From the NCBI GenBank assembly GCA_938029215.1, contig CALHFG010000114.1, positions 1 through 64,000 of the forward strand: DNA of 64,000 bases, given 5' to 3'. Positions within the stretch are counted from its first letter, which is position 1. Each line of letters starts with the position of its first letter. The notes beneath the pieces are model-generated. The model did no database searches. It was not told the origin of the DNA and saw only the letters and a program-made list of their open reading frames with translations. Below, piece by piece: positions 1-64,000 of this stretch. The position numbers were made by a program, and so were the translations under genes. This DNA comes from an uncultured Acidimicrobiales bacterium. Lineage in GTDB: Bacteria; Actinomycetota; Acidimicrobiia; Acidimicrobiales; SZUA-35.

Positions 1-3000
1 CGCCAGGTATTCCACCGTCACCGTCACCGACTCACCTGCCGGTATCTGCACGGTGCAATCCACGTCCTGACCTATGCTCGCCGCGCAGTCACCGGATCCA
101 GAGGTAACGGTGACCGATTGGACATCGAGCGACGTGTCGACCAGGTCGGTCACCGATACGTCGACCGCATCCGATGGCCCGGCGTTGCTCACCTCGAGGG
201 TGAAACTGTGCAGCGTTCCCTGCGGCACCGACGCTGGATCGAAGGTCTTCACGAGCGACAGGTTGATGTCGACAAGGACGTCCACGGTGTCGTTCGCCTC
301 GCCGCCGACCGGGCGGGTGTTGTCGCTTCGATCGGTGTATATGCCAGCGACATTGGCGGTGTTCAGCACACCGAGTGTCTCGGGCACATCGGCGTCCGCC
401 GAGAAGCTGACCGTGACGGTCGTCGACTCACCGGCCCCGAGGGCCGGGATCGACCAGACCACGTCCTGGCCGCTACTGCCACCGTCGGCTCCGGTGGTGC
501 CGGTGACTCCGTTGATGGTCAGCTCCGCCGGCACCGAGTCGGTGACGGTCAGATCCGTAAGGTCGACGTTGCCGTCGTTGGTCACCACCAAATCGAAAGA
601 GCTTCCGGCCCCACCGGCAATCACCGAGTCATCGGCGAACGTCTTGGTAATGGCGACCGACGGATCGGCTCCGAAGTAGGAGCTCGGATCGGTGTCGCTC
701 GGGTTGGCGGTGTCGCCATCGGCGTCGGTATAGCTGCCGGTGGCGGTTCCGACGTTGGCGTAGTCGCCGACGATCGCGGTACCGGTGGCCACGCAGACGG
801 TCGACTCATCGGGGGCGAGGCTGTCGACCGGGCAGTTGACGGTGACGCCCTGGTCGTCGGTGACGGCGACCCCAGTGAGAGGAACGTCGCCGTCGTTGGT
901 GACCTGGTAGGTCCAAGTGATGTCGGCCCCTTCGAGGATCGCACCCCCGTCGAACCCGTTGGTCAATTTGACGACGGTCAGCGACGGGTCGACTACATCG
1001 ACCGTGGCGTCGTCGGAGTCAGACACCTCTGTGCCCTCGTCGTCGGTGCCGGTCACTGTCGCAGTGTTGATGTGATCTCCGATGATCATCCGGGTGATGT
1101 CGCACTCGAATGCACCGCCTGAGGAGATGGTCTGGGGCAGAACGCACTCGGCGCTGACATCGCCGAAGACGTCATCGATGATCGAGGTCAGCGTTACTGG
1201 GTCGGTCTGGACGCTGTTGTTCTCGACTCTGATGGTGAATATGACATCCTCGCCCGGGGCGAAGACGGCATCCTGGTCCGGGGTCTTGGTGACGTCGATG
1301 ACCGGGTCAACGTTTTCACCCACGACCACGTGGTCGTCGTCGTCGCAATTCTCGGTTCCCTCATCATCGTCCGCACACACGGTGACCACATTGACGTGGA
1401 GGTCGCCGGCGTTGAGATCGAGAGTCCTGGTGATGTCGAAGCTGAACGACTCACCTGGAGCCAGCGCGATCGGGCCTCCATTGGCCGCCTCTGCCTCGGG
1501 TAAAAGATCGCCGAACTTGTCATCGGCGATCGAGGTCACGGTCACTGGATCACTTGGGGCCGAGTTGTTGGTCACGGTGATCGTGTAAGTGGCGTCACCC
1601 CCAGCCTCTGGCACCGTGGCCGAACCATCCTTAGTCACAACAATCACTGGAGCGATGTCGTTGATGGTCACCGTGGCGTCATCGAATGCAGATGCCGGTG
1701 TGCCCTCGTCGTCGGAGCCGTTAGCGGTCACCACGTCGGTCTCGATATCGCCGGCGTTACCGGCCACCAAAACCGTGAACTCGCAGGTGTATGAGTCGCC
1801 GGGCAGGATCGTCTGCGGCACCGAGCAATCGCCCTGCCCATTCAGGTCGCCGTGGATGTCATCGGTCAGCGAGGCGATGGTCACCGGGTCGCTAGCCGCT
1901 GACTCGTTGCCGACGACGACTGTGAAGGTCACAAGGCCACCGGGCTCATCAACCGTTTCTGGATTCGCCGTCTTGTCAACGGTGATTACGGGGGCGACGG
2001 GGTTGATGACGACGATCTCGTCGGCGGAGTCGGTGTCGCTGTTTCCGTCATCATCGGAGGCGGTCACCGTGGCCGTGTTCTCATGGTCCCCGGTCGCCGG
2101 GTTGCCGAACACGAACTCAGTGAAGACGCAGGTGTAACTTGCGCCCGCATCGAGGACCGTCCCGACGGCGTCGTTGCACTGGCCAGCGAGATCGAAGTCC
2201 GAATCGGTCAGTGACGTGATGGTGGCGTCTTCGAGGCCGTCGTTGGTCACCACGATGATGAACTCGACCAGCGCACCTGGCTCATCGATCGAGGTCGGGT
2301 TGGCCGTTTTTACGATCGAAATATCCGGTAGGACATCCTCAAAGTTGACGGTGGCGTCATCCTCACCCTCGACTGTTCCACCATCGTCGTCGGTCGCAGT
2401 GACGGTCAGCACGTTGGTGAGAATCTGGCTGGCATCGCCGGACACCGTCTCGGTGATGGCGCAGGTGTAGCTCGCGCCCGGAGCCAGAGTGGCTCCAATC
2501 GCACAGTCGCCTTGGCCGTTCAAGTCGCCGTAGATCGAGTCGTTCAGAGCGGTGATTGTCACCGAGTCCACCGCAGACGTGTTCTCCACCACAAACGTGA
2601 ACGTCACATCGCCACCGGTCTCGGGAACCGAGTCCACTGAAGCCGTCTTGGTCACGTCGATCGAGGACGGCACATCGGTGATCACCACATCTGCGTCATC
2701 GATCTCGGTATCGGTGTTGCCCTCATCATCGGAGGCGACAACGGTCGCCACGTTGTTGTGGTCGTCGCCGAAGTTACCTGCGACGAACTCGGTGAAGGTA
2801 CAGGTATAGGTCTGGTCGGTTCCAAGGACAGTTCCGAATGGGTCGCCACAGTAGGCGAGCAGGTCGAAGTCCGAATCGGTCAGTGAATCGAGCTGCACGT
2901 TCTCGATCGAGTTGTTGGTCACCACGATGGTGAACTCGACGTCACCGCCGGGCTCTGGCACCGAGGTCGGGTTGGCTGTCTTGACGATCGAGACGTCGGG

Positions 3001-5013
3001 ATCCACGTTGGTGAAGGGAACCTCGGCGCTGTCCTCGTCCTCCACGGGGTTTCCGTCGTCGTCGGTGCCCGTCGCAGTGGCCACGTTGACGTGGCTAGTC
3101 CCGGCGTTGCCGACGATGGTCTCGGTGAAGGTGCAGGTGATGGTCTCGCCGGGAGCGAGGGTGGCCGGAAGGGCAGGACTGCAGAACGCCGAAACGTCGC
3201 CGAACTGATCGTCGTTCACCGTCGTGATAGTGACATCATCGACTGTCGAAGTATTCTCGACTGCGATGCTGAACGTCACGTCACCGCCGGTCTCTGGCAC
3301 CGAGCCTGGTTCGGCCGACTTGGTTACCAAGATTGACGATGGGACGTCTTCGACGGTCACTGTGGCATCGTCCGAATCGTCGACGGGGTTTCCGTCGTCG
3401 TCGGTGCCGGACGCCGTGACCACGTTGGTTTCAATATCGCCAGCGTTCCCAGCCACGAAGGCAGAGAACTGGCAACTATAGGAGTCGCCGGCAGCGATTG
3501 TCTGGGGGATCGAGCAGGTGCCTTGCCCGTCTAGGTCCCCGTAGATCGAATCGGTCAAGCTGGTAATCGTGACCGCATCCGTCTCAGACGTGTTGTTCAC
3601 GGCGAACGCGAACGTCACGTTGGCCCCTGGTTCGTCGACGGTGGTCGGATCGGCCGTCTTCACTACCTCGATCGAGGCGGGCACGTCGGTGATGACCACG
3701 GTGGCCTGATCACTATCGGTGCTTGCTCCCGTCGCGTTCGTGAGAGTCGCCGTGAGCTCATCGGTGAGGGAATCCCCGGGCCCGCCGGTGAAGCTGGTGG
3801 TGAACTCGCACGTGTAGGTGTCGCCGGCGGCCAGGGTCTGCGGGACTGCGCAGGTTGTTGCGGTGATGACGCCCTGGACCTGCGTGACATCGCCACCGGG
3901 CACATCAATGAGCGAGGTGAGGGTGGCATCGCCACCGGTGTTGGTGACGCTGACCGGGATGACGTAGGTGCCGCCGGGTTCGGCCAGGGAGGCAACGGTG
4001 TCGTTGCCAACGGCGTTGCCCTTGATCAGAACAGCGATTGGCGGGTTCAAGGCAACACTATTGGTGAACGTACAGACGGTGGTCTCCAACTCGTTGACCG
4101 TGACGATGCCGTCGGACTCGTCGACTGGACCTCCATCGTCGGTCACGCAGCTGATTCCGTCGAGCTGATAGCTCCCATCATCGATCAGTGCTGATGTCTC
4201 GGAAAGGTTGTAGTCGCCAGCTGGTACGGTCTGAACGTCGGTGTCGCCAGCACCGGATACGGACTCGGATCCGTTTGATGCAGTCAGAACGAAGTCAGTC
4301 GGCTGCGCGGGGCCATCGGCCACCACCTTGACCAGGCGCAGGAAACCCGGGTCCGGCGCACCCGGATCGAAAATGCAGTCGTTCGATAGCGAGGACGGAG
4401 AGCCGCTCGGTTTCGTGCAGGTGTTGATGTATTGGAGCGATAGCGGATTGTTTCCGTTCAATCCAACCAAGGTGCACGTGGCTTCCAAATCTTGGTCGGG
4501 GTCTTGCGGAAAGTAGGGATTGACGAGCACGGGGGCGCCGCAATCCGCCACGTAATCGGTGGACACAGGGTTGTTTCCGGTGCACTTTCCGTTGCCGTAT
4601 GTCGTGCCACAATCATAGATGTCGTATGTCGGGAACCCGGGAGTGATCGACCCATCGGGCTCGAACTGCACCGAGTAGCACACTGCGTTGACCGTTCCGT
4701 CGTCTTCCTGGAAGTAGCTGCACATGTCGCTCGAGTTGTTTCCGGAGAGCGATGTTTCGTCCCAAGCAAAAGAGAACGTGGCACCATCAATGCCCACGCC
4801 AGCGATGTCCTGCTGTGCACCCATGCCTTGATCGATCTGGTCGTAGCCGCCCGTATCAGGGATCACCGTGAGTGCGCCAGCTGCAGGAGCGGCAACGAAG
4901 CTCGTGACAAGGGAGAGCAGGAGGGCGATAGCTCCTGCGATGGCCATCGATGTTCGTTTCCATCTCACCGTCCGGGTCGAGAGCCCGCTTAAAGGTCGGT
5001 TCGCGCGTTTCAT
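1..5013 (-). CDS. Giant secreted DUF11-repeat surface protein, C terminus beyond the left edge
   Basis: The frame is open from an ATG at 5013 to base 1 (1671 codons in view). The N terminus is a signal peptide: Lys/Arg-rich start, hydrophobic stretch at about residues 22-42, Ala-x-Ala-like end. Next come about 200 Cys-containing residues of unknown fold, a short prealbumin-like segment, then at least twelve DUF11-type beta-sandwich repeats of about 110 residues, each opening with a strand like VTKTANPTSV and closing with an Asp-rich DDDGN-like loop that could bind calcium. Most repeats carry one or two Cys. The stop is out of view, so a sorting signal or C-terminal anchor cannot be judged. 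DUF11 repeats are typical of cell-wall and exported adhesin or stalk proteins; an adhesive or structural role is inference. A GGGAGA Shine-Dalgarno lies about 6 bases before the ATG. Confidence 0.88.
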   Translation of the reverse strand, partial: MKRANRPLSGLSTRTVRWKRTSMAIAGAIALLLSLVTSFVAAPAAGALTVIPDTGGYDQIDQGMGAQQDIAGVGIDGATFSFAWDETSLSGNNSSDMCSYFQEDDGTVNAVCYSVQFEPDGSITPGFPTYDIYDCGTTYGNGKCTGNNPVSTDYVADCGAPVLVNPYFPQDPDQDLEATCTLVGLNGNNPLSLQYINTCTKPSGSPSSLSNDCIFDPGAPDPGFLRLVKVVADGPAQPTDFVLTASNGSESVSGAGDTDVQTVPAGDYNLSETSALIDDGSYQLDGISCVTDDGGPVDESDGIVTVNELETTVCTFTNSVALNPPIAVLIKGNAVGNDTVASLAEPGGTYVIPVSVTNTGGDATLTSLIDVPGGDVTQVQGVITATTCAVPQTLAAGDTYTCEFTTSFTGGPGDSLTDELTATLTNATGASTDSDQATVVITDVPASIEVVKTADPTTVDEPGANVTFAFAVNNTSETDAVTITSLTDSIYGDLDGQGTCSIPQTIAAGDSYSCQFSAFVAGNAGDIETNVVTASGTDDDGNPVDDSDDATVTVEDVPSSILVTKSAEPGSVPETGGDVTFSIAVENTSTVDDVTITTVNDDQFGDVSAFCSPALPATLAPGETITCTFTETIVGNAGTSHVNVATATGTDDDGNPVEDEDSAEVPFTNVDPDVSIVKTANPTSVPEPGGDVEFTIVVTNNSIENVQLDSLTDSDFDLLAYCGDPFGTVLGTDQTYTCTFTEFVAGNFGDDHNNVATVVASDDEGNTDTEIDDADVVITDVPSSIDVTKTASVDSVPETGGDVTFTFVVENTSAVDSVTITALNDSIYGDLNGQGDCAIGATLAPGASYTCAITETVSGDASQILTNVLTVTATDDDGGTVEGEDDATVNFEDVLPDISIVKTANPTSIDEPGALVEFIIVVTNDGLEDATITSLTDSDFDLAGQCNDAVGTVLDAGASYTCVFTEFVFGNPATGDHENTATVTASDDDGNSDTDSADEIVVINPVAPVITVDKTANPETVDEPGGLVTFTVVVGNESAASDPVTIASLTDDIHGDLNGQGDCSVPQTILPGDSYTCEFTVLVAGNAGDIETDVVTANGSDDEGTPASAFDDATVTINDIAPVIVVTKDGSATVPEAGGDATYTITVTNNSAPSDPVTVTSIADDKFGDLLPEAEAANGGPIALAPGESFSFDITRTLDLNAGDLHVNVVTVCADDDEGTENCDDDDHVVVGENVDPVIDVTKTPDQDAVFAPGEDVIFTIRVENNSVQTDPVTLTSIIDDVFGDVSAECVLPQTISSGGAFECDITRMIIGDHINTATVTGTDDEGTEVSDSDDATVDVVDPSLTVVKLTNGFDGGAILEGADITWTYQVTNDGDVPLTGVAVTDDQGVTVNCPVDSLAPDESTVCVATGTAIVGDYANVGTATGSYTDADGDTANPSDTDPSSYFGADPSVAITKTFADDSVIAGGAGSSFDLVVTNDGNVDLTDLTVTDSVPAELTINGVTGTTGADGGSSGQDVVWSIPALGAGESTTVTVSFSADADVPETLGVLNTANVAGIYTDRSDNTRPVGGEANDTVDVLVDINLSLVKTFDPASVPQGTLHSFTLEVSNAGPSDAVDVSVTDLVDTSLDVQSVTVTSGSGDCAASIGQDVDCTVQIPAGESVTVTVEYLA

Positions 5014-5231
5014 GCCTATTCTCCCACTGTTTTGGCGTTAACGAAGCGAAGGCAGGTAGGCGATGGAAACCCGGAGATGGCGCACTACAGCTGTTCGAAT
5101 TACGTTGACGTGCAACTAGTCCTACCCTTCTAGTCACGCGATGTCAAACGAAACTGCACTACTTTGGCTGTTTAGATCGATTCATTTCGCCCGACGCGCC
5201 GCCGAAAATCGTCGGTCGATAGGCTTGGGTT
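5014..5231. promoter_or_regulatory. Divergent promoter region between surface protein and mrp
   Basis: This 218-base gap has no gene. For the surface protein (minus strand) a TTGACA -35-like box lies at 5147-5142, followed 17 bases later by TAGGAC at 5124-5119, a poor -10 because the last base is not T; that would give a leader of about 105 bases with a Shine-Dalgarno. For mrp (plus strand) TAGGCT at 5220-5225 stands 6 bases before the GTG start, so that mRNA would be leaderless. Confidence 0.45.
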
Positions 5232-6380
5232 GTGAGCACCGCCGCTGTAACGATCGAAGCCATCACCGAACTCCTCCGCCCCGTGGAGGACCCCGAGCTG
5301 CATCGCAGCATCGTTGACCTCGGCATGGTGCGCCGAATCGATATCGCGCTGCCCGCGGTAACCGTGGCCGTCGACCTCACGATCGCCGGATGCCCGCTCC
5401 GCAACGAGATCGATCGACGGGTAACCGAAGCGGTCACCGCGCTAGACGAAGTAGATCAGGTCCACATCGAATTCGGTGTAATGACCGACGAGCAGCGCGC
5501 CAACGTGCGCCAAGCACTCAACGGTGACCCTGGCGCCAGCGCCGGATCCAACCCGTCCCATGGGCACTCAGACGGACGTGACATTCCCTTCGCCGACCCC
5601 GGGAGCAAGACCCGCGTATTGCTGATCGCGTCGGGCAAGGGCGGCGTCGGCAAGAGCTCGGTGACCACCAACCTGAGCGTCGCACTGGCAGCCCGCGGAA
5701 AGAGCGTGGCGGTTGTCGACGCCGACGTCTGGGGATTCTCCATCCCTCGAATGCTGGGCATCGAACACGATCCCACCATCATCGACGAAATGATCGTCCC
5801 ACCCACCAACCACGGCGTGAAGTGCATCTCCATGGGCTTCTTCGTGGAAGAGGACCAGCCGGTCATCTGGCGTGGCCCCATGCTCCACAAAGCCCTCGAG
5901 CAGTTCCTCACCGATGTGTTCTGGGACGAGCCCGACTATCTGATCGTCGACCTTCCACCCGGCACCGGCGACATCTCCCTGTCGATCGCGCAGTTCATGC
6001 CCCGGGGCGAGATGTACGTCGTCACCACCCCACAGGCCACCGCATCCAAGGTGGCCCAACGCGCCGCCTACATGGCTCAAAAGGTCAACCTGTCGGTGAA
6101 CGGTGTTATCGAAAACATGAGCTGGTTCACCGGCGACGATGGGAAGCGCTATGAGATCTTTGGCGATGGCGGCGGCGACGACCTCGCCCGCGAGCTCGAC
6201 GTGCCCTTGGTAGCCAAGGTTCCTCTCGTTCCGGCCCTGCGAGCCGGAGCCGACAGTGGCCACCCCATCGCCACCGACGCCACCACCGAAGCCGGCGCGA
6301 TCTTCGCCCAGATGGCCGAAATGATCGACGTCACCCTGGCCCCCAAACGTCGCTACCGCAGCGAGCTGCGAGTCTCCTGA
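5232..6380 (+). CDS. mrp: Mrp/ApbC-type P-loop iron-sulfur carrier ATPase
   Basis: 382 residues. An N-terminal MIP18 (DUF59) domain (about 1-95, with the conserved AGCPLR stretch) and a poorly conserved linker precede a MinD/Mrp ATPase domain. The deviant P-loop GKGGVGKS is at 135-142 with both signature and catalytic Lys, followed by the switch I DADVWG and the Walker B-like DLPPGTGD. Family members carry Fe-S clusters to apoproteins in the cytoplasm. The CxxC that holds the bridging cluster in many Mrp/ApbC proteins is absent after ENMSW, where the sequence reads TGDDGK; from memory mycobacterial Mrp also lacks it. The GTG start is supported by TAGGCT at 5220-5225, 6 bases upstream (leaderless). 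Convergent with ltrA across a hairpin-rich gap. Confidence 0.92.
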   Translation: MSTAAVTIEAITELLRPVEDPELHRSIVDLGMVRRIDIALPAVTVAVDLTIAGCPLRNEIDRRVTEAVTALDEVDQVHIEFGVMTDEQRANVRQALNGDPGASAGSNPSHGHSDGRDIPFADPGSKTRVLLIASGKGGVGKSSVTTNLSVALAARGKSVAVVDADVWGFSIPRMLGIEHDPTIIDEMIVPPTNHGVKCISMGFFVEEDQPVIWRGPMLHKALEQFLTDVFWDEPDYLIVDLPPGTGDISLSIAQFMPRGEMYVVTTPQATASKVAQRAAYMAQKVNLSVNGVIENMSWFTGDDGKRYEIFGDGGGDDLARELDVPLVAKVPLVPALRAGADSGHPIATDATTEAGAIFAQMAEMIDVTLAPKRRYRSELRVS

Positions 6381-6441
6381 AACCCTGCGGCCTGGGGGCC
6401 TTGGGTTTCTTGGCCTTTCGGCGCTGGGGCGCCGAAACGCC
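6379..6441. repeat. Double-hairpin repeat, copy 1, also the likely terminator between mrp and ltrA
   Basis: Two nested signals fill the convergent gap. The outer arms GAAACCC (6379-6385) and GGGTTTC (6403-6409) pair perfectly around GGCC-TGGG-GGCC. A second hairpin follows: TTTCGGCGC (6416-6424), loop TGGG, GCGCCGAAA (6429-6437), extended by GGC/GCC after one mismatch. Bases 6388-6441 (54 nt) recur at 59125-59178 with the same short GGCC hairpin followed by the same long stem. A bidirectional terminator use here is inference; there is no long T run. Confidence 0.7.
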
Positions 6442-6447
6442 CGACGA

Positions 6448-7620
6448 TTAGGACGTTGAGGCCACCGATTCCTGGGTGTTCGGAGATTCGATTCTGATGT
6501 GTTCGGCCAGGATCGCCACGAACAGTGCCACGTCGACGGCGAGCAAGAACGCCAAACCGCTCCAAGATGCCCCGATGAGGGCAAGCGCTGCGATGGCCAT
6601 GACAGAGGTCAGCCGCTCCTTGGCGATAATTCCGTAGGCCCGTGCGACAGCGATTGAGATCCCGCCGAAGAACATCAATATGCCTGCAACAAACATCACC
6701 CGGAACTCAACCGGGATCGGGTCCTTTGGGTGCAGCAAGATTTCTTCGGTCGCTGATGCGGTCACGATGACGCCAGCCACGATCGGGATGTGCATCCAGG
6801 TGTAGACGTCGCGGCCAAACCGGCCCCGGTCGGTGCCGGTCATCGAGTCGGCCTTGTGCTCAAGCGCGGGGAGCACCCGATCGAAGTAGCTCCACCACAA
6901 GAGACACGCCAACGTTCCGGCTGCGCCGAGGGCCCAGAGGGTCTGGGTCGGAAGACCGTCGGCGTCGCTGAGCGAACCAGAAACTGCGATACCGATGGCC
7001 ACGATCACCTCACCGAGAGCGATGATGATGATCAGGCCATGACGTTCGGCGAAGTGGCCCGGGCGGAATGTCCATTCGCTCGACCCGGCCCGAATCATGG
7101 TGCCGATCGTGATCGCAAGACTCAGAAGCCACGCGCCCACCCGGGCACCGTCTTCGAGGAATCCGCCGGCCACGAGAAACACGATGGCTAGAAGGTTGGG
7201 AATCGAATAGCGCACGATGGCTTCGTATTGAGCGCTCGAGGAGTCGTTGGCAACCACGTTCAACGCAATAGCCATCAGAATGATCACCGAGGCGCATATC
7301 GCAAAGGTCGTGCCGCCCGAGTCGAGCGCTGTCTCGATCGATGCGCCCATAGGAACAGATGTCGCAGTGGCGATGAGGAAGATCAACCGGGCGGGCCGGG
7401 TGTTGCCCGAGACCGCGTTCGCCGCCCACGTGAACGACGACCACGCAAACCACAGAATGGTAAAGAGCAGCAGCGCTTCGGCTGCGCCACTCCAGGTTGG
7501 GTGGTGGACCAGGAAGTAGACAAGCCGTGAGAAGGCGTAGACGAACGCCAAATCAAAGAAGAGCTCTACCGGGTCCGCCGTGAAATCTTCACCTTTATCT
7601 GGGACGACCAAACCACGCAT
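6448..7620 (-). CDS. ltrA: LtrA family membrane protein
   Basis: 390 residues, about ten to twelve hydrophobic segments. The N terminus has the family hallmark VELFFDLAFVYAFSRL at residues 18-33, and the second segment holds LWFAWSSFTWAANA, both typical of low-temperature-requirement protein A. The molecular function of LtrA is not known; it was named from a cold-sensitive Listeria mutant. The ATG at 7620 is supported by TAGGAT at 7632-7627, 6 bases upstream, so the mRNA is probably leaderless. It ends 7 bases from the repeat that separates it from mrp. It stands alone, with 90 bases to the exporter genes upstream. Confidence 0.88.
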   Translation of the reverse strand: MRGLVVPDKGEDFTADPVELFFDLAFVYAFSRLVYFLVHHPTWSGAAEALLLFTILWFAWSSFTWAANAVSGNTRPARLIFLIATATSVPMGASIETALDSGGTTFAICASVIILMAIALNVVANDSSSAQYEAIVRYSIPNLLAIVFLVAGGFLEDGARVGAWLLSLAITIGTMIRAGSSEWTFRPGHFAERHGLIIIIALGEVIVAIGIAVSGSLSDADGLPTQTLWALGAAGTLACLLWWSYFDRVLPALEHKADSMTGTDRGRFGRDVYTWMHIPIVAGVIVTASATEEILLHPKDPIPVEFRVMFVAGILMFFGGISIAVARAYGIIAKERLTSVMAIAALALIGASWSGLAFLLAVDVALFVAILAEHIRIESPNTQESVASTS

Positions 7621-7710
7621 TTCAGGATCCTAACTGGCTAGTCGACGTCCGCGCAGAGTCACCTTCTCGCATAGCTCGCTCGTCCCAACGGTCGGCAGTT
7701 CTGTCGGGGT

Positions 7711-8877
7711 CTAGCCGATAACGTCGCTCTTTCGATTACGCCACATGTCCGCATAGGTTGTCCGGGCCCCGGTGCGCAATAGGGCGAATCGGTAGATCCA
7801 GCCAGCCAGCCTGATCATGAGCAACGACGAGACCACCAGAATCGAAAGAGACAGGCCAACCTGCCACAGCGGTAGGTCTGCAAATGCGTTCCGGAAGGGC
7901 AGCAGGACCGGTGCAGTGAAGGGAATAAACGAACCGATGACAACCGCAGGATTCTCGGGGTTCGAGATGCTGAACGCGGCGATCATGTACCCGCTGAGCA
8001 AGGGCAGCATCGCAGGGATCTGGGCAGAGGAGGCGTCTTCCTGGCGTGAGACCGTGGACCCAACCGCTGCATACAGCGATGCATAGAACGCAAAGCCGGC
8101 CACGAACGTGGCGATCACCAGGGGCGCCGTGGTCCACACGCCGGTGGGTATTTCCACATCTGATGCAAGAAGAAGCCCTACGAATAGCCCGAGCACGAGA
8201 ATTGCCATTTGCAGAAGGGCCAAGGCTCCCAGCCCCAGAACCTTTCCAGCCAGCAACGTCGAGGGGCGCACGTGGCTGAGAAGCACTTCGATTACCTTCG
8301 ATGACTTTTCTTCGATCACACCCATCATCAGGAACGTGCCCCAGATCTGGAGCAGCATGAACGTTGCACCCCCAGACGCCGCGGCTGCAATGAGACGCAG
8401 GACGAACTGATCGTCACCTCCGTCCAGGCGAACTTCTTCGATTTCCACCGGGCTGAAGAGGCTGCTGATGTCCTCCTGATCCAACCCCAAGTCGCTCGCC
8501 CTGTCGGTGAACTGCGCGCTGGTGAGGGTCTCACGGATGAACGAGTCGATCTGTGAATCGGGGATTCCCTCCCACGACAATGACGTTCCGTCGAACAGCA
8601 CATCGATCGCGCCGTCTTCGACTGCGGCGGTGGACGCTCCGGCACCGGTCACGATTTCGGGTGCGAGCGACGACGACCCGGGGGCGAGGAGCTCGGCCGA
8701 TTCGACGCCGTCGCCTGTCAGTCCAATTCGAACATCTCTCCGCTCGTCGTCGCCGCCGAGAACATTGGCCAAGACTGCGATTGCGATAACCCCGACGAAC
8801 AGCAGCGCCGTGAGCACGATGAACGGCTTGGATCGAGCTCGGGTGACGATCTCTCGTCTGGCGATCGTCCAGATCAT
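7711..8877 (-). CDS. ABC-2 type permease (NatB-like)
   Basis: 388 residues. One membrane segment at about 20-37, an extracytoplasmic domain of about 130 residues, then five or six membrane segments from about 170 on, including the SSKVIEVLLSHVRP stretch that marks NatB/CcmB-like ABC-2 permeases. It would form the channel of an export-type ABC transporter with the ATPase encoded immediately upstream, whose stop overlaps this start in an ATGA (8874-8877). The substrate is unknown; NatAB exports sodium in Bacillus, but the fold is shared by many exporters. Confidence 0.88.
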   Translation of the reverse strand: MIWTIARREIVTRARSKPFIVLTALLFVGVIAIAVLANVLGGDDERRDVRIGLTGDGVESAELLAPGSSSLAPEIVTGAGASTAAVEDGAIDVLFDGTSLSWEGIPDSQIDSFIRETLTSAQFTDRASDLGLDQEDISSLFSPVEIEEVRLDGGDDQFVLRLIAAAASGGATFMLLQIWGTFLMMGVIEEKSSKVIEVLLSHVRPSTLLAGKVLGLGALALLQMAILVLGLFVGLLLASDVEIPTGVWTTAPLVIATFVAGFAFYASLYAAVGSTVSRQEDASSAQIPAMLPLLSGYMIAAFSISNPENPAVVIGSFIPFTAPVLLPFRNAFADLPLWQVGLSLSILVVSSLLMIRLAGWIYRFALLRTGARTTYADMWRNRKSDVIG

Positions 8878-9779
8878 GGCTCGGTCCCCGCTCCCACCAG
8901 GTCGGCGAAGAGCTCGCTCAGTTCCGGAGGCTCCATCGTTAGTGACTCCACCTGACCAGCGGCCATTGCCTGGCTAATGCATGGTTCTGGATCGGTGGCG
9001 GCGTCTAGTTCGATCGTGGCGCTGCGCTGGTCCGATTCGGTGATCTGGCCAACGACAGGGGTGAAGCCGGCCACGGGTTGACTCCAGCGAACCCGCAAGC
9101 GGCGGAGCGGCGAACGGGAGCGCAACTCATCGATTGTTCCTTCCGCTACCACCGCGCCCTTGGCGACGACGATCGCATCTCTGGTGAGCGTGCTCACCAG
9201 ATCCAGTTGGTGGGAAGAGAACAGGACGCAAGCTCCCGCTTCGGTCCGCTCGGTGACGATCTCTTGCATCTTGGTGGCTGCGACCGGGTCAAGGCCGGCG
9301 AACGGCTCGTCAAGGATTAACAGATCCGGGTCGTGAATCAGAGCTACCGCCAGCTGCACCCGCTGCTGGTTCCCCCCAGACAGCTCCTGCAGTAGTGCAT
9401 CGCGCCGGTCGCTCAGGTCTAGCCGTTCGAGCCAATAGTTGGCTCGCTGGTCGGCGGTGCTGGCATCCAGACCGGCCAGTCGACCGAAGTAAACGATTTG
9501 TTCGAGTGCCTTCATACGGGCATACAAGCCACGCTCCTGGGGCATGTAGCCCACCCGTTTTCGGGCGGCGTCGTCCAACGGGGACCCGTCCCAGGAAATC
9601 GTACCGGCGTCGGGTCGCACCATTCCCATCACCGACCGCATGGCGGTGGTCTTTCCTGCTCCGTTGGGGCCAAGAAATCCAACCAGTGACCCACGTGGCA
9701 CATGGAGCGACAGCCCGTCTAGCGCGACAACCTCGCCGAAACGCTTGCGGAGGAGCTCCAGACGTAGACCATCGGTCAT
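8874..9779 (-). CDS. ABC transporter ATP-binding protein (NatA-like)
   Basis: 301 residues from the ATG at 9779. Walker A GPNGAGKT is at 37-44, the signature reads LSGGNQQRV, and Walker B is LLILDEPFAGLD; a C-terminal extension of about 80 residues after the nucleotide-binding domain is typical of the NatA/DrrA subgroup. I chose this ATG over an in-frame start at 9848 because the extra residues are low complexity and because TAGTGT at 9792-9787 ends 7 bases upstream, the leaderless pattern common here. It is translationally coupled to the permease. Confidence 0.92.
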   Translation of the reverse strand: MTDGLRLELLRKRFGEVVALDGLSLHVPRGSLVGFLGPNGAGKTTAMRSVMGMVRPDAGTISWDGSPLDDAARKRVGYMPQERGLYARMKALEQIVYFGRLAGLDASTADQRANYWLERLDLSDRRDALLQELSGGNQQRVQLAVALIHDPDLLILDEPFAGLDPVAATKMQEIVTERTEAGACVLFSSHQLDLVSTLTRDAIVVAKGAVVAEGTIDELRSRSPLRRLRVRWSQPVAGFTPVVGQITESDQRSATIELDAATDPEPCISQAMAAGQVESLTMEPPELSELFADLVGAGTEP

Positions 9780-9847
9780 GGACTTCACACTACTGAATGG
9801 CCGACCGGACCGTCGCCTCGGCGATGCACCGAGTATCCTTGGACGCA

Positions 9848-10078
9848 ATGGACGTACGAATTGGCATTAGCGAGAGCCCCCAGGTGATTGAGGTCGAGTT
9901 GTCTGATGACACCGACCGCGCAGGTCTCAAGACCTCCATCGCCGACGCCATCAGCAGCGGTTCCATGCTGTGGGTGACCGACAAGAAGGGCAAGGAAACC
10001 GGCGTCCCCGGTTCCAAGATCGCCTTCGTCGACATCGGCACCACCGACGCTGATCGCCGAATCGGGTTTGGGGCCTAG
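9848..10078 (+). CDS. DUF3107 family small protein
   Basis: 76 residues, one domain matching the actinobacterial DUF3107 family (MDVRIGISESPQVIEVEL at the start, a Gly-Ser rich turn, then KIAFVDIG). No catalytic motif is evident and the function is unknown. The ATG at 9848 follows TATCCT (9834-9839) by 8 bases, so it is probably leaderless; its promoter lies back to back with that of the NatA-like gene. Its stop codon sits in the loop of a hairpin that also contains the presumed CTG start of the next gene, so the two are probably translationally coupled. Confidence 0.85.
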   Translation: MDVRIGISESPQVIEVELSDDTDRAGLKTSIADAISSGSMLWVTDKKGKETGVPGSKIAFVDIGTTDADRRIGFGA

Positions 10079-10093
10079 CTCTGTTCCAAACCC
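10064..10093 (+). promoter_or_regulatory. Hairpin holding the stop of DUF3107 and the presumed CTG start of the next gene
   Basis: GGGTTTGG (10064-10071) and CCAAACCC (10086-10093) are perfect 8-base inverted arms. The 14-base loop contains the TAG stop (10076-10078) and the CTG (10081-10083) that I take as the initiator of the ArsA-like gene; a GGGG Shine-Dalgarno-like run (10070-10073) is partly in the 5' arm. Ribosomes terminating on DUF3107 would open the stem, which fits coupled translation. The role is inference. Confidence 0.55.
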
Positions 10094-10986
10094 CTCTGCC
10101 AGACCAAGAGCTGGTCGTTATCGCCGGCAAAGGGGGAGTCGGTAGATCCACTGTCGCCACTGGCTTAGCGCTTGCCTGCGCCTCGGCCGGTGAACGGGTG
10201 CTGCTCGTTGACGCCATCGATCACGGCGGCACACGGCTCGCCTTGCAATCGGCTGGACGATGCGAGGGGTCGACAACTGGGTTCGACAACGGCAGTGAGC
10301 TTCTCGAGTTGGATACCACGTCCGCGCTCGATGAGTACCTCAAGATTTATCTGAAGTTTCCCATTCCAGCGTCGAGGTTGGGTCCGATCGCACGAATCTT
10401 TGAATACGTGGCAACTGCCGCGCCGGGCGTCACGGAAATCTTGACCGTCGGCAAGGTGGGTTTTGAAGTCCGAGACGGCCCGTGGGACCGGGTCATCATC
10501 GACGCACCCGCCACGGGGCACGTCATCGAGCTGATAGCTGCCCCGGACAACCTGGGCTCGCTGATCAAACTCGGACCCTTGGCCGATCAGACAGCATGGC
10601 TCTCCGACATCTTGAACGATCACGGACGGACGGGGCTGTGGATTGTCACCACCCCCGAAGAGCTTCCGGTCAGTGAGTCCTTGGAATTGGCCGAACGAGT
10701 GCGAACCGAGACGCAGGTCGGACTCGCTGGCGCAGTCATCAACCGGATGCCCGAACTCGTCGACCGCCCGGGGCTGGCGGAGGCTGATCGACTTGCCGCT
10801 GAACCCGGTGTCTCCGATGGCCTCCGGGCGGCTGCGTCGATGGCGGCACTTCGGACCCGCACAGCCGCCGCCGAATCAACCCGCTTTGCCGACGCTTGGT
10901 CTGGTTTGGGTCTTCCGTGGATCACTGTGCCGTGGGCCGACAACCCGGTAGACAAGGTGACGCGGGTCTGGAGCGGACGATCGTGA
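10081..10986 (+). CDS. ArsA/Get3-like ATPase, first subunit of a pair, probable CTG start
   Basis: 301 residues from CTG 10081. The frame is open from 10054 but has no ATG, GTG or TTG before GTG 10198; that GTG lies after the P-loop GKGGVGRST, so starting there would remove the nucleotide site. The signature Lys of the deviant P-loop is present, but the catalytic Lys is Arg. Switch II reads DAPATGH, as in Get3/ArsA. Paired ArsA-like ATPases next to whiB genes are conserved in actinobacteria (mycobacterial Rv3679-Rv3680, called BagA/BagB, Get3-like; streptomycete SCO3577-3578). The stop overlaps the next start in GTGA (10983-10986), so the two proteins are probably made together and may form a heterodimer. 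Confidence 0.85.
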   Translation: MFQTPLPDQELVVIAGKGGVGRSTVATGLALACASAGERVLLVDAIDHGGTRLALQSAGRCEGSTTGFDNGSELLELDTTSALDEYLKIYLKFPIPASRLGPIARIFEYVATAAPGVTEILTVGKVGFEVRDGPWDRVIIDAPATGHVIELIAAPDNLGSLIKLGPLADQTAWLSDILNDHGRTGLWIVTTPEELPVSESLELAERVRTETQVGLAGAVINRMPELVDRPGLAEADRLAAEPGVSDGLRAAASMAALRTRTAAAESTRFADAWSGLGLPWITVPWADNPVDKVTRVWSGRS

Positions 10987-12005
10987 CCAGTCCAGTAGAC
11001 CAGCTGCTGTCCACCGCCGAGGTAATCCTCATCGTCGGTCCCGGCGGAGTCGGCAAAACGACGACGGCGGCGGCCTTGGGTGCGCGAGCCGCCCTGCATC
11101 ATGATCGTCGGGTCCAGGTCATCACCATCGACCCGGCGCGCCGGCTGGCCGAAGCGCTCGGTGTCGAAGAGCTCATTGAGGAAGAAATTCTCGTACCCAC
11201 CGATTCCGGACGTTTCTGGGCCTCCATGGTCGACATGGGTCGGAGCTGGGATCGCCTGATCGAGCGCCATGCTCCCAACCCCGAGGTCCGCGACGACCTG
11301 TTGGCTAACCCCCTCTACCGATCCCTGACCACTCGCTTTGTGCAGAGCCACGACTACATCGCTCTCGATCATCTTGTGGACCAGGCCGACGATGACCGAT
11401 TTGACCTCATCATCATCGACACTCCGCCGTCGGTTCATGCCCTGGACGTTCTCGACGCACCCGACAAGATGGCGGACTTCTTTGGATCGCGGCTTCTCAC
11501 CTGGCTCACCGCCGGCTATCGATCTCGGATCTCCCAAGTGGCGGCGGCGCCGTTTCTGAGCGTCGCCGAGCGCCTGCTTGGAGGCCCGTTTCTGGCCGAC
11601 ATCTCCGACTTCTTTTGGCTCTTCAGCCAGCTGCAGCCGAGCTTTGCCAAACGCACTGCGATCGTGCAGCAGCGCCTCTCGGCGCCCTCAACCAAGTACG
11701 TGATCGTGCAAACGCCCGAGCCCGGCCCGGCCGCCCAAGCTGTCGAATTGGCCCACGAACTGGCCAATCGGATGCACACACCGTCGCTGTCGGTGATTAA
11801 TCGCGCAACGCCGTTGGCGGTAGGCGCAATCACTGACGATGAGCTCGCCTCGATCGAGTCCCACGGGCTTCGGATAGCCGTTGAGCAGCTAAAACAGCGC
11901 GGCAACACCCCGGGTGCCGGCCTGGCAAGCGTGCCCGCTGTCTTGGTTCCCGAGACGCCAACCGCGCTCGATTCGGTGGAAGAACTAGCGAAACTCCTGA
12001 AGTAG
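10983..12005 (+). CDS. ArsA/Get3-like ATPase, second subunit
   Basis: 340 residues from GTG 10983, overlapping the previous stop by 4 bases. The P-loop GPGGVGKTT (about 19-27) keeps the catalytic Lys, but the signature Lys of ArsA/Get3/MinD proteins is replaced by Pro, the reverse of its partner. Switch II is IIIDTPPSVHALD. The middle (about 175-235) is a hydrophobic and aromatic helical stretch (DFFWLFSQLQPSF) that could be the client-binding subdomain, as in Get3. By family knowledge it may handle hydrophobic or tail-anchored clients, or an anion; which is not shown by the sequence. Confidence 0.88.
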   Translation: MTSPVDQLLSTAEVILIVGPGGVGKTTTAAALGARAALHHDRRVQVITIDPARRLAEALGVEELIEEEILVPTDSGRFWASMVDMGRSWDRLIERHAPNPEVRDDLLANPLYRSLTTRFVQSHDYIALDHLVDQADDDRFDLIIIDTPPSVHALDVLDAPDKMADFFGSRLLTWLTAGYRSRISQVAAAPFLSVAERLLGGPFLADISDFFWLFSQLQPSFAKRTAIVQQRLSAPSTKYVIVQTPEPGPAAQAVELAHELANRMHTPSLSVINRATPLAVGAITDDELASIESHGLRIAVEQLKQRGNTPGAGLASVPAVLVPETPTALDSVEELAKLLK

Positions 12006-12117
12006 CGTGGGTCGATAGGACCACCGATTGAGGCACAACCGCCGGTGCGAAACCAAGTGTTCATGTTGTCTACTGGGTTTCTGATTTGTGTTTGTTTGTT
12101 GTTTGGATGGAGAGAAA

Positions 12118-12306
12118 ATGCGAATGAAGATGTTGGCTTCGGAAATGAAGAAGCAGCGCACGATGCACCCGTGCCCGGCTTGTGATGAAAATGGTGTGGT
12201 TGATTTCATCGACCTGGTGCGCGGCCGAGCCGAGCTTCACTGCCCGGAATGTCCCACCACGTGGGCCGAGCAGACCGAGGCGACCATGAAGTACCTCAGC
12301 CGCTAA
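12118..12306 (+). CDS. Small zinc-ribbon protein
   Basis: 62 residues. Two cysteine knuckles, CPAC (19-22) and CPEC (about 46-49), are spaced as in a zinc ribbon, with a short beta hairpin between (GVVDFIDLVRGRAELH). The N terminus is basic and Met-rich. GGAGAG lies 4 bases before the ATG at 12118 and 10 before ATG 12124, so either may be used. Upstream (12060-12105) the strand is unusually rich in T and G. I do not recognise the family; binding to nucleic acid or a protein partner is possible. It follows the ArsA-like pair by 112 bases and may be a separate transcript. Confidence 0.8.
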   Translation: MRMKMLASEMKKQRTMHPCPACDENGVVDFIDLVRGRAELHCPECPTTWAEQTEATMKYLSR

Positions 12307-12314
12307 GAGACGAA

Positions 12315-13757
12315 CTACAGCTCGACGGTCAGGGTGGCTAATGCCCCCTGGCCGTCGTGATGGTTTTCCAGCAGGAACGTACCGCCGAGATCGGCTGTGG
12401 CGAGTGTCTTGATGATGGTGAGCCCAAGCCCAGGATCGTCGTCGATATTGAAGCCCGGCGATAGACCGATTCCGTTATCGAGGACTCGAATCCGAAGGGT
12501 GCCGCGCTTGGTAGACATCGTGACCGTTACTCTGCGGTCGTTCTGGCCGGCCCGCACCGGAAATCCGTGCTCGACCGCGTTCTGAATCAGCTCGGTCAGG
12601 ATTACTGCCAGGCTGGAAGCTACCTCGGCCGGGACAATTGGGCCCTCGCCGTCGATGGTGATCGTGACTGGTCGGTCAGGATCCATGAGCGCCCCCTGAA
12701 CCATCTGTACGACCGGGGAAACCACATCACCCAGCGCAACGTCGTCGCCTCCGTCGCGACTGAGCACCTCATGAACTAGGGCGATCGATCGAATTCGCCG
12801 AGAAGCCTCATCGAGGGCGGTCTTGGCAGCTGGTTCGGTGACGCGTCGGCCTTGAAGTCGTAAAAGCGACGAAACCGTCTGCAGGTTGTTCTTCACGCGG
12901 TGATGAATCTCGCGGATGGTTGCATCCATCGACACCAAGAGCAGCTCCTGTCGACGGATATCGGAGATGTCTCGCATCAACACCAAGGCTCCAGCAGCGC
13001 GGCCCTGGTCCAACAGTGGGAGGAGCCGCATCTGAATCGCGACCCTGTCGCCGCGTTCGAGGTCGTGGATGAGCGGGGCCCTGAGTCCGAATGCGGTTCG
13101 AAGGACGTCACGGGGGAGTCCGATGTCGGTGACGTTCCGCCCAACCGCATTGGCGTGGAACCCCGTTCGGTGTAACGCCGACACCGCGTTTGGTGAGGTG
13201 TACTCGACTTTGCCTTTCGCGTCGAGGACGATCACACCGTCGCCGACTCGGGGCGAACCCTCCGACGTTGGATCGTCAAACGGGTAGGGAAACGAGCCGT
13301 CGGCAACCATGGAGAAAAGTCGCTCGACAACCCCGAGGTAGGCGGCTTCGAGCGTGCCGGGACCGCGACCGCTAGCCCACACCCGTTCATTCACTAACGC
13401 CGCAACGATCAGCCCGTTGTGCCGGATCGGCACCGCACGAACCTGCACCGGTTCGTCAACGTCCTCCCGATCAATCGTGCCCTGGACGGCGTTTCCTGAG
13501 GCGAGCGCCTCAGAGACGTGCGGTCGGTTGCGAGAGAACAGTCCGATGTGGTCGGTGCGATACAACGTTTGGGTCGTGGTGGGTCGGACCTGCCCGACCA
13601 CCAGCAGACGCGAGTCTTTTGCCGGTACGAACAGCAGCAAATCACCGAATGACAGGTCGCACAGCGGACCCCAGCCCGCCACAAGGCGGCGAAGGTGCTG
13701 CTGGGCGGCATCGCTGAGCGAGGTGTGATGTCGGAGAAGATCGTTGAGCGAAGCGAT
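12315..13757 (-). CDS. pdtaS: PdtaS-type sensor histidine kinase (GAF-PAS-HisKA_2-HATPase), probable ATC start
   Basis: 480 residues from ATC 13757. An N-terminal GAF-like domain, a PAS-like domain (about 165-260 from this start), a HisKA_2 box with EIHHRVKNNLQ (His at about 285) and a HATPase domain with ELIQNAVEHGF and GLGLTIIKTL. PdtaS acts in the cytoplasm, phosphorylating the RNA-binding antiterminator PdtaR; no pdtaR is in view. The first canonical start, GTG 13682, would cut into the GAF domain. The 25 upstream codons (ASLNDLLRHHT...) align position by position with the start of mycobacterial PdtaS, its Met falling on ATC 13757. TAGCCT at 13769-13764 lies exactly 6 bases before that ATC. 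whiB1 lies nearby, as in mycobacteria. Confidence 0.9.
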   Translation of the reverse strand: MASLNDLLRHHTSLSDAAQQHLRRLVAGWGPLCDLSFGDLLLFVPAKDSRLLVVGQVRPTTTQTLYRTDHIGLFSRNRPHVSEALASGNAVQGTIDREDVDEPVQVRAVPIRHNGLIVAALVNERVWASGRGPGTLEAAYLGVVERLFSMVADGSFPYPFDDPTSEGSPRVGDGVIVLDAKGKVEYTSPNAVSALHRTGFHANAVGRNVTDIGLPRDVLRTAFGLRAPLIHDLERGDRVAIQMRLLPLLDQGRAAGALVLMRDISDIRRQELLLVSMDATIREIHHRVKNNLQTVSSLLRLQGRRVTEPAAKTALDEASRRIRSIALVHEVLSRDGGDDVALGDVVSPVVQMVQGALMDPDRPVTITIDGEGPIVPAEVASSLAVILTELIQNAVEHGFPVRAGQNDRRVTVTMSTKRGTLRIRVLDNGIGLSPGFNIDDDPGLGLTIIKTLATADLGGTFLLENHHDGQGALATLTVEL

Positions 13758-13774
13758 GCAAATAGGCTAACGGC
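13758..13774. promoter_or_regulatory. Shared bidirectional -10 for pdtaS and the cyclase-fold gene
   Basis: Only 17 bases separate the two initiator codons. On the plus strand TAGGCT (13763-13768) is followed by 6 bases and ATG 13775. On the minus strand TAGCCT (13769-13764) is followed by 6 bases and ATC 13757. The two -10 boxes overlap in five base pairs, so one AT-rich element can melt for either gene but probably not both at once, and both mRNAs would be leaderless. Confidence 0.7.
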
Positions 13775-14434
13775 ATGCCTCCCACCGACTATCGGTTGCA
13801 TGACGTTTCGATGTGGATGGACGATTTCGTCTTTCCGGGAGATGAGCCGGTCCGTGTCGACGGGCCATTCGACGTCGTGGGGACCGACAACCCCGAGTGG
13901 GTCTATCAGTTCAGTTCTCCTACTCAGGCGGGAACGCACATTCAAGGCCCGCACTACTTTCTCGAACATGGGTCGACGATCGACTCGTTCCCGCTCAGCC
14001 GTTTCCAAGGATGGGCCCACGTGGTCGACATCGAAGCCAACGGGACCGATACCACGGTTGGTCAGCTGGGAGAGCAGCTCGATGGGGTCGACCTGACAGA
14101 TCGGTTCGTGATTCTTCGCAGTCATCACATGGACGCACTTGTCCAGGGTCAGCCGCTGGACCCATCGACCCGACCAGGATTGTCGCTCGAGGCTGCTCAG
14201 TGGCTCATCGATCGAAGCGTCACGATGGTGGCCATCGATTCGGTTGGGGTCGAGTCCCGTCGTTCCAAGAATTTCGACGTCAACGTGCTTCTGTGCGAAA
14301 ACAGCGTTTTGATTTTGGAGGGTCTCGTGGACCTTGGTCCGATCGGTGATCGGGTGTGGTTGGAAGCGCTTCCCCTGAAACTACGGGGCGTGGAGGGCAC
14401 ACCCTGCCGGGCGATCGTCAAAATTCCCAGCTGA
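13775..14434 (+). CDS. Cyclase-fold (kynurenine formamidase-like) protein with altered metal site
   Basis: 219 residues matching the cyclase family PF04199, which includes bacterial kynurenine formamidase and isatin hydrolase. The family motif HxGTHxDxPxHF reads QAGTHIQGPHYF here: of the four usual metal ligands only the central His remains, the others being Gln, Gln and Tyr. The rest of the fold seems complete (DLTDRFVILR, AIDSVGVESRR). It may be a catalytically different or inactive relative. The ATG follows TAGGCT by 6 bases (leaderless) and shares its promoter with pdtaS on the other strand. Confidence 0.82.
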   Translation: MPPTDYRLHDVSMWMDDFVFPGDEPVRVDGPFDVVGTDNPEWVYQFSSPTQAGTHIQGPHYFLEHGSTIDSFPLSRFQGWAHVVDIEANGTDTTVGQLGEQLDGVDLTDRFVILRSHHMDALVQGQPLDPSTRPGLSLEAAQWLIDRSVTMVAIDSVGVESRRSKNFDVNVLLCENSVLILEGLVDLGPIGDRVWLEALPLKLRGVEGTPCRAIVKIPS

Positions 14435-14472
14435 GCGGCACCTCGCACTTAGGCGGTGAGCAAAAACTCCCC

Positions 14473-14529
14473 TTGAAGATGGTGTGAACGGACCAGTACC
14501 CTGCGGGACACGAAGTGCCACGTGACACA
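14473..14529 (+). promoter_or_regulatory. whiB1 promoter with a CRP-type site
   Basis: TTGAAG (14473-14478) and TACCCT (14497-14502) form a sigma-70-like promoter with an 18-base spacer, giving transcription from about 14509 and a leader of about 50 bases. Bases 14515-14529 read GTGCCACGTGACACA, which fits the mycobacterial CRP pattern GTGnnAnnnnnCACA at every fixed base and is nearly palindromic. From just downstream of the start point it would repress. Mycobacterial whiB1 is a known cAMP-CRP target; the transfer to this organism is inference. Confidence 0.5.
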
Positions 14530-14559
14530 ACATCCAGCCCGCAGATGGAGACGGTTCAA

Positions 14560-14949
14560 ATGAAGGCAGAGCAGCCAGGCGAGTCAAACGAGGAAACGAT
14601 CGACCTCACGTTTCGAATGCCGCTGATGTTTGAACGGATCGCCAAGAAGGTGGGTCAGCGCCCTCGCAGTGATCGCTCTGGCCAGGATCTTGACGTCAGC
14701 TGGCGTCGGACCGCAGCTTGTCTCGACACCGATCCCGGACTGTTTTTCCCTGTCGGTGTCACCGGCTCGGCGCTTGTTCAGATTCAGGACGCTCGAGCGG
14801 TGTGCATGGGATGTTCCTGTCAGGAGGCATGTCTCGAATTTGCTCTGCGCAGCAACCAAGACACCGGCATCTGGGGCGGTGCGTCTGAGGAGGAGCGACG
14901 CCACCTCCGTCGCACCTACATCAACAAGCGATCACGCGTCGTCAGCTAG
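14560..14949 (+). CDS. whiB1: WhiB1-type Fe-S transcriptional regulator
   Basis: 129 residues from ATG 14560, chosen because GGAG lies 9 bases upstream; in-frame starts at 14515 (GTG, inside the CRP-like site) and 14545 have no Shine-Dalgarno. The four cluster ligands are C54, C82, C85 and C91 in the spacing C-x27-C-x2-C-x5-C, with an extra C87; the turn GIWGG is at 103-107, followed by a basic tail (RRHLRRTYINKR). The core from residue 48 (WRRTAACLDTDPGLFFPVG) resembles WhiB1 closely, with an N-terminal extension of about 45 residues that WhiB1 lacks. WhiB1 is an NO-sensitive [4Fe-4S] partner of the primary sigma factor. Proximity to pdtaS matches the mycobacterial Rv3219-Rv3220c pairing. 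Confidence 0.88.
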   Translation: MKAEQPGESNEETIDLTFRMPLMFERIAKKVGQRPRSDRSGQDLDVSWRRTAACLDTDPGLFFPVGVTGSALVQIQDARAVCMGCSCQEACLEFALRSNQDTGIWGGASEEERRHLRRTYINKRSRVVS

Positions 14950-14958
14950 ATCGTCGGC

Positions 14959-15660
14959 CTACACGCCATAAAGAACGTTCAACGCCATTTGCACTTCGTC
15001 GGTGACGATGCCGTCAACCCGTAGCCGGTGCATTTCAAGAACTCGGTCGGGGTCATTCACGGTCCACGCGTTCACAAGCAGACCGGCCTCTCGACACATC
15101 TCCATGAGCGTCTTGTCGATCAGCATCTCCGACGGATGCAAAGCGTCCACCGTGCCGGCCGCCCGTTCGACCATTTGCATCGGATTGACCTGACCCCACA
15201 CGATCCAGCCGATGGGGATACTGGGGTCGTTCTCCCGGATGCGCTGAATCGACCCGAAGTCGAGGCTGCTGACGAGCACCCTCTTTTGGGCCTCGAATGC
15301 GGTGATGAGCGCCGCGACCGCCATGGAGATCCCAAATGTTTCGTCGTAGTCGGGGTCGCCGGGCATGTTCTGGATTTCAATGTTCAGCCACGTGTCCTGG
15401 CAGACCTCTAGGGCCTCGACCAGGGTTGGCATCCACTCGGGGATGTCGTCGCTATGAACGTCGCGAATCCACTCGCCGCCGTCGATCAGGGCCTCGTCGT
15501 GAATGACCAACACGTCATCGGCCGTGCGTCGCACATCGAGCTCGATGCCTTCGACGCCCAGTTCGATGGCGCGTTCGAAGGCTTCCAGGGTGTTCTTGCG
15601 AATGGGGGATCCGTCGCGTTTGTTTGCGGCACCCCGGTGGGCGATTACACGAGCGGCCAT
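14959..15660 (-). CDS. ugpQ: Glycerophosphodiester phosphodiesterase
   Basis: 233 residues, cytoplasmic (no signal peptide). A TIM-barrel GDPD domain: IAHRGAANK near the start with catalytic His, KNTLEAFERAIELG, ELDVRRTADDVLVIHDE with the metal ligands and second His, and the closing VNAWTVNDPDRV. It hydrolyses glycerophosphodiesters to glycerol 3-phosphate and an alcohol. The ATG at 15660 follows TACGCT (15672-15667) by 6 bases, so it is probably leaderless. It is convergent with whiB1 (9 bases apart) and divergent from the DCC-type gene. Confidence 0.92.
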   Translation of the reverse strand: MAARVIAHRGAANKRDGSPIRKNTLEAFERAIELGVEGIELDVRRTADDVLVIHDEALIDGGEWIRDVHSDDIPEWMPTLVEALEVCQDTWLNIEIQNMPGDPDYDETFGISMAVAALITAFEAQKRVLVSSLDFGSIQRIRENDPSIPIGWIVWGQVNPMQMVERAAGTVDALHPSEMLIDKTLMEMCREAGLLVNAWTVNDPDRVLEMHRLRVDGIVTDEVQMALNVLYGV

Positions 15661-15735
15661 GCCCGCAGCGTAGTCGCATCACTGCGGCGAAAGAGGCTCT
15701 GGACACAGAATGAAACATGTGTTTAAATAATGTGT

Positions 15736-16404
15736 ATGGAAACAACCGTTGATCGCCCGACACTGGTTTTTGATGACAGCTGTCCGCTGTGTCAGGCGTA
15801 CACGGGTGCGTTCGAGCGCCTCGGGTGGGCCGACCGTCAGAGCTTCAGCACGTGTGCAGACCTTGCGAGCCTCGACCTCGATCGCGCTCGCCACGAGATC
15901 CCAATGTTCGACGGTGATTCAGTGCGTTACGGGCTCGACAGTCTGTTCACGGTCCTCGGTGGGCAACTTCCGCTCCTGGAGCCGATTCTTCGTCATCGGG
16001 TTACCGCGGCGGTCTTGGGTCCGGTGTATTCGTTCATCTCCTATAACCGCCGGGAGATCGCAGGATGTCCGCCTCCAGATGTCGGCTTTGACTGCGCTCC
16101 CGACTTCCACGCAGGCTGGAAACTCGCCTATGTCGGGGCGGCCAGCGGTGTCACCGTCGCCGCCATTGCCGGCTCGGCCCCCGCAGCGGTGGCAGCTCTA
16201 GCCGGAACGGCGGTTGCGACCGTTGAGTACGGGCCGGACCTCGCGGCGGCCACTGCCGAAGGAGCGGTGGAAATGACAGCCCACGGCCTCACCGCAGTTG
16301 CTGCTGGAGCAGTCGCTGCTCGAGTCGTTGGTGGTCCGCTTGGTGCACTGGCGGGCACGCTCGTCGGGCTGCATCAGCTGTATCGCCGCCGCTGGGTTAG
16401 CTGA
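15736..16404 (+). CDS. DCC-type (DUF393) thiol protein with Ala-rich membrane-like C terminus
   Basis: About 222 residues. The N-terminal half has the DUF393 hallmark LVFDDSCPLCQAY with a CxxC, thioredoxin-like in fold, and keeps the usual family body to about residue 135. The C-terminal third (about 135-215) is Ala/Gly/Val-rich with two or three hydrophobic helices, unlike the short family members. Possible starts are ATG 15730 and ATG 15736; the latter is 7 bases after TTAAAT in an AT-rich patch, which would be leaderless. A 12-base near-palindrome (15713-15724) overlaps the upstream side of that patch. Redox partner unknown. Confidence 0.78.
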   Translation: METTVDRPTLVFDDSCPLCQAYTGAFERLGWADRQSFSTCADLASLDLDRARHEIPMFDGDSVRYGLDSLFTVLGGQLPLLEPILRHRVTAAVLGPVYSFISYNRREIAGCPPPDVGFDCAPDFHAGWKLAYVGAASGVTVAAIAGSAPAAVAALAGTAVATVEYGPDLAAATAEGAVEMTAHGLTAVAAGAVAARVVGGPLGALAGTLVGLHQLYRRRWVS

Positions 16405-16425
16405 GGCCTCGGTGGCAACGGCGAC

Positions 16426-17340
16426 CTAGGCGGGAACCACCACATTGACCGCATTCGGCACGTGCTCGAGACGAAGCTCGGTTACCGGTTTCTGCGGTTC
16501 ACCATCCAGCTGGTAGGGAAAGGGGCGATCCGATGTGAGCGTTGCGCCGGTGACCTCTGACCAATGAGCCATGCCGTTGCGGTCAGGGAGCCCGGTGTCG
16601 CTCTGAAAGGCGGTGAGGGCGGCAGGGAGGAGCTTGGCGACGCCAACCGACTCCAACGCCACGACCGAAAGTGGCGTGTCGAGCGCGGCCTCAGGAGCGA
16701 GATCCAGAGGCTGGCTGCCCAAGAACGTGTAGGGGTTCACGTTGAGGGCCACGGCCATCTGCGCCCGTTCGACGGTTCGGCCGTCGTCGTTGGTTACAGA
16801 GAACTTGAGGCTGCGCCGTTCCGCCGAGCTCCAGGTGCGAATGGCCGACCACACAAACCAGGTGTGCCCCGCGTAGCGCTTCAGCGGCCCTCGTCGCTCC
16901 ACCCTTTCGACCACGGCTGCATCAAAACCCACGCCGACGTGAAAGACGAATGCCCTCCCGTTGGCGAGGCCAAGCGAGGCCGACACGGTGGAGCCCGAGT
17001 CCAAAGCCTCGAGCAAGACCCCGGTTGCTTCTACCGAATCGTTGGGGTAGCCGATGGCGCGGGCGAACACGTTGGTGGAACCCCCGGGTAGCGGTGCGAA
17101 CGCGGTGGACGTGCCGCGGAGCCCGTTTGCTACTTCGTTCACCGTGCCGTCGCCCCCGAAGGGAATGACGACGTCCACCCCCTCCCGTTGGAGCTGATGG
17201 GCTAGGCGTGTGGCGTGGTTGCCCCGCGTGGTCTCGATGATTTGGAGCTCGTGATCGGCTGCAAGAGCCTTCTGGATGACCACTCGTGTGCGAGCAGTGA
17301 CCGATGAAGCGACGGGATTTACGACGAGTGCGAGTTTGAT
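16426..17340 (-). CDS. Diacylglycerol/lipid kinase family protein, probable ATC start
   Basis: 304 residues from ATC 17340. The N-terminal catalytic domain shows KLALVVNPVAS, the ATP-binding PFGGDGTVNEVANGL and PLPGGSTNVFARAIG, all typical of the YegS/DgkB/sphingosine-kinase family that phosphorylates lipid diacylglycerol or similar lipids at the membrane face. Actinobacterial relatives start Met-Arg/Lys-Ala-Leu-Leu-Val-Val-Asn-Pro, so the initiator falls on ATC. No ATG, GTG or TTG lies nearby; TTG 17379 and ATG 17403 are in frame but lie upstream of the -10-like TACGGT (17354-17349), and ATG 17403 overlaps the etfB start on the other strand. It shares a palindromic control site with etfB. 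Confidence 0.86.
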   Translation of the reverse strand: MKLALVVNPVASSVTARTRVVIQKALAADHELQIIETTRGNHATRLAHQLQREGVDVVIPFGGDGTVNEVANGLRGTSTAFAPLPGGSTNVFARAIGYPNDSVEATGVLLEALDSGSTVSASLGLANGRAFVFHVGVGFDAAVVERVERRGPLKRYAGHTWFVWSAIRTWSSAERRSLKFSVTNDDGRTVERAQMAVALNVNPYTFLGSQPLDLAPEAALDTPLSVVALESVGVAKLLPAALTAFQSDTGLPDRNGMAHWSEVTGATLTSDRPFPYQLDGEPQKPVTELRLEHVPNAVNVVVPA

Positions 17341-17401
17341 GACAAAAAACCGTAGTCGTAGATTTGACCGGACGGTCAAGAAACCTTCTACGCTGACGCA
17401 C
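17341..17401. promoter_or_regulatory. Symmetric divergent promoter with palindromic operator (lipid kinase / etfB)
   Basis: TTGACCGGACGGTCAA at 17364-17379 is a palindrome with perfect 7-base arms. Each arm supplies a TTGACC -35 box for one direction. Plus strand: TTGACC (17364-17369), 19 bases, TACGCT (17389-17394), 7 bases, ATG 17402. Minus strand: TTGACC (17379-17374), 19 bases, TACGGT (17354-17349), 8 bases, ATC 17340. The palindrome centre is midway between the two start codons. The shape suits a TetR-family dimer, which often controls etf and fatty-acid oxidation genes; the regulator is not in view. Confidence 0.7.
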
Positions 17402-18181
17402 ATGAAGGTTGCTGTATGCGTAAAGCAGATCCCAGATCCGGCCGACCCCGGGGCGCTAGACCCCGAGACCCGGACCCTCAAACGAGATGTCAAACTCATC
17501 ATTGACGAGTCAGACACCTACGGCGTCGAAATGGCGTTGCAGCTCGTTGATGCCGCCGGCGGCGGCGAGGTTGTTCTGGTATCCATGGCTCCGAATAGCG
17601 AGCGAACCGGCCTGTCGTCTGCCCTCGCCATGGGAGCCGACTCGGCAACCCTGGTTTCTGACCCGGCGCTGGTCGGCTCCGACGCCCTGACAACCGCAAA
17701 GATCTTGGCCAAGTGTCTCGCCGAGCAGAGCCCCGACCTGGTGATCGCCGGCTCGGAGAGCTCCGACGGATACACCGGTACCGTGCCCGAACAAATCGCT
17801 GGCGTTCTCGGCTGGCCATCGGTTACAGCCGCAAAGGCCATCGAGGTCAACGGTTCGTCCATGAACGTTCAGCGTCAGACCGATGCTGGTTACGACGACG
17901 TGGAGTGCCCGCTGCCGGCTGTGGTCAGCGTGACCGCCGGTGTGGTCGAGCCTCGCTACCCCTCCTTCAAGGGAATCATGGCCGCCAAGAGCAAGCCGGT
18001 TGAAGAAAAGACGGTTGCTGATCTCGGCCTCACCGCAGAGCAGGTTGGCTGGTCTGGTTCAGGCCAGGAAGTTGTCGACGTCTCCGAAGCTGAAGCACGC
18101 GAGGCCGGCGAGAAGATCGAAGACGACGGCGAAGCCCACCTGAAGATCATCGAATTCCTTGAATCGGTCAAGGCCCTCTAA
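17402..18181 (+). CDS. etfB: Electron transfer flavoprotein beta subunit
   Basis: 259 residues, full family length, starting MKVAVCVKQIPDPADPG. The ETF domain includes SYG-like SDTYGVEMALQ, the AMP-binding region DLVIAGSESSDGYTGTVP and the beta signature VECPLPAVVSVTAGVVEPRY. With EtfA it carries electrons from acyl-CoA and other dehydrogenases to the quinone pool. The ATG at 17402 has no Shine-Dalgarno and follows TACGCT by 7 bases, so translation is probably leaderless. etfA follows after 27 bases with its own Shine-Dalgarno, forming an operon that ends at a strong terminator. Confidence 0.96.
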   Translation: MKVAVCVKQIPDPADPGALDPETRTLKRDVKLIIDESDTYGVEMALQLVDAAGGGEVVLVSMAPNSERTGLSSALAMGADSATLVSDPALVGSDALTTAKILAKCLAEQSPDLVIAGSESSDGYTGTVPEQIAGVLGWPSVTAAKAIEVNGSSMNVQRQTDAGYDDVECPLPAVVSVTAGVVEPRYPSFKGIMAAKSKPVEEKTVADLGLTAEQVGWSGSGQEVVDVSEAEAREAGEKIEDDGEAHLKIIEFLESVKAL

Positions 18182-18208
18182 GCGACCCAACTACTCGGAG
18201 AAGAACAC

Positions 18209-19174
18209 ATGACACTCGACACCATTTGGGTCTATGCAGAAGGCGACAGCGACGCCATCTCCTCGACCACTCAGGAACTGCTCACCAAGGCTCGTGATCT
18301 GGCCGACACCGTCGCAGCCGTGTACGCGGGCGACGGCGACGACATCGCCGAAGCCGCCGGCTCGTACGGCGCCGAAACGATTTACGCCACCGGCGATCTC
18401 GACGGCGCGCTCGTGGGCGTACCAGTCGCCGCTGCCATCGCAGCCGCAGTTGAGGCCGGAGACGGCCCCGACGCCATCCTGCTCGGCACCACCTACGACG
18501 GCCGTGACATTGCGGCCCGTCTGTCGGTCATGCTCGACGCAACCGTGATCTCTAATGTGGTCGACGTCGAGGTAGACGACGACACTCTGGTGGGTACTGA
18601 ACCCATCTTCGGCGGAGCCAGCGAGATCAAGACCAAGTTCACCGGCGACGCCTGCAAGATCGTTCTGGTTCGCCCGAAGAGCTTTGAGCCCGAGGAGTCG
18701 GGCGACGGCGAGGCCGACGTGGAAGACCTCGATGTTCCCGAGCTCGGATCGGCTGCGGGTGCCAAAGTGACCAATCGAATGGTCGAAGAGTCAGACGGGC
18801 CCAAGCTAGATGAGGCCGCTCTTGTGGTTGCCGGTGGTCGCGGTCTCGGCCAGGCCGAGAGCTTTGAACTGGTCGACAAACTGGCTGGCAAGCTCAATGG
18901 TGCTTCGGGAGCTTCCCGGGCCATCGTGGATGCTGGCTGGGTTCCTTACTCCCAGCAGGTAGGTCAGACCGGCAAGGTCGTAAAGCCCACGGTGTACATC
19001 GCCGCAGGAATCTCCGGCGCCACCCAGCATCTGGTGGGCATGAAGGGTTCCAAGAACATCATTGCAATCAACAAGGACCCCGAGGCCCCCATCTTTGGTG
19101 TGGCCGACCTCGGAATCGTGGGCGATGTGCACAAGGTGATTCCGGCGTTGCTCGAGGCCCTCGAGAACCGCTGA
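18209..19174 (+). CDS. etfA: Electron transfer flavoprotein alpha subunit
   Basis: 321 residues. N-terminal ETF domain of low conservation, then the FAD-binding C-terminal domain with VAGGRGLG, the redox-sensitive [19 protein letters not shown] and the alpha signature [16 protein letters not shown] followed by [10 protein letters not shown]. It binds FAD and pairs with EtfB. CGGAG lies about 8 bases before the ATG. It is the last gene of the operon. Confidence 0.97.
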
Positions 19175-19191
19175 CCCCGCTGAACTCATAG

Positions 19192-19224
19192 AACGGCCCG
19201 GCCTCGGCCGGGCCGTTTCTCGTT
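19192..19224 (+). terminator. Rho-independent terminator after etfA
   Basis: AACGGCCCGGCC (19192-19203) and GGCCGGGCCGTT (19206-19217) are perfect 12-base arms around a TC centre, followed by TTCTCGTTTT-like pyrimidine sequence. It lies 18 bases after the etfA stop and 26 before the stop of the convergent lipoprotein gene, so it may serve both. Confidence 0.88.
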
Positions 19225-19249
19225 TTGGCGAGATCCAGGTCCCGAGTCG

Positions 19250-20314
19250 TTAGAGGCTGACGGTGCCGGTGAGACCGATCTCGATCGCTTCTGTCTCGTC
19301 CAGTTCGCCTTCGCTGTTTACAACGGTTCTCGTGGCGGGGAGGACCCAGTACTGCAGCGAGTCGAGACCTTCAAAGCCCAGCGAGCCCGTGAGCGGCTGG
19401 TCAGCGTCTGGGTCGGCGTTGGTCTCAAAGGCTTCTGAGTTCTCCACCCGGTCCACCAGACGGTTTACCTCGCGCTGGGCGGTGGCCCCATCGACCATCA
19501 CCGAGGATTCGACCGTCAGCGTGCTCGTCGCCAGGCGCCCTTCGCCGCTGCTCGACACAACAACAAGGGTCCGCTCGCGTTCGCCGCGGGGCAGCGGAAG
19601 CCGACTGTCGGCCCAGTCGATGAAGTGTCCCAGTTCGCCGGTCGGCAGCGCCGCGTTGGACACAATGCGCAGAAGGGTCTGTTCATCTTCGGCCATCGAG
19701 GTGATGACGACCTCATCGAATTGGTCGCCCCCGGGAACGCGGTAGGACTCGGAACGATTGTCGTCTTGGCCCGTCGAGTCGATGGAGTACATGCCGGCCG
19801 CCTGGACTGCACCGGACATCTGGGCGAAGGCCACGGTCGACGATGCGGTCGTCCGTAGCGAGACGGCGATTTGGGCAATCACGGTGCCGTCCTCGTTTGC
19901 TGTCCCGGCACCAACGCTGATTTCGGTGATCGTGGCGGCGGGCGGGGTAGGAATCGCCCGCGGGAACTGAGCGACCATATTCATCGTTTCGCTCAGATTC
20001 TCGGTGGGGCCGAGAAGGGCAGGCAGTTGCGTCTTGATGAACGCCAGACCTGTGGGCGCCGCCTCTTCTTCGCTGAGAGCGGTGGTTTCACCGTCGATGG
20101 GTTCGTTGCTGGGGTCGGTTGTTGATGAAGGTGAGGTGGTGGGCGGGGGAGTGATGGTCCCGAGCGGCGAGGTGGTTACCGGGGGCAGAGTAAAGGCGGG
20201 AGTTTCCTCGGTTCGGGCGAGTGTGTCGGGACCCGCGGAGGTGCAGGCCGCAAGGGCGAGCGCGCTCGTGACCAGCAGCGCCACGAAACGCTGGGTTGGA
20301 ACGGTCGCCGTCAT
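19250..20314 (-). CDS. Secreted lipoprotein of unknown function
   Basis: 354 residues from ATG 20314. A lipoprotein signal with the lipobox LALAACTS (Cys at about residue 24) is followed by a Pro/Thr/Ser-rich linker (about 40-75) that would span the cell wall, then about 270 residues of mixed alpha/beta sequence without a motif I recognise. TACTCT (20328-20323) stands 8 bases before the ATG. Divergent from the M20 peptidase gene with 34 bases between starts. Attachment to the outer face of the membrane is well supported; the function is not. Confidence 0.8.
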   Translation of the reverse strand: MTATVPTQRFVALLVTSALALAACTSAGPDTLARTEETPAFTLPPVTTSPLGTITPPPTTSPSSTTDPSNEPIDGETTALSEEEAAPTGLAFIKTQLPALLGPTENLSETMNMVAQFPRAIPTPPAATITEISVGAGTANEDGTVIAQIAVSLRTTASSTVAFAQMSGAVQAAGMYSIDSTGQDDNRSESYRVPGGDQFDEVVITSMAEDEQTLLRIVSNAALPTGELGHFIDWADSRLPLPRGERERTLVVVSSSGEGRLATSTLTVESSVMVDGATAQREVNRLVDRVENSEAFETNADPDADQPLTGSLGFEGLDSLQYWVLPATRTVVNSEGELDETEAIEIGLTGTVSL

Positions 20315-20348
20315 GATGGCCGAGAGTAGTGCGCTGTACCCTCTGGCC

Positions 20349-21704
20349 ATGGGACTTTCCGAGAGCGAGCTCGATCGACTTACGAACGAAACAGTGGAGC
20401 TGCTTCAGGGCCTCATCCGTAACGAGTGCGTCAACGACGGCACCAAGGAGTCCGGGTTCGAGGACCGGTCGGCGCGGGTGCTTGAAGGTGAGCTCGAAGG
20501 TCTTGGACTCGACATCGAGCGGTATGAAACCGCTCCGGGGCGATCATCCATCGTCACCCGGTATGAAGGGACCGATCCCGACGCACCAGCGTTGTGCCTC
20601 ATGGGTCATACCGACGTGGTGCCGGTGACCGCCGATGGCTGGAGCCGCGACCCGTTTGGAGGTGAACTCATCACCAATGACGACGGTATTCAAGAAGTCT
20701 GGGGTCGGGGCGCGGTCGACATGCTGAACCTCACGTCGTCGATGGCGGTGGCGTTTCGGCACATGGTGAAATCGGGAAAACGGTACGCCGGAGACATCGT
20801 CTATTTCGCCGTTGCCGACGAGGAAGCGGGAGCAACCTATGGTGCACAGGCGCTCTTGGATCAACAGTGGGACCATCTCAAGGCCGACTATGTGCTTACC
20901 GAGTTTGGAGGGATACCTCTCAACGACACGTTGCTTCTCACCACAGCCGAGAAGGGGGCGTACTGGTGGAAGCTTCATGTGAAGGGAACACCGGGGCATG
21001 GATCGATGCCCTACGGCGCCGACAATGCGCTCGTGAAGGCCGGCGAGGTTATTCGCCGCATCGCGGCGTACAACCCGGGTGCGCAGATGGACCGCATGTG
21101 GGAGGCCCGAGTCAAAGCGATGGATCTAGGGCCCGAGATTTCCGACATGTTGTTGGATCCCGACCGCATCTACGACGGGTTGGCGCTCCTGCCCGACTCC
21201 ATTGCCAAGAACGCCCACTCGTGTTCACACACCACCTTCAGCCCAAACATGATTCACGGCGGCGTCAAGACCAACGTGATTCCCGATCGAGTCACGATCG
21301 ACATCGATATCCGCACCCTCCCTGGCGAGGAGACCGAGGACGTCTTCACCCATCTGCGGGTGGCGCTCGGCGATCTGTATGACGACGTGCAAATCGAATC
21401 GGGCGATGATTGGCCCGCCAGCGCGTCTCCGGTCGATGGGAAGCTGTGGGGGGCGCTCGAGAAATCGATGGGTCGCCACTACCCAGACAAAGCGCTTGTC
21501 CCCAGCATGGTGACCGGTGGGACCGACGCTCGCTTCTATCGCGACAAAGGGGCGATCGCCTACGGAGCCGGGCTGCTCAGCCCCTCGCTCAACGCGGTTG
21601 ATTTCCTCCAACGGTTCCACGGGCACGACGAACGCATCGACGTAGAGTCGCTACGAATGACAACCCAGTTGTGGCTCGATATTGCGGACGTTCTTTGGGA
21701 TTAG
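20349..21704 (+). CDS. M20 family metallopeptidase/amidohydrolase
   Basis: 451 residues. Metal-site motifs of the M20/ArgE/DapE/CPG2 family are present: LCLMGHTDVVPV (His and the following catalytic Asp), WGRGAVDML (bridging Asp), AVADEEAGATYGA (Glu pair) and the late His in HTTFSPNMIHGG; a dimerisation domain lies between about 200 and 330. Members cleave peptides or acylated amino acids with two zinc ions. It lacks a signal peptide. The ATG follows TACCCT (20337-20342) by 6 bases, so the mRNA is probably leaderless. Its stop overlaps the stop of the next gene on the other strand by 4 bases. Confidence 0.92.
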   Translation: MGLSESELDRLTNETVELLQGLIRNECVNDGTKESGFEDRSARVLEGELEGLGLDIERYETAPGRSSIVTRYEGTDPDAPALCLMGHTDVVPVTADGWSRDPFGGELITNDDGIQEVWGRGAVDMLNLTSSMAVAFRHMVKSGKRYAGDIVYFAVADEEAGATYGAQALLDQQWDHLKADYVLTEFGGIPLNDTLLLTTAEKGAYWWKLHVKGTPGHGSMPYGADNALVKAGEVIRRIAAYNPGAQMDRMWEARVKAMDLGPEISDMLLDPDRIYDGLALLPDSIAKNAHSCSHTTFSPNMIHGGVKTNVIPDRVTIDIDIRTLPGEETEDVFTHLRVALGDLYDDVQIESGDDWPASASPVDGKLWGALEKSMGRHYPDKALVPSMVTGGTDARFYRDKGAIAYGAGLLSPSLNAVDFLQRFHGHDERIDVESLRMTTQLWLDIADVLWD

Positions 21705-22810
21705 CCAAACGTTGAGGCGGTCGAGCCGGAGGTTGCAGCAGGTTTGACGATCCGTGGGTCGGTGAGCTCTACCCCCACAGCCGAGGCCGACCGCAACTCG
21801 ATGTGGTACGACGGACGAGAGGCCAAGATCGGCCAGTGAAGTTCAAGAGCGAGCGGACGGGTTCCTGAGGGTCCAAGCAGTAGCAGCCGGCCGTCGTCGA
21901 CCAACCGCAGTCGCGGTTGGGTGCCCAGACGTTCGGGAATCACGCAGCCGCTTGCACTGACCGACCCGGCCTGAACTCCAATGGCTCCGGTTGCGCTGTC
22001 GGAAAACCGCAAGCTGGCATCCGGTCGAAGACGGGTTAGGTGTTCTTCGACGTCATCGCGCAGTGGGCCGGGCTGGCGGGTCCACCCGTCTCCCAAGTGG
22101 ATTCGGGTGGTGGGCCAGGTGGTTGTCCAGTTGTGGAGCGTCTCGATTCGAGTGAGGCCATACAGGACGGCATGGTTGGCGATCTCTGGTTGAACAAGTG
22201 AGCCGAATCGACTGGTGAAGAGCTCCTCGATCGATCCACGTAGCGCGACTGTGTGAACGGACTCCACGTGAGCCAGTGTTTGGGCCCACGGCAGATCGCT
22301 GTTGACGGTTACCTCGCCCGACAACATGGAGCTGGCTATGACCGCCTTATGCGTGAGTTCCTCCAGGTCGTCGGCGGACTCGACTATTCCGACCGAGAGA
22401 ATTCGTCGTAGCACTGTGTTGGCCACCAACATGCTGCAGATTCCGTGGCGCTCTAGCGCAACGATCCGCAACGGCTGGCCCAAGGTGGAGGTTGGGTTGG
22501 CCGACCACACGCTGGCAAAGACTGCCACCGGGGCTTCAATGCCAGTCACGTTGGCGAGTCCGTCGACTCCGGACAACACCGACAGGCAACGACGCCGCTC
22601 CCGCGGCGACGCCGACAAGTCGAGGGCGCAGCGAACCTCGTTGCCCTCCGAGCCAGCGAGCTCAGCCAGATCGGGGAAGCGGACAGCTTCATGTACGACC
22701 AAAAGATCCGAAAGGTCAGAGTGGGAGTCGTTTGCGTTCCATACAGCTGCACTGAGGGGCGTGTCCGCTTCGATTCCGCCAGAGGCGTTCGGGGATACTG
22801 CCAGGGCCAT
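21701..22810 (-). CDS. Unrecognised protein, about 369 residues
   Basis: I do not recognise a family. The frame continues upstream to 23092 but the part before ATG 22810 overlaps the CapA gene and reads like noncoding sequence. The protein is soluble-looking, with alternating hydrophobic strands and no signal peptide, membrane segment, nucleotide-binding loop or Cys cluster. Segments such as PLRIVALERHGICSMLV and GRLLLLGPSGTRPLALELHW suggest beta-rich domains. No clear Shine-Dalgarno or -10 stands at 22810, so the start is uncertain. It is convergent with the M20 gene, overlapping by 4 bases. Confidence 0.62.
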   Translation of the reverse strand: MALAVSPNASGGIEADTPLSAAVWNANDSHSDLSDLLVVHEAVRFPDLAELAGSEGNEVRCALDLSASPRERRRCLSVLSGVDGLANVTGIEAPVAVFASVWSANPTSTLGQPLRIVALERHGICSMLVANTVLRRILSVGIVESADDLEELTHKAVIASSMLSGEVTVNSDLPWAQTLAHVESVHTVALRGSIEELFTSRFGSLVQPEIANHAVLYGLTRIETLHNWTTTWPTTRIHLGDGWTRQPGPLRDDVEEHLTRLRPDASLRFSDSATGAIGVQAGSVSASGCVIPERLGTQPRLRLVDDGRLLLLGPSGTRPLALELHWPILASRPSYHIELRSASAVGVELTDPRIVKPAATSGSTASTFG

Positions 22811-22912
22811 GCCTATGAGGGTGCTTCCGTAGAACTGTGGGATGCAACCACTGTGAGTGAACTGGCAATGATTGCCGAGTATTTCGGGTCGCGGGGTCGG
22901 TAGCGTTTCGTG

Positions 22913-24097
22913 GTGGGCAGACTTCACAGAGTGATATCCGCAGGTTTCTTGACCTGTGTTTGTGTCGCTGCGGCCTGCTCGGTTACGCCCGAAACGATCG
23001 AGGTGGCCGGCGCGCTGCAGTCCTCGGAGCTGCGCCCAACGACCATTCCCCGGCCCGTTCCGGCTGCTGATGCCGATCGTGTCGTCGGCCACCCCACCGT
23101 GACGCCCCAGGCCGCGGTCGTCCTCAACGATGGTCGAGCCCCGGTGTCACTTGGCTTTGCCGGCGACACGTCGTTTCACAATGGTCTCCACCTCTTTGAC
23201 CCACTGGGGGAGGCGGCTTCGGTTCTGCGGCTGCCCGATCTGATGGTGCTGAACCTCGAAACCGCAATTGCACCACCGAGCATCGGAACTCCGCCGGTCG
23301 CCAAGCAGTTCCTGTTTCGCAGTGATCCGTTGATGGTGGAGCATCTGGTTGATGCAGGAGTCGATGCGGTGTCGATGGCGAACAACCACGCCCTCGATTT
23401 CGGTCCGTCGGCCCTAGAGAATGGTCTGAATCTGCTCGAGGAAGCCGGCATTGAAACCGTCGGCGGTGGCGTCGATGCCGATGCGGCCTACAAGCCGCTG
23501 ATCCGTTCGGTAGGTGACTGGACCGTCGGTATTGCTGCGTTTTCTCGGGTGCCATGCGACTGGTCCTGGACGGGAGAGAACGTCCGTCCTCAGGTGGCGT
23601 GGGCGTGCCCTGCGTTCATGGCTGAAGCCGACGCGGTCGTCAGTGCGCTCGTGGACGACGTCGACCTTGCTGTGGTGATGGTTCACGGTGGAACCGAAGG
23701 CGAACTGTGTCCCGATAAAGCCATGCGAGACCTCAACGCTCACTGGGCCGACCTGGGGGCGGGACTTGTTGTCAACAGTCACCCGCACGTTGTCCAGGGG
23801 GTCACCAGCATCGGTGAGACGGTGGTGGTTAACTCCACCGGCAACTTTGCGTTTCCGCCGTCGTTTGGGCTGACCGCCAATTCGGCAGTGTTCTTCGCGA
23901 CCCTCAGCGAACAGGGTCTACTGGTGTCGGTGGAACCGGTCGTGAGCGAAGGAGGGGTCGTTCGGCGGGGCACCCCCGCGCGGCGCGCCTCGATCCTGCA
24001 GCAGATAGACCAGTACTCCAGCGGCTGGCGAGTGCTGGCCGATGGGCGTCTCATTCAAGACCCCGGCTGGGTTGGGCTCTGTGCCGCCAGCTTGTAG
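22913..24097 (+). CDS. CapA family lipoprotein (poly-gamma-glutamate capsule-type phosphoesterase fold)
   Basis: 394 residues from GTG 22913 (GTG 22910 is also in frame). Lipobox VAAACS near residue 22. The metallophosphatase-like CapA domain shows SLGFAGDTSF, LMVLNLETAI, VSMANNHALDFG and VNSHPHVVQGV. CapA/PgsA proteins are cell-surface parts of capsule or polyglutamate systems, and many lone homologues have unknown roles. TAGCGT (22901-22906) lies 6 bases before GTG 22913, favouring a leaderless start there. No capB or capC is nearby. Confidence 0.86.
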   Translation: MGRLHRVISAGFLTCVCVAAACSVTPETIEVAGALQSSELRPTTIPRPVPAADADRVVGHPTVTPQAAVVLNDGRAPVSLGFAGDTSFHNGLHLFDPLGEAASVLRLPDLMVLNLETAIAPPSIGTPPVAKQFLFRSDPLMVEHLVDAGVDAVSMANNHALDFGPSALENGLNLLEEAGIETVGGGVDADAAYKPLIRSVGDWTVGIAAFSRVPCDWSWTGENVRPQVAWACPAFMAEADAVVSALVDDVDLAVVMVHGGTEGELCPDKAMRDLNAHWADLGAGLVVNSHPHVVQGVTSIGETVVVNSTGNFAFPPSFGLTANSAVFFATLSEQGLLVSVEPVVSEGGVVRRGTPARRASILQQIDQYSSGWRVLADGRLIQDPGWVGLCAASL

Positions 24098-24295
24098 TTA
24101 GGGCGTCGCGCAGCCGCTGCACGGCTTTGGCCCAAAGTGGGTTACGTGGGTGGTCCACGCTGTGCCGTCGTGAAAGCGTTTGTTGTGGAGTTGCTCGGGG
24201 TCGTCGTACCAGCCGGCCTCCACAGATGGGGAGTTCTCGGGTTCTGTCGCCTGGGTTGCTGATTCGCTCAGCGCCGACTCGTCAAGAGTGGTCAT
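24098..24295 (-). CDS. Small DUF2510 protein
   Basis: 65 residues. After an acidic, Ser/Thr-rich N terminus it contains one DUF2510 unit, AGWYDDPEQLHNKRFHDG then TAWTTHV, and ends with a CSGC motif. DUF2510 is a short Trp-rich module of unknown function, common in actinobacterial membrane and surface proteins, but here it stands alone with no membrane segment. It abuts the CapA gene stop to stop with no intervening base. A second DUF2510 occurs at 36704. Confidence 0.72.
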   Translation of the reverse strand: MTTLDESALSESATQATEPENSPSVEAGWYDDPEQLHNKRFHDGTAWTTHVTHFGPKPCSGCATP

Positions 24296-24355
24296 GGTCG
24301 TTTTCTCGGCCCGATCGAAGAGATTCTTGAGTCCAACGTCACAGATGGATGTTTC

Positions 24356-25180
24356 TTAGGCGACAAGGACCCGAGCTGGCGCGTGAGCCGGAAGCTTGCC
24401 GGCAGCTTCGCGTCGGGTGAGTTCGGCGCGTCCCTCTGGGCAATCGGCGGCAAACGGGCACCACCCGCACAACACCCCTGGCCGTGCTTCGAATTCGTCT
24501 GACTCACACGCACTCGACAGATTGGTCCAGGTGGTGTTGAGCTGTCCGACCGCTTCATCGATCTTCACCTGCGTCACCGGAATGTCGACGATGGACTGCT
24601 TCAGGTAGATCAGGCGGGCTGACCGCGGCATCTCGCCCATCTCTTCATAAAGGGCGGCTGCGTACAGCATCACTTGCAGAATTTTGTCGTCCCGCCAACG
24701 AATGCCTGGCAAGGTGCCGGACTTGTAGTCGGTCACCACCAGCTCATCGTTGACCTGATCGACGCGGTCGATGATTCCGACAAACGGCACCTCTCCCAGC
24801 ACGGTGCGGACCTTTTCTTCGGTCGCTACCACTTCGACGTGGGCGGGATCTTCGAGCGTCCACAGCCCTGCGATGCATTGCCACGCATTCCAGCGAAAGG
24901 CTCGAGCGTCGTCGTTGCCGAGATCCAGGGATTGGTAGTCTTCTTCGGCCTCGAACCCGTCCCACAGCGACCGGGCGAGACCCTTGGCGGCATCGAGGGT
25001 GCGCTCGTCCTGTTGTAGTTGGCACAGGTGCTCCAAAACCAGGTGGGCGAACGACCCAACGAGGGCCGCCTCGCCTGACGGCTCTGGCATTCGGTCCACG
25101 TACTTGAACTTCCATCGGCGCGGGCACCCGTCGAAGGATGACGCGGACGAAGGAGATAGGTATGCGGGAAGCTCGGCCAC
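24356..25180 (-). CDS. RecB-like PD-(D/E)XK nuclease with Fe-S cysteines
   Basis: 274 residues. Motifs of the Cas4/AddB/RecB nuclease superfamily run in order: SFDGCPRRWKFKY (first Cys), GSFAHLVLEHL (His), GIIDRVD (Asp), VVTDYKSG (D-x-K) and the C-terminal GVLCGWCPFAADCPEG, giving the 1+3 Cys pattern of a [4Fe-4S] nuclease. It is a single nuclease domain without a helicase, and there is no cas gene around, so a repair-type role is more likely. GTG 25180 follows GATAAT (25192-25187) by 6 bases (leaderless). Confidence 0.87.
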   Translation of the reverse strand: MAELPAYLSPSSASSFDGCPRRWKFKYVDRMPEPSGEAALVGSFAHLVLEHLCQLQQDERTLDAAKGLARSLWDGFEAEEDYQSLDLGNDDARAFRWNAWQCIAGLWTLEDPAHVEVVATEEKVRTVLGEVPFVGIIDRVDQVNDELVVTDYKSGTLPGIRWRDDKILQVMLYAAALYEEMGEMPRSARLIYLKQSIVDIPVTQVKIDEAVGQLNTTWTNLSSACESDEFEARPGVLCGWCPFAADCPEGRAELTRREAAGKLPAHAPARVLVA

Positions 25181-25289
25181 GCATCCATTATCTCCGACCC
25201 CTGTGACAGAGTTGATGTTCCAGCCTACTTTTGTCCCAATTTGAGCTGACGGGCGATCACGGGGTGTGACGCCTTCGCCTCAGGCAGAA

Positions 25290-26447
25290 TCAGAAGGGCA
25301 TTTGAATGCCGCCGTAGCCGCCACCGCTGCGGCGACGTTGGGTTCGACGGCTCTGGCGTGGCTGTCCGAGGCCACCACCCATAAGCATGCTCATCAGGAC
25401 GCTGATGGCCATCTTGCCGAACATGCCGCCCATTCCGCTGCGGCGCTGCTGTTGGCGGGGCTGATACCGAGGGTTGCGACGAGGCAGGGGCCGGGGCTGT
25501 TGCCCACGGCGGCGCAACTGGGCATCTCTCTCGGCTGGGCTGGCTTGTGGAGCCGGCGGCGTCGGAGCCGGGGGCGCTGGTTGGTCGGGCGTGGCGTCGG
25601 TGTCCAGGAACGGTGGGGGAGTCTGGCCGGTGAGGCGGGCTTCGATGACCTCGAACTGCCACTCGGCCTTGTCGATCTGATCATCGAGAACATCGACCTT
25701 CGCGATGGTGTCGGCGTTGCGGATCTCGTTGGAAACGTTCTGGTACGCCGCTGACGCTTCCTCATAGATCGAAATGAGCTCGGGATCTCCCGCTTGAATG
25801 ACCTCATCGCCGAGGTCGATGACTCGGTCGGCATTGGCCTTCAGCTGCTCGATGATTTCTTCCCGGTCCTCTTCGAGAGTCTTGATTTCTTCCTTCTTGG
25901 TCTTACGGCGGCCGCGCATCATGTTGAACAGGAAATACGCGCCCACCGCAAGGAGAATCGGCACGATCCACGGGAATCCCCCGGAGGAACCGCTGGTGGT
26001 GGCGGAGTCGGAGAACCCGCCAGCGGCATCGTTGCCAACGTTCGCGAGGTACTGGTCCAGCGCTCCCGCAATGTCGCCGCCACCGAAGGTCTGTGTGATC
26101 GAGTCGGTGAGCGCACTGGCCGAGTTACCTTTTCCGCGAGCAAAGACCGCCGCGTTGGTGAGGACGACAACCGCCCCGTAGCTGCTGTTTCGGCTCTGCA
26201 GTTCGGCAAGGAGTGTTTCGGCTATCTCCGATGACTGGCTGGCGTTGTCCAGACGGACAAAGGCCACGCCGTTGCCGTTTGCGCGCCCGATGGCCGCCTC
26301 GGCTTCCCCGGTCACGCTGCGTTCTAGGTAGCTGCCGCTCGCCTCGATTTGATCGGCGATGGCCTCGATGTCAACTGACTGGGCATGCGCCGTGGTCGTC
26401 ATGAACAACATGACCGCTGCAGCTATCGCCCCAATTATTCTACGCAT
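25290..26447 (-). CDS. Membrane protein with extracytoplasmic domain, coiled coil and Arg/Gly-rich tail
   Basis: 385 residues. A signal peptide (about 1-22), an extracytoplasmic alpha/beta domain (about 25-140) with a TPM-like look (YGAVVVLTNAAVF), a Gly/Ser linker, one membrane segment at about 157-173, basic RGRRKTKKEE, a coiled coil (about 180-265), a Pro-rich stretch, then an Arg/Gln/Gly-rich C terminus including MGGMFGKMAISVLMSMLMGG. I do not recognise the full-length family. ATG 26447 follows TAGACT (26459-26454) by 6 bases (leaderless). It stands alone. Confidence 0.76.
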   Translation of the reverse strand: MRRIIGAIAAAVMLFMTTTAHAQSVDIEAIADQIEASGSYLERSVTGEAEAAIGRANGNGVAFVRLDNASQSSEIAETLLAELQSRNSSYGAVVVLTNAAVFARGKGNSASALTDSITQTFGGGDIAGALDQYLANVGNDAAGGFSDSATTSGSSGGFPWIVPILLAVGAYFLFNMMRGRRKTKKEEIKTLEEDREEIIEQLKANADRVIDLGDEVIQAGDPELISIYEEASAAYQNVSNEIRNADTIAKVDVLDDQIDKAEWQFEVIEARLTGQTPPPFLDTDATPDQPAPPAPTPPAPQASPAERDAQLRRRGQQPRPLPRRNPRYQPRQQQRRSGMGGMFGKMAISVLMSMLMGGGLGQPRQSRRTQRRRSGGGYGGIQMPF

Positions 26448-26543
26448 AGTCGCAGTCTAGTGGGCGTGGCCGCGTCGCTCCCTCGGAAGCCGCTCTCGGC
26501 TGCGGTCGACCACGCTGGGTGGGCGGCCGCGGTGGGTCGGCGG

Positions 26544-27863
26544 CTACGCGATGCCAAGTAATTCAGGCTTGGAAGGAATGATGGATGCCGCCTCGACCCC
26601 CAACCACTCCTGTGCCAGTGACCCGAGATAGGCGTCCATCCCGGTGGTCATGCGGAGGTTTCCGTCCTCATCGAGATCGCTCTGGCGGGAAACGGGGGAG
26701 GGTTCTCCCAGCAACTGAGCCGCTACCGGTCCCGCCACCATCATGGTCGAGGCGGCTCCGTGATCAAGGCCCTGGCCGTTCTGCCGGACTCGCCGACCGA
26801 ACTCGCTCACGGTCGCAACCAACACTCGGTCACCAAGACCTCGAACTTCCATCAGGCGGAGGAAACCGTCGATGGCGGCATCGATGTTGGTGAGCAGACC
26901 CGGGTGCGACCATTGATGATCGTCGTGGGTGTCGAACCCGCCGAGGCGAGCGTGGACGACCCTGAGGCCGATGTCGGCGCTAATGAGATCGGCTGCGGTA
27001 AGCAGCTGCCGGGCCAGCTCGCCGCCCTGTTGGGCCATGTCATCCACGATCGCTGCTTCCGCCGCTGGTCGTTCTGCGTCGTCGCCTTGAATTTCGTTGG
27101 CCAAGCTACGCAGGTCCTCATAGCTCTGTGAGATCGCCGGGTCGCCCTCGAACCGATCGAAGGCGTCGATATAGAGCTTTTGAAGATCCCAATCGGTGTC
27201 ACGGATCATCCACAGACCGTCCGGGTTTGGAAGGGACAGCGTGGAGGCCTGAGTCGAATGCAGCCACGGCGTCACACCCGCAACCGAAAGACCGGTGGCG
27301 ACAGCTCCCACATCGAGGGCATCGGACAACCGCCCGAGATAGCCAAATCGGCGTCCGGCTTCACCCGTGGGGTCCGCCTGCTGCCAACGACGTTCCATCG
27401 CAAAGTGAGACAGCGAATGGTCCGCGATCCCGACCCCTTCCACGATGGTGATACCCCGCTGATGGAGCCGCTGGAGCTGAGGGGCGAGCCCGACGCGATC
27501 ATCGATGGTCAGAATCTCTTCATCGGGAGCTCGTAGGTTGGCCCGAACATCGTGCAAATAGCCCTCGGTGTAGGGGATAACGGTGGAAAGGCCGTCGTTT
27601 CCGCCCTGCAGTTCGACCAGAACCAACACCCGGTTGGCGACAGCGCCAGGGACCAGCCGGGGCGGATCCGGCAGTGTCTCCGTAGCTCGGTCGCCAACCG
27701 GACGAGCCGGATCGACCGGACGCGCCCCAACCTCGGAGCGATCGGATCGAATGGAGCAAGCCCCCAATGCGCCACCGGCTGCGGCAGCGGAAAGCAGTTT
27801 CAGGATTTGGCGACGGCTGAGGGCAGCGGGCAGTGGTGTGCTCACGGAGGGATTCCTATTCAT
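26544..27863 (-). CDS. DUF1501 protein, Tat-exported
   Basis: 439 residues from ATG 27863, which overlaps the upstream stop in ATGA. Twin-arginine signal SRRQILKLLSAAAAGG (about residues 15-30) with a lipobox-like GACS. The body matches DUF1501, a sulfatase/alkaline-phosphatase-like fold: VLVELQGGNDGLSTVIPY, HSLSHFAMERRW and TVSEFGRRVRQN. DUF1501 proteins are nearly always encoded next to DUF1800 proteins, as here, and are exported; their substrate is not known. Confidence 0.9.
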   Translation of the reverse strand: MNRNPSVSTPLPAALSRRQILKLLSAAAAGGALGACSIRSDRSEVGARPVDPARPVGDRATETLPDPPRLVPGAVANRVLVLVELQGGNDGLSTVIPYTEGYLHDVRANLRAPDEEILTIDDRVGLAPQLQRLHQRGITIVEGVGIADHSLSHFAMERRWQQADPTGEAGRRFGYLGRLSDALDVGAVATGLSVAGVTPWLHSTQASTLSLPNPDGLWMIRDTDWDLQKLYIDAFDRFEGDPAISQSYEDLRSLANEIQGDDAERPAAEAAIVDDMAQQGGELARQLLTAADLISADIGLRVVHARLGGFDTHDDHQWSHPGLLTNIDAAIDGFLRLMEVRGLGDRVLVATVSEFGRRVRQNGQGLDHGAASTMMVAGPVAAQLLGEPSPVSRQSDLDEDGNLRMTTGMDAYLGSLAQEWLGVEAASIIPSKPELLGIA

Positions 27864-29101
27864 GTGAATTGGGCGGTCGGACACGTGACCGCAATTCGCC
27901 ATGCGATCTGGCGGCGGTCGGGAGCGTCGAAGCGGTCATCGTTGAGTGCGGTTCGCAGCAGCGGTATGACCGCATCGGTTTCGGCGAAGCCGGCGGTGGC
28001 GGCGATCGATTCAGCCGACCAACGCTGATTGCGCACATGGTCGGTCTCGATGTGCTGGGCCAGTTGGAGACGGGGGAGCAGTGCTCCAGGCCGGATCCAA
28101 TAGGCGCCGGTGGGCCATCCAGCCGGGGAGGGAGGGGAGTACGGGCGCTGGCCCAGGTTCTCGAGATGCCAGGGCTCCAACGCATCCTGCTCGCCCTCGG
28201 GGTCGATAGCGGCCAGCGTGCCAACGAGCCATTCGAGCGTGGTCGAGTAACGGCTGCGGTTGGCAGCGGCGAATTCCTCGGATCCGAGAATGTGGCGAAC
28301 CAGTGGAAGAATCTTCAGGTCGTTGTTTGCGAGCATGGCCGACATGTGATCCAGCTGCTCGATAGGGGTCTGGCCGCCGACGAACTGAGTCCAAAGGTGG
28401 TCCGCCACACGGCGATGTGTCGACGGGTGATGGGCGAGCGCGTGGAGAACTTTGGCCGTGTCCCACCGGTCCTGTACGCCGAGAAAGATCAATGGGGCAA
28501 CAAAGGCGGCGGATTCGTCGAACCAGACCGTTCCCTCCTCGTCGTCTACCTTCCATCCCGCAAGCGCTCGGGCGGCGGCTCGCACGTCGTCTTCGGTGTA
28601 GTGCTCGGGGCCGATTGTGTACAGCTCCATCAATTCCCGGGCCAAGTTCTCATTCGGGTTGAACGCTTCAGAATCCGCGGCATCGAGATAGCGCAGCATT
28701 GCACCGCTGGTAATCACGCGGTCCAGCAGCGTCGGGATGTCTGACAATCCATACCGATAGAGGATCTCCAGTTGATCCGCAACGAGGCGTTGGCCGTCTA
28801 CCGATTCGTCCGCTGTGGTGAACCACGAGTGCCAGAGCCAGGCCATTCGGTCTTGGAGTCCCGCCTCATCCGATGCCATGCGCGCGGTCCACCACACCGA
28901 CACTTGCCCCCAGTCTTCCTTGCCCGTCGGCGGGCCGTCGTCCCAAGGAATCGTCGCCACGTTGTTGTCGTCTAGGCCGCAGTCGTCGATCAATTGGTCG
29001 ATGACGTCTGAGAGGTCATCATTGGTGAACAACTTCATGCGGCTCGGGTGGGCGGCCATCGTGGTGCGGCGAAGGACGTGGGCAAGCTGCTCGGTCTCCA
29101 T
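27860..29101 (-). CDS. DUF1800 protein, partner of the DUF1501 protein
   Basis: 413 residues. Matches DUF1800: LAHVLRRTTMAAHPS at the start, MAWLWHSWF, and the hallmark NPNENLARELMELYTIGP with ARALAGW. No signal peptide is seen, although the partner has one, so co-export by the twin-arginine route is possible. ATG 29101 follows TACCTT (29114-29109) by 7 bases (leaderless). First gene of the two-gene operon. Confidence 0.9.
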   Translation of the reverse strand: METEQLAHVLRRTTMAAHPSRMKLFTNDDLSDVIDQLIDDCGLDDNNVATIPWDDGPPTGKEDWGQVSVWWTARMASDEAGLQDRMAWLWHSWFTTADESVDGQRLVADQLEILYRYGLSDIPTLLDRVITSGAMLRYLDAADSEAFNPNENLARELMELYTIGPEHYTEDDVRAAARALAGWKVDDEEGTVWFDESAAFVAPLIFLGVQDRWDTAKVLHALAHHPSTHRRVADHLWTQFVGGQTPIEQLDHMSAMLANNDLKILPLVRHILGSEEFAAANRSRYSTTLEWLVGTLAAIDPEGEQDALEPWHLENLGQRPYSPPSPAGWPTGAYWIRPGALLPRLQLAQHIETDHVRNQRWSAESIAATAGFAETDAVIPLLRTALNDDRFDAPDRRQIAWRIAVTCPTAQFT

Positions 29102-29146
29102 GTCACCGAAGGTACGGAATGGCCTGTGAATCCAAGGTGAAACCGC

Positions 29147-29181
29147 TCTTCATGGAGTCTTCATGATCGCTGTGAGACAAT
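29147..29181 (+). promoter_or_regulatory. Direct-repeat OmpR-type box and -10 of the two-component operon
   Basis: TCTTCATG occurs at 29147-29154 and again at 29158-29165, a period of 11 bases as expected for a tandem OmpR/PhoB-family dimer. It occupies the -35 region of GACAAT (29176-29181), which is 5 bases before ATG 29187. The arrangement suggests positive autoregulation; this is inference. Confidence 0.55.
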
Positions 29182-29186
29182 GAAAC

Positions 29187-29900
29187 ATGCGTCTGCTGTT
29201 GGTTGAGGACGACGGAGCCCTGGCGAAGGTGCTTCTTCGTGGTCTGCGAGAAGAGGGATATGCGGTCGACCATGCGGGGACCTGCGCGGCGGCCAACGAA
29301 TCTCTCGATCTGAATGACTACCAACTGGTCATCCTTGATCTCGGCCTACCTGATGGCGATGGTCTGTCGCTTTGTGCCAAGCGACGCGCCAACGGGATGA
29401 CGACCCCGGTATTGATGTTGACCGCTCGTGATGGAGTCGGATCCACCGTCGCTGGTTTGGATGCCGGAGCCGACGACTATCTCACCAAACCTTTTGCCTA
29501 TCCGGAACTGGCGGCCAGAACGCGAGCGCTTTTGCGGCGTCCGGCCGAGGCCGTATCGCCCGTCTTGCAGCAGGGCCCGGTTCGCCTGGACACGGCGGCG
29601 CATTCGGTCTGGCGCGACACCGACTCGGGTCCGGTTCTCGTTCCGCTTACACCGAGGGAGTTCGCTCTTCTCGAACACCTCATGCGTCGACCTGGCGAGG
29701 TCTGTCGTCGGGAGCATCTCTTGGAGCAGGTGTGGGATGCCAACTACGACGGACTTTCGAACGTGGTCGATGTTCATATCGCGAACCTGCGCCGCAAGCT
29801 TACGGTCGAACCAAGCGTGGCGGCCTCGGATGCCGGCGAGCCTGATTTGATCGAAACGGTACGAGGCGTTGGGTACCGATTGTTGGCGGAAGTCGCATGA
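29187..29900 (+). CDS. OmpR/PhoB-family response regulator
   Basis: 237 residues. Receiver domain MRLLLVEDDGALAK with the acidic pair, phosphoacceptor Asp in LVILDLGLPDGDG (about residue 51), and the Lys of YLTKPF (about 104). A winged-helix effector domain fills about 125-235, ending VRGVGYRLL. It regulates transcription after phosphorylation by the kinase encoded in ATGA overlap (29897-29900). The ATG is probably leaderless and autoregulated through the 11-base-period direct repeat just upstream. Targets and signal unknown. Confidence 0.93.
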   Translation: MRLLLVEDDGALAKVLLRGLREEGYAVDHAGTCAAANESLDLNDYQLVILDLGLPDGDGLSLCAKRRANGMTTPVLMLTARDGVGSTVAGLDAGADDYLTKPFAYPELAARTRALLRRPAEAVSPVLQQGPVRLDTAAHSVWRDTDSGPVLVPLTPREFALLEHLMRRPGEVCRREHLLEQVWDANYDGLSNVVDVHIANLRRKLTVEPSVAASDAGEPDLIETVRGVGYRLLAEVA

Positions 29901-31048
29901 ACCGTTGGATCAAGATTGCGGCTGCAACGTTGACGGTCTCCGTACTCGCTGGAGGTGCCGCCTTTGCGTGGTACTCCGACGTCATCGATGACGAGCGAAA
30001 CATCACGGTCGACTACGCCGAAGGCGAAGTTCGCGAGATCCTGTACCACTGGCGCGAGGACACCGAACCTCCCCGGAACAGTTGGCAGATCAACGTGCGG
30101 GACGGCTGGAGCGACCCCGTCGGTGAGACCGATGTTGAGCCCCAGATCCTGCCGCTGGCCGAGCCCGCGGTCGAGTTTGGCACCTTCACCGAGGAATTCG
30201 ACTTCCTCGGCGACCGTTGGTTCTCTTATGCGGTTCACGTGGGCGATCAACAGGTGCTGCTCTCCCTCATCGATCGAGGGCCCCAAGATGATGCGATTCG
30301 ACGGGCCGCCTGGATCGCGGCGCTTTCCACCATCGGATTGGCTATAGCGGCCGGTGCCGTCTCCTATTGGTGGACCGGGCGTGAGGCTCCGGCAGTCCAG
30401 CGGGCACACAGCGTGAACCGGGACTTTATTGCCGACGCAGCGCATGAGCTTCGAACCCCGCTCGCCATCATCCAAGCCTCCTCGGGACACGCGCTCAGCC
30501 GAGAACGCACCAACGATGAGTACCGGGAGTCACTAGAAGAGATCCTTCACGCAACCGAGCGTGCCGGCGCCAGCGTGAGTGCGCTCCTCGAGTTCGCGCG
30601 GCTCGAAGCTGGTCAGGCACAACCTCGCAAGGCGCCCCTGCGGCTCGACCTCTTGGTGGAAGAAGTGGCAGCCGGTGTTCGAGTCGATGGAACAGTGATC
30701 GAGGCGGACCCCGGCGACGCGGTCGTGGTCGATGCCGACGACGCCTTGATCCGTCAGGTGCTGGACAACATCGTGCGTAATGCGGCTGCTCGGGCGGGAA
30801 AAGTTGTGCTCACCACGCGCTTCGAGGGCCAAACCGCGGTGGTCGATGTGATCGACGACGGCCCGGGGTTCGACGAGCAAATGTTGCCGCACGTGTTCGA
30901 ACGTTTCCGCCGCGGCGACCAGTCCGGCACCGCCGGTCTTGGTCTGGCGATTGCGCGCACGATCGTGGACCTTCATCAGGGGACCTGTGAGGCAACCAAT
31001 AACGCTGATCAGGGCGCCAAACTTACGATCCGTCTGCCCGTCGCCTAA
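29897..31048 (+). CDS. Membrane sensor histidine kinase
   Basis: 383 residues. First membrane segment about 6-25, an extracytoplasmic sensor domain (about 26-130) rich in acidic and aromatic residues, second membrane segment about 138-157, no obvious HAMP domain, then HisKA with FIADAAHELRTPLAI (His about 186) and HATPase with NIVRNAAARAG, DDGPGF and GLGLAIARTIVDLH. It pairs with the response regulator just upstream. The last 26 bases overlap the stop end of the zincin gene on the opposite strand. Confidence 0.92.
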   Translation: MNRWIKIAAATLTVSVLAGGAAFAWYSDVIDDERNITVDYAEGEVREILYHWREDTEPPRNSWQINVRDGWSDPVGETDVEPQILPLAEPAVEFGTFTEEFDFLGDRWFSYAVHVGDQQVLLSLIDRGPQDDAIRRAAWIAALSTIGLAIAAGAVSYWWTGREAPAVQRAHSVNRDFIADAAHELRTPLAIIQASSGHALSRERTNDEYRESLEEILHATERAGASVSALLEFARLEAGQAQPRKAPLRLDLLVEEVAAGVRVDGTVIEADPGDAVVVDADDALIRQVLDNIVRNAAARAGKVVLTTRFEGQTAVVDVIDDGPGFDEQMLPHVFERFRRGDQSGTAGLGLAIARTIVDLHQGTCEATNNADQGAKLTIRLPVA

Positions 31049-31412
31049 CCCACTCTTTGGTGAGTTCCCGAGCTTCGGCCTCGGCGGGGATATCTCGGTA
31101 GGCGGGCATCCATTTTCGTTGCAGCCGGAGACCGCGAACGAAATCACCGAGATAGCGCAGGTAGAACCGCACGATGCCGATGTCTGCGTACTGCTGCACA
31201 TGAACCAGTTCGTGCGCGATGAGCCGGGAGGTTCCGTCGTCGAGTTCGGGGGTGGTGAGATAGATGTAGCGACCCAGCGTGATGCCTTGGAAGCTCCCCG
31301 GCATCCAACCCAGCGTGCGTATACGAGCTCGATCCAGCACGTCGTCGCGAACGTGAGAGTAGGAGGCTCGCTCGGCCTCGGTGAGTGATCTGCTCACGAG
31401 CCGCCATGCCAA
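31023..31412 (-). CDS. Small zincin-like protein (HExxH)
   Basis: 129 residues. LIAHELVHVQQYADIG carries an HExxH zinc site, followed by FYLRYL and IPAEAEAREL, whose Glu could be the third ligand; this resembles the DUF4157-like compact metalloprotease domain. No signal peptide. The start overlaps the GNAT gene by 19 bases, so the pair is probably one transcript. Substrate unknown. Confidence 0.78.
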   Translation of the reverse strand: MAWRLVSRSLTEAERASYSHVRDDVLDRARIRTLGWMPGSFQGITLGRYIYLTTPELDDGTSRLIAHELVHVQQYADIGIVRFYLRYLGDFVRGLRLQRKWMPAYRDIPAEAEARELTKEWVRRRADGS

Positions 31413-31930
31413 TCTTGGCTGTGAAGCTCATACACGTCGGCCCATCTTTGGCATCGAGGTATCACGGTCCGGTGGCTCGCCGCCAAGCCCAAACGTTCCG
31501 CCACCGCGACCGACCGGCGATTGCCAGGTTGAATACAGGCCACAACCCGGTCGAATAGGTCTGCTTCAAATGCCCACGTCAGCGCCCCAACCGCAGCCTC
31601 GGTGGCATAACCCTCTCCCCAATGATCGGGGAGAAATCGCCACCCGACCTCGTACACCGGCAACAGTTCGGGCAAAAAGGTTGGCGGCGCAAATCCAACA
31701 AACCCAATAGGTTGTCCGGGCTCATCCAGAAGTTCGCACGCAAAGATGCCCGGGCCGTCGATCCACTGAACGGCGTGCGTTAGCCGATCGTCGATTTCGG
31801 GTTCAGAGAGAGGCTCGCCGTCGTCGATGTGGGCCAGCACGGCTTCGTTCGTTGACAACTCATGCCACACGTCCCGATCGTCCAGGGTCCATGGGCGCAA
31901 AACCATTCTTCGTGTGACGACAGACCCCAC
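31394..31930 (-). CDS. GNAT family N-acetyltransferase (RimJ-like)
   Basis: 178 residues. Motifs of the RimJ/RimL-type GNAT fold: LVLRPW-like MVLRPWTLDDRD, PIGFVGF, EVGWRFLPDHWGEGYATEA (acetyl-CoA loop) and NRRSVAVAERLGLAA. It would acetylate an amine on a protein N terminus or a small molecule. GTG 31930 follows TACGGT (31944-31939) by 8 bases (leaderless). Divergent from the UbiB-like gene. Confidence 0.9.
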   Translation of the reverse strand: MGSVVTRRMVLRPWTLDDRDVWHELSTNEAVLAHIDDGEPLSEPEIDDRLTHAVQWIDGPGIFACELLDEPGQPIGFVGFAPPTFLPELLPVYEVGWRFLPDHWGEGYATEAAVGALTWAFEADLFDRVVACIQPGNRRSVAVAERLGLAASHRTVIPRCQRWADVYELHSQDWHGGS

Positions 31931-31987
31931 GAAGCCGAACCGTACCGTTCCACCAGCGTCCTCGCTCTCTCCTACCCTGTTTGATCT

Positions 31988-33481
31988 ATGTCATCACAGT
32001 CTCGAAAAGGTCTCGTAGCGGTTGTGTTGGGCATGGTGGCTGGCTTTGTAGCTCTGCTGCTTCGTAATGCCGATGACGACGTCGACTCCTTGGAGGCAGC
32101 GGTTTCCAGTCGTCGTCTTGCGGCCCGCAACCTTCGGTTGGCCAAGTTGGGGGTCAAGGGAGGCGGTCGCTATGCCCGCTTCAGGGCGCAGAAGATCTTC
32201 GCCGACGCGGCGCGGTCTGAAGAACTCGACACCGAATTTCAACTGCAAACCGCCGAGGACGTGGCGGCCGAGCTGGGGCAAATGAAGGGCGCCATGATGA
32301 AGATCGGTCAGATGGCCAGCTACATCGACACCGGCCTGCCCGACACGGTTCGGAACTCGTTAGCGAGCTTGCAGCACGATGCGCCACCGATGTCGGCCGA
32401 ACTGGCCGCGAAACAGATTGAGGCCGAGCTGGGGCAGCGACCGGAACTTCTGTTTGCGTCCTGGGATCCGGTTCCCCTGGCGTCGGCGAGCATCGGACAG
32501 GTCCATCGCGCTATCACCCATGAGAACCAGGCGGTCGCGGTCAAAGTGCAGTACCCGGGTGTGGGGGAGGCGATGGCGGCCGATCTAGGCAACGCTGACT
32601 GGCTCTTTGGTGGGATGGCTGCGATGTTCCCCGGGCTCGACAAGGGTCCGATCATTGAGGAGCTGAAGACCCGGCTGATAGAAGAACTGGATTACACCCT
32701 GGAGGCTGAACGCCAGGCTCGGTTCCACGCTGCATACAAGGGCCACCCGTACATCACCGTGCCGGGAGTTCACGATCGGTATTCCACCAAACGAGTTCTC
32801 ACCACCGACCTGGCCGAGGGGGTTCGCTTCGGCGAGGTTTTGGGATGGTCTGAAGCCGAGCGGAACCTGGCGGCGGAGACGTTGTTTCGTTTCTCGTTTG
32901 GCGCGATCTATCGGGAGCACTCGTTTAACGGAGACCCTCATCCCGGGAATTACCTGTTCCAACCTGGCGGTCGAGTGACGTTCTTGGACTTCGGGTTGGT
33001 CAAAGAGTTCGCCCCCGACGAAACCAAACTGTTCGAAGAGCTGATCAAGGAAATGGTCATCGATCACGACCCTCCTGCATTTCGTGCGCTTGTTGAAGAG
33101 GCGGGCATTCTCAAAACGGGGGCGCCCCATTCGGATGCGGAGGTGGTCGACTATTTCGCCTTCTACTACCGCTATGTCCGCGAGGATCGTCTGGTCACAA
33201 TCGACGCCGATTACGCAGCCGCCGGCGTGGCCCAGCTCTTCGACATGAGCAGCGCCCATGGTTCGTTGATGAAGCAGTTGAACGTGCCGCCGTCGATGGT
33301 GGTTCTACAGCGAATCACGCTCGGCTTGATGGGTTTGTTTGCACAGTTGGATGCCACCGCGAACTGGCGGCGAATCGCCGAAGAACTGTGGCCGTTCGTG
33401 GATGCTGAGCCTTCCACTGAACTGGGCCGTCGTCACCGGGCCTGGGAGATCGAAACCGGTCGTCGCACCGCGACGACCTGA
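31988..33481 (+). CDS. ABC1/UbiB-family atypical kinase
   Basis: 497 residues. A predicted N-terminal membrane segment (about 8-24), then the protein-kinase-like ADCK domain: the KxGQ motif MKIGQMASY, Ala-rich nucleotide loop ASASIGQVHRA, AVKVQYPG (Lys), NGDPHPGNYLF and FLDFGLVKE (metal-binding Asp). Relatives support quinone or other isoprenoid-lipid metabolism as ATPases. The ATG follows TACCCT (31973-31978) by 9 bases. Convergent with ferrochelatase, 4 bases between stops. Confidence 0.9.
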   Translation: MSSQSRKGLVAVVLGMVAGFVALLLRNADDDVDSLEAAVSSRRLAARNLRLAKLGVKGGGRYARFRAQKIFADAARSEELDTEFQLQTAEDVAAELGQMKGAMMKIGQMASYIDTGLPDTVRNSLASLQHDAPPMSAELAAKQIEAELGQRPELLFASWDPVPLASASIGQVHRAITHENQAVAVKVQYPGVGEAMAADLGNADWLFGGMAAMFPGLDKGPIIEELKTRLIEELDYTLEAERQARFHAAYKGHPYITVPGVHDRYSTKRVLTTDLAEGVRFGEVLGWSEAERNLAAETLFRFSFGAIYREHSFNGDPHPGNYLFQPGGRVTFLDFGLVKEFAPDETKLFEELIKEMVIDHDPPAFRALVEEAGILKTGAPHSDAEVVDYFAFYYRYVREDRLVTIDADYAAAGVAQLFDMSSAHGSLMKQLNVPPSMVVLQRITLGLMGLFAQLDATANWRRIAEELWPFVDAEPSTELGRRHRAWEIETGRRTATT

Positions 33482-33485
33482 CGGG

Positions 33486-34484
33486 CTAGCCGGTAGGAGC
33501 GAGACAGTGCCCATCGGGGCACGGATCGGGCCACGGCCCCGAGTGCCCCACCCAGAGGGCTGGAGCGTTGTCGATCTTTTCCTGAACCAACTCACGAATT
33601 GCCCGCACAAAGTGTGGGTGGGTACCAACTGTGGCAGCGCGCCGCATCGTGAGCCCTATGGAGGCCGCCGTCTCGGCAGCCAAGACATCGAGGTCGTACA
33701 TGACTTCCATGTGATCGCTGATGAAGCCAAGCGGGACGACGGTGACATCGCTATACCCCTGATCGCAAAGCTCGGTGAGATGATCGCTGATATCGGGTTC
33801 GAGCCAGGGAATATGTGGAGGGCCGCTTCGGCTTTGGTAGGCGAGGTCCCACTCTGGTGCATGGCCACGCGGCGATGACGACCCGATGCGGGTTGCCACC
33901 AGGCCCGCGATTTCCTTGAGCTGTTCTTCGTAGTCGCACCATTGCGCCATCGAGTTTGGGATTGAATGGGCGGTGAAGACCAGCCGGTCTCCCTCGACCA
34001 TCGTCTCTTCGACTCGCGCGACGACGGCGTCGACGAAACCTGGGTGGTTGTAGTAGAGGCGGAGCTTGTGGAGCCCCGGTGCGGTGGGTCCTACCGAGGC
34101 AGCCGCCGCTTCGAGGTTTTCTCGATATTGGCGGCAGCCGCTGTAAGACGAGAATGCAGAGGTGGCCAGCACGAGGGCGTTAGTGATGCCGTCGTCGGCC
34201 ATCTGTTGAACCGTGTCGGTGAGGTACGGCTGCCAATTTCGGTTGCCAAAGTAGATGGGCAGATCGATCCCGAAGTCAGAGAACTCGGCTGCCAACGCAG
34301 CGATCAAGGCGTTGTTCTGATCGTTGATCGGCGAGCGGCCACCGAATTGCTCGTATTGTTTGGCCACCACGGCGAGGCGTTGGTCAGGAACGTTGCGGCC
34401 AGCGGTGACATTCCGCAGGAACGGCATGACGTCTTCGGGCCCGTCGGGACCACCGAAGCTCAGCACACAGAGCGCATCAAACAT
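33486..34484 (-). CDS. hemH: Ferrochelatase (coproporphyrin-type expected)
   Basis: 332 residues. Family motifs: LSFGGPDGPEDVMPFL, GGRSPIN, the catalytic His in VFTAHSIPNSM, LAYQSRSGPPHIPWLEPDI and VVPLGFISDHMEV with its Glu. The C terminus ends in CPDGHC, which with Cys in YSGCRQY could bind a [2Fe-2S] cluster as in actinobacterial ferrochelatases. In actinobacteria the enzyme inserts iron into coproporphyrin III. ATG 34484 follows TAGGCT (34495-34490) by 5 bases (leaderless). No other haem gene is nearby. Confidence 0.94.
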   Translation of the reverse strand: MFDALCVLSFGGPDGPEDVMPFLRNVTAGRNVPDQRLAVVAKQYEQFGGRSPINDQNNALIAALAAEFSDFGIDLPIYFGNRNWQPYLTDTVQQMADDGITNALVLATSAFSSYSGCRQYRENLEAAAASVGPTAPGLHKLRLYYNHPGFVDAVVARVEETMVEGDRLVFTAHSIPNSMAQWCDYEEQLKEIAGLVATRIGSSSPRGHAPEWDLAYQSRSGPPHIPWLEPDISDHLTELCDQGYSDVTVVPLGFISDHMEVMYDLDVLAAETAASIGLTMRRAATVGTHPHFVRAIRELVQEKIDNAPALWVGHSGPWPDPCPDGHCLAPTG

Positions 34485-34513
34485 GGCGGAGCCTATCGGG
34501 GCGCCAGCCCCGG

Positions 34514-34918
34514 CTACAGCGAATCGGTAACGAACGGATCAAATTCGTGATGGTCGTCCTGGCTCTGCTCGGTAATGGTTTCAAGAGCGGGCGCCTCCGC
34601 AACTTGGCGGGACGAATCACGAGCTTGAATGACCGATCGACGGCTGGGCGAGCGCGGCGCGTAACCGGCTGCGGCCCGTTCTTCGTCGTTCTCGGCGCCC
34701 CAGATTCCGTGCTCTCGGTTCATCCGGCCTGCTCGTCGGCATGGCAGGACACTGGGGCACGCCCGGCAAAACGAGCGAGCGAGAGCTTCACGTTCGACCC
34801 GTCGTTCAGGACGTTCGGCCGCGGGACCAAAGAAGACGTGCGTCATCCCGTTGCAGAGAGCTTGATCCCTCCACTCGGTGTCAGATTCGGTAAACAGGAC
34901 GGCGAACTCGGTGTCCAT
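34514..34918 (-). CDS. WhiB-family transcriptional regulator (second)
   Basis: 134 residues. Cluster ligands C22, C51, C54 and C60 (C-x28-C-x2-C-x5-C), then the turn GIWGA (71-75) and a basic stretch PRSPSRRS. The turn has Ala where most WhiB proteins have a second Gly. A C-terminal tail of about 40 residues rich in Gln, Glu and His follows. Unlike most genes here it has a strong AGGAGG Shine-Dalgarno and a good -35/-10 promoter. It belongs to a different WhiB subgroup from the WhiB1-like protein at 14560; I cannot assign a number. Confidence 0.88.
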   Translation of the reverse strand: MDTEFAVLFTESDTEWRDQALCNGMTHVFFGPAAERPERRVEREALARSFCRACPSVLPCRRAGRMNREHGIWGAENDEERAAAGYAPRSPSRRSVIQARDSSRQVAEAPALETITEQSQDDHHEFDPFVTDSL

Positions 34919-34964
34919 GACAACCTCCTGAATTCAATTTAGTGCTAAATGAAAAAGACGTCAA
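34919..34964 (-). promoter_or_regulatory. Promoter and palindrome of the second whiB gene
   Basis: On the minus strand TTGACG (34964-34959) and TAAATT (34941-34936) are separated by 17 bases, the best -35/-10 pair in the window. The perfect 14-base palindrome ATTTAGCACTAAAT (34950-34937) overlaps the -10. An AGGAGG Shine-Dalgarno stands about 6 bases before ATG 34918, giving a leader of roughly 12-20 bases. The palindrome could be an operator. Confidence 0.6.
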
Positions 34965-35017
34965 TCATCTGTGACGTAGTCAACAGTTGCACTACCAGCG
35001 CACATTCCGGTACGCGA

Positions 35018-35833
35018 TCAGATTCGCGCGGCTGCCGTGGCCCCCGCTGCCGCAAGTTCCGGGGTAGCGAAATACAGATCGCTCCCCACCTCGAGGGCGG
35101 TCTCCTCGTCTGGAACGGCAAGGCCGCCGACGAGCACGGCCGCGATCTTCGGGTCGTCCCGGATGCCGGCCACCAGTTCGGCTGCGGCTGGTAACGCTTC
35201 GGGAAGCGTCACCGCGATCGCAACCGAAACCGAGCCATCTATCGACCCTGCGGCCTCCAGCAGGACCGCAGGGTCGATGACCTGGGCGAGATCGACAACG
35301 TCGGCTCCCTCGCCTCGAACCAAGTTGGCGAAAAGGGCTGTCGCCAGTGTGTGGGGATCGCCCGCAGGGCACGCAACCAAAACCGTGCCGGACCGGCGGC
35401 CACGGCGTTTGGGTATACCGAGTCGGGAAATGAGGCGCTGGGCCACAACGGTTGCCATGTGTTCTTGCGCGATCGTGGCGAGTCCGTCGGCCCATCGTTG
35501 GCCGGTCTCGCGCAGCGCTGGTGTAATGAGGGCCTGTTGGGCCATGAGTGGCTCGCGATGAACGTTGTACGCCACCAGTAGGTCCCAGGCTCCGTCCTCG
35601 TCACCCCGTTCCATACATTCACGCATGGCTCGGGCGTTCGCAGGCACCGAGATCGGAGCCGCGTCGACCGTCCGAAAGCTGTCCAGGTCCGCCTGAGAGA
35701 TCATCCAACGGCGGCCGATCTGGCGAGCCGGCAGTTCGCCGGTACGGATGTACCGGTAGACCGTCATGTAGTGAACACCGAGGGCCTCGGCTGCTTCGTT
35801 GAGTGAAAGCTCTTGAGGCGTCGCCAAGGTCAT
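35018..35833 (-). CDS. HTH_17-cobalamin-binding regulator with CarH-type Wx9EH motif (copy 1)
   Basis: 271 residues. An excisionase/BldC-type helix-turn-helix (about 9-53, LNEAAEALGVHYMTVYRYIR) is followed by a helical-bundle cap (about 65-140) and a Rossmann B12-binding domain (about 148-260). The cap has W114 and E124-H125, the Wx9EH motif that packs over the adenosyl group in CarH photoreceptors; the B12 domain has D159-P-H161, the lower-ligand motif DxHxxG with the Gly changed to Ala. CarH/LitR use a MerR-type HTH instead. A light- or adenosylcobalamin-sensing repressor is likely but inferred. ATG 35833 follows TAGTCT (35845-35840) by 6 bases. Confidence 0.85.
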   Translation of the reverse strand: MTLATPQELSLNEAAEALGVHYMTVYRYIRTGELPARQIGRRWMISQADLDSFRTVDAAPISVPANARAMRECMERGDEDGAWDLLVAYNVHREPLMAQQALITPALRETGQRWADGLATIAQEHMATVVAQRLISRLGIPKRRGRRSGTVLVACPAGDPHTLATALFANLVRGEGADVVDLAQVIDPAVLLEAAGSIDGSVSVAIAVTLPEALPAAAELVAGIRDDPKIAAVLVGGLAVPDEETALEVGSDLYFATPELAAAGATAAARI

Positions 35834-35891
35834 CGGTCCAGACTAGAGAATGGGCGAGTTTGACGATGAACCAGGGGGATACGCTCTTGTC

Positions 35892-36707
35892 GTGAAGCTG
35901 CTCACTTGGAACTTATGGTGGCGTTTCGGGCCCGATTGGAAACGACGTCAGGCCGACATTGCAGCCGAGATCTCCCGAGTTGGTGCCGATGTTTGCGCGT
36001 TCCAAGAAGTCTTCTGCGTCGACGGTGATGATCAGATGGACATGCTCACCCAAGCCACCGGCTTCGACGGGGTAGCAACCGAACACAAGGGAAAACGCGT
36101 GCAGTTCGGAAATGCGCTGCTGAGTCGCTATCCGCTGACCAAAGTGGAGCAACTGCGACTGCCCGGACCCGATGGGGAACCCAGCCACCGCAGTGCCATC
36201 GTCGCCGACCTCGACGCGCCCAACGGGCCCGTGTCGATTGCGGTGACCCACCTCGAATGGCGCTACGACGCCTCGGCCCACAGACGCCGCCAATTGGTGC
36301 CGATTGTGACGGCCCTATCCGAACGTCGAGACCGGGGACGAACACCAATGCTTCTCGGAGACCTCAACGCAATTGCCGAGAGCGACGAGCTGCGGCAACT
36401 CACCGGTCACGCCCCACTGCTCGAAACAGGAGTTGCGCCTCTGCTGTTCACCGACTCCTGGGCTGCGGTGGGCGATGGGCCCGGCCACACCTGGGTGCGA
36501 GAGAACTCCAACGCCGTCGATGCTGCCTTTCCGAGGCGACGCCTCGATCACGTGATGATCGGATGGCCGCGACCGAAACCGAGCTTCAACCCTCGCTCGG
36601 CTGAACTGGTCGGCGTCAGCGCAAATGCCGAAGGCATCCATCCCTCCGACCACTATGGGGTCCTTGTTACGGTTGATGATCGTGAACCCTTTGGAGATCC
36701 GGCATGA
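35892..36707 (+). CDS. Endonuclease/exonuclease/phosphatase family protein
   Basis: 271 residues from GTG 35892. EEP-fold motifs: LLTWNLWWRF, VCAFQEVF (metal Glu), VTHLEW, MLLGDLNAIAES (GDxN) and the final PSDHYGVLV. The fold serves DNA repair nucleases, sphingomyelinases and phosphatases; substrate unknown. An ATG at 35850 is also in frame, but TACGCT (35880-35885) lies exactly 6 bases before GTG 35892, and the conserved domain begins there. Divergent from the HTH-cobalamin gene; the next gene overlaps by ATGA. Confidence 0.87.
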   Translation: MKLLTWNLWWRFGPDWKRRQADIAAEISRVGADVCAFQEVFCVDGDDQMDMLTQATGFDGVATEHKGKRVQFGNALLSRYPLTKVEQLRLPGPDGEPSHRSAIVADLDAPNGPVSIAVTHLEWRYDASAHRRRQLVPIVTALSERRDRGRTPMLLGDLNAIAESDELRQLTGHAPLLETGVAPLLFTDSWAAVGDGPGHTWVRENSNAVDAAFPRRRLDHVMIGWPRPKPSFNPRSAELVGVSANAEGIHPSDHYGVLVTVDDREPFGDPA

Positions 36708-37762
36708 CTGAGGTTCCAAGCAACAGTCCAGCGCCGGGGTGGTATCAAGACCCCGAGCAACAGACCATGCTGCGGTGGTGGGATGGGAGTCGTTGGACCA
36801 ACGACATCCGGCCCATGGACAACACCCAGCAGGTCGGACCCGGCGACAATCAGTCGAGTATCCGCCCGGTTGGTGACTGGCTCACCGAGACCTTCCGACT
36901 GCTTGTCAACAATGTCGGTTCCGTCTTCACACTCATGGTCATCCTGGTTATACCCGGATCACTCATCTCGTCGTTCGGTGTTTGGGCGACCCTCCGAGAT
37001 GTCGTAATCAGTTTCGACTCGCAAGCGGAAACGCTCGACTTCAACGTCGAGGGATTTGGCTCGCCGCTGCTCCTGGGCCTTTCCTTAGGCGCCAACTTTC
37101 TATTCACCCTGGTCTTCAATGTTGCGGTCGTGCGTTTGGCCATGGCCAACCGGTTCGAGCCGAACGCCGACTGGGGCTCGAGCCTCACATCCGGTCTGGC
37201 CCGAGTGCCCGTGGTGCTCGGCTGGACGCTGGTCGGCATCGTTCTGATGGTGATCGTGTCGGTAGCAATGATTCTGACGGTTGCGCTCGCTGCGGTCGTC
37301 GCTCCCGTTCTCGCACTGTTCGTCGGGCTCGGCATGTTTGTATTGGGGCTTGTCCTGTTCGGTCGGTTCAGCATGATCTTCTCTAGTCCTATGTCGGCTG
37401 CCCGTGGCGCTCGCAATCCTCTGGAGGTCAACAGGATCGGTCGCGGCAGAACGATGGCGATGCTGGGTCGATGCGCTCTGCTTGCGCTCGTGGCTTTCGT
37501 GGCGAACCTGGCGGGCTCAGCGATCAGCGGTCCCTTGTCGTCGCTCGGTGGAACCCAACCCATCGACCCCGACGTGGAGGTCATCCGTTTCGTCGATCTG
37601 GTCGGAAGCAACGTCGGGCTGTTTATGTTGCTTCAGCTCGTCGTCGCCCTCGTCGGTGCCATTGCGGTGTTGCTCTGGCACGTCGGACAGTCACTGTTGT
37701 TCGAAGATCTCGGTGGGAAGCTCGATCCAGAGCTTCGTCAACCCAGCGAAAGCTCTTCCTAG
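36704..37762 (+). CDS. DUF2510 membrane protein
   Basis: 352 residues. An N-terminal DUF2510 module (PGWYQDPEQQTMLRWWDG, about 10-29) and linker precede about six membrane segments between residues 65 and 335, with glycine-rich hydrophobic stretches. I do not recognise the transmembrane part. The start overlaps the preceding stop in ATGA (36704-36707), so the two are co-translated. The stop end overlaps the end of the topoisomerase B gene by 4 bases. Confidence 0.8.
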   Translation: MTEVPSNSPAPGWYQDPEQQTMLRWWDGSRWTNDIRPMDNTQQVGPGDNQSSIRPVGDWLTETFRLLVNNVGSVFTLMVILVIPGSLISSFGVWATLRDVVISFDSQAETLDFNVEGFGSPLLLGLSLGANFLFTLVFNVAVVRLAMANRFEPNADWGSSLTSGLARVPVVLGWTLVGIVLMVIVSVAMILTVALAAVVAPVLALFVGLGMFVLGLVLFGRFSMIFSSPMSAARGARNPLEVNRIGRGRTMAMLGRCALLALVAFVANLAGSAISGPLSSLGGTQPIDPDVEVIRFVDLVGSNVGLFMLLQLVVALVGAIAVLLWHVGQSLLFEDLGGKLDPELRQPSESSS

Positions 37763-39909
37763 ACGTCGAGAACATCCGGATCGAGCAGCTTGCTGTTCGA
37801 CACGATGTAGTCCTTTCGATCGGCAACATCGTTGCCCATCAGAACCCGGAACATCTCGGTGGCCTGCACAGCTTCTGCGGCGTCGCTCATGCTCATACGT
37901 TTGAGCACTCGGGTCTCGGGGTTCAGAGTGGTGTCGGCCAGTTCATCCACATTCATTTCGCCGAGACCCTTAAAGCGCTGCCATCGTTTCTCTGCACTCA
38001 AGCCGAGGTCAGCATGAAGCTGGTCCCGCTCCTCGTCGCTGTAGGCATAGACCATCTCACCTTTGTGCTTCACGCTAAACAACGGAGGCTGAGCCGCATA
38101 CACCATGCCCTCCTCCAGCAGCGGACGCATGTGCTTAAAGATGAGCGTCAGGAGCAGGCAGCGGATGTGGCTGCCGTCTACGTCGGCGTCGCACAGAATT
38201 ATGATCCGGCCGTACCGGCAGGACGAGACATCGAAGTCGTCTCCTGAACCACCGCCGATAGCGGTGATCAATGCTGATGCTTCAGCGTTGTCGACCACCT
38301 GCTTCAAGGTGGCCTTGCCAGCGTTTACCACCTTGCCCCGCAAAGGAAGGACGGCCATAAAGTCGCTATCGCGGCCGTTCTTGGCCGGCCCCGCGGCTGA
38401 GTTTCCCTCGACGATGAGGAGCTCGGAGTCTGGTCCGTGACGGCGGCAATCGGCCAGCTTGTCGGGCATACCGGTACTGGTGAGACTGCTGAGCTTCCGG
38501 CGGTTTTCAAGCTGTTGTTTAGCGGCAACACGGTTCAGGACGGCCTGGGCCATCTTGTCTCGCAACGCGTTGATATGGGTTTTGCGGCCACCGCCTTGCA
38601 TCCAGTCCGAGAGGCCTGTCTTGGCCGCTTCGTAGACGAGATTTCGGATCGGCGGTGTGCCAAGCTCCTGCTTTGTTTGGCCCTTGAATTGAGGCTCTGC
38701 AAAGGTCACCTTCACCGCGGCGATGAGCCCCTCCTGGGCGTCACTCGACGTGGCGCGGCTGTTGTCTTTGAGCTTCTTCAGCTTCTTGTTCTCATGAAGC
38801 AGAATGTTGTTCGTGGTCCAGTTGAGGGCCTGCTCAAAACCTGCCACATGGGTACCGCCCTCGCGGGTGGGGATCGTGTTCACGAAGCTCACGATGTTGG
38901 AGTCGTAACCCTTGACCCATCGCATGGCGATATCGATGGTGCAGGGCCGCTGTACAACCTGCATCTTGCCGTCGACCGGGACTCGTTCCTCGAAGTTGGA
39001 GTCCACGTGGATCGTGATGATGTCGGTGACGTTCTCACCCACGCTTAGGACGTCGACGTAGTCGGCGAGTCCGCCTGCAGCCACGAACTCTTCGGGTTCA
39101 GAGCCGCCCCGTCGACGGTCGTGTAGCTTCACATGCAGCCCTGGCACGAGGAAACACACCCGTGCGACATGTTCTCTGACCTGGGCGTATTCGATCGTCG
39201 CTTCATCGTCGAAGATTTGAAGGTCGGGCCAGTAGCGCACCCGGGTTCCCGTTCGGTTTTTCGGGATCTTCTTTACCTGAGCCAGCTTTGAACCCGGCTT
39301 GAACGCTCCGGACTTGAGATAGTTCCCCGGAAGTCGTTCGTTGAAGACCAGCCGCGATGTCACGCCATTGCGGTCGACCTCAGCCACCAGTTTCGACGAG
39401 AGCGCGTTAACAACCGACGCGCCAACGCCGTGCAACCCGCCCGAGGCGCTGTATGCGCCAGAGCCGAACTTTCCGCCTGCATGTAGCTCGGTGTAGACAA
39501 CCTCGAGTGCGGTTCGTCCGTCAGGCATCTTGTCGGTGGGGATGCCGCGACCGTCGTCGGAAACCTCGATCGATCCGTCTTTGTGAAGGATTACTTCGAT
39601 GTGGGATGCAAATCCCGCCGCCGCCTCGTCGACACAGTTATCGATGATCTCCCACGCCAGGTGGTGCAGCCCTTCGGTGCCGGTCCCGCCGATATACATG
39701 CCCGGCCGCTTGCGCACGGCATCGAGGCCCTCCAGGATCTGGATCTGGTCGGCGCTGTAGGCGTTCTTGGCAACCTTTTTGGTCACCGACTTCTTTGCTG
39801 CGGCCTTCTTTGCGGCTGCTGGCTTCTTCGCTGCGGCTGGCTTGGCCGTAGTGCTCTTGGCGGTCGTCTTCTTTGCTGCGGCCTTCTTCGGCGCGGCTTT
39901 CTTTACCAT
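37759..39909 (-). CDS. parE: Type IIA topoisomerase subunit B (GyrB/ParE type) with Lys/Ala-rich N-terminal tail
   Basis: 716 residues. The first 48 residues are almost only Lys, Ala, Thr and Pro with AAKK repeats, like a histone H1 or HupB tail. The GHKL ATPase starts at about 50: VRKRPGMYIG, EIIDNCVDEA, DDGRGIP and GGLHGVGASVVNALS; the TOPRIM domain has LLIVEGNSAAG and ILCDADVDGSHI, and the C-terminal domain ends RVLKRMSMSDA. With subunit A it forms an ATP-driven topoisomerase. A ParE-like label fits the length and the lack of the GyrB insertion, but gyrase cannot be excluded. It follows subunit A with a 7-base overlap. Confidence 0.92.
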   Translation of the reverse strand: MVKKAAPKKAAAKKTTAKSTTAKPAAAKKPAAAKKAAAKKSVTKKVAKNAYSADQIQILEGLDAVRKRPGMYIGGTGTEGLHHLAWEIIDNCVDEAAAGFASHIEVILHKDGSIEVSDDGRGIPTDKMPDGRTALEVVYTELHAGGKFGSGAYSASGGLHGVGASVVNALSSKLVAEVDRNGVTSRLVFNERLPGNYLKSGAFKPGSKLAQVKKIPKNRTGTRVRYWPDLQIFDDEATIEYAQVREHVARVCFLVPGLHVKLHDRRRGGSEPEEFVAAGGLADYVDVLSVGENVTDIITIHVDSNFEERVPVDGKMQVVQRPCTIDIAMRWVKGYDSNIVSFVNTIPTREGGTHVAGFEQALNWTTNNILLHENKKLKKLKDNSRATSSDAQEGLIAAVKVTFAEPQFKGQTKQELGTPPIRNLVYEAAKTGLSDWMQGGGRKTHINALRDKMAQAVLNRVAAKQQLENRRKLSSLTSTGMPDKLADCRRHGPDSELLIVEGNSAAGPAKNGRDSDFMAVLPLRGKVVNAGKATLKQVVDNAEASALITAIGGGSGDDFDVSSCRYGRIIILCDADVDGSHIRCLLLTLIFKHMRPLLEEGMVYAAQPPLFSVKHKGEMVYAYSDEERDQLHADLGLSAEKRWQRFKGLGEMNVDELADTTLNPETRVLKRMSMSDAAEAVQATEMFRVLMGNDVADRKDYIVSNSKLLDPDVLDV

Positions 39910-42305
39910 CGAAGGGTTCCGATCTGCAGTACTCGATGAGGCAGGTTGCGTGCCGATCCATCACGTCGGGTTGGCTTGAGAGCGATTGATTCGGGGGAAG
40001 CAGCAGGTTTGGTGGTTCCATCGGTTCCCACCACCGCCACGATCCGTTCAGGATTGCCGACCCAGGCGTACTCGAGTCGTTTCTCGTCGGAGAACTTGGT
40101 GAGGCGCACACCGCCTCCATTACGGCCCTTGCTCGGAATTTCCTCGACCGATGTTGATTTGGTGGAGCCGGTGTCTGAAACCGAAAGAATCACTGCATCG
40201 GGCGTTGCCACACCGGCGCCGATCACCTTGGCGGTTCCCTTGAGGGCGATGCCACTGACACCCTTGGCGCTTGCACCCTGTGAACGAACCGCAGCGGCGG
40301 GCGTCCGCAGCGTCTGGGCATCCGACGCGATGATCACGATGTCGGTGTCGTCGGTGCACTCGAAGCAGGCCACGACCCGGTCACGCTCCGCGAGTCCAAT
40401 AATGCTGCGGCCACTCTTCAGATCGGCGAGCACGTATCGTTCGATGCGTTTGATAACACCTAGGGCCGTCACGATCATCACGTCGTCGCCGGTGGGGTTG
40501 AGCAAGCTAATCGGGTTCTCACCCTTTTCGCCTTTGAAGACTTCTGAGGTGTCTCGGCCGCGGCTACGGCCTCCTACCTCGGGAATGTCGAGAGCGTTTA
40601 CCTTCAGCATCCGACCCGAACTCATGACCATCAGCACCGGCGTCTTCAACGTGGTGACGACGACCGACTGAATCACGTCGTGTTTGCTGGGCGAGAACGA
40701 TTTGGATGAGCCGGCTGGCTCGCGCCCGACGACGCCGGAGGTCGCAAGGCTAACGACGCAGGGATCATCGGTGATCTCCGAGACCACTTGCTGTTCGATT
40801 TCTGCAAGGTCGGGGATTGTTGCTGCCCCCACGATCACGCTGCGACGGGGCGTGCCATAGTCCTTCACCATCTGAGCGAGCTCCTTCAGCACGATGGTGC
40901 GCTGGCGTTGCTCGGACTTCAGGATCTTCTCGAGGTCTTCAATGATGGATCGCAGTTCCGCGATTCGATCGGAGACCTCGTCACGGGCCAGCTGGCTGAT
41001 GCGCTTGAGCTGCATGTCCAGAATGTGCTGCGCTTGGATCTCGCTGAGGTCCAACGCCTCCATCAAGCGGGTCCGGGCTGTCGGGGTGTCGGCGGAGGTG
41101 CGGATGATCTGCACCACTTCGTCGATGTTGTCGATGGCGATCAGGTAGCCCTCTTTGACGTGGAGTTCCTCCTCGGCCTTTCGAAGCCGGAACTGGGTTC
41201 GCTTCACCACAACGTCGAGCCGGTGCGAAATGTAGTGCTGGCACAGGTCGTACAGCCCGACCACGGTGGGTACGCCTTCGATCAGGACGGTGTTGTTGAT
41301 GCTGAAGGTGTCTTCGAGCGGGGTCATCTTGTAGAGCTGTTGAAGCATGAGTTCGGCGGAGATGCCGGACTTGCATTCGATGACCAACTTGGTGCCGTGA
41401 TGGCGATCCGACAGGTTCTTGATATCTGCGATGCCGTTGAGCTTTTCGGATCGGACGAGATCGGTCACCTTGGCAACGACTCGTTCGACGCCAACCATGT
41501 AGGGCAACTCGGTGAACTCGATGCCCTGTCGCGCCTTGGTCACATCGAAGATGGTGGCCTTAGCCCGAATTCGGAACGATCCCCGACCGGTCTCATATGC
41601 GTCGCGTAGCCCGTCGTCCACGATGGTCGCGCCCATTGGAAGGTCGGGACCGGGAAGCACGGCCATCAGCTCATCGACGGTGGGCTTAGGGCGGCGTTGG
41701 GTCATCACGAGCTTGATGGCCTCGTAGACCTCGCCCAGGTTGTGGGGCGCCATGTTGGTCGCCATACCGACAGCGATGCCGCTCGTGCCATTGACCAAGA
41801 GGTTGGGGAGAAGACCGGGAAGGTACCGAGGTTCGGTGTTTTCGCCGTCATAGGTTGCCCCGAACTCGACGGTCTCTTCGTCGATTTCGGCGAGCATGTC
41901 CATGGCCGCGTCGGTGAGCCGACACTCGGTGTAGCGCTGGGCGGCTGGCGGGTCATCCAGCGAACCAAAGTTGCCCTGCGGGTGAACCAGCGGAATGTTG
42001 CGGGCAAAGTCCTGCCCCAGACGAACCAGCGTGTCGTAGATGGCAGAGTCGCCGTGCGGGTGGAACTTGCCCATGACGTCGCCTACCACGTGAGCACATT
42101 TGCGGTGTGGGCGATCCGGACGGAGCCCCATACGCAACATGCTGTAGAGGATTCGGCGCTGCACCGGCTTCAGGCCATCGCGAATGTCGGGAATGGCGCG
42201 AGCAGTGATGACCGACAGCGAGTAAGCGAGAAACGACTCACCTAACTCGTCGGCGACCGGAACATCGAGAACTTCCCGCGCGAAAGAACTGTCGTTAGGT
42301 GACAC
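39903..42305 (-). CDS. parC: Type IIA topoisomerase subunit A (GyrA/ParC type)
   Basis: 800 residues from GTG 42305 (an in-frame start at 42380 adds 25 unlikely residues). Breakage-reunion domain: [33 protein letters not shown], and the active-site Tyr in [12 protein letters not shown] coiled coil (about 420-490) and a C-terminal six-bladed beta-pinwheel follow; the GyrA box is degenerate (GGRSRGRDT), favouring topo IV-like activity. CAAGAT (42317-42312) stands 6 bases before the GTG. The A-before-B order is the reverse of the usual arrangement. Confidence 0.93.
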
Positions 42306-42404
42306 CCATCGATCTTGCCACGTTGGAGCATCAAAGTGGCGGACGTCGAGCCCTCGATTTTGGGAAATTTCGTGCCCCAAACCCCATAAACACGGGGCTA
42401 ACCG

Positions 42405-43166
42405 CTATCGCGCTCGCAATCTCACCGCGGCCATGTCGTCGATCTCGAGCTGCACTTTGGCCGCTACGGTTAGGGGAGCTGGAGCGCACAATGGACCAAC
42501 CACCACGAACCAATCTGCCTCGAGCCGGCCACCTTGTTCGCCCAGATGGTTGGCCAGGGCGGCGACGGCGGACAGGGGAGAGGTGATCTCCCCGACCGGC
42601 GGGCCAGTCTCTTCGCCGTCGACGTTGAACCGCACCTTGAGATTGCGCAGTTGGTCGCCATCATGGCTGATGTCGAGCCCGTGCTCTCCGATCAGGATTT
42701 TGGAGATCCCGCCGTTGTCGGCGACCACGTCGATGTGTTGCAACCCGTCTGGGGTGACCATCCGATGATCGATGATTTCGATCGCTCCGACGACGGTTTC
42801 GGTAGCTTCTCGTACCATCTCTTCGGTAACGCCGGGGCCGGCCAGTTCCTTGAACAAGCGTAAGGTAAGGACTGGCTGCACGATCGGCTGAATCATCTGT
42901 GAAAGGTCAGCTACTTCGAAGGTTCCCATCAACGCTGACCTGGGATACAAGCTGAAGACCGGCCGACGATCGTGGACACCGACGCGTGCGCCGATGATCG
43001 GGTCGTTGCGCGAGATCCGATCTGCCATCGCGGTTACTTGCACCACGTAGGCATCTTCGGCCGTCGCATCGGGGTAGTTCTCGCTGAGCGCGGGGATCGC
43101 AGATCGATAGTCCTGCGCCCGCAGCAGGTTGGACGCAAGTATGGCGGGGTTGAGTTTGTCAGTCAT
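42405..43166 (-). CDS. 2-oxopent-4-enoate hydratase / oxalocrotonate decarboxylase family (MhpD-like)
   Basis: 253 residues from ATG 43166. Matches the MhpD/DmpE/DmpH branch of the fumarylacetoacetate hydrolase superfamily: DAYVVQVTAM, IGARVGV, and Glu residues in EIIDHRM that would bind magnesium. Such enzymes act late in meta-cleavage of aromatics, but no ring-cleavage dioxygenase is nearby. The start overlaps the HTH-cobalamin gene by 8 bases, so both are on one transcript and the enzyme is likely under that regulator. Confidence 0.82.
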   Translation of the reverse strand: MTDKLNPAILASNLLRAQDYRSAIPALSENYPDATAEDAYVVQVTAMADRISRNDPIIGARVGVHDRRPVFSLYPRSALMGTFEVADLSQMIQPIVQPVLTLRLFKELAGPGVTEEMVREATETVVGAIEIIDHRMVTPDGLQHIDVVADNGGISKILIGEHGLDISHDGDQLRNLKVRFNVDGEETGPPVGEITSPLSAVAALANHLGEQGGRLEADWFVVVGPLCAPAPLTVAAKVQLEIDDMAAVRLRAR

Positions 43167-44031
43167 TTCCGACCGGGGCGGCAACTCCGGCGCTGGCCGA
43201 GATTGCCTCTTGGAACGTGGTGACGATGTTTCGGGAACTTTGGGCGTATCCGGCCGAGCCCAAATCGAGGGCGTGGGCTTGGTCTCGAATGCCCCGTCCC
43301 CCGATGAGAACAGGCAACGACGGAAACGCTGCGTTGAGCGCTTCGACAGTGGACCGGACCGGATCATCGGCTGGCTCGGACGCGCTGAGCCCTACCGCCC
43401 GGCACTGGTCGCTTCCGGCCACGGTGTCGATGAAGGATTGGGTTGGGGTATTTCCGCCAAGGTCGATGACTGAGTATCGGGAATGACGTAGTAGATCTGA
43501 AATGATTGCCGTCACGAGCGAATGGCTGTCACCGGCAACCGCACCGATCACAATGGTCCCTTTGCTTCGGCCCTTTGATCGCATCATGGGCCCCAGTCGG
43601 GCCACGAGTCGGTGGATGATTGCCGTGGCCGTGTGCTCGTCGACGATGCGTAGCTCACCCTTGGCCCACCGCTCACCGATCTCATTGAGTTGGGGGACGA
43701 TCAGCTGATGGTGAATCTCCACCGGCTCGGCGCCGCCGCCCAGACAGTTCTCCAAGATCGACCACGCTCCCGGTTCATCACCGGCAACAACTCGGTCACC
43801 AAACGCCTCGAGTCGGCCCCCGATGTTGGCGTTGCCGGGGGTCCCGCCAACGACTGTGGAGGGTTCACGATCGAGATCGGAGGCCTTGACCTTCCACTCG
43901 CCGTTTTCCTTGGTCGCGGGAAGTCGTCCGGTTCGAACATGGCGATAAATCGTCATGTAGTGAAGGCCACGACGCTCCGCCACCTCGGTGAGGGACAGGA
44001 ATGTCTCGCCCTTTTCGACTTTTCCTGTCAT
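43159..44031 (-). CDS. HTH_17-cobalamin-binding regulator with CarH-type Wx9EH motif (copy 2)
   Basis: 290 residues, same layout as the protein at 35018. Excisionase-type HTH (about 12-55, LTEVAERRGLHYMTIYRHVR), four-helix cap with W122 and E132-H133 (Wx9EH), and B12 domain with D168-S-H170 (lower axial His). The Gly of DxHxxG is Val. The two HTH regions share the stretch LHYMT/VHYMT and are clearly paralogous. A light- or adenosylcobalamin-controlled regulator is inferred. ATG 44031 follows TAGCCT (44043-44038) by 6 bases (leaderless). It precedes and overlaps the MhpD-like gene by 8 bases. Confidence 0.86.
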   Translation of the reverse strand: MTGKVEKGETFLSLTEVAERRGLHYMTIYRHVRTGRLPATKENGEWKVKASDLDREPSTVVGGTPGNANIGGRLEAFGDRVVAGDEPGAWSILENCLGGGAEPVEIHHQLIVPQLNEIGERWAKGELRIVDEHTATAIIHRLVARLGPMMRSKGRSKGTIVIGAVAGDSHSLVTAIISDLLRHSRYSVIDLGGNTPTQSFIDTVAGSDQCRAVGLSASEPADDPVRSTVEALNAAFPSLPVLIGGRGIRDQAHALDLGSAGYAQSSRNIVTTFQEAISASAGVAAPVGND

Positions 44032-44105
44032 GTGGCGAGGCTACATCGATTGGAATGGTCGAAGCGGCGGAACGGCCAAATACCTGCCGCTCCAAACGAC
44101 GCCGG

Positions 44106-44333
44106 TTAGCGGCGGCGGCGACGTCGGGCGGCGTCGATGCGGCGGGCAGCGGTGACGATCGAGTCGATCTCGAGTGTCGAGCCCTCTTGTTCCTCCACAT
44201 CCAGTGCGGGCGCAAGGGCCTCAAGAATCGCACTGACGCTCACGCCTTGCTCGGCAGCAAATCCATGCCACTGTTCATGCGCGTTGTCGGTTACATACGC
44301 GTGGAGAGCCTTACGGCTAGTTTCGTTCGACAC
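44106..44333 (-). CDS. Small protein with ribbon-helix-helix-like core and Arg tail
   Basis: 75 residues from GTG 44333, chosen because AGAGG lies 6 bases upstream; a TTG at 44366 is also in frame. The core (about 8-40) reads KALHAYVTDNAHEQWHGFA and GVSVSAILEALAPAL, a strand followed by two helices as in ribbon-helix-helix or plasmid-type DNA-binding proteins. The last six residues are all Arg. A small DNA-binding protein is plausible, not shown. Confidence 0.7.
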   Translation of the reverse strand: MSNETSRKALHAYVTDNAHEQWHGFAAEQGVSVSAILEALAPALDVEEQEGSTLEIDSIVTAARRIDAARRRRRR

Positions 44334-44428
44334 GGGAATCCTCTGAAGTTGTTGCGGCGTTGACAACTAGCGTCTGCAGGGGTTTCGCCCTTGGACCTGC
44401 GCGTTGTCGGGTCGAGTCAACCAGTATT

Positions 44429-44743
44429 TCAGGTGCGGCGCAACTTGTTCCGGAAACCTTTGGCGGCGCCATCGGCATCGGGAACAAGACCCGGGAATTC
44501 CTTGGCTGCAACGGCAACAACCTGCTTGGGGGAGGGGTTGACCATAGACGTTCCGCCAATCGTCACCGTTGGGACCGTTTCGTTGCCGTCGGCGACCTTG
44601 CGGACATGGGCCGCGTCGGCGGGGTTTTCCCAAATGTTCTTCTTGTTGAGCGGCACGTTCAGCTTGGTGAGGGAACGCTCGAGGCTCATGCAGAACGGGC
44701 AGCCGGGCCGCCAGTAGAAATCGATCTGTCCTTGCGTGCTCAT
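44429..44743 (-). CDS. Glutaredoxin-like (mycoredoxin-type) protein
   Basis: 104 residues. Glutaredoxin fold with active site WRPGCPFC (about 11-18), the cis-Pro segment ETVPTVTIGG, and a basic C terminus (FRNKLRRT). Mycoredoxins use mycothiol to reduce mixed disulfides in the actinobacterial cytoplasm; the WRPGCPFC variant differs from the common CGYC site. GAGGTG lies about 12 bases before the ATG. It follows the M50 protease gene by 29 bases on the same strand. Confidence 0.88.
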   Translation of the reverse strand: MSTQGQIDFYWRPGCPFCMSLERSLTKLNVPLNKKNIWENPADAAHVRKVADGNETVPTVTIGGTSMVNPSPKQVVAVAAKEFPGLVPDADGAAKGFRNKLRRT

Positions 44744-44772
44744 ACTCGTTTCAACACCTCTAGCAGCCAATT

Positions 44773-45909
44773 CTATTCCACTCCGCCCCACAGAACGGGT
44801 CGTTCGAGCAGATGGGCGAACTGCGCAGGTGTGGTGGTGCCGACCACCAGACCCGACTCCGGGTCGACGCCTAGCATCTGGCGGGGTTCGGTTCCATGGC
44901 GTTCCAGTGCGCTTAGAAGCGACTCGGACGTCCAGGCCGAAGCGACCATCTGGATCGGCGTGGTCAGGTCCTTGACCGAGGTCCACGACCGTTCGTGAAC
45001 AGGCACCGACTGGACGTCGCCGGTGGTGAAGTACCCGATGGTCTCGTGGGCCCATCGTTGCACGGGCACGCTGACCGGCGAGGTTCCTAGATGACGTTCA
45101 ACATCACTGAGCGAAAGGGAGTCCTGAATTGCCGGAGGATGAGACCACAGCACGTCGGCAACCGCGGTACGAGCGAGCCGACTCCTAATCGATGCCGTGA
45201 TCACGTCGCCGCGTGCCGCCACGAGTACGAATGCCCCGATCGCGGCGGTGTAGAAGCCGCTGATCCGAGCCCAGGCGAGCAGTTCGAGCAGGCCGTATGC
45301 AATGACCAAACCGCCGGTCACGAGCCCGATCCGTGCTGCCACCAGCCGAGCCCATTCCGGACGGCCGGTGCGGGCCCACAGGATGCTTGAAAGCACTCGA
45401 CCACCGTCGAGCGGCGCCGCCGGGATCATGTTGGTGACTGCCAGCAAGAGGTTGAGCAACGCGAGAGCGGATGCGATGAGCTGCACCGAGTCGGGCCATC
45501 CCAGCGTCCGTCCCAGCCAGGTGGCGGCAGCGAACAGGAGCGCCAACGCAGCGTTTACGGCCGGGCCCGCAATCGCGATCTGAAATTCGGCGGAGGGAGA
45601 CTTCGCCGAACTCGACAGTGCCGCCACCCCTCCAAAGATCCACAAGCGGATCGAGCTCGTTTGAATGTTGTGACGCCGGGCGGCGAGGGCGTGCCCGAAC
45701 TCGTGAGCCAGGATCGAGGCGAGAAAGCACAAAACCGCCCCCAGGGCGAGGGCGACTCTCCAGCTGAGCGCCAGGGTCTCGTTTACCCGCGGCAGGAATC
45801 GCGTAGCGATGAACCATGCGCCGGTGAGCGACACCGCCACGACAGCCCAGCTCATTCGCACCGGGATGCCAAAGACACGGCCCAGTGGAATTGATCGTGC
45901 ATCACCCAT
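44773..45909 (-). CDS. M50 site-2-type membrane metalloprotease with C-terminal CBS-like region
   Basis: 378 residues. Six membrane segments in the first 240 residues hold HEFGH (about 69-73) and NMIPAAPLDGG (about 161-171), the zinc ligands of site-2 proteases; the C-terminal 140 residues form a CBS-like domain pair, as in the SpoIVFB-like subgroup. It would cleave membrane proteins within the bilayer, possibly with nucleotide sensing. ATG 45909 follows TACCCT (45923-45918) by 8 bases (leaderless). Confidence 0.9.
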   Translation of the reverse strand: MGDARSIPLGRVFGIPVRMSWAVVAVSLTGAWFIATRFLPRVNETLALSWRVALALGAVLCFLASILAHEFGHALAARRHNIQTSSIRLWIFGGVAALSSSAKSPSAEFQIAIAGPAVNAALALLFAAATWLGRTLGWPDSVQLIASALALLNLLLAVTNMIPAAPLDGGRVLSSILWARTGRPEWARLVAARIGLVTGGLVIAYGLLELLAWARISGFYTAAIGAFVLVAARGDVITASIRSRLARTAVADVLWSHPPAIQDSLSLSDVERHLGTSPVSVPVQRWAHETIGYFTTGDVQSVPVHERSWTSVKDLTTPIQMVASAWTSESLLSALERHGTEPRQMLGVDPESGLVVGTTTPAQFAHLLERPVLWGGVE

Positions 45910-45968
45910 TGCGGGGAAGGGTACCTGCGTCGCCTAGGCGACGTCAGGTCGGTGCAGGCCCGGAGGCC

Positions 45969-47699
45969 TTAGCCCATACGCTTCGGGCGAGCCCTGGTGT
46001 GGTCGAGCGTTCGAGTGAATGCTCGGCTTACCTCGGTGGAGGAGAGCCCAGGTGTGGTGGGATCGAGCGCTTCGCTCACTTCGATCGCAAGCTCTCCCTC
46101 GCGGGCACTGAACCACGACGCCGGGTCGATGGTCTCGCCAGCCACTGGCTTGTTGAAGAGGTATCCCTGCATGATGTGGACACCGAAGTCCAGCAGTTCC
46201 TTGACCTGATGTTCGCTTTCCACGCCCTCGGCGACGACCTGCATATCGAGGGCTCGGGCCATGGCGACGACAGCCTCGATGATCGCTCGATTGACACCGG
46301 AACTCATGTCGTCGACGAAGGTCTTGTCGACCTTCAGCGTCGAGACCATGTCGAACTGCTTGATGTAGCTCAGTGAGCTCTGGCCGGTTCCGAAGTCGTC
46401 GATCGCGAGGGACACTCCGAGCTCACGGATGTCGCGCAGGACCGAGAGGCCAGCAAGGTGGTCCACGATGACGTTTTCGGTGATTTCCAGCACCAGCTGT
46501 TCAGCCGGCAGACCGGACCATTCGAGAACATCGGCAACTAGATACGGGAAGTTGCCGTCGAGAAGTTGCTGCTCGGCGATGTTGACACCCATCTTGACGC
46601 CCTGAGCATCCGGGGACAGATGGTTCCAAACCGCCGCCTGGGCACAGGCCTCGCGGAGGACGAGTTCGCCAATTTTGGCCATCATGCCAGTTTCCTCGGC
46701 CACACCGAGAAAGTCGCCGGGGCCGATAAGTCCACGGGTTGGGTGGTTCCAGCGCACCAGAGCCTCAAAGCCGTAAAGTCGCTTGGCCTTGACGTCGATC
46801 AGCGGTTGGTAGAACACCACCAGCTGTTCTTGTTCGAGGGCTTGAACCAGATCCCGTTCGATGTCCAGACGGTCGATGACCTGCAAGCGCTGTACCTCGT
46901 CGAAGACGGCGTAGCCGGACTTGGCCTTCTTGGCCTTGTACATGGCGGCGTCGGCGTCTCGGACAAGATCGTCGGAGCGGCGGGTGTCGTCGGGTCGGGC
47001 GATCGCGACGCCGATGCTAGTGGAGATCACCTGGGCGCCGCCATAGAGCGACACGGGTTCGGTGAACGATTTGAGGATCTGCTTGGCGACCGCCAGCACG
47101 CTCTGCTCGGAAAGGAGGTCGCGACACACAACGACGAATTCGTCGCCTCCGAATCGAGCGACGAGGTCGCCTCCGCGGACGGTGCCTTCCAGCCGTTCGG
47201 CCACGATGCGGAGAAGGTCATCTCCCGCTTCGTGACCCATGGAGTCGTTGATCACCTTGAATCGGTCGAGGTCAAGGAAGAGCACGCCGAGCACGGTGTC
47301 GGTCTGCTTGGCCCGAGCGATGGAGGTCTCAAGCTCGGAGAACAGTGCGTTTCGGTTAAACAGCCCGGTCAGTGGGTCGTGCTTTGCCTGATGTTCCTGC
47401 TGGGCGATGTATTCCTGGGTGTGGCGGGTGGTGTAGTTCTGCCACAGGGCACCAATCATGCCTCCCAGGCCGCCGATCGCACCGGACGCTCCTGCGAGGA
47501 TCAGTCCGGTTTCGTCGGTGATGTCGAAAAACAGCAGCGCGACGAGCCACGCCGTAGCGGCGACGATTCCTCCAGCAAGCACAATTCCTGGGGACAACAG
47601 CAGTCGGTTTCCCTGCACTCTTGTCAAAACGGCAGGTACGGCAACTACTTGAGAACTCCCGCGACCAATTTTCGAATCTGGCCACCTTTGTCCATGCAT
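45969..47699 (-). CDS. Membrane GGDEF-EAL protein (cyclic di-GMP synthesis and hydrolysis)
   Basis: 576 residues. Two membrane segments (about 36-58 and 64-86), a short coiled linker, GGDEF domain with intact GGDEF at 184-188 and an inhibitory-site RGGD at 175-178, then an EAL domain with intact EAL at 312-314 and ITEN, DDFGTG and EGVES motifs (DDFGTGYSS reads DDFGTGQSS). Both catalytic sites look functional, so it could make and degrade c-di-GMP with product inhibition. No extracytoplasmic sensor of size. No clear Shine-Dalgarno or -10 at ATG 47699, so the start is less certain. Confidence 0.9.
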   Translation of the reverse strand: MHGQRWPDSKIGRGSSQVVAVPAVLTRVQGNRLLLSPGIVLAGGIVAATAWLVALLFFDITDETGLILAGASGAIGGLGGMIGALWQNYTTRHTQEYIAQQEHQAKHDPLTGLFNRNALFSELETSIARAKQTDTVLGVLFLDLDRFKVINDSMGHEAGDDLLRIVAERLEGTVRGGDLVARFGGDEFVVVCRDLLSEQSVLAVAKQILKSFTEPVSLYGGAQVISTSIGVAIARPDDTRRSDDLVRDADAAMYKAKKAKSGYAVFDEVQRLQVIDRLDIERDLVQALEQEQLVVFYQPLIDVKAKRLYGFEALVRWNHPTRGLIGPGDFLGVAEETGMMAKIGELVLREACAQAAVWNHLSPDAQGVKMGVNIAEQQLLDGNFPYLVADVLEWSGLPAEQLVLEITENVIVDHLAGLSVLRDIRELGVSLAIDDFGTGQSSLSYIKQFDMVSTLKVDKTFVDDMSSGVNRAIIEAVVAMARALDMQVVAEGVESEHQVKELLDFGVHIMQGYLFNKPVAGETIDPASWFSAREGELAIEVSEALDPTTPGLSSTEVSRAFTRTLDHTRARPKRMG

Positions 47700-47770
47700 G
47701 GGGGTGGAAGTTCCATTCAGATTTCGTGTGCCGCTGTCGATGAGGAAAGGGAACGCGTGCGTTCGCTGCT

Positions 47771-48550
47771 ATGCCCACCACTCCCCGTACACCCGACGTC
47801 GCCGTAGGCCGCCATGCTCTGCTGGCGCGGGCATTCGAAACGTTCGGGGCGGCCATGGCCGACTTTGTTGAGAAGCAGATGGTTGGCTATCTGGGCGACG
47901 AAGACACCACGCCCTGGAACCTGATTGCGGCGGGAAAGCTGGGTCGAACCGACTCCAGCGGGGCCACCGATCCGCTGTTTCAGTTGCTTGTCATCAGGCG
48001 ATTCTGGGGACCAGCGTTCGCGGACTTCTTCAAAGAGGACCTTCGGCCGCTCGTTGGCCAGTTAGTCGAGGCCCGCAACCTGTGGGCCCATTTCAACCTC
48101 CCGTCTGAATCCAGCTATGTGGACCGACTGCTGTTGGCGATGGAACGCATCGTTGCGCCCGTCGCTCCTGAAGTAACCAGTGATCTTCGGGCACTTCGGA
48201 CCGAGCTCAACGATCCTGCGAACGGCGACAGCGAGATCTCGATCGACGGGACCGTTGCTCCAGACTCGGTGGCTCTTGTTGCACAACTCCGCAAGACCGA
48301 GGCTGCCTTTGAAGACCTGCAGCGCCGGTACGGGGAGCTGACCGATCAGCTGACCGCTACCCGTCGTGCCGCGGCAGGCAAGCAGCTCAAGCTCAGCGCA
48401 GCAGAAAACCGCTTGAAGGACTTGTCACGAGAGTCCGAGCGGCTCGAGGCCCGGCTGGAAGCCGAGCTCTTGAGCCGAACTCGCATGGAGTGGTTGTTTG
48501 TTGCCTTCATCACCCTGATGGTGCTGGTGATGACATTGATCAGCCTCTAG
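47771..48550 (+). CDS. Tail-anchored Swt1-like HEPN protein
   Basis: 259 residues. The N-terminal helical domain (about 12-130) resembles the Swt1-type HEPN fold and carries the HEPN motif as RNLWAH (R102, N103, H107), the catalytic RNxxxH of many HEPN ribonucleases. A coiled coil (about 165-235) follows, and the last 21 residues are one hydrophobic segment (EWLFVAFITLMVLVMTLISL) with no residues after it: a tail anchor facing the cytoplasm. No antitoxin-like neighbour is seen. Ribonuclease activity is inference. Confidence 0.78.
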   Translation: MPTTPRTPDVAVGRHALLARAFETFGAAMADFVEKQMVGYLGDEDTTPWNLIAAGKLGRTDSSGATDPLFQLLVIRRFWGPAFADFFKEDLRPLVGQLVEARNLWAHFNLPSESSYVDRLLLAMERIVAPVAPEVTSDLRALRTELNDPANGDSEISIDGTVAPDSVALVAQLRKTEAAFEDLQRRYGELTDQLTATRRAAAGKQLKLSAAENRLKDLSRESERLEARLEAELLSRTRMEWLFVAFITLMVLVMTLISL

Positions 48551-48584
48551 CTCCGCCGCTCGCTGTCTGAAAACAGGCGCACGT

Positions 48585-49394
48585 CTAGGCGCAACAGAAA
48601 TCGATGAGCTGTTCGACCGCTCCCACGAAGCTGGACTCCAGGTCGATGTAGCCGGTGACGTTCGACAACAACTGTTTCCACACGACGCCGGGCTCGGCAT
48701 CGATCCCCAGCTCGGCGCATACGCCCGTCTTCCAATCGGTGCCCATCTCGATTATCGGCCAACGGTCGATGCCGATCACTGCTGGTTTGATGCACTGCCA
48801 GACATCGACGAAGGGATGTCCGGTGATCAGAACGTCGGGATGGTTCACCTCGGCCGCGATGCGACTCTCTTTGGTCCCATCCACCAGATGGTCAAGCAGG
48901 ACGCCGAGGCGCCGGCCCGACCGTGGCCCAAAGGTTCGCACGACCGTGGCGAGGTCGTCGGCTCCGTGGAGCGGTTCGACCACCAGGCCCTCGAGGCGCA
49001 GGTCATCGCCCCATACCCGTTCGATCAGCTCGGCGTCGTGGATTCCTTCCACGTAGATGCGGCTCGGACGGGCGACTCGGGCGGGCGCGTTCGGTACCGC
49101 GATCGATCCAGAAGCGGTCCGCTCCAATCTTGGCGACGACGCCGTCTTCGGCGCCTTGACGAGCGTGACGGAGGTCCCGTTGAACGAAAACGCGCCCGGT
49201 TCGTTTCGCTGCTTGAACTCGCGACCGTCTTCGCCCCGCAGAGTGATCCAGTTAGGGTCGAACGCGACCACGATGCCGTTCTTGAAGCTGGCTCGGTGGC
49301 GGATCTGCATGCCCAGCTCCACCGGGACCGATGGATAGGTGGGTCGCTTGCGGCTTGGTCCGTCAAGGTCGAGTGGCTCAGACAAAACTCCCAT
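48585..49394 (-). CDS. DUF3097 family protein
   Basis: 269 residues. Matches the actinobacterial DUF3097 family: an N-terminal beta domain (ASFKNGIVVAFDPNWITL), then a TOPRIM-like stretch IYVEGIHDAELIERVWG with LLDHLVDGTKE, ending in a Cys pair (FCCA). TOPRIM folds bind metal and act on nucleic-acid phosphodiesters, so a nuclease or primase-like role is possible but unproven. Its promoter is unclear (TACTGT lies 10 bases before the ATG). Confidence 0.84.
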   Translation of the reverse strand: MGVLSEPLDLDGPSRKRPTYPSVPVELGMQIRHRASFKNGIVVAFDPNWITLRGEDGREFKQRNEPGAFSFNGTSVTLVKAPKTASSPRLERTASGSIAVPNAPARVARPSRIYVEGIHDAELIERVWGDDLRLEGLVVEPLHGADDLATVVRTFGPRSGRRLGVLLDHLVDGTKESRIAAEVNHPDVLITGHPFVDVWQCIKPAVIGIDRWPIIEMGTDWKTGVCAELGIDAEPGVVWKQLLSNVTGYIDLESSFVGAVEQLIDFCCA

Positions 49395-49448
49395 AGGGCG
49401 CTCGACAGTAGTAGGGGGACGGCCGCTGTGGGTGTACCGCCTGTGGCA

Positions 49449-50162
49449 CTAACCGATCGTCTCGAGCACACAACCTGCCATCAGCCGATACCCGAGATCG
49501 TTGGGATGGAATCGGTCCTCGGCCAGTCGATCCCGCATTCTTGGGCCCTCGACCTCCCAGATCTCCGCAACGCGTTGCCCGTTGCGACGGGCTGCAGCTC
49601 GCAGAGCTCGATTGGCCGAGCGGGCGCGGGTCGATGCTCCAGCTACCGGTCCAAACACCGTCGTTGCTGGCAGCCCGTCGCTGAGCTCGCGCAGGTCGGC
49701 TCGCAATGACGTGCGGGCCGGGGTCCACAGAATGTCGTTGCTCCCCACGCAGGCAAGCACGAGATCAGCGGCTGGCAGATCGTGGAAGATGCGGAGCTGG
49801 CGATCGAGCGCGTCCTCGACGCGAGCGCCGGCGATCGCCAGGTTGATCGTGCGCCATCGTGTGCCATCGCGCACGGACAGACGATCCGCCACCTGGCCGG
49901 CGAGCGACTTGGACGGGTGTGAGGCGCCTACACCGATGCATATCGAGTCGCCGATCGAAACGAGGAGGGGCCCATCGTTCTTGAGTTCGGCCTGGTTCTG
50001 CACACTCCACCATTGGGTGTACGGATGAATCTGGTCGGTTGTTGCCTTGGCTCCGCCAAATACTGCGCCAATTGCTTTGAGCCCTAGAGAAATCTTCCTC
50101 GGGACCAGCTCGGGTACCGCGTCCACCCATGGCAGTTTAATGGAAGTGCAGGTTGTAGGCAT
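49449..50162 (-). CDS. SGNH/GDSL hydrolase
   Basis: 237 residues. Block I VSIGDSICIGVGA (catalytic Ser), Gly of NLAIAGARV, block III GSNDILWTP (Asn) and block V DRFHPNDLGY (Asp and His). These enzymes cleave esters or acetyl groups on lipids and polysaccharides. No signal peptide is clear; the first 50 residues are unassigned. ATG 50162 is 8 bases after GAGTAT (50176-50171), which overlaps the -10 of the divergent ABC-F gene. Confidence 0.85.
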   Translation of the reverse strand: MPTTCTSIKLPWVDAVPELVPRKISLGLKAIGAVFGGAKATTDQIHPYTQWWSVQNQAELKNDGPLLVSIGDSICIGVGASHPSKSLAGQVADRLSVRDGTRWRTINLAIAGARVEDALDRQLRIFHDLPAADLVLACVGSNDILWTPARTSLRADLRELSDGLPATTVFGPVAGASTRARSANRALRAAARRNGQRVAEIWEVEGPRMRDRLAEDRFHPNDLGYRLMAGCVLETIG

Positions 50163-50183
50163 GGCGGTCGATACTCTCGCGGC
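50163..50183. promoter_or_regulatory. Shared bidirectional -10 for SGNH hydrolase and ABC-F genes
   Basis: The initiator codons ATG 50162 (minus) and ATC 50184 (plus) are 21 bases apart. Plus strand: TACTCT (50172-50177), 6 bases, ATC. Minus strand: GAGTAT (50176-50171), 8 bases, ATG. The two -10 boxes overlap in five base pairs, as at 13763-13769. Confidence 0.6.
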
Positions 50184-51923
50184 ATCGCAATTCTGATCGA
50201 CGCTGAAAACCTGTCTATGAGTCGGCCAGACCGGCCGCTCTTTACCGATGTTTCGGTCACCGTAAACACCGGTGATCGGGTTGGCCTGGTAGGAATCAAC
50301 GGCACCGGAAAGTCGACGCTGCTTCGGGTGCTTGCAGGAACGGCCGAAGCCGAAAGCGGGACCATCCGCCGAGGGCGCGATCTTGAGCTAGCCGTTTTAG
50401 ATCAGGATGCAGCCTTGCCACCTGGGAAAGTGCTCGATTCGGTCTTGGCAACCGGGGCAGAGAAGTGGGAAGCCGAGGCGGCGTTGAGTCGTCTTGGAAT
50501 GGGGGAGTTTTTCGACGTCTCTACCTCGGACCTGTCCGGCGGTGAAAAGAAGCGGGTTGCCCTGGCGATCGCGCTTGTTCGGCCATCGAACCTGCTCATC
50601 CTCGACGAGCCCACCAACCACCTGGACATCGATGGGATCATGTGGTTGGAGGAGCGATTGGAGGCCTACCGCGGTGGCTTGGTCTTGGTGACTCACGACC
50701 GGCATGTGCTCGACCGTCTCACCACCCACGTGCTCGAACTCGATCGAGGCAAGAGCTACGTGCACACCGGCGGGTATGGCAGCTACCTGGAAGGCAAGGG
50801 TGAGCGGGCCGCCGCGGCGGAGTCGGCGGAGGCGGTGCGCAAAAACCTGGCGAAGCAGGAGCTGGCGTGGTTGCGGCGGGGTGCTCCCGCTCGAACCTCA
50901 AAGCCCAAGTATCGAGTGGAAGCCGCAAAGGCCCTGATCGCTGACAAGCCGGAGGGGCCAGCTCGGCCGGCTGAACTTCACCTCGAGTTCCCGACGCCTC
51001 GCCTGGGCGACATCGTCATCGAGCTCGACGAGATTGTGGGCTCAGCCCCCGATGGACGCCAGTTGTTCGGACCGTTCGATTTGAAATTGGATCCACGCGA
51101 ACGGCTGGCGATTCGTGGCGGCAATGGTGCAGGTAAGAGCACCCTTCTCAACATCATGGCCAAAAAGCTGGAGCCGACCAGCGGCACGGTGCGGTGGGGG
51201 ACCACAGTCGAGTTCGGCTACTACACCCAACAATCCGACGACGCGTTCGACCCGACCGCAAGGGTTCGCGAGGTGATTGCGGGACCAAACCGCAAGCCCG
51301 ACTGGACCGACGCTCGGCTGCTCGAAGCGTTCTGGTTCGACACCGACGCTCAGTGGGCGCAGGTCAGCACGTTGTCGGGCGGCGAGCGTCGGCGGCTACA
51401 CCTACTGACCGTTCTTGCGGCGAAGCCGAACGTGATGCTGCTGGACGAACCAACCAACGATCTCGACTTGGAAACGCTGCGAGCGCTTGAAGACTTTCTA
51501 GAGGACTGGCCCGGAGCGCTGGTGATCGTCAGTCACGATCGAGCGTTCCTCGACCGGGTGGCGAATCGTCAGCTCACCATTACCCCCGATGGTGTCGTGC
51601 ACGATGGTGCCAACGGTGTGCCCGTGCCTGGAGTAGCTTCCACCGCAACACCGGCCCCAAAGCCCAAGGGCGACACGCGAGCCGACCGGCCAAAGGGCAA
51701 GTCGAAGAGCGCCTTGAGTAACAAGATCCGAGACGCGGAAAAAGAGATCGCCAAGCTCGATTCTCGGAAGAAGAAGCTGGAGGCCGAGATGGCCGAGCTC
51801 GCCACGAGCACCGACTATCAGAAGCTCACCGACCTCAGTGCGGAGCACGCAGCCGTCGTCGATCAGCTTGACGAGATCGAGCTGCGGTGGCTCGAACTGT
51901 CCGAGGAACGAGACACCCTGTAG
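50184..51923 (+). CDS. ABC-F family ATPase (Uup-like), probable ATC start
   Basis: 579 residues from ATC 50184. Two ABC domains with Walker A GINGTGKST and GGNGAGKST, signatures LSGGEKKR and LSGGERRR, Walker B LLILDEPTNHLD and VMLLDEPTNDLD, and a C-terminal coiled coil (about 500-579) as in Uup. ABC-F proteins act on ribosomes; Uup has also been linked to DNA structures. ATG 50217 would delete the first beta strand (AILIDAENLS); from ATC 50184 the distance to the first Walker A equals that in E. coli Uup within one residue, and TACTCT lies exactly 6 bases upstream. Confidence 0.9.
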   Translation: MAILIDAENLSMSRPDRPLFTDVSVTVNTGDRVGLVGINGTGKSTLLRVLAGTAEAESGTIRRGRDLELAVLDQDAALPPGKVLDSVLATGAEKWEAEAALSRLGMGEFFDVSTSDLSGGEKKRVALAIALVRPSNLLILDEPTNHLDIDGIMWLEERLEAYRGGLVLVTHDRHVLDRLTTHVLELDRGKSYVHTGGYGSYLEGKGERAAAAESAEAVRKNLAKQELAWLRRGAPARTSKPKYRVEAAKALIADKPEGPARPAELHLEFPTPRLGDIVIELDEIVGSAPDGRQLFGPFDLKLDPRERLAIRGGNGAGKSTLLNIMAKKLEPTSGTVRWGTTVEFGYYTQQSDDAFDPTARVREVIAGPNRKPDWTDARLLEAFWFDTDAQWAQVSTLSGGERRRLHLLTVLAAKPNVMLLDEPTNDLDLETLRALEDFLEDWPGALVIVSHDRAFLDRVANRQLTITPDGVVHDGANGVPVPGVASTATPAPKPKGDTRADRPKGKSKSALSNKIRDAEKEIAKLDSRKKKLEAEMAELATSTDYQKLTDLSAEHAAVVDQLDEIELRWLELSEERDTL

Positions 51924-51987
51924 TTGTCGTGAGTACCCGGATGAACCGATTGCGGGTGTCGTGCGTTCAGTTAGTTGAGGTAAACAA

Positions 51988-52176
51988 ATGAGTTCGTATT
52001 ACAACCCACGAGGTTCTCTCCCAATTGACACGCCGAGGCACGCCGGTCTCGAAAGCCGAGCACACACGCCCAACGACGGATTCCACACCCGCCCTCCGCG
52101 GAAAGATCGATCGTTGCGGGCACGACTGAACAGGCTGGTTTCGGTCATGAGATCTCGCCGGCGATCAGCCGGCTAG
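51988..52176 (+). CDS. Small basic protein
   Basis: 62 residues (SSYYNPRGSLPIDTPRH..., Arg-rich second half with RARLNRLVSVMRSRRR). GAGGT lies 9 bases before the ATG, and the region is less GC-rich than its surroundings. No family recognised. It fills most of the 274-base gap between the ABC-F and LLM genes. The Shine-Dalgarno and the basic amphipathic C terminus favour a real gene, but codon evidence is thin. Confidence 0.5.
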   Translation: MSSYYNPRGSLPIDTPRHAGLESRAHTPNDGFHTRPPRKDRSLRARLNRLVSVMRSRRRSAG

Positions 52177-52197
52177 TGAAGCGATGTGTGGCGGTTC

Positions 52198-53112
52198 CTA
52201 TGCGAGCGCAGCGACAAGCGGGGCCATCATCTCGGCGTCTCTGACCACGTAGTGGGTGATGCCCAATTGTTCTCTGAGTCGTTCGATCTTCTCTTGAACC
52301 TGAGTCGGCGATCCCGCCAGTACGAACGGTGTGTTGTCCAACACGGCTCTGCTGAGGCCGGTTCGTTCACTCATCGGGTCGAGCACGGCATCGACCTCGC
52401 TCGATATCGAATGCACCGCAGTCGCCTGAACCAAGGCGGATCGTTCGGGGCCGTCCGTGTGTTCGATCGGGCCCAGCCACTGGCTGCGTCGGGCAAGATC
52501 GGCTTCTGAGAACCCTCCGGCGCTTGGCGCTCCGCTCTCGGGGTCGTGGGTCAGGCCGGTGAATTGAAAGATGTCCGCATGTTCGGCCGCGGCCGACACC
52601 ATACGTTGGCCATGAGCTCCGATCAGAAACGGCACTCGAGTCTGAGACGGGCGAACCCCGAGGTCCTCAACGTTGACGGTGACCTCTCGTCCCTTCATGT
52701 GGCTGGAACCGGTGTCGAGCAGGGAGCGCAGGACGGTCATGGTTTCGAGAAATCGTGTAACTCGTCGGCCCGGCGGGCGCAGCTGTATGTCTGCGGCATC
52801 ATGTTCGGACTGCATGTATCCCGAGCCGAGGCCGAGCGTGAGACGCCCGTCGGTCAGCCGGTCGAACGTGGCTGCGGTTCGGGCCAGCAGCACTACGTTG
52901 TGAAACTCGTTGTTCACGACCAACGGGCCGAAGCGGAGCGTCGAGGTAGCCTCGGCGGCGGTGAGCAGCGGCAGGAACGGGTCGACCTCGCCAATGTGAT
53001 CGAACGAGAAGAGTTCTCTGTAACCGAGGTCTTCGACCTTCCGAGCGTGGTCGCGAAGTGCGACGGCATCGTGGAACGGGCCGTTTTGAACGCCGAAGGT
53101 GATGCCGGTCAT
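52198..53112 (-). CDS. LLM-class (luciferase-like) F420-type oxidoreductase
   Basis: 304 residues from ATG 53112. A bacterial luciferase-like TIM barrel: ITFGVQNGPF, EDLGYRELFSFDH, LLTAAEATSTLRFGPLVVNN, LGLGSGYMQSEHDA and PFLIGAHGQRM. It resembles the actinobacterial F420-dependent subgroup typified by MSMEG_2516. Cofactor F420 rather than FMN is inference. TAGGTT (53125-53120) lies 7 bases before the ATG (leaderless); a TTG at 53121 is also in frame. Confidence 0.88.
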   Translation of the reverse strand: MTGITFGVQNGPFHDAVALRDHARKVEDLGYRELFSFDHIGEVDPFLPLLTAAEATSTLRFGPLVVNNEFHNVVLLARTAATFDRLTDGRLTLGLGSGYMQSEHDAADIQLRPPGRRVTRFLETMTVLRSLLDTGSSHMKGREVTVNVEDLGVRPSQTRVPFLIGAHGQRMVSAAAEHADIFQFTGLTHDPESGAPSAGGFSEADLARRSQWLGPIEHTDGPERSALVQATAVHSISSEVDAVLDPMSERTGLSRAVLDNTPFVLAGSPTQVQEKIERLREQLGITHYVVRDAEMMAPLVAALA

Positions 53113-53228
53113 AATGTGCAACCTATCAGTTGCGCATGGCGCTCCGGTGGTCGCCCGTCGGTCGATCGGTGCCAGGGAGTGACTTGGCCCACTCGTCGTT
53201 GGGTGGGTCTGGTCGGTAGTCTGGTCAT

Positions 53229-53882
53229 ATGGCCGTTACCGAGAACCCAGCAGAGGAAACCGCTGCTGACCCCACCAAGCCGCTCTCTGTCTCCGAGACT
53301 GCGCTTGCCACCGTGCTCGAGGTGCGAGCCCAAGAAGACGACCCGGCGAATACCGCGCTGAAGGTGGCGATCACCGGCTCGAACATGACTGAGTTTCAGT
53401 ACGCATTGGAACTCCTTGCCATCGCCGAGGCGGCCGACGACGATCTGGTTTACTCGCAGGGGCCGAAGGATGAGCTCACCGTCATCATCCCCGCCGACAG
53501 TGCCAAGAACATGCTGGGTTCCACCCTCGACGTTCCGGCCGCTAATACGCCCGGCGGACTCGTGATTCGTAACCCCAACTCGCCCGACCCTCTGGAGGGC
53601 CTCGACATCGAACTCGAGGGCGAGCTGCCAGAACAGATCCAGCAGGTTCTGGATCAGGCGATCAACCCAGCCCTGGCGTCGCACGGTGGTTATGCAACGC
53701 TGGTCGGCGTGGATGGTTCGAAAGCGATCGTCACCATGGGTGGTGGATGCCAAGGTTGCGCCGCCAGCGCAATGACGCTGCGAGACGGCATCACCAAGAT
53801 GCTCAAGGACGCTCTGCCTCAACTCACTGAAGTCATCGACGCGACCGACCACACTGCGGGTGAGAACCCCTTCTATACCTGA
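53229..53882 (+). CDS. nfuA: NfuA-like Fe-S carrier
   Basis: 217 residues. An N-terminal A-type (IscA/HesB-like) domain that has lost all its Cys (about 18-112), a linker, and a C-terminal Nfu domain with GGGCQGCAAS (CxxC) that would hold a [4Fe-4S] cluster between two subunits. NfuA proteins protect and deliver clusters to target enzymes in the cytoplasm. ATG 53229 follows TAGTCT (53217-53222) by 6 bases (leaderless). It is the second Fe-S carrier in the window with Mrp. Confidence 0.92.
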   Translation: MAVTENPAEETAADPTKPLSVSETALATVLEVRAQEDDPANTALKVAITGSNMTEFQYALELLAIAEAADDDLVYSQGPKDELTVIIPADSAKNMLGSTLDVPAANTPGGLVIRNPNSPDPLEGLDIELEGELPEQIQQVLDQAINPALASHGGYATLVGVDGSKAIVTMGGGCQGCAASAMTLRDGITKMLKDALPQLTEVIDATDHTAGENPFYT

Positions 53883-53929
53883 CGTCTCTGCGTTCCGAGA
53901 GCCGTCCGAGAGTCGAAGGTCAACCTGCA

Positions 53930-54601
53930 ATGGCGCCGACCACTCGGTTCGCAGGTTTTGTTGGGCTCATTGGGACGGCGTCGCTTTTGTTGCTGGTGTT
54001 TGGCCCGCAACCGCCGGTCGCGATTTCGGACTACGTGTATCGGGTCAGAATCACCGACTGCCGAATCACCACGCCCCAAGTGGCCACGGCCTTTCGAATC
54101 TCCGATGATCTTCTGGTGTCGGTGGCGCACCCCTTCGATGAGATCGAAGCGTTCCACCTGGACGGGCCCGATGGTGAACTCGAGGCCGATGTTGTAGCCA
54201 TGCGGCTCGAACGCGACCTCGCGATACTCCGGCTCCGAGAACCCACTGATGTTCCTGCCGGCCAACTTCGCAATCGAGAGATTCCCAAGGATCGTCCCGT
54301 GAAGCTGGCAACGTTCAACGGCAAGGGGGAATTGAGCGTCGACGATGCGCATGCGCTACGTCGTGCCTGGGTCACGATTGCTGGCGAGGGGCGACGACGG
54401 TCGATTGAACTCGAAGCCAATATTGTGGCCGGTGACTCCGGAGCTCCCGTGATTTACGAAGATCGGATCGTCGGTGCGGTGTTCGCAACGACCCGCGGCA
54501 GGGATCGCGGTTGGGCCGTTTCGCTGCCCGAAATCACCGAGCTGCTCGAGACCCTCACAGATGATCCCCAGCCCCTTCCGATCGGCTGCCCGGTTGAGTA
54601 G
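53930..54601 (+). CDS. Membrane-anchored trypsin-like serine protease
   Basis: 223 residues. An N-terminal signal anchor (about 9-26) and a compact chymotrypsin-fold domain with all three catalytic residues: His in LLVSVAHPFD, Asp in RDLAILRL, and Ser in VAGDSGAPVIY. Cys near residue 44 and near 220 could form a disulfide outside the cell. No PDZ domain. Start at ATG 53930, 47 bases after nfuA; co-transcription is possible. Confidence 0.86.
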   Translation: MAPTTRFAGFVGLIGTASLLLLVFGPQPPVAISDYVYRVRITDCRITTPQVATAFRISDDLLVSVAHPFDEIEAFHLDGPDGELEADVVAMRLERDLAILRLREPTDVPAGQLRNREIPKDRPVKLATFNGKGELSVDDAHALRRAWVTIAGEGRRRSIELEANIVAGDSGAPVIYEDRIVGAVFATTRGRDRGWAVSLPEITELLETLTDDPQPLPIGCPVE

Positions 54602-54613
54602 CCGATCGATCGA

Positions 54614-55513
54614 CTAGAACTGGCCGAGTCCGCGAAGGAAGTCCACGCTCGCGGCTACATCGGTCACCGGACCTTCGCCTTCGGCTGGCATGGCGCCGCC
54701 GATGGCGCAGTCCTGCTCAACGACGTACCAGCCGTCGAACCCGGCCGATTCCATGGTGTTGATCACTTCGGCGATCGGAAGGTCACCGGCTCCGAGAGCC
54801 GGGAAGAGGCCAGCCTGTACCGATGACATCAGCGAAATGGGCGAGTCGCCCTGTTGTGATGCGGTAAACGCTCCGGCGAGCTCGTTATTCATGTCCTTCA
54901 GGTGCACGAGCCCCACACGATCGTGGTTCTTCTTGGCGAACTCCAGCGGGTCGGTGCCACCAAGCGCCAGGTGCGCGGTGTCGAGCACAAACTTCACGGG
55001 GCTCGAGTCGAGCAATCGGTTAACATCGTCGACGGTCTCGACGGCGATCCCCACGTGCTCGTGCACCACCTGTGTAAGGCCCATGTCGTCACAGATCTCT
55101 TCGACCATGGCGAGGCCAGCGACGAGCCGCGACCACTGGGCATTGGTCAGGTCCTCGCGCGGTGCCCAGTCCCAGCTCATGACCGGAGCGGTGTTGTAGT
55201 AGACCGCACCACCGGCCTTGAGGAGCTCGGCTGCCTCAATGGCAGCTTTCTCCGCTGCACCAGCTTCGCTCTCGTCGTGCAGCACCAAGGGCACAAAGCC
55301 GGCCAGGAGTCCCAACCGATGACCTGCCAGGGCTGTGGTGAGTTCGGTGGGGTTGGTCGGGAGCCAGCCCAACGATCCCAGTTCGGTTTGGGTGAACCCG
55401 AGCGAGCTCATTTCGGAAAGCACACGGTCGACGCTCAGCTGGTGGCCCCAGCCGGGGACCTCGCAGATTCCCCAGGAAATCGGGGCGGTGGCAACACGAT
55501 CGAAGAAAGACAT
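54614..55513 (-). CDS. iolE: Sugar phosphate isomerase/epimerase-fold protein, probable inosose dehydratase (IolE-like)
   Basis: 299 residues from ATG 55513. Xylose-isomerase-type TIM barrel: APISWGICEVPGWG, EMSSLGFTQTELGSLG, VVHEHVG, FVLDTAHLALGG, VHLKDM and GWYVVEQD, with the His, Asp and Glu metal ligands. The pattern fits IolE/MocC 2-keto-myo-inositol dehydratase, and the neighbours are inositol-type genes, but the fold is shared by many epimerases. TACACT (55526-55521) lies 7 bases before the ATG (leaderless). It is divergent from the transporter operon. Confidence 0.83.
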   Translation of the reverse strand: MSFFDRVATAPISWGICEVPGWGHQLSVDRVLSEMSSLGFTQTELGSLGWLPTNPTELTTALAGHRLGLLAGFVPLVLHDESEAGAAEKAAIEAAELLKAGGAVYYNTAPVMSWDWAPREDLTNAQWSRLVAGLAMVEEICDDMGLTQVVHEHVGIAVETVDDVNRLLDSSPVKFVLDTAHLALGGTDPLEFAKKNHDRVGLVHLKDMNNELAGAFTASQQGDSPISLMSSVQAGLFPALGAGDLPIAEVINTMESAGFDGWYVVEQDCAIGGAMPAEGEGPVTDVAASVDFLRGLGQF

Positions 55514-55668
55514 GGCGCGCAGTGTAAGACACCAAAGGCATTTGTTACAGGGTCGAGTCGGAATTAAGTAAAAGGCGTGGACTTTTTGCAAACAGCAGCG
55601 GAGCTGAACTAGTGTCCACTGTCACAAGGACCGGCGGGAGAGCCGATCCATGACTGGGGAGTACCCGA
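55514..55668 (+). promoter_or_regulatory. Promoter region of the importer/catabolic operon
   Basis: TTGCAA (55586-55591) and TAGTGT (55610-55615) form a -35/-10 pair with an 18-base spacer for the binding-protein gene, giving a leader of about 47 bases that ends in a GGGGAG Shine-Dalgarno. Bases 55535-55585 are AT-richer than average and could hold a repressor site, but I see no convincing palindrome. Confidence 0.45.
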
Positions 55669-56745
55669 ATGACCACTAATTTGAAGCGCCTCCTGGCGTT
55701 GCTATTTGCTTTCTCGCTGGTTGCGGCCGCATGCGGCTCCAACGCACCCGAAGAATCATCTGATGATTCGAGCGGCGATGATGGCTCCACCGAGACCACC
55801 GAAGCCATGGAGGAATCAGACGACGGCGATGCCGAGCCTTCTGACGACGGCGATGGCGAAGAAGTCACCCCTGTACAGGGCAGCGACTTTACCTTCTACA
55901 TGATCACCCACTCCGACGACGGCCCGTTCTGGTCCGTCCTTAAGCGTGGTGCTGACCAGGCTGCTGAAGACCTCGGCGTAGAGCTCGTATGGCAGGGATC
56001 GAACAACGACCCCGCCGTTCAGGCCGCTGACATCGACGCTGCGGTCGCCTCCGGCGCCGACGGCATCGCTGCTTCGCTTCCTTCCCCCGACCAGCTGATT
56101 CCCGGCCTGAAGGCCGCTGTTGATGCCGGTATCCCCGTCTACACCCTCAACTCGGGCGTAAACGACTACCAGGACATCGGCGCCACCACCCACGTTGGCC
56201 AGACCGAGGTCATCGCCGGTAACGGTGCAGGTAACCGCTTCAACGGAACCGACGCCACCCACATCCTGTGTGGCCGTCAGGAGCAGGACAACGTTGCACT
56301 CAACGAGCGCTGTGACGGTCTCGCCGAGACCTTCAACGGCAAGGTCACCTCGGCCTTCATGGATCTCGACGCCGACCAGACCGCTCAGGAAGCAGCCATC
56401 AACGCTGCCATGGCCGCCGATCCCTCGATCGACGGCTTCATGGGCGTAGGACCGGTCATCACCATGTCCGGCCTTCGTGCATCCCAGGCCCTCGGCCGTG
56501 AGATGCCCATCGGTGGCTTCGACATCACCCCCGAGCTCATCGACGCCATCGAAGGTGGCGAGGTGCTCTTCACCGTTGACCAGCAGCAGTACCTCCAGGG
56601 CTACATGCCGGTTCTCCTCATGTTCCTTGAGGTCACCAACAAGAACACCCTCGGTGGCGGTCTTCCGATCCTCACCGGTCCGGGCTTCGTAACCGCTGAC
56701 AACGCTGCCGACGTGAAGGCTCTCGTAGCCGCCGGTACTCGCTGA
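55669..56745 (+). CDS. Sugar ABC transporter substrate-binding lipoprotein
   Basis: 358 residues. Lipoprotein signal with lipobox VAAACGS (Cys at about 22), a linker of about 45 residues made of Asp, Glu, Ser and Thr, then a Peripla_BP_4 (ribose/inositol-type) domain: FWSVLKRGADQAAEDLG, SNNDPAVQAADIDAAV, GIPVYTLNSG and VDQQQYLQGY. The codons are strongly biased to GCC, GAC and ACC, which suggests high expression. Binds the imported sugar or cyclitol outside the cell. GGGGAG precedes the ATG by 9 bases. First gene of the operon. Confidence 0.93.
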   Translation: MTTNLKRLLALLFAFSLVAAACGSNAPEESSDDSSGDDGSTETTEAMEESDDGDAEPSDDGDGEEVTPVQGSDFTFYMITHSDDGPFWSVLKRGADQAAEDLGVELVWQGSNNDPAVQAADIDAAVASGADGIAASLPSPDQLIPGLKAAVDAGIPVYTLNSGVNDYQDIGATTHVGQTEVIAGNGAGNRFNGTDATHILCGRQEQDNVALNERCDGLAETFNGKVTSAFMDLDADQTAQEAAINAAMAADPSIDGFMGVGPVITMSGLRASQALGREMPIGGFDITPELIDAIEGGEVLFTVDQQQYLQGYMPVLLMFLEVTNKNTLGGGLPILTGPGFVTADNAADVKALVAAGTR

Positions 56746-56960
56746 TTCAGCTCAGTTAGCTAGATAGTTAGTTTCAGAACGGGAGGCCAGGCCCACAGTG
56801 GTTTGGCCTCCCGATCTGGTTCTGCGGCAGGTTCGGGGAGAATTGGACCGGCCGCAGGTCTCGCCAAGAGCAGAGACATCTCCCACGAGCGTTGGTGTAT
56901 CGAACACCGAAGCGTCTCGGAAGAGCATTTGCAAGGTTGTTTTAACAAAGGGGATTAGGG
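56746..56960 (+). promoter_or_regulatory. Intercistronic region with a stem-loop between binding protein and permease
   Basis: The 215-base gap has no gene. GGGAGGCCA (56781-56789) and TGGCCTCCC (56804-56812) pair perfectly around a 14-base loop, without a T run. Such a stem after a binding-protein gene commonly stabilises or partly terminates the message so that more binding protein than permease is made. An AT-rich patch with TTGTTTTAACAA (56937-56948) and an AAGGGG Shine-Dalgarno lead into the permease. Confidence 0.55.
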
Positions 56961-59114
56961 ATGACGGACTCTGTTCCAGGGACCGGAGACATGGTTGTGA
57001 TCGACGAGGCCACCGCCGCCGAGATCGCAGCTGAAGCGGAAGAAACCGCAGTAACGGGAGCCGATGAGCGCCTCGCCTATCGAGGCGTATTCCAGCGGCT
57101 GCTTATTCGGCCTGAGGTCGGTGCCATCATCGGCGCCGCAGCCGTTTGGGCCTTCTTTTGGTCGGTAGCCGACACCTTCGGCGTCGCTACAGGCTTCGCG
57201 TCGGTTCTCGACGTGTCCGCCACGCTCGGCATCATGGCCGTCGCCGTGTCGCTGCTCATGATCGGCGGCGAATTCGATCTTTCCTCCGGTGCGGCAACAG
57301 GCGCCCTGGGTATTGTCACGATTCTCTTGGTGAAGGACATCGGCGAACTGGGCGGTGCGGGCCTCAGCCTGCATATTGCAATACCGCTGTCGTTGATTGT
57401 TGCGCTCGGGCTGGGATTCTTTAACGGCGTGATGGTCGAAAAGACCGGGCTGCCCAGCTTCATCGTGACGTTGGCGACGTTCTTCATCCTTCGAGGCTTC
57501 AAGCTCGGGTTCTCCAAGCTCATCATCGACAACATCTCGGTTGGTCGAATCGACGAGGCCGCCGCCAACGCTGAATTGGACAAAGGCAGCAGAGGGTACG
57601 AGTTCTGGAAGCCGGTCTTCGATGGCGTCTGGGCCCGAAACGACCACATTCTTGACTCTCGTGACACCATCTGGCTTGTGGGATTCCTGGTCGGAGGGTC
57701 TCTCCTGGCCGCGGCGATCTATGAGATGAACTTCCGCAGCAACGACAAGCGGAACCCGATGGGTCTCATTGTGATGGCCGCTGGAATCGCCGGCGCTATT
57801 GCGACCATCCTCTACATGCATAACTCCGACGGTCGCAGCGCAAACGTTCTCGCTGCAGCGCTGTTGGCGGTTGCAGCTCTCGCCTCGTTTGGTGGCCTCG
57901 CCCTCTGGCGATACAAACGACAGGCTCCCGGTTCAACCTTGTTCTCGAATGAGACTCTGGTATGGGCCATCGCGGGTGTGGTTGCGCTCAACATTGGCAT
58001 CTTCCTCGCCGGATGGCTTGGCGTTGAATCCCAGGAGAGCGTCCTCGATCTGGTCGGCGGGCTACGTTGGCCGCTGGTTCTTCTCGGAGCTGCAGCAGGT
58101 GCGTATCAGGTGTGGCGTACGCAGGGCTCGAACTTCGCCAACGATCCGTTCCGAATCGGTGCCACCGTGGCAGCGATTGCGGCGTCGGTTGCGTTCGCCG
58201 TCTACGCCTTCATGTTCATGACAACTGAGCAGGGGCTTCGAGCCATCCTCTTCGGCCTCTTCGTCCTCGCCGGTTTGCTGCTCCTCGCGATGGCGGCCTA
58301 CAAAGCCGGTCGTGTTTCGCCGGTCGCACGGGGGCTGGTCCTGTCGGTGACCGCACTGATGGGCCTACGGCTGGCTTGGTTCGTTCAAGGTCAGTCACGC
58401 AGCACAAAGTTCCGCACCGAGGCCTTCAGCGTGATTTTGCTGACCGCACTGATGCTTCTGGTCTGGGCCCTTGTTTCTACCTTCTTCGAAACCCGACGTG
58501 AAGACGATGCCCGAGCTGCCAGCCTTTCCGGTCTGCTCGCCCGAGGCGGTCTGTTGGCTATCGGAATTGGACTCATTGCCCGGCTGCTCTTCACCACCAC
58601 CGACGAACAGGCCGCAGGTCAAACCAACCCCGCCAACTTCCGTATGAGCGTGCTGTGGTTTATCGGTATCACGATCTTCGCTACCTGGCTCCTGGGGAGC
58701 ACGAAGTTCGGCAGCTGGATCTTCGCTGTCGGTGGCAACAAGCAGGCGGCCCGCCAGATCGGTGTTCCAGCGGCTCGAACCAAGACCCAACTGTTCATGA
58801 TTGTCTCGGTCGCCGCGTGGCTTGTAGGTCTGCTGTTGGCGTTCCGCCTGAACACGTTGCAGTCCGGCACCGGCAACGGTCTCGAATTCGAATACATCAT
58901 CGCCGCGGTGGTTGGAGGAACCCTTCTCACCGGTGGCTACGGATCGGCCTTTGGTGCTGCGATCGGTGCACTCATTATTGCGATGTCTAAGCAGGGCATC
59001 CCCGGCGCCCGCTGGAACTCTGACTGGCGATTCGCCTTCCTCGGAATCATCCTGCTGTCGGCCGTGATCGCCAACAACTTCATCAAGACCAAAGCCGAAG
59101 CGGCAGGAAGATAG
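56961..59114 (+). CDS. RbsC-type ABC permease with a large membrane insertion
   Basis: 717 residues, about twice the family norm of 320-350. The core permease (BPD_transp_2) is split: the N-terminal part has [13 protein letters not shown]-like [18 protein letters not shown] (about 95-112) and [18 protein letters not shown]; the C-terminal part from about 560 has [30 protein letters not shown] and [14 protein letters not shown]. Between about 240 and 560 lie some nine extra hydrophobic segments with no match I recognise. An N-terminal soluble stretch of about 40 acidic residues is also unusual. It would pass the sugar or inositol through the membrane. Start at ATG 56961 with a Shine-Dalgarno. 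Confidence 0.87.
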
Positions 59115-59124
59115 CGCCGTTCGT

Positions 59125-59178
59125 CGGCCCAGGGGGCCTCCTCACTACAGGCCTTTCGGCGCTGGGCGCCGAAACGCC
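59125..59178 (+). repeat. Double-hairpin repeat, copy 2, between permease and ATPase genes
   Basis: Bases 59125-59178 match 6388-6441: a short GGCC hairpin, about 15 unrelated bases, then TTTCGGCGC (59154-59162), loop TGG, GCGCCGAAA (59166-59174), flanked by GGCC and CGCC. Here it lies inside an operon, so it is unlikely to be a full terminator; it may be a REP-like or mRNA-stabilising element. Confidence 0.68.
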
Positions 59179-59208
59179 AGATCAACAATCGCACTAGGAG
59201 AAAGCATT

Positions 59209-59985
59209 ATGAGTACCCTTATCGAACTCGAAGACATCGGGAAGTTCTACGGCAACATTATTGCCCTGCAGGGAGTGACCACCAGCGTGAACGCCGGTGA
59301 GGTCACCTGCGTGCTCGGCGACAATGGCGCCGGAAAGTCCACGTTCATCAAGATCCTCGCAGGCGTGCACCAACACGATGCCGGAGACTTCCGCTTCGAA
59401 GGTGAAAGCGTCAAGTTCAACTCACCTCGCGAAGCCCTGAACAAAGGCATCGCCGCGGTGTATCAGGACCTCGCCATGGTCCCGCTGATGAGCGTGTGGA
59501 GGAACTTCTTCCTTGGGGCCGAGCCTTCCAAAGGCGTGTGGCCATTCCGCTGGGTCGACAAGAAGGTTGCGAGCGAAACTGCGAAAGCCGAGATGGCCAA
59601 GATGGGCATCGATATTCGTGACACCGAGCAACCGGTGGGCACGCTTTCCGGTGGTGAGCGGCAGTCGGTCGCTATCGCCCGTGCCGTGTATTTCGGAGCG
59701 AAGGTCCTCATTCTCGATGAGCCCACCTCGGCCCTCGGTGTACGTCAGTCGGGTGTTGTTCTGAAGTACATCCTGGCTGCGGCCGAACGCGGCCTTGGCG
59801 TGATCTTCATTACTCATAACCCGGCTCACGCGTACCCGGTGGGGGATCGGTTCCTGATTTTGAATCGAGGTAAATCTATGGGCAACTTCGCAAAAGACGA
59901 GATTACCCAGGCCGAGCTCACCCAGAAGATGTCGGGCGGCGCCGAGCTCGAACAGCTACAGCACGAGCTGTCTCAGGGTCGATAG
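59209..59985 (+). CDS. Sugar ABC transporter ATP-binding protein (single domain, FrcA-like)
   Basis: 258 residues. One ABC domain: Walker [10 protein letters not shown] (37-45), Q-loop YQDLAMV, signature LSGGERQS, Walker [13 protein letters not shown] and switch FITHNPAHA. Ribose-type importers usually have a fused two-domain ATPase of about 500 residues; the single-domain form is typical of FrcA-like fructose or inositol importers. AGGAGA lies 7 bases before the ATG. It follows the permease by 94 bases with the repeat in between. Confidence 0.94.
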
Positions 59986-59997
59986 CGTCTCAGCGTC

Positions 59998-60957
59998 ATG
60001 TCGGGCATCCCAGAGATCATCACCGTCGGCCGAGTCAGCGTCGATCTATACCCCACCACCGAAGGGCCGATGCGCGACGTGCGCACGCTTCAAAAGAGCG
60101 TCGGTGGAACCGCAACCAACGTTGCGGTGGCCGCAGCTCGACTGGGCCGTCGTGCCGCCTTGGTTACCAAGGTTGGGTACGACGAGTTTGGTGACGACGT
60201 CACCCATGGTCTCACCGATCGATTCAACGTCGACACACGGTGGGTGTCCACCCACCCGACGCTGAAGACGCCTCTGGCCTTCGCGGAACTCAATCCGCGG
60301 ACAGAACCAAATATCATCTTCTATCGCGAGCCCTCGGGTCCCGACATGGAGCTCGTTCCCGAGGACGTTGCCGACCTACCTATCGACGAAGCCGGCATTT
60401 TTTGGGTGCCAGCTACCCGATTTTCCAATGAGCCGAGCATGTCCACGGTGACCGGGATGCTGCATCGCCGAGGGCGTGCGGCAGAGACGATTCTCGATCT
60501 CGACTGGCGCTATCAGTTCTGGGATTCTGAGCACGCCGCTCATGAAGTAATCAACCCAATGTTGGATCAGTTCAGTGTCGTAATAGGTAACCGTGACGAA
60601 TGTCGGGTAGCGGTTGGAACCGAGGTGCCCAACCTGGCTGCTGACCGCATCCTTGAAACCGGTGCCACCTGCGCCGTCATCAAGCTGGGTGGTGACGGCG
60701 TTATGGTCGCCACCGCCGATGGCGAACGGGAAACCGTGGCCCCCTACCCGGTCGAGGCTGTTTGCGGTCTCGGTGCCGGCGACGCCTTCGGTGGAGCGTT
60801 TTGCGACGCTGTGCTGGCAGGTGTTGGATTTGTCGAAGCAGCCCGCCGCGGCAATGCAGCCGGTGCAATTGTGGCCGCCCGATTGCTCTGCGCGGACGAC
60901 ATGCCCTACCCGGACGAGATCGACCAAGTTATTTCCGACGGCAAGGTCACCACCTAA
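59998..60957 (+). CDS. iolC: PfkB-family kinase, probable 5-dehydro-2-deoxygluconokinase
   Basis: 319 residues. Ribokinase/PfkB fold: SVGGTATNVAVAAARLG near the start and the anion-hole GLGAGDAFGGAF (about 256-267) with catalytic Asp. The position next to IolB- and IolE-like genes and the opening EIITVGRVSVDLYPTTEG fit IolC, which phosphorylates 5-dehydro-2-deoxygluconate. It lacks the DUF2090 aldolase domain fused to some IolC proteins; a separate LacD-like aldolase lies two genes on. Starts 12 bases after the ATPase stop. Confidence 0.88.
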   Translation: MSGIPEIITVGRVSVDLYPTTEGPMRDVRTLQKSVGGTATNVAVAAARLGRRAALVTKVGYDEFGDDVTHGLTDRFNVDTRWVSTHPTLKTPLAFAELNPRTEPNIIFYREPSGPDMELVPEDVADLPIDEAGIFWVPATRFSNEPSMSTVTGMLHRRGRAAETILDLDWRYQFWDSEHAAHEVINPMLDQFSVVIGNRDECRVAVGTEVPNLAADRILETGATCAVIKLGGDGVMVATADGERETVAPYPVEAVCGLGAGDAFGGAFCDAVLAGVGFVEAARRGNAAGAIVAARLLCADDMPYPDEIDQVISDGKVTT

Positions 60958-61005
60958 GAGTCTCACTTGGGGCTCGCCCCCTTCGAAGTACCAGGAGAAC
61001 CACAA

Positions 61006-61833
61006 ATGGAACAGATTCGATCAGTCACGCCTGAAAGCGCGGGCTGGAAGTACCTTGCCTTTGAAGTCATTGAACTTCAGGCTGGCGAAAGCAGCACTCA
61101 CTCAGAGGATGCGCGCGAGCAAGCGGTCGTGCCCCTTTCGGGCGCAGGGACCCTGAGTTTTGATGGCGCAGATCACGAAGTGAGCAGAGACTCGGTCTTT
61201 ACCGAGCTTTCTTCGGTCGGGTATGTCCCGCCAAAGGTAGACATCACCGTGACGGCTGGCGACGCGCCGTTCACCTACGCCGTCGGGTCGGCGCCCGCCG
61301 AGGGAATGTACGGCGCCAAGCTGATTGAGCCGTCGACCATTCGGAGCGAAATCCGCGGCGGCGGCCAGGCCTATCGGCAGGTCAACCACACCCTCGCCAT
61401 GCCGATCGAGGCCGAGCGACTGATCCTCTATGAGGTCTATGTACCTCGGGGAACGTGGTCTGGTTGGTCGCCACATTGCCACGATGGCTTTGACGGTTCG
61501 CCCTACCTCGAAGAGGTGTACTACTTCCGGATGGATCGCCCCGAAGGCTTCTGGATGCACCGCAACTGGCGCGACAAGGGCCCCGAAGAGGATCATTTCA
61601 ACGACTTGTTCACCGGTAAGGACGGCGACCTCGCGACCGTCCCCAAGGGGTACCACAGCTCGGTGGCATGCCCCGGCGCCAACATGTACTTCCTCAACTA
61701 CCTCGCCGGTGATCTGATCGGTGACGAGCGCGGAACCCCTCCTTGTTTCGATAGCGATTGCACCTGGATCGAGAACGACTGGACCGCAGGCGAATGGGGT
61801 TTGCCCGTGGTCACGAATGGAGATATGCAGTGA
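61006..61833 (+). CDS. iolB: 5-deoxy-glucuronate isomerase (IolB-like)
   Basis: 275 residues from ATG 61006, 7 bases after AGGAGA; earlier in-frame starts lack support. Bicupin of the KduI/IolB family: HSEDAREQAVVPLSGAG in the first cupin, and WSPHCHDG, LEEVYYFRM and KGYHS in the second, supplying His and Glu metal ligands. IolB converts 5-deoxy-glucuronate to 5-dehydro-2-deoxygluconate, the substrate of IolC. The stop overlaps the next GTG start (GTGA, 61830-61833). Confidence 0.92.
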   Translation: MEQIRSVTPESAGWKYLAFEVIELQAGESSTHSEDAREQAVVPLSGAGTLSFDGADHEVSRDSVFTELSSVGYVPPKVDITVTAGDAPFTYAVGSAPAEGMYGAKLIEPSTIRSEIRGGGQAYRQVNHTLAMPIEAERLILYEVYVPRGTWSGWSPHCHDGFDGSPYLEEVYYFRMDRPEGFWMHRNWRDKGPEEDHFNDLFTGKDGDLATVPKGYHSSVACPGANMYFLNYLAGDLIGDERGTPPCFDSDCTWIENDWTAGEWGLPVVTNGDMQ

Positions 61834-62753
61834 CCGCTGTGTTCACCAACGAATTGGACCCCTCCGCTTGGTCGGTTGGCGCGTACCGACGGCTGGCTCG
61901 GGTCACGAACGCCGATGGCCATTTCAACGTGCTCGCGGTCGATCATCGAGATGCTTTGCGAGCCGAGTTCGATGCCGACAACCCCGACGCCGTTCCGGCC
62001 GAAACGCTTACCCAATTCAAGGCCGACATGATCTCGAGCTGCGGCGAGGCGCCGAGCGCCACCATGCTCGAGCCGGAGTACTCGCTTCCACAGCTCTTTG
62101 AATCCGGAACCGTGCCAGCGTCGCTCGGAGTCTTCGGCGCGCTGGAGGCACAGGGCTACCTCACCAACCCCGATGGGTCCGCGTCGGTCAATGACTTCAT
62201 GCCCAACTGGAGCGCGGATCAGCTGCTCCGCATGGGCGGCGACGGTGCGAAGATCCTTGTCCTGTACCGCCACGACCGTGGCGATCACACCGATGCGCAA
62301 GACGCGTTCATCAAAGCTGCGGTGGCCCAGGCCCATTCGGCTGGTCTTCCCATCCTGGTTGAACCGGTCCCTTACGACATGGCCGGTCCCGAAGATCGAA
62401 AGACAGTCGTGATCGAGTCCGCCCGCAGGATCGCTCCGATGGGTCCGATGATTCTGAAGGTGCCCTTCCCAGGGGTTGGTGCCTGCGCCGAACTCAACGA
62501 CGCCACCGGAGACCACCCCTGGGCGTTGCTCAGCTGGGGCGTGCCCTATGAAGAGTTCCGTGATCAACTGGCCGAAGCCGTGGAGCATGGTTGTGCTGGT
62601 TTCACGGTCGGCCGTGCGCTTTGGCGGGAGGCCCTTGCCCCCGACACCAGGGCCGAAGCCGTCGAAGAGTACGTCAAACCACGTTTCGCCGAGCTGTGCG
62701 CCATTGCGTCACGAGGCACCTCCGTTTTTGAATCCGTCCAATCCCCAACCTGA
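61830..62753 (+). CDS. LacD/YihT-like class I aldolase
   Basis: 307 residues from GTG 61830. TIM-barrel aldolase of the tagatose-bisphosphate/sulfofructose-phosphate type: FNVLAVDHRDALRAEF, MLEPEYSLP, KILVLYRHD, PILVEPVPYD, LKVPFPG (Schiff-base Lys) and GFTVGRALW. In this context it would cleave 5-dehydro-2-deoxygluconate 6-phosphate to dihydroxyacetone phosphate and malonate semialdehyde, replacing the class II IolJ; this is inference from position and fold. Overlaps iolB by 4 bases. Confidence 0.82.
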   Translation: MTAVFTNELDPSAWSVGAYRRLARVTNADGHFNVLAVDHRDALRAEFDADNPDAVPAETLTQFKADMISSCGEAPSATMLEPEYSLPQLFESGTVPASLGVFGALEAQGYLTNPDGSASVNDFMPNWSADQLLRMGGDGAKILVLYRHDRGDHTDAQDAFIKAAVAQAHSAGLPILVEPVPYDMAGPEDRKTVVIESARRIAPMGPMILKVPFPGVGACAELNDATGDHPWALLSWGVPYEEFRDQLAEAVEHGCAGFTVGRALWREALAPDTRAEAVEEYVKPRFAELCAIASRGTSVFESVQSPT

Positions 62754-62802
62754 GGTAACCAGGGCCACGCCTGGGACCTACATCAACTGAAGTGAGAGTT
62801 CA

Positions 62803-63981
62803 ATGAAGACAATCGGTATTGCTGTGATCGGCTTTGGGTGGATGGGTCAAGCCCACAGCCGTAGCTATGCCCGCATCCCGTCGCTGTTTCCGGACCGGGT
62901 GGCCGAGCCCGAGCTCGTGATTTGCTGTGACAATCTGGAAGATCGGGCCGCCGAAGCGGTGCGAAGTTTCGGGTTTGCCGAATACACCACCGATCCAGCC
63001 GAGGCGATTAACCACCCGGACGTAGACGCAGTGATCGTGTGCGCGCCCAACATGCTTCACGAAGAGCTCTGCGTGCTCGCCGCCGAAGCAGGCAAGCATG
63101 TCTTCTGTGAAAAGCCCGTTGGTGGAACACCGGCCCAGACCGTTCGCGTGGCGGCCGCCGCGGCCGAGGCGGGCATCATCACCGGCGTCGGCTACAACTA
63201 CCGCTGGGCCCCGTTGGTGCAGTACGCCAAGGACATGATCGAGAGAGGCGACCTCGGAGACATCACCAACTACCGGGGCCGCTTCTTCTCGATGTACGGC
63301 TCGGATCCGATGGGTCTTTTGTCGTGGCGATTTGAGATCGACGGCGCCGGCTACGGCGTTAGCTCGGACATCCTGAGCCACAGCATGGACCTCGGCATGA
63401 TGCTCAACGGGCCAATCGTGAGCGTTGTAGGAATGGCGGAAACCTTCATCAAGGATCGTCCGCTTCCCAAAGCCGGCGGCACCCACTACGACCGAGGCGA
63501 GCCCGGCGATCCCACCGGTCCGGTAACCAACGAAGACTATGCCGGCTGCATGGTGCGCTTCGCCAACGGGTCGATCGGCACGTTCGAGTCGAGTCGCAAC
63601 ATTGTGGGACCCCAAAGCCAGATGGCCTTTGACATCCACGGCACCAAGGGTGCGCTCAACTGGAACCTGGAGACCATGAACGAGATGAACATCTTCATGA
63701 CCGGAGGTGAACATCTGCACGATGGCTACACCAAGGTCTACGCCGGCGAGCGGTATCCGTTCCACGGCAACTTTGTGCCCGGAGATGCCAACAGCATTGC
63801 GTACGAAGACCTCAAGGTCATCGAGTGTCTGCAGTTCCTCACTGCGGTGGCTACCGGTGAACAGCATGAACCGGGTTTCCAGCAAGCGCTCGAATATGTG
63901 AGCGTCCAGCAGGCTGTTATCAACAGCTGGGAAAGTGGCAAATGGGAAGACGTCAAGCTTCTCACCCTCGACGACATCTAG
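62803..63981 (+). CDS. Gfo/Idh/MocA family oxidoreductase (inositol dehydrogenase-like)
   Basis: 392 residues. N-terminal Rossmann domain with IGFGWMGQAHSRSYA, VDAVIVCAPNMLHEE and the family EKPVGG (catalytic Lys, about 106-111); C-terminal alpha/beta domain with GVGYNYRWAP, SDILSHSMDLGMML (Asp and His) and GTFESSR. Inositol or related polyol dehydrogenase is likely from context, but the family is broad. It follows the aldolase by 49 bases. Confidence 0.88.
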   Translation: MKTIGIAVIGFGWMGQAHSRSYARIPSLFPDRVAEPELVICCDNLEDRAAEAVRSFGFAEYTTDPAEAINHPDVDAVIVCAPNMLHEELCVLAAEAGKHVFCEKPVGGTPAQTVRVAAAAAEAGIITGVGYNYRWAPLVQYAKDMIERGDLGDITNYRGRFFSMYGSDPMGLLSWRFEIDGAGYGVSSDILSHSMDLGMMLNGPIVSVVGMAETFIKDRPLPKAGGTHYDRGEPGDPTGPVTNEDYAGCMVRFANGSIGTFESSRNIVGPQSQMAFDIHGTKGALNWNLETMNEMNIFMTGGEHLHDGYTKVYAGERYPFHGNFVPGDANSIAYEDLKVIECLQFLTAVATGEQHEPGFQQALEYVSVQQAVINSWESGKWEDVKLLTLDDI

Positions 63982-63990
63982 GAGTTCGAC

Positions 63991-64000
63991 ATGAAGATTG
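63991..64000 (+). CDS. Start of a further cluster gene, cut by the right edge
   Basis: ATG 63991 begins 9 bases after the dehydrogenase stop, with AGGAG 6 bases upstream. Only Met-Lys-Ile and one base are visible, so no function can be given; from position it is likely to belong to the same catabolic operon. Confidence 0.6.

Follow-up and report, generated by a model that had tools for sequence, protein, structure and literature searches.

How a gap of only 17 bp between two divergent genes can provide for the transcription of both is the question raised by a locus in the 64,000-nt stretch of DNA analysed here (the window), which belongs to a fragmented draft genome (3.94 Mb in 144 contigs) of an uncultured Acidimicrobiales bacterium. 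The gap, at positions 13758-13774 (GCAAATAGGCTAACGGC), separates pdtaS, on the minus strand (12315..13757), from a putative cyclase gene (PF04199 by Pfam match) on the plus strand (13775..14434), which begins with an ATG at 13775. The exact centre of the gap is occupied by a palindromic 7-mer of the form TANNNTA (TAGGCTA, 13763-13769), and this carries both a plus-strand TAGGCT (13763-13768), 6 nt ahead of the cyclase ATG, and a minus-strand TAGCCT (13764-13769), 6 nt ahead of the first pdtaS codon, the two hexamers overlapping by 5 bp (13764-13768). The spacing, the overlap and the distances to both initiators had been described in an initial annotation of this DNA, and on re-reading of the sequence its coordinates were exact. 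From this arrangement we consider it probable that the site is a housekeeping-type core promoter with bidirectional activity, in which a single TANNNTA would serve as the -10 element in both directions and the transcripts would start 18 bp apart, each at its first coding base.

The minus-strand gene encodes a histidine kinase with GAF_PdtaS, PAS_4, HisKA_2 and HATPase_c domains, and the presence of GAF_PdtaS together with HisKA_2 and HATPase identifies it as a PdtaS kinase. Its frame is intact over 480 codons, and its start position at 13757 is, by homology, fixed, given that position 1 of the GAF_PdtaS profile corresponds to residue 4 of the protein counted from this codon, and that codons 2-25 are conserved, with 10 synonymous and 3 non-synonymous differences from the genus relative G001. 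The codon at this position (13755-13757) is ATC, one base away from ATG, and not ATG, GTG or TTG. A single regulator with an ANTAR domain is also encoded in the genome; it is a candidate PdtaR partner of the kinase, and its presence makes loss of the pathway improbable. On the other side, the cyclase gene is followed by a whiB-family gene (14545..14949, plus strand) of uncertain start, a further GTG being located upstream at 14515.

The geometry of the spacer was compared with that of the bacterial bidirectional promoters, whose commonest layout has starts 18 bp apart, reciprocally paired -7T and -11A bases, and a T at -18 on each strand (PMC10268837, PMC12825309; the 18-bp class is that of Warman et al. 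2021, as cited in these two papers). Here 18 bp separate the predicted start on the minus strand (13757) from that on the plus strand (13775) and, with the pairing criterion of PMC10268837, the plus-strand -11A (13764) and -7T (13768) pair with the -7T and -11A of the minus strand. Thymine is found at -18 in both directions, at 13757 on the plus strand and at 13775 on the minus strand. By position arithmetic and the geometry of PMC10268837, position 13775 would be at the same time the cyclase transcription start (the first base of its ATG) and, on the opposite strand, the -18T of the pdtaS promoter, and position 13757 would be the pdtaS start and the -18T of the cyclase promoter, in such a way that the -18T of either promoter pairs with the base that opens the opposite gene. 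The ATC of pdtaS still supplies this A and would leave the promoter intact whatever its effect on translation. No -35 elements were found at spacings of 15-19 bp (best match 2/6 on the plus strand and 3/6 on the minus strand), which is consistent with the lack of a conserved -35 motif in M. tuberculosis (PMC3898074).

The site thus shares with the 18-bp class, as it is cited in those papers, a near-symmetric common -10, the distance between starts, the -7T/-11A pairing, the -18T on both strands and the expected presence of one polymerase at a time. It differs from that class in that neither predicted transcript would have a 5' leader and coding sequence follows in both directions, the base that opens each gene thus falling at the -18T of the opposite predicted promoter. 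A second relevant comparison is the M. tuberculosis pair Rv1130 (prpD) and Rv1129c, also divergent neighbours with transcription starts at their start codons, a TANNNT -10 and no conserved -35 (PMC3898074), although the starts were measured there and are predicted here, and a shared overlapping -10 is not described for that pair in the passages of that paper considered here. A limited literature search for the combination of leaderless genes and a bidirectional promoter in bacteria returned nothing, the nearest case being these divergent leaderless neighbours of M. tuberculosis. Each part of the arrangement has a precedent, in bidirectional promoters generally and in prpD/Rv1129c, and the pdtaS/cyclase site would be a compact form of an already known promoter type.

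In the proposed mechanism, the palindromic TANNNTA would act as a -10 element in either orientation, a use already proposed in the initial annotation and well supported by the geometry and by the comparative data. Opposite-strand transcripts would start 18 bp apart, each at the first base of its own coding sequence; we infer that both transcripts are made, with initiation at 13775 and at 13757 and one polymerase on the site at a time. The cyclase mRNA is expected to undergo leaderless translation, and the pdtaS transcript would start with AUC. From promoter anatomy, the upstream contacts of each polymerase would fall within the opposite coding sequence, so the 17 bp correspond to the intergenic gap and not, as had been claimed, to the whole control region. 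It had also been claimed that the two genes are mutually exclusive per initiation event. This agrees with the published rule that opposing polymerases cannot occupy a bidirectional promoter simultaneously, but that rule is generic, and the two genes as regulatory alternatives find no support: the basal bidirectional promoters of E. coli are weak, and abolishing one direction brings no substantial gain in the other unless an activator, for example, increases transcription (PMC12825309). With weak basal activity, exclusion would probably be a by-product of compaction, and a regulatory either/or switch is not supported by the present evidence.

The meaning of a -10 box at this distance was analysed by counting TANNNT offsets ahead of 1590 genes whose starts were picked by hexamer statistics alone. 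TANNNT was found 6 nt ahead of the start in 188 of the 1590 genes and 7 nt ahead in 69, over a background of 2-10 genes per offset at offsets 0-5 and 10-19, and thus a -10 box 6 nt from the start is a meaningful mark of leaderless genes in this genome. At coding onsets 6 nt past TANNNT, only ATG (146 observed vs 11 expected) and GTG (126 vs 12) were enriched in this genome, whereas ATC showed no enrichment (8 vs 11) and was rejected as a general leaderless start. The cyclase gene, with TAGGCT, 6 nt and ATG, conforms to the leaderless pattern; pdtaS has its TAGCCT within the expected 6-7 nt, but ATC at its predicted 5' end in place of ATG or GTG. The claim that both products are leaderless therefore finds support for the cyclase but not for pdtaS, because of this codon, which went unmentioned in the initial annotation and which served as the negative control in M. 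smegmatis, where leaderless translation starts on ATG and GTG only (PMC4633059).

TANNNTA itself is scarce, with 3 copies in the window and 81 in 1.78 Mb of the genome (around 1 per 22 kb), and the chance of finding one centred exactly in a given spacer is around 5e-5 from the observed density, or 1.4e-3 from base composition. Among the 81 sites, 25 lie at most 12 nt from a called start, and automatic calls make a single one two-sided, that of the DUF2277 pair on contig 144; a second would be the pdtaS/cyclase site, were pdtaS not called automatically at the internal GTG 13682. Relative to the expectation from base composition, TANNNT is depleted about five-fold and TANNNTA about thirty-fold in the window and the 1.78 Mb, a pattern that would fit avoidance of stray -10 boxes or of TA steps.

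Conservation was then considered for each half of the site. In 62 of 110 pdtaS loci, among them those of nearly all Streptomyces and of many Acidimicrobiales, a TANNNT is located 6-7 nt ahead of the start codon, and from these sequences the pdtaS -10 is judged to be old. Among the loci of Streptomyces and relatives, nearly every Streptomyces pdtaS has TACGCT or TAGGCT 6-7 nt ahead of a GTG, which suggests a deeply conserved leaderless pdtaS promoter. The kinase genes of Streptomyces and other Acidimicrobiales share the box with our locus and differ from it in their NTG starts, nearly all ATG or GTG, the ATC described here being the only one among the 110 loci. For the cyclase half, a single close ortholog with a pdtaS neighbour was found, in G001, with TATCCT 8 nt ahead of an in-frame GTG and a gap of 56 bp to pdtaS; none turned up in the three remaining members of the genus. 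The 17-bp spacer, whose conservation in relatives had been put forward as a check, is thus not conserved and, because the only ortholog has a 56-bp gap, the compact layout appears particular to this species among those compared. On these sequence comparisons, outside support is strong for the pdtaS half and weak for the cyclase half.

An alternative is that only one promoter direction is real, with TAGCCT driving pdtaS, the A that completes TAGGCT and the spacing to the ATG being coincidental, and the cyclase gene transcribed from elsewhere. The rarity of the cyclase as a neighbour, with its close ortholog in G001 only, speaks for it, as does the base that follows TANNNT, which is G or C and not A in most pdtaS relatives, and so does the raw count of symmetric 17-bp sites, which does not exceed that of a conditional control (see below). 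Against it, the TANNNT of the cyclase gene is exactly 6 nt ahead of its ATG, at the leaderless peak of this genome and at least 20-fold above background, and the spacer holds no other plus-strand TANNNT, so we regard transcription in a single direction as unlikely. The bidirectional promoter is likely, backed as it is by the sequence geometry, the conservation of the pdtaS -10, the abundance of leaderless starts and the recurrence of the design at another locus; the points against it are the unconserved 17-bp layout at this locus, the ATC at the pdtaS start and, again, the absence of raw excess. As the sequence stands, the reading of two leaderless proteins fails the start-codon test on the kinase side.

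As to the ATC itself, the likeliest explanations are that an original ATG was misassembled or varies between strains, or that a mutation has recently weakened the start, and both are compatible with the bidirectional promoter. We give nearly even chances to an assembly or strain-consensus error for ATG, pdtaS being then an ordinary leaderless gene: a single base separates the codon from ATG precisely where the start is conserved, the sequence comes from a fragmented draft of 144 contigs, and none of the 109 other pdtaS loci has ATC. It is also possible, and we hold this more tentatively, that the codon is genuine and keeps pdtaS expression low or absent, the promoter firing and the leaderless AUC message being inefficiently initiated. 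By the mycobacterial rule that only ATG and GTG are functional (PMC4633059), an AUC-led pdtaS transcript would be poorly or not translated; ATC is likewise unenriched at leaderless positions in this genome, and no Shine-Dalgarno is found upstream of GTG 13682. The intact frame, the constraint on codons 2-25 (10 synonymous vs 3 non-synonymous) and the presence of the ANTAR regulator, however, imply that any loss of pdtaS must be recent. Leaderless initiation on AUC as a device in itself, with each gene's opening base shared as the -18T of the other promoter and the kinase set at a low level relative to its divergent neighbour, we find very doubtful. Even less credible is translation from the GTG at 13680-13682, which would give pdtaS a 75-nt leader and make it not leaderless. 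The TAG of the -10 itself forms the upstream in-frame stop, and from there on this GTG is the first canonical in-frame codon and the likely choice of start-codon-based gene calling. Its use would drop 25 residues of the conserved N-terminus, among them the first residues of the GAF_PdtaS domain, and the missing Shine-Dalgarno also speaks against it.

The recurrence of such compact spacers was studied by searching the pattern CAY-N5-TANNNTA-N5-RTG in 61 genomes of the order, and 44 sites were found. Raw enrichment was apparent relative to off-register controls and vanished relative to a conditional control in which one leaderless side is kept intact and the other is shifted (44 vs 62 sites), so the argument for a class rests on gene content and conservation. 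Long ORFs (at least 80 aa) on both sides were present at 12 of the 44 sites with the 17-bp layout, in comparison with 1/30 and 0/15 at the off-register N3 and N9 spacings and 3 of 31 checked sites in the one-side-shifted control; as N7/N7 spacing also gave two-sided long ORFs (5 of 18 checked sites), 17 bp is not a unique solution. Four of the 12 two-sided sites correspond to the same pair, a DUF2277 gene and a lipoprotein-like gene, in which the 17 bp and the TANNNTA are kept in four species of the genus (G000, G001, G002 and G004) with a DUF2277 identity of 68-80% (spacer at L070 1501-1523, that is G000:C144:9995-10017; also L066, L067 and L069). Further 17-bp sites with Pfam-recognised genes on both sides are those of Aldedh/ECH, TetR/hydrolase, UvrD/aminotransferase, SRPBCC/UvrD, biotin carboxylase/biotin ligase and esterase/acyl-CoA dehydrogenase.

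Since leaderless translation needs no 5' leaders, the gap between two genes can shrink to 17 bp and still hold two promoters. The A of each start codon being the -18T of the opposite promoter, each start codon would be constrained by that promoter, a prediction applicable to any leaderless species with mapped starts. Such pairs can be hidden by start-codon-based annotation, which here calls pdtaS 75 nt too short.

Automatic calls place two further divergent pairs 16-17 bp apart in the window (9779-9797 and 35833-35850), and in each of them a -10 can be recognised on a single side. Among the divergent spacers of this genome, small in number, clusters are seen at 16-17 and 23-25 bp, and no spacer measures 18-22 bp. 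A second layout, ANNNTANNNT, has two -10 boxes with only TA in common, a 22-bp spacer and a predicted distance of 23 bp between transcription starts, and distances of 18 and 23 bp are likewise preferred by the bidirectional promoters of E. coli (PMC12825309). This 22-bp layout is commoner than the 17-bp one in the 61 genomes of the order, with 176 sites vs 102 in its conditional control (totals summed from tables), and long ORFs ran both ways at 13 of the 30 sites checked.
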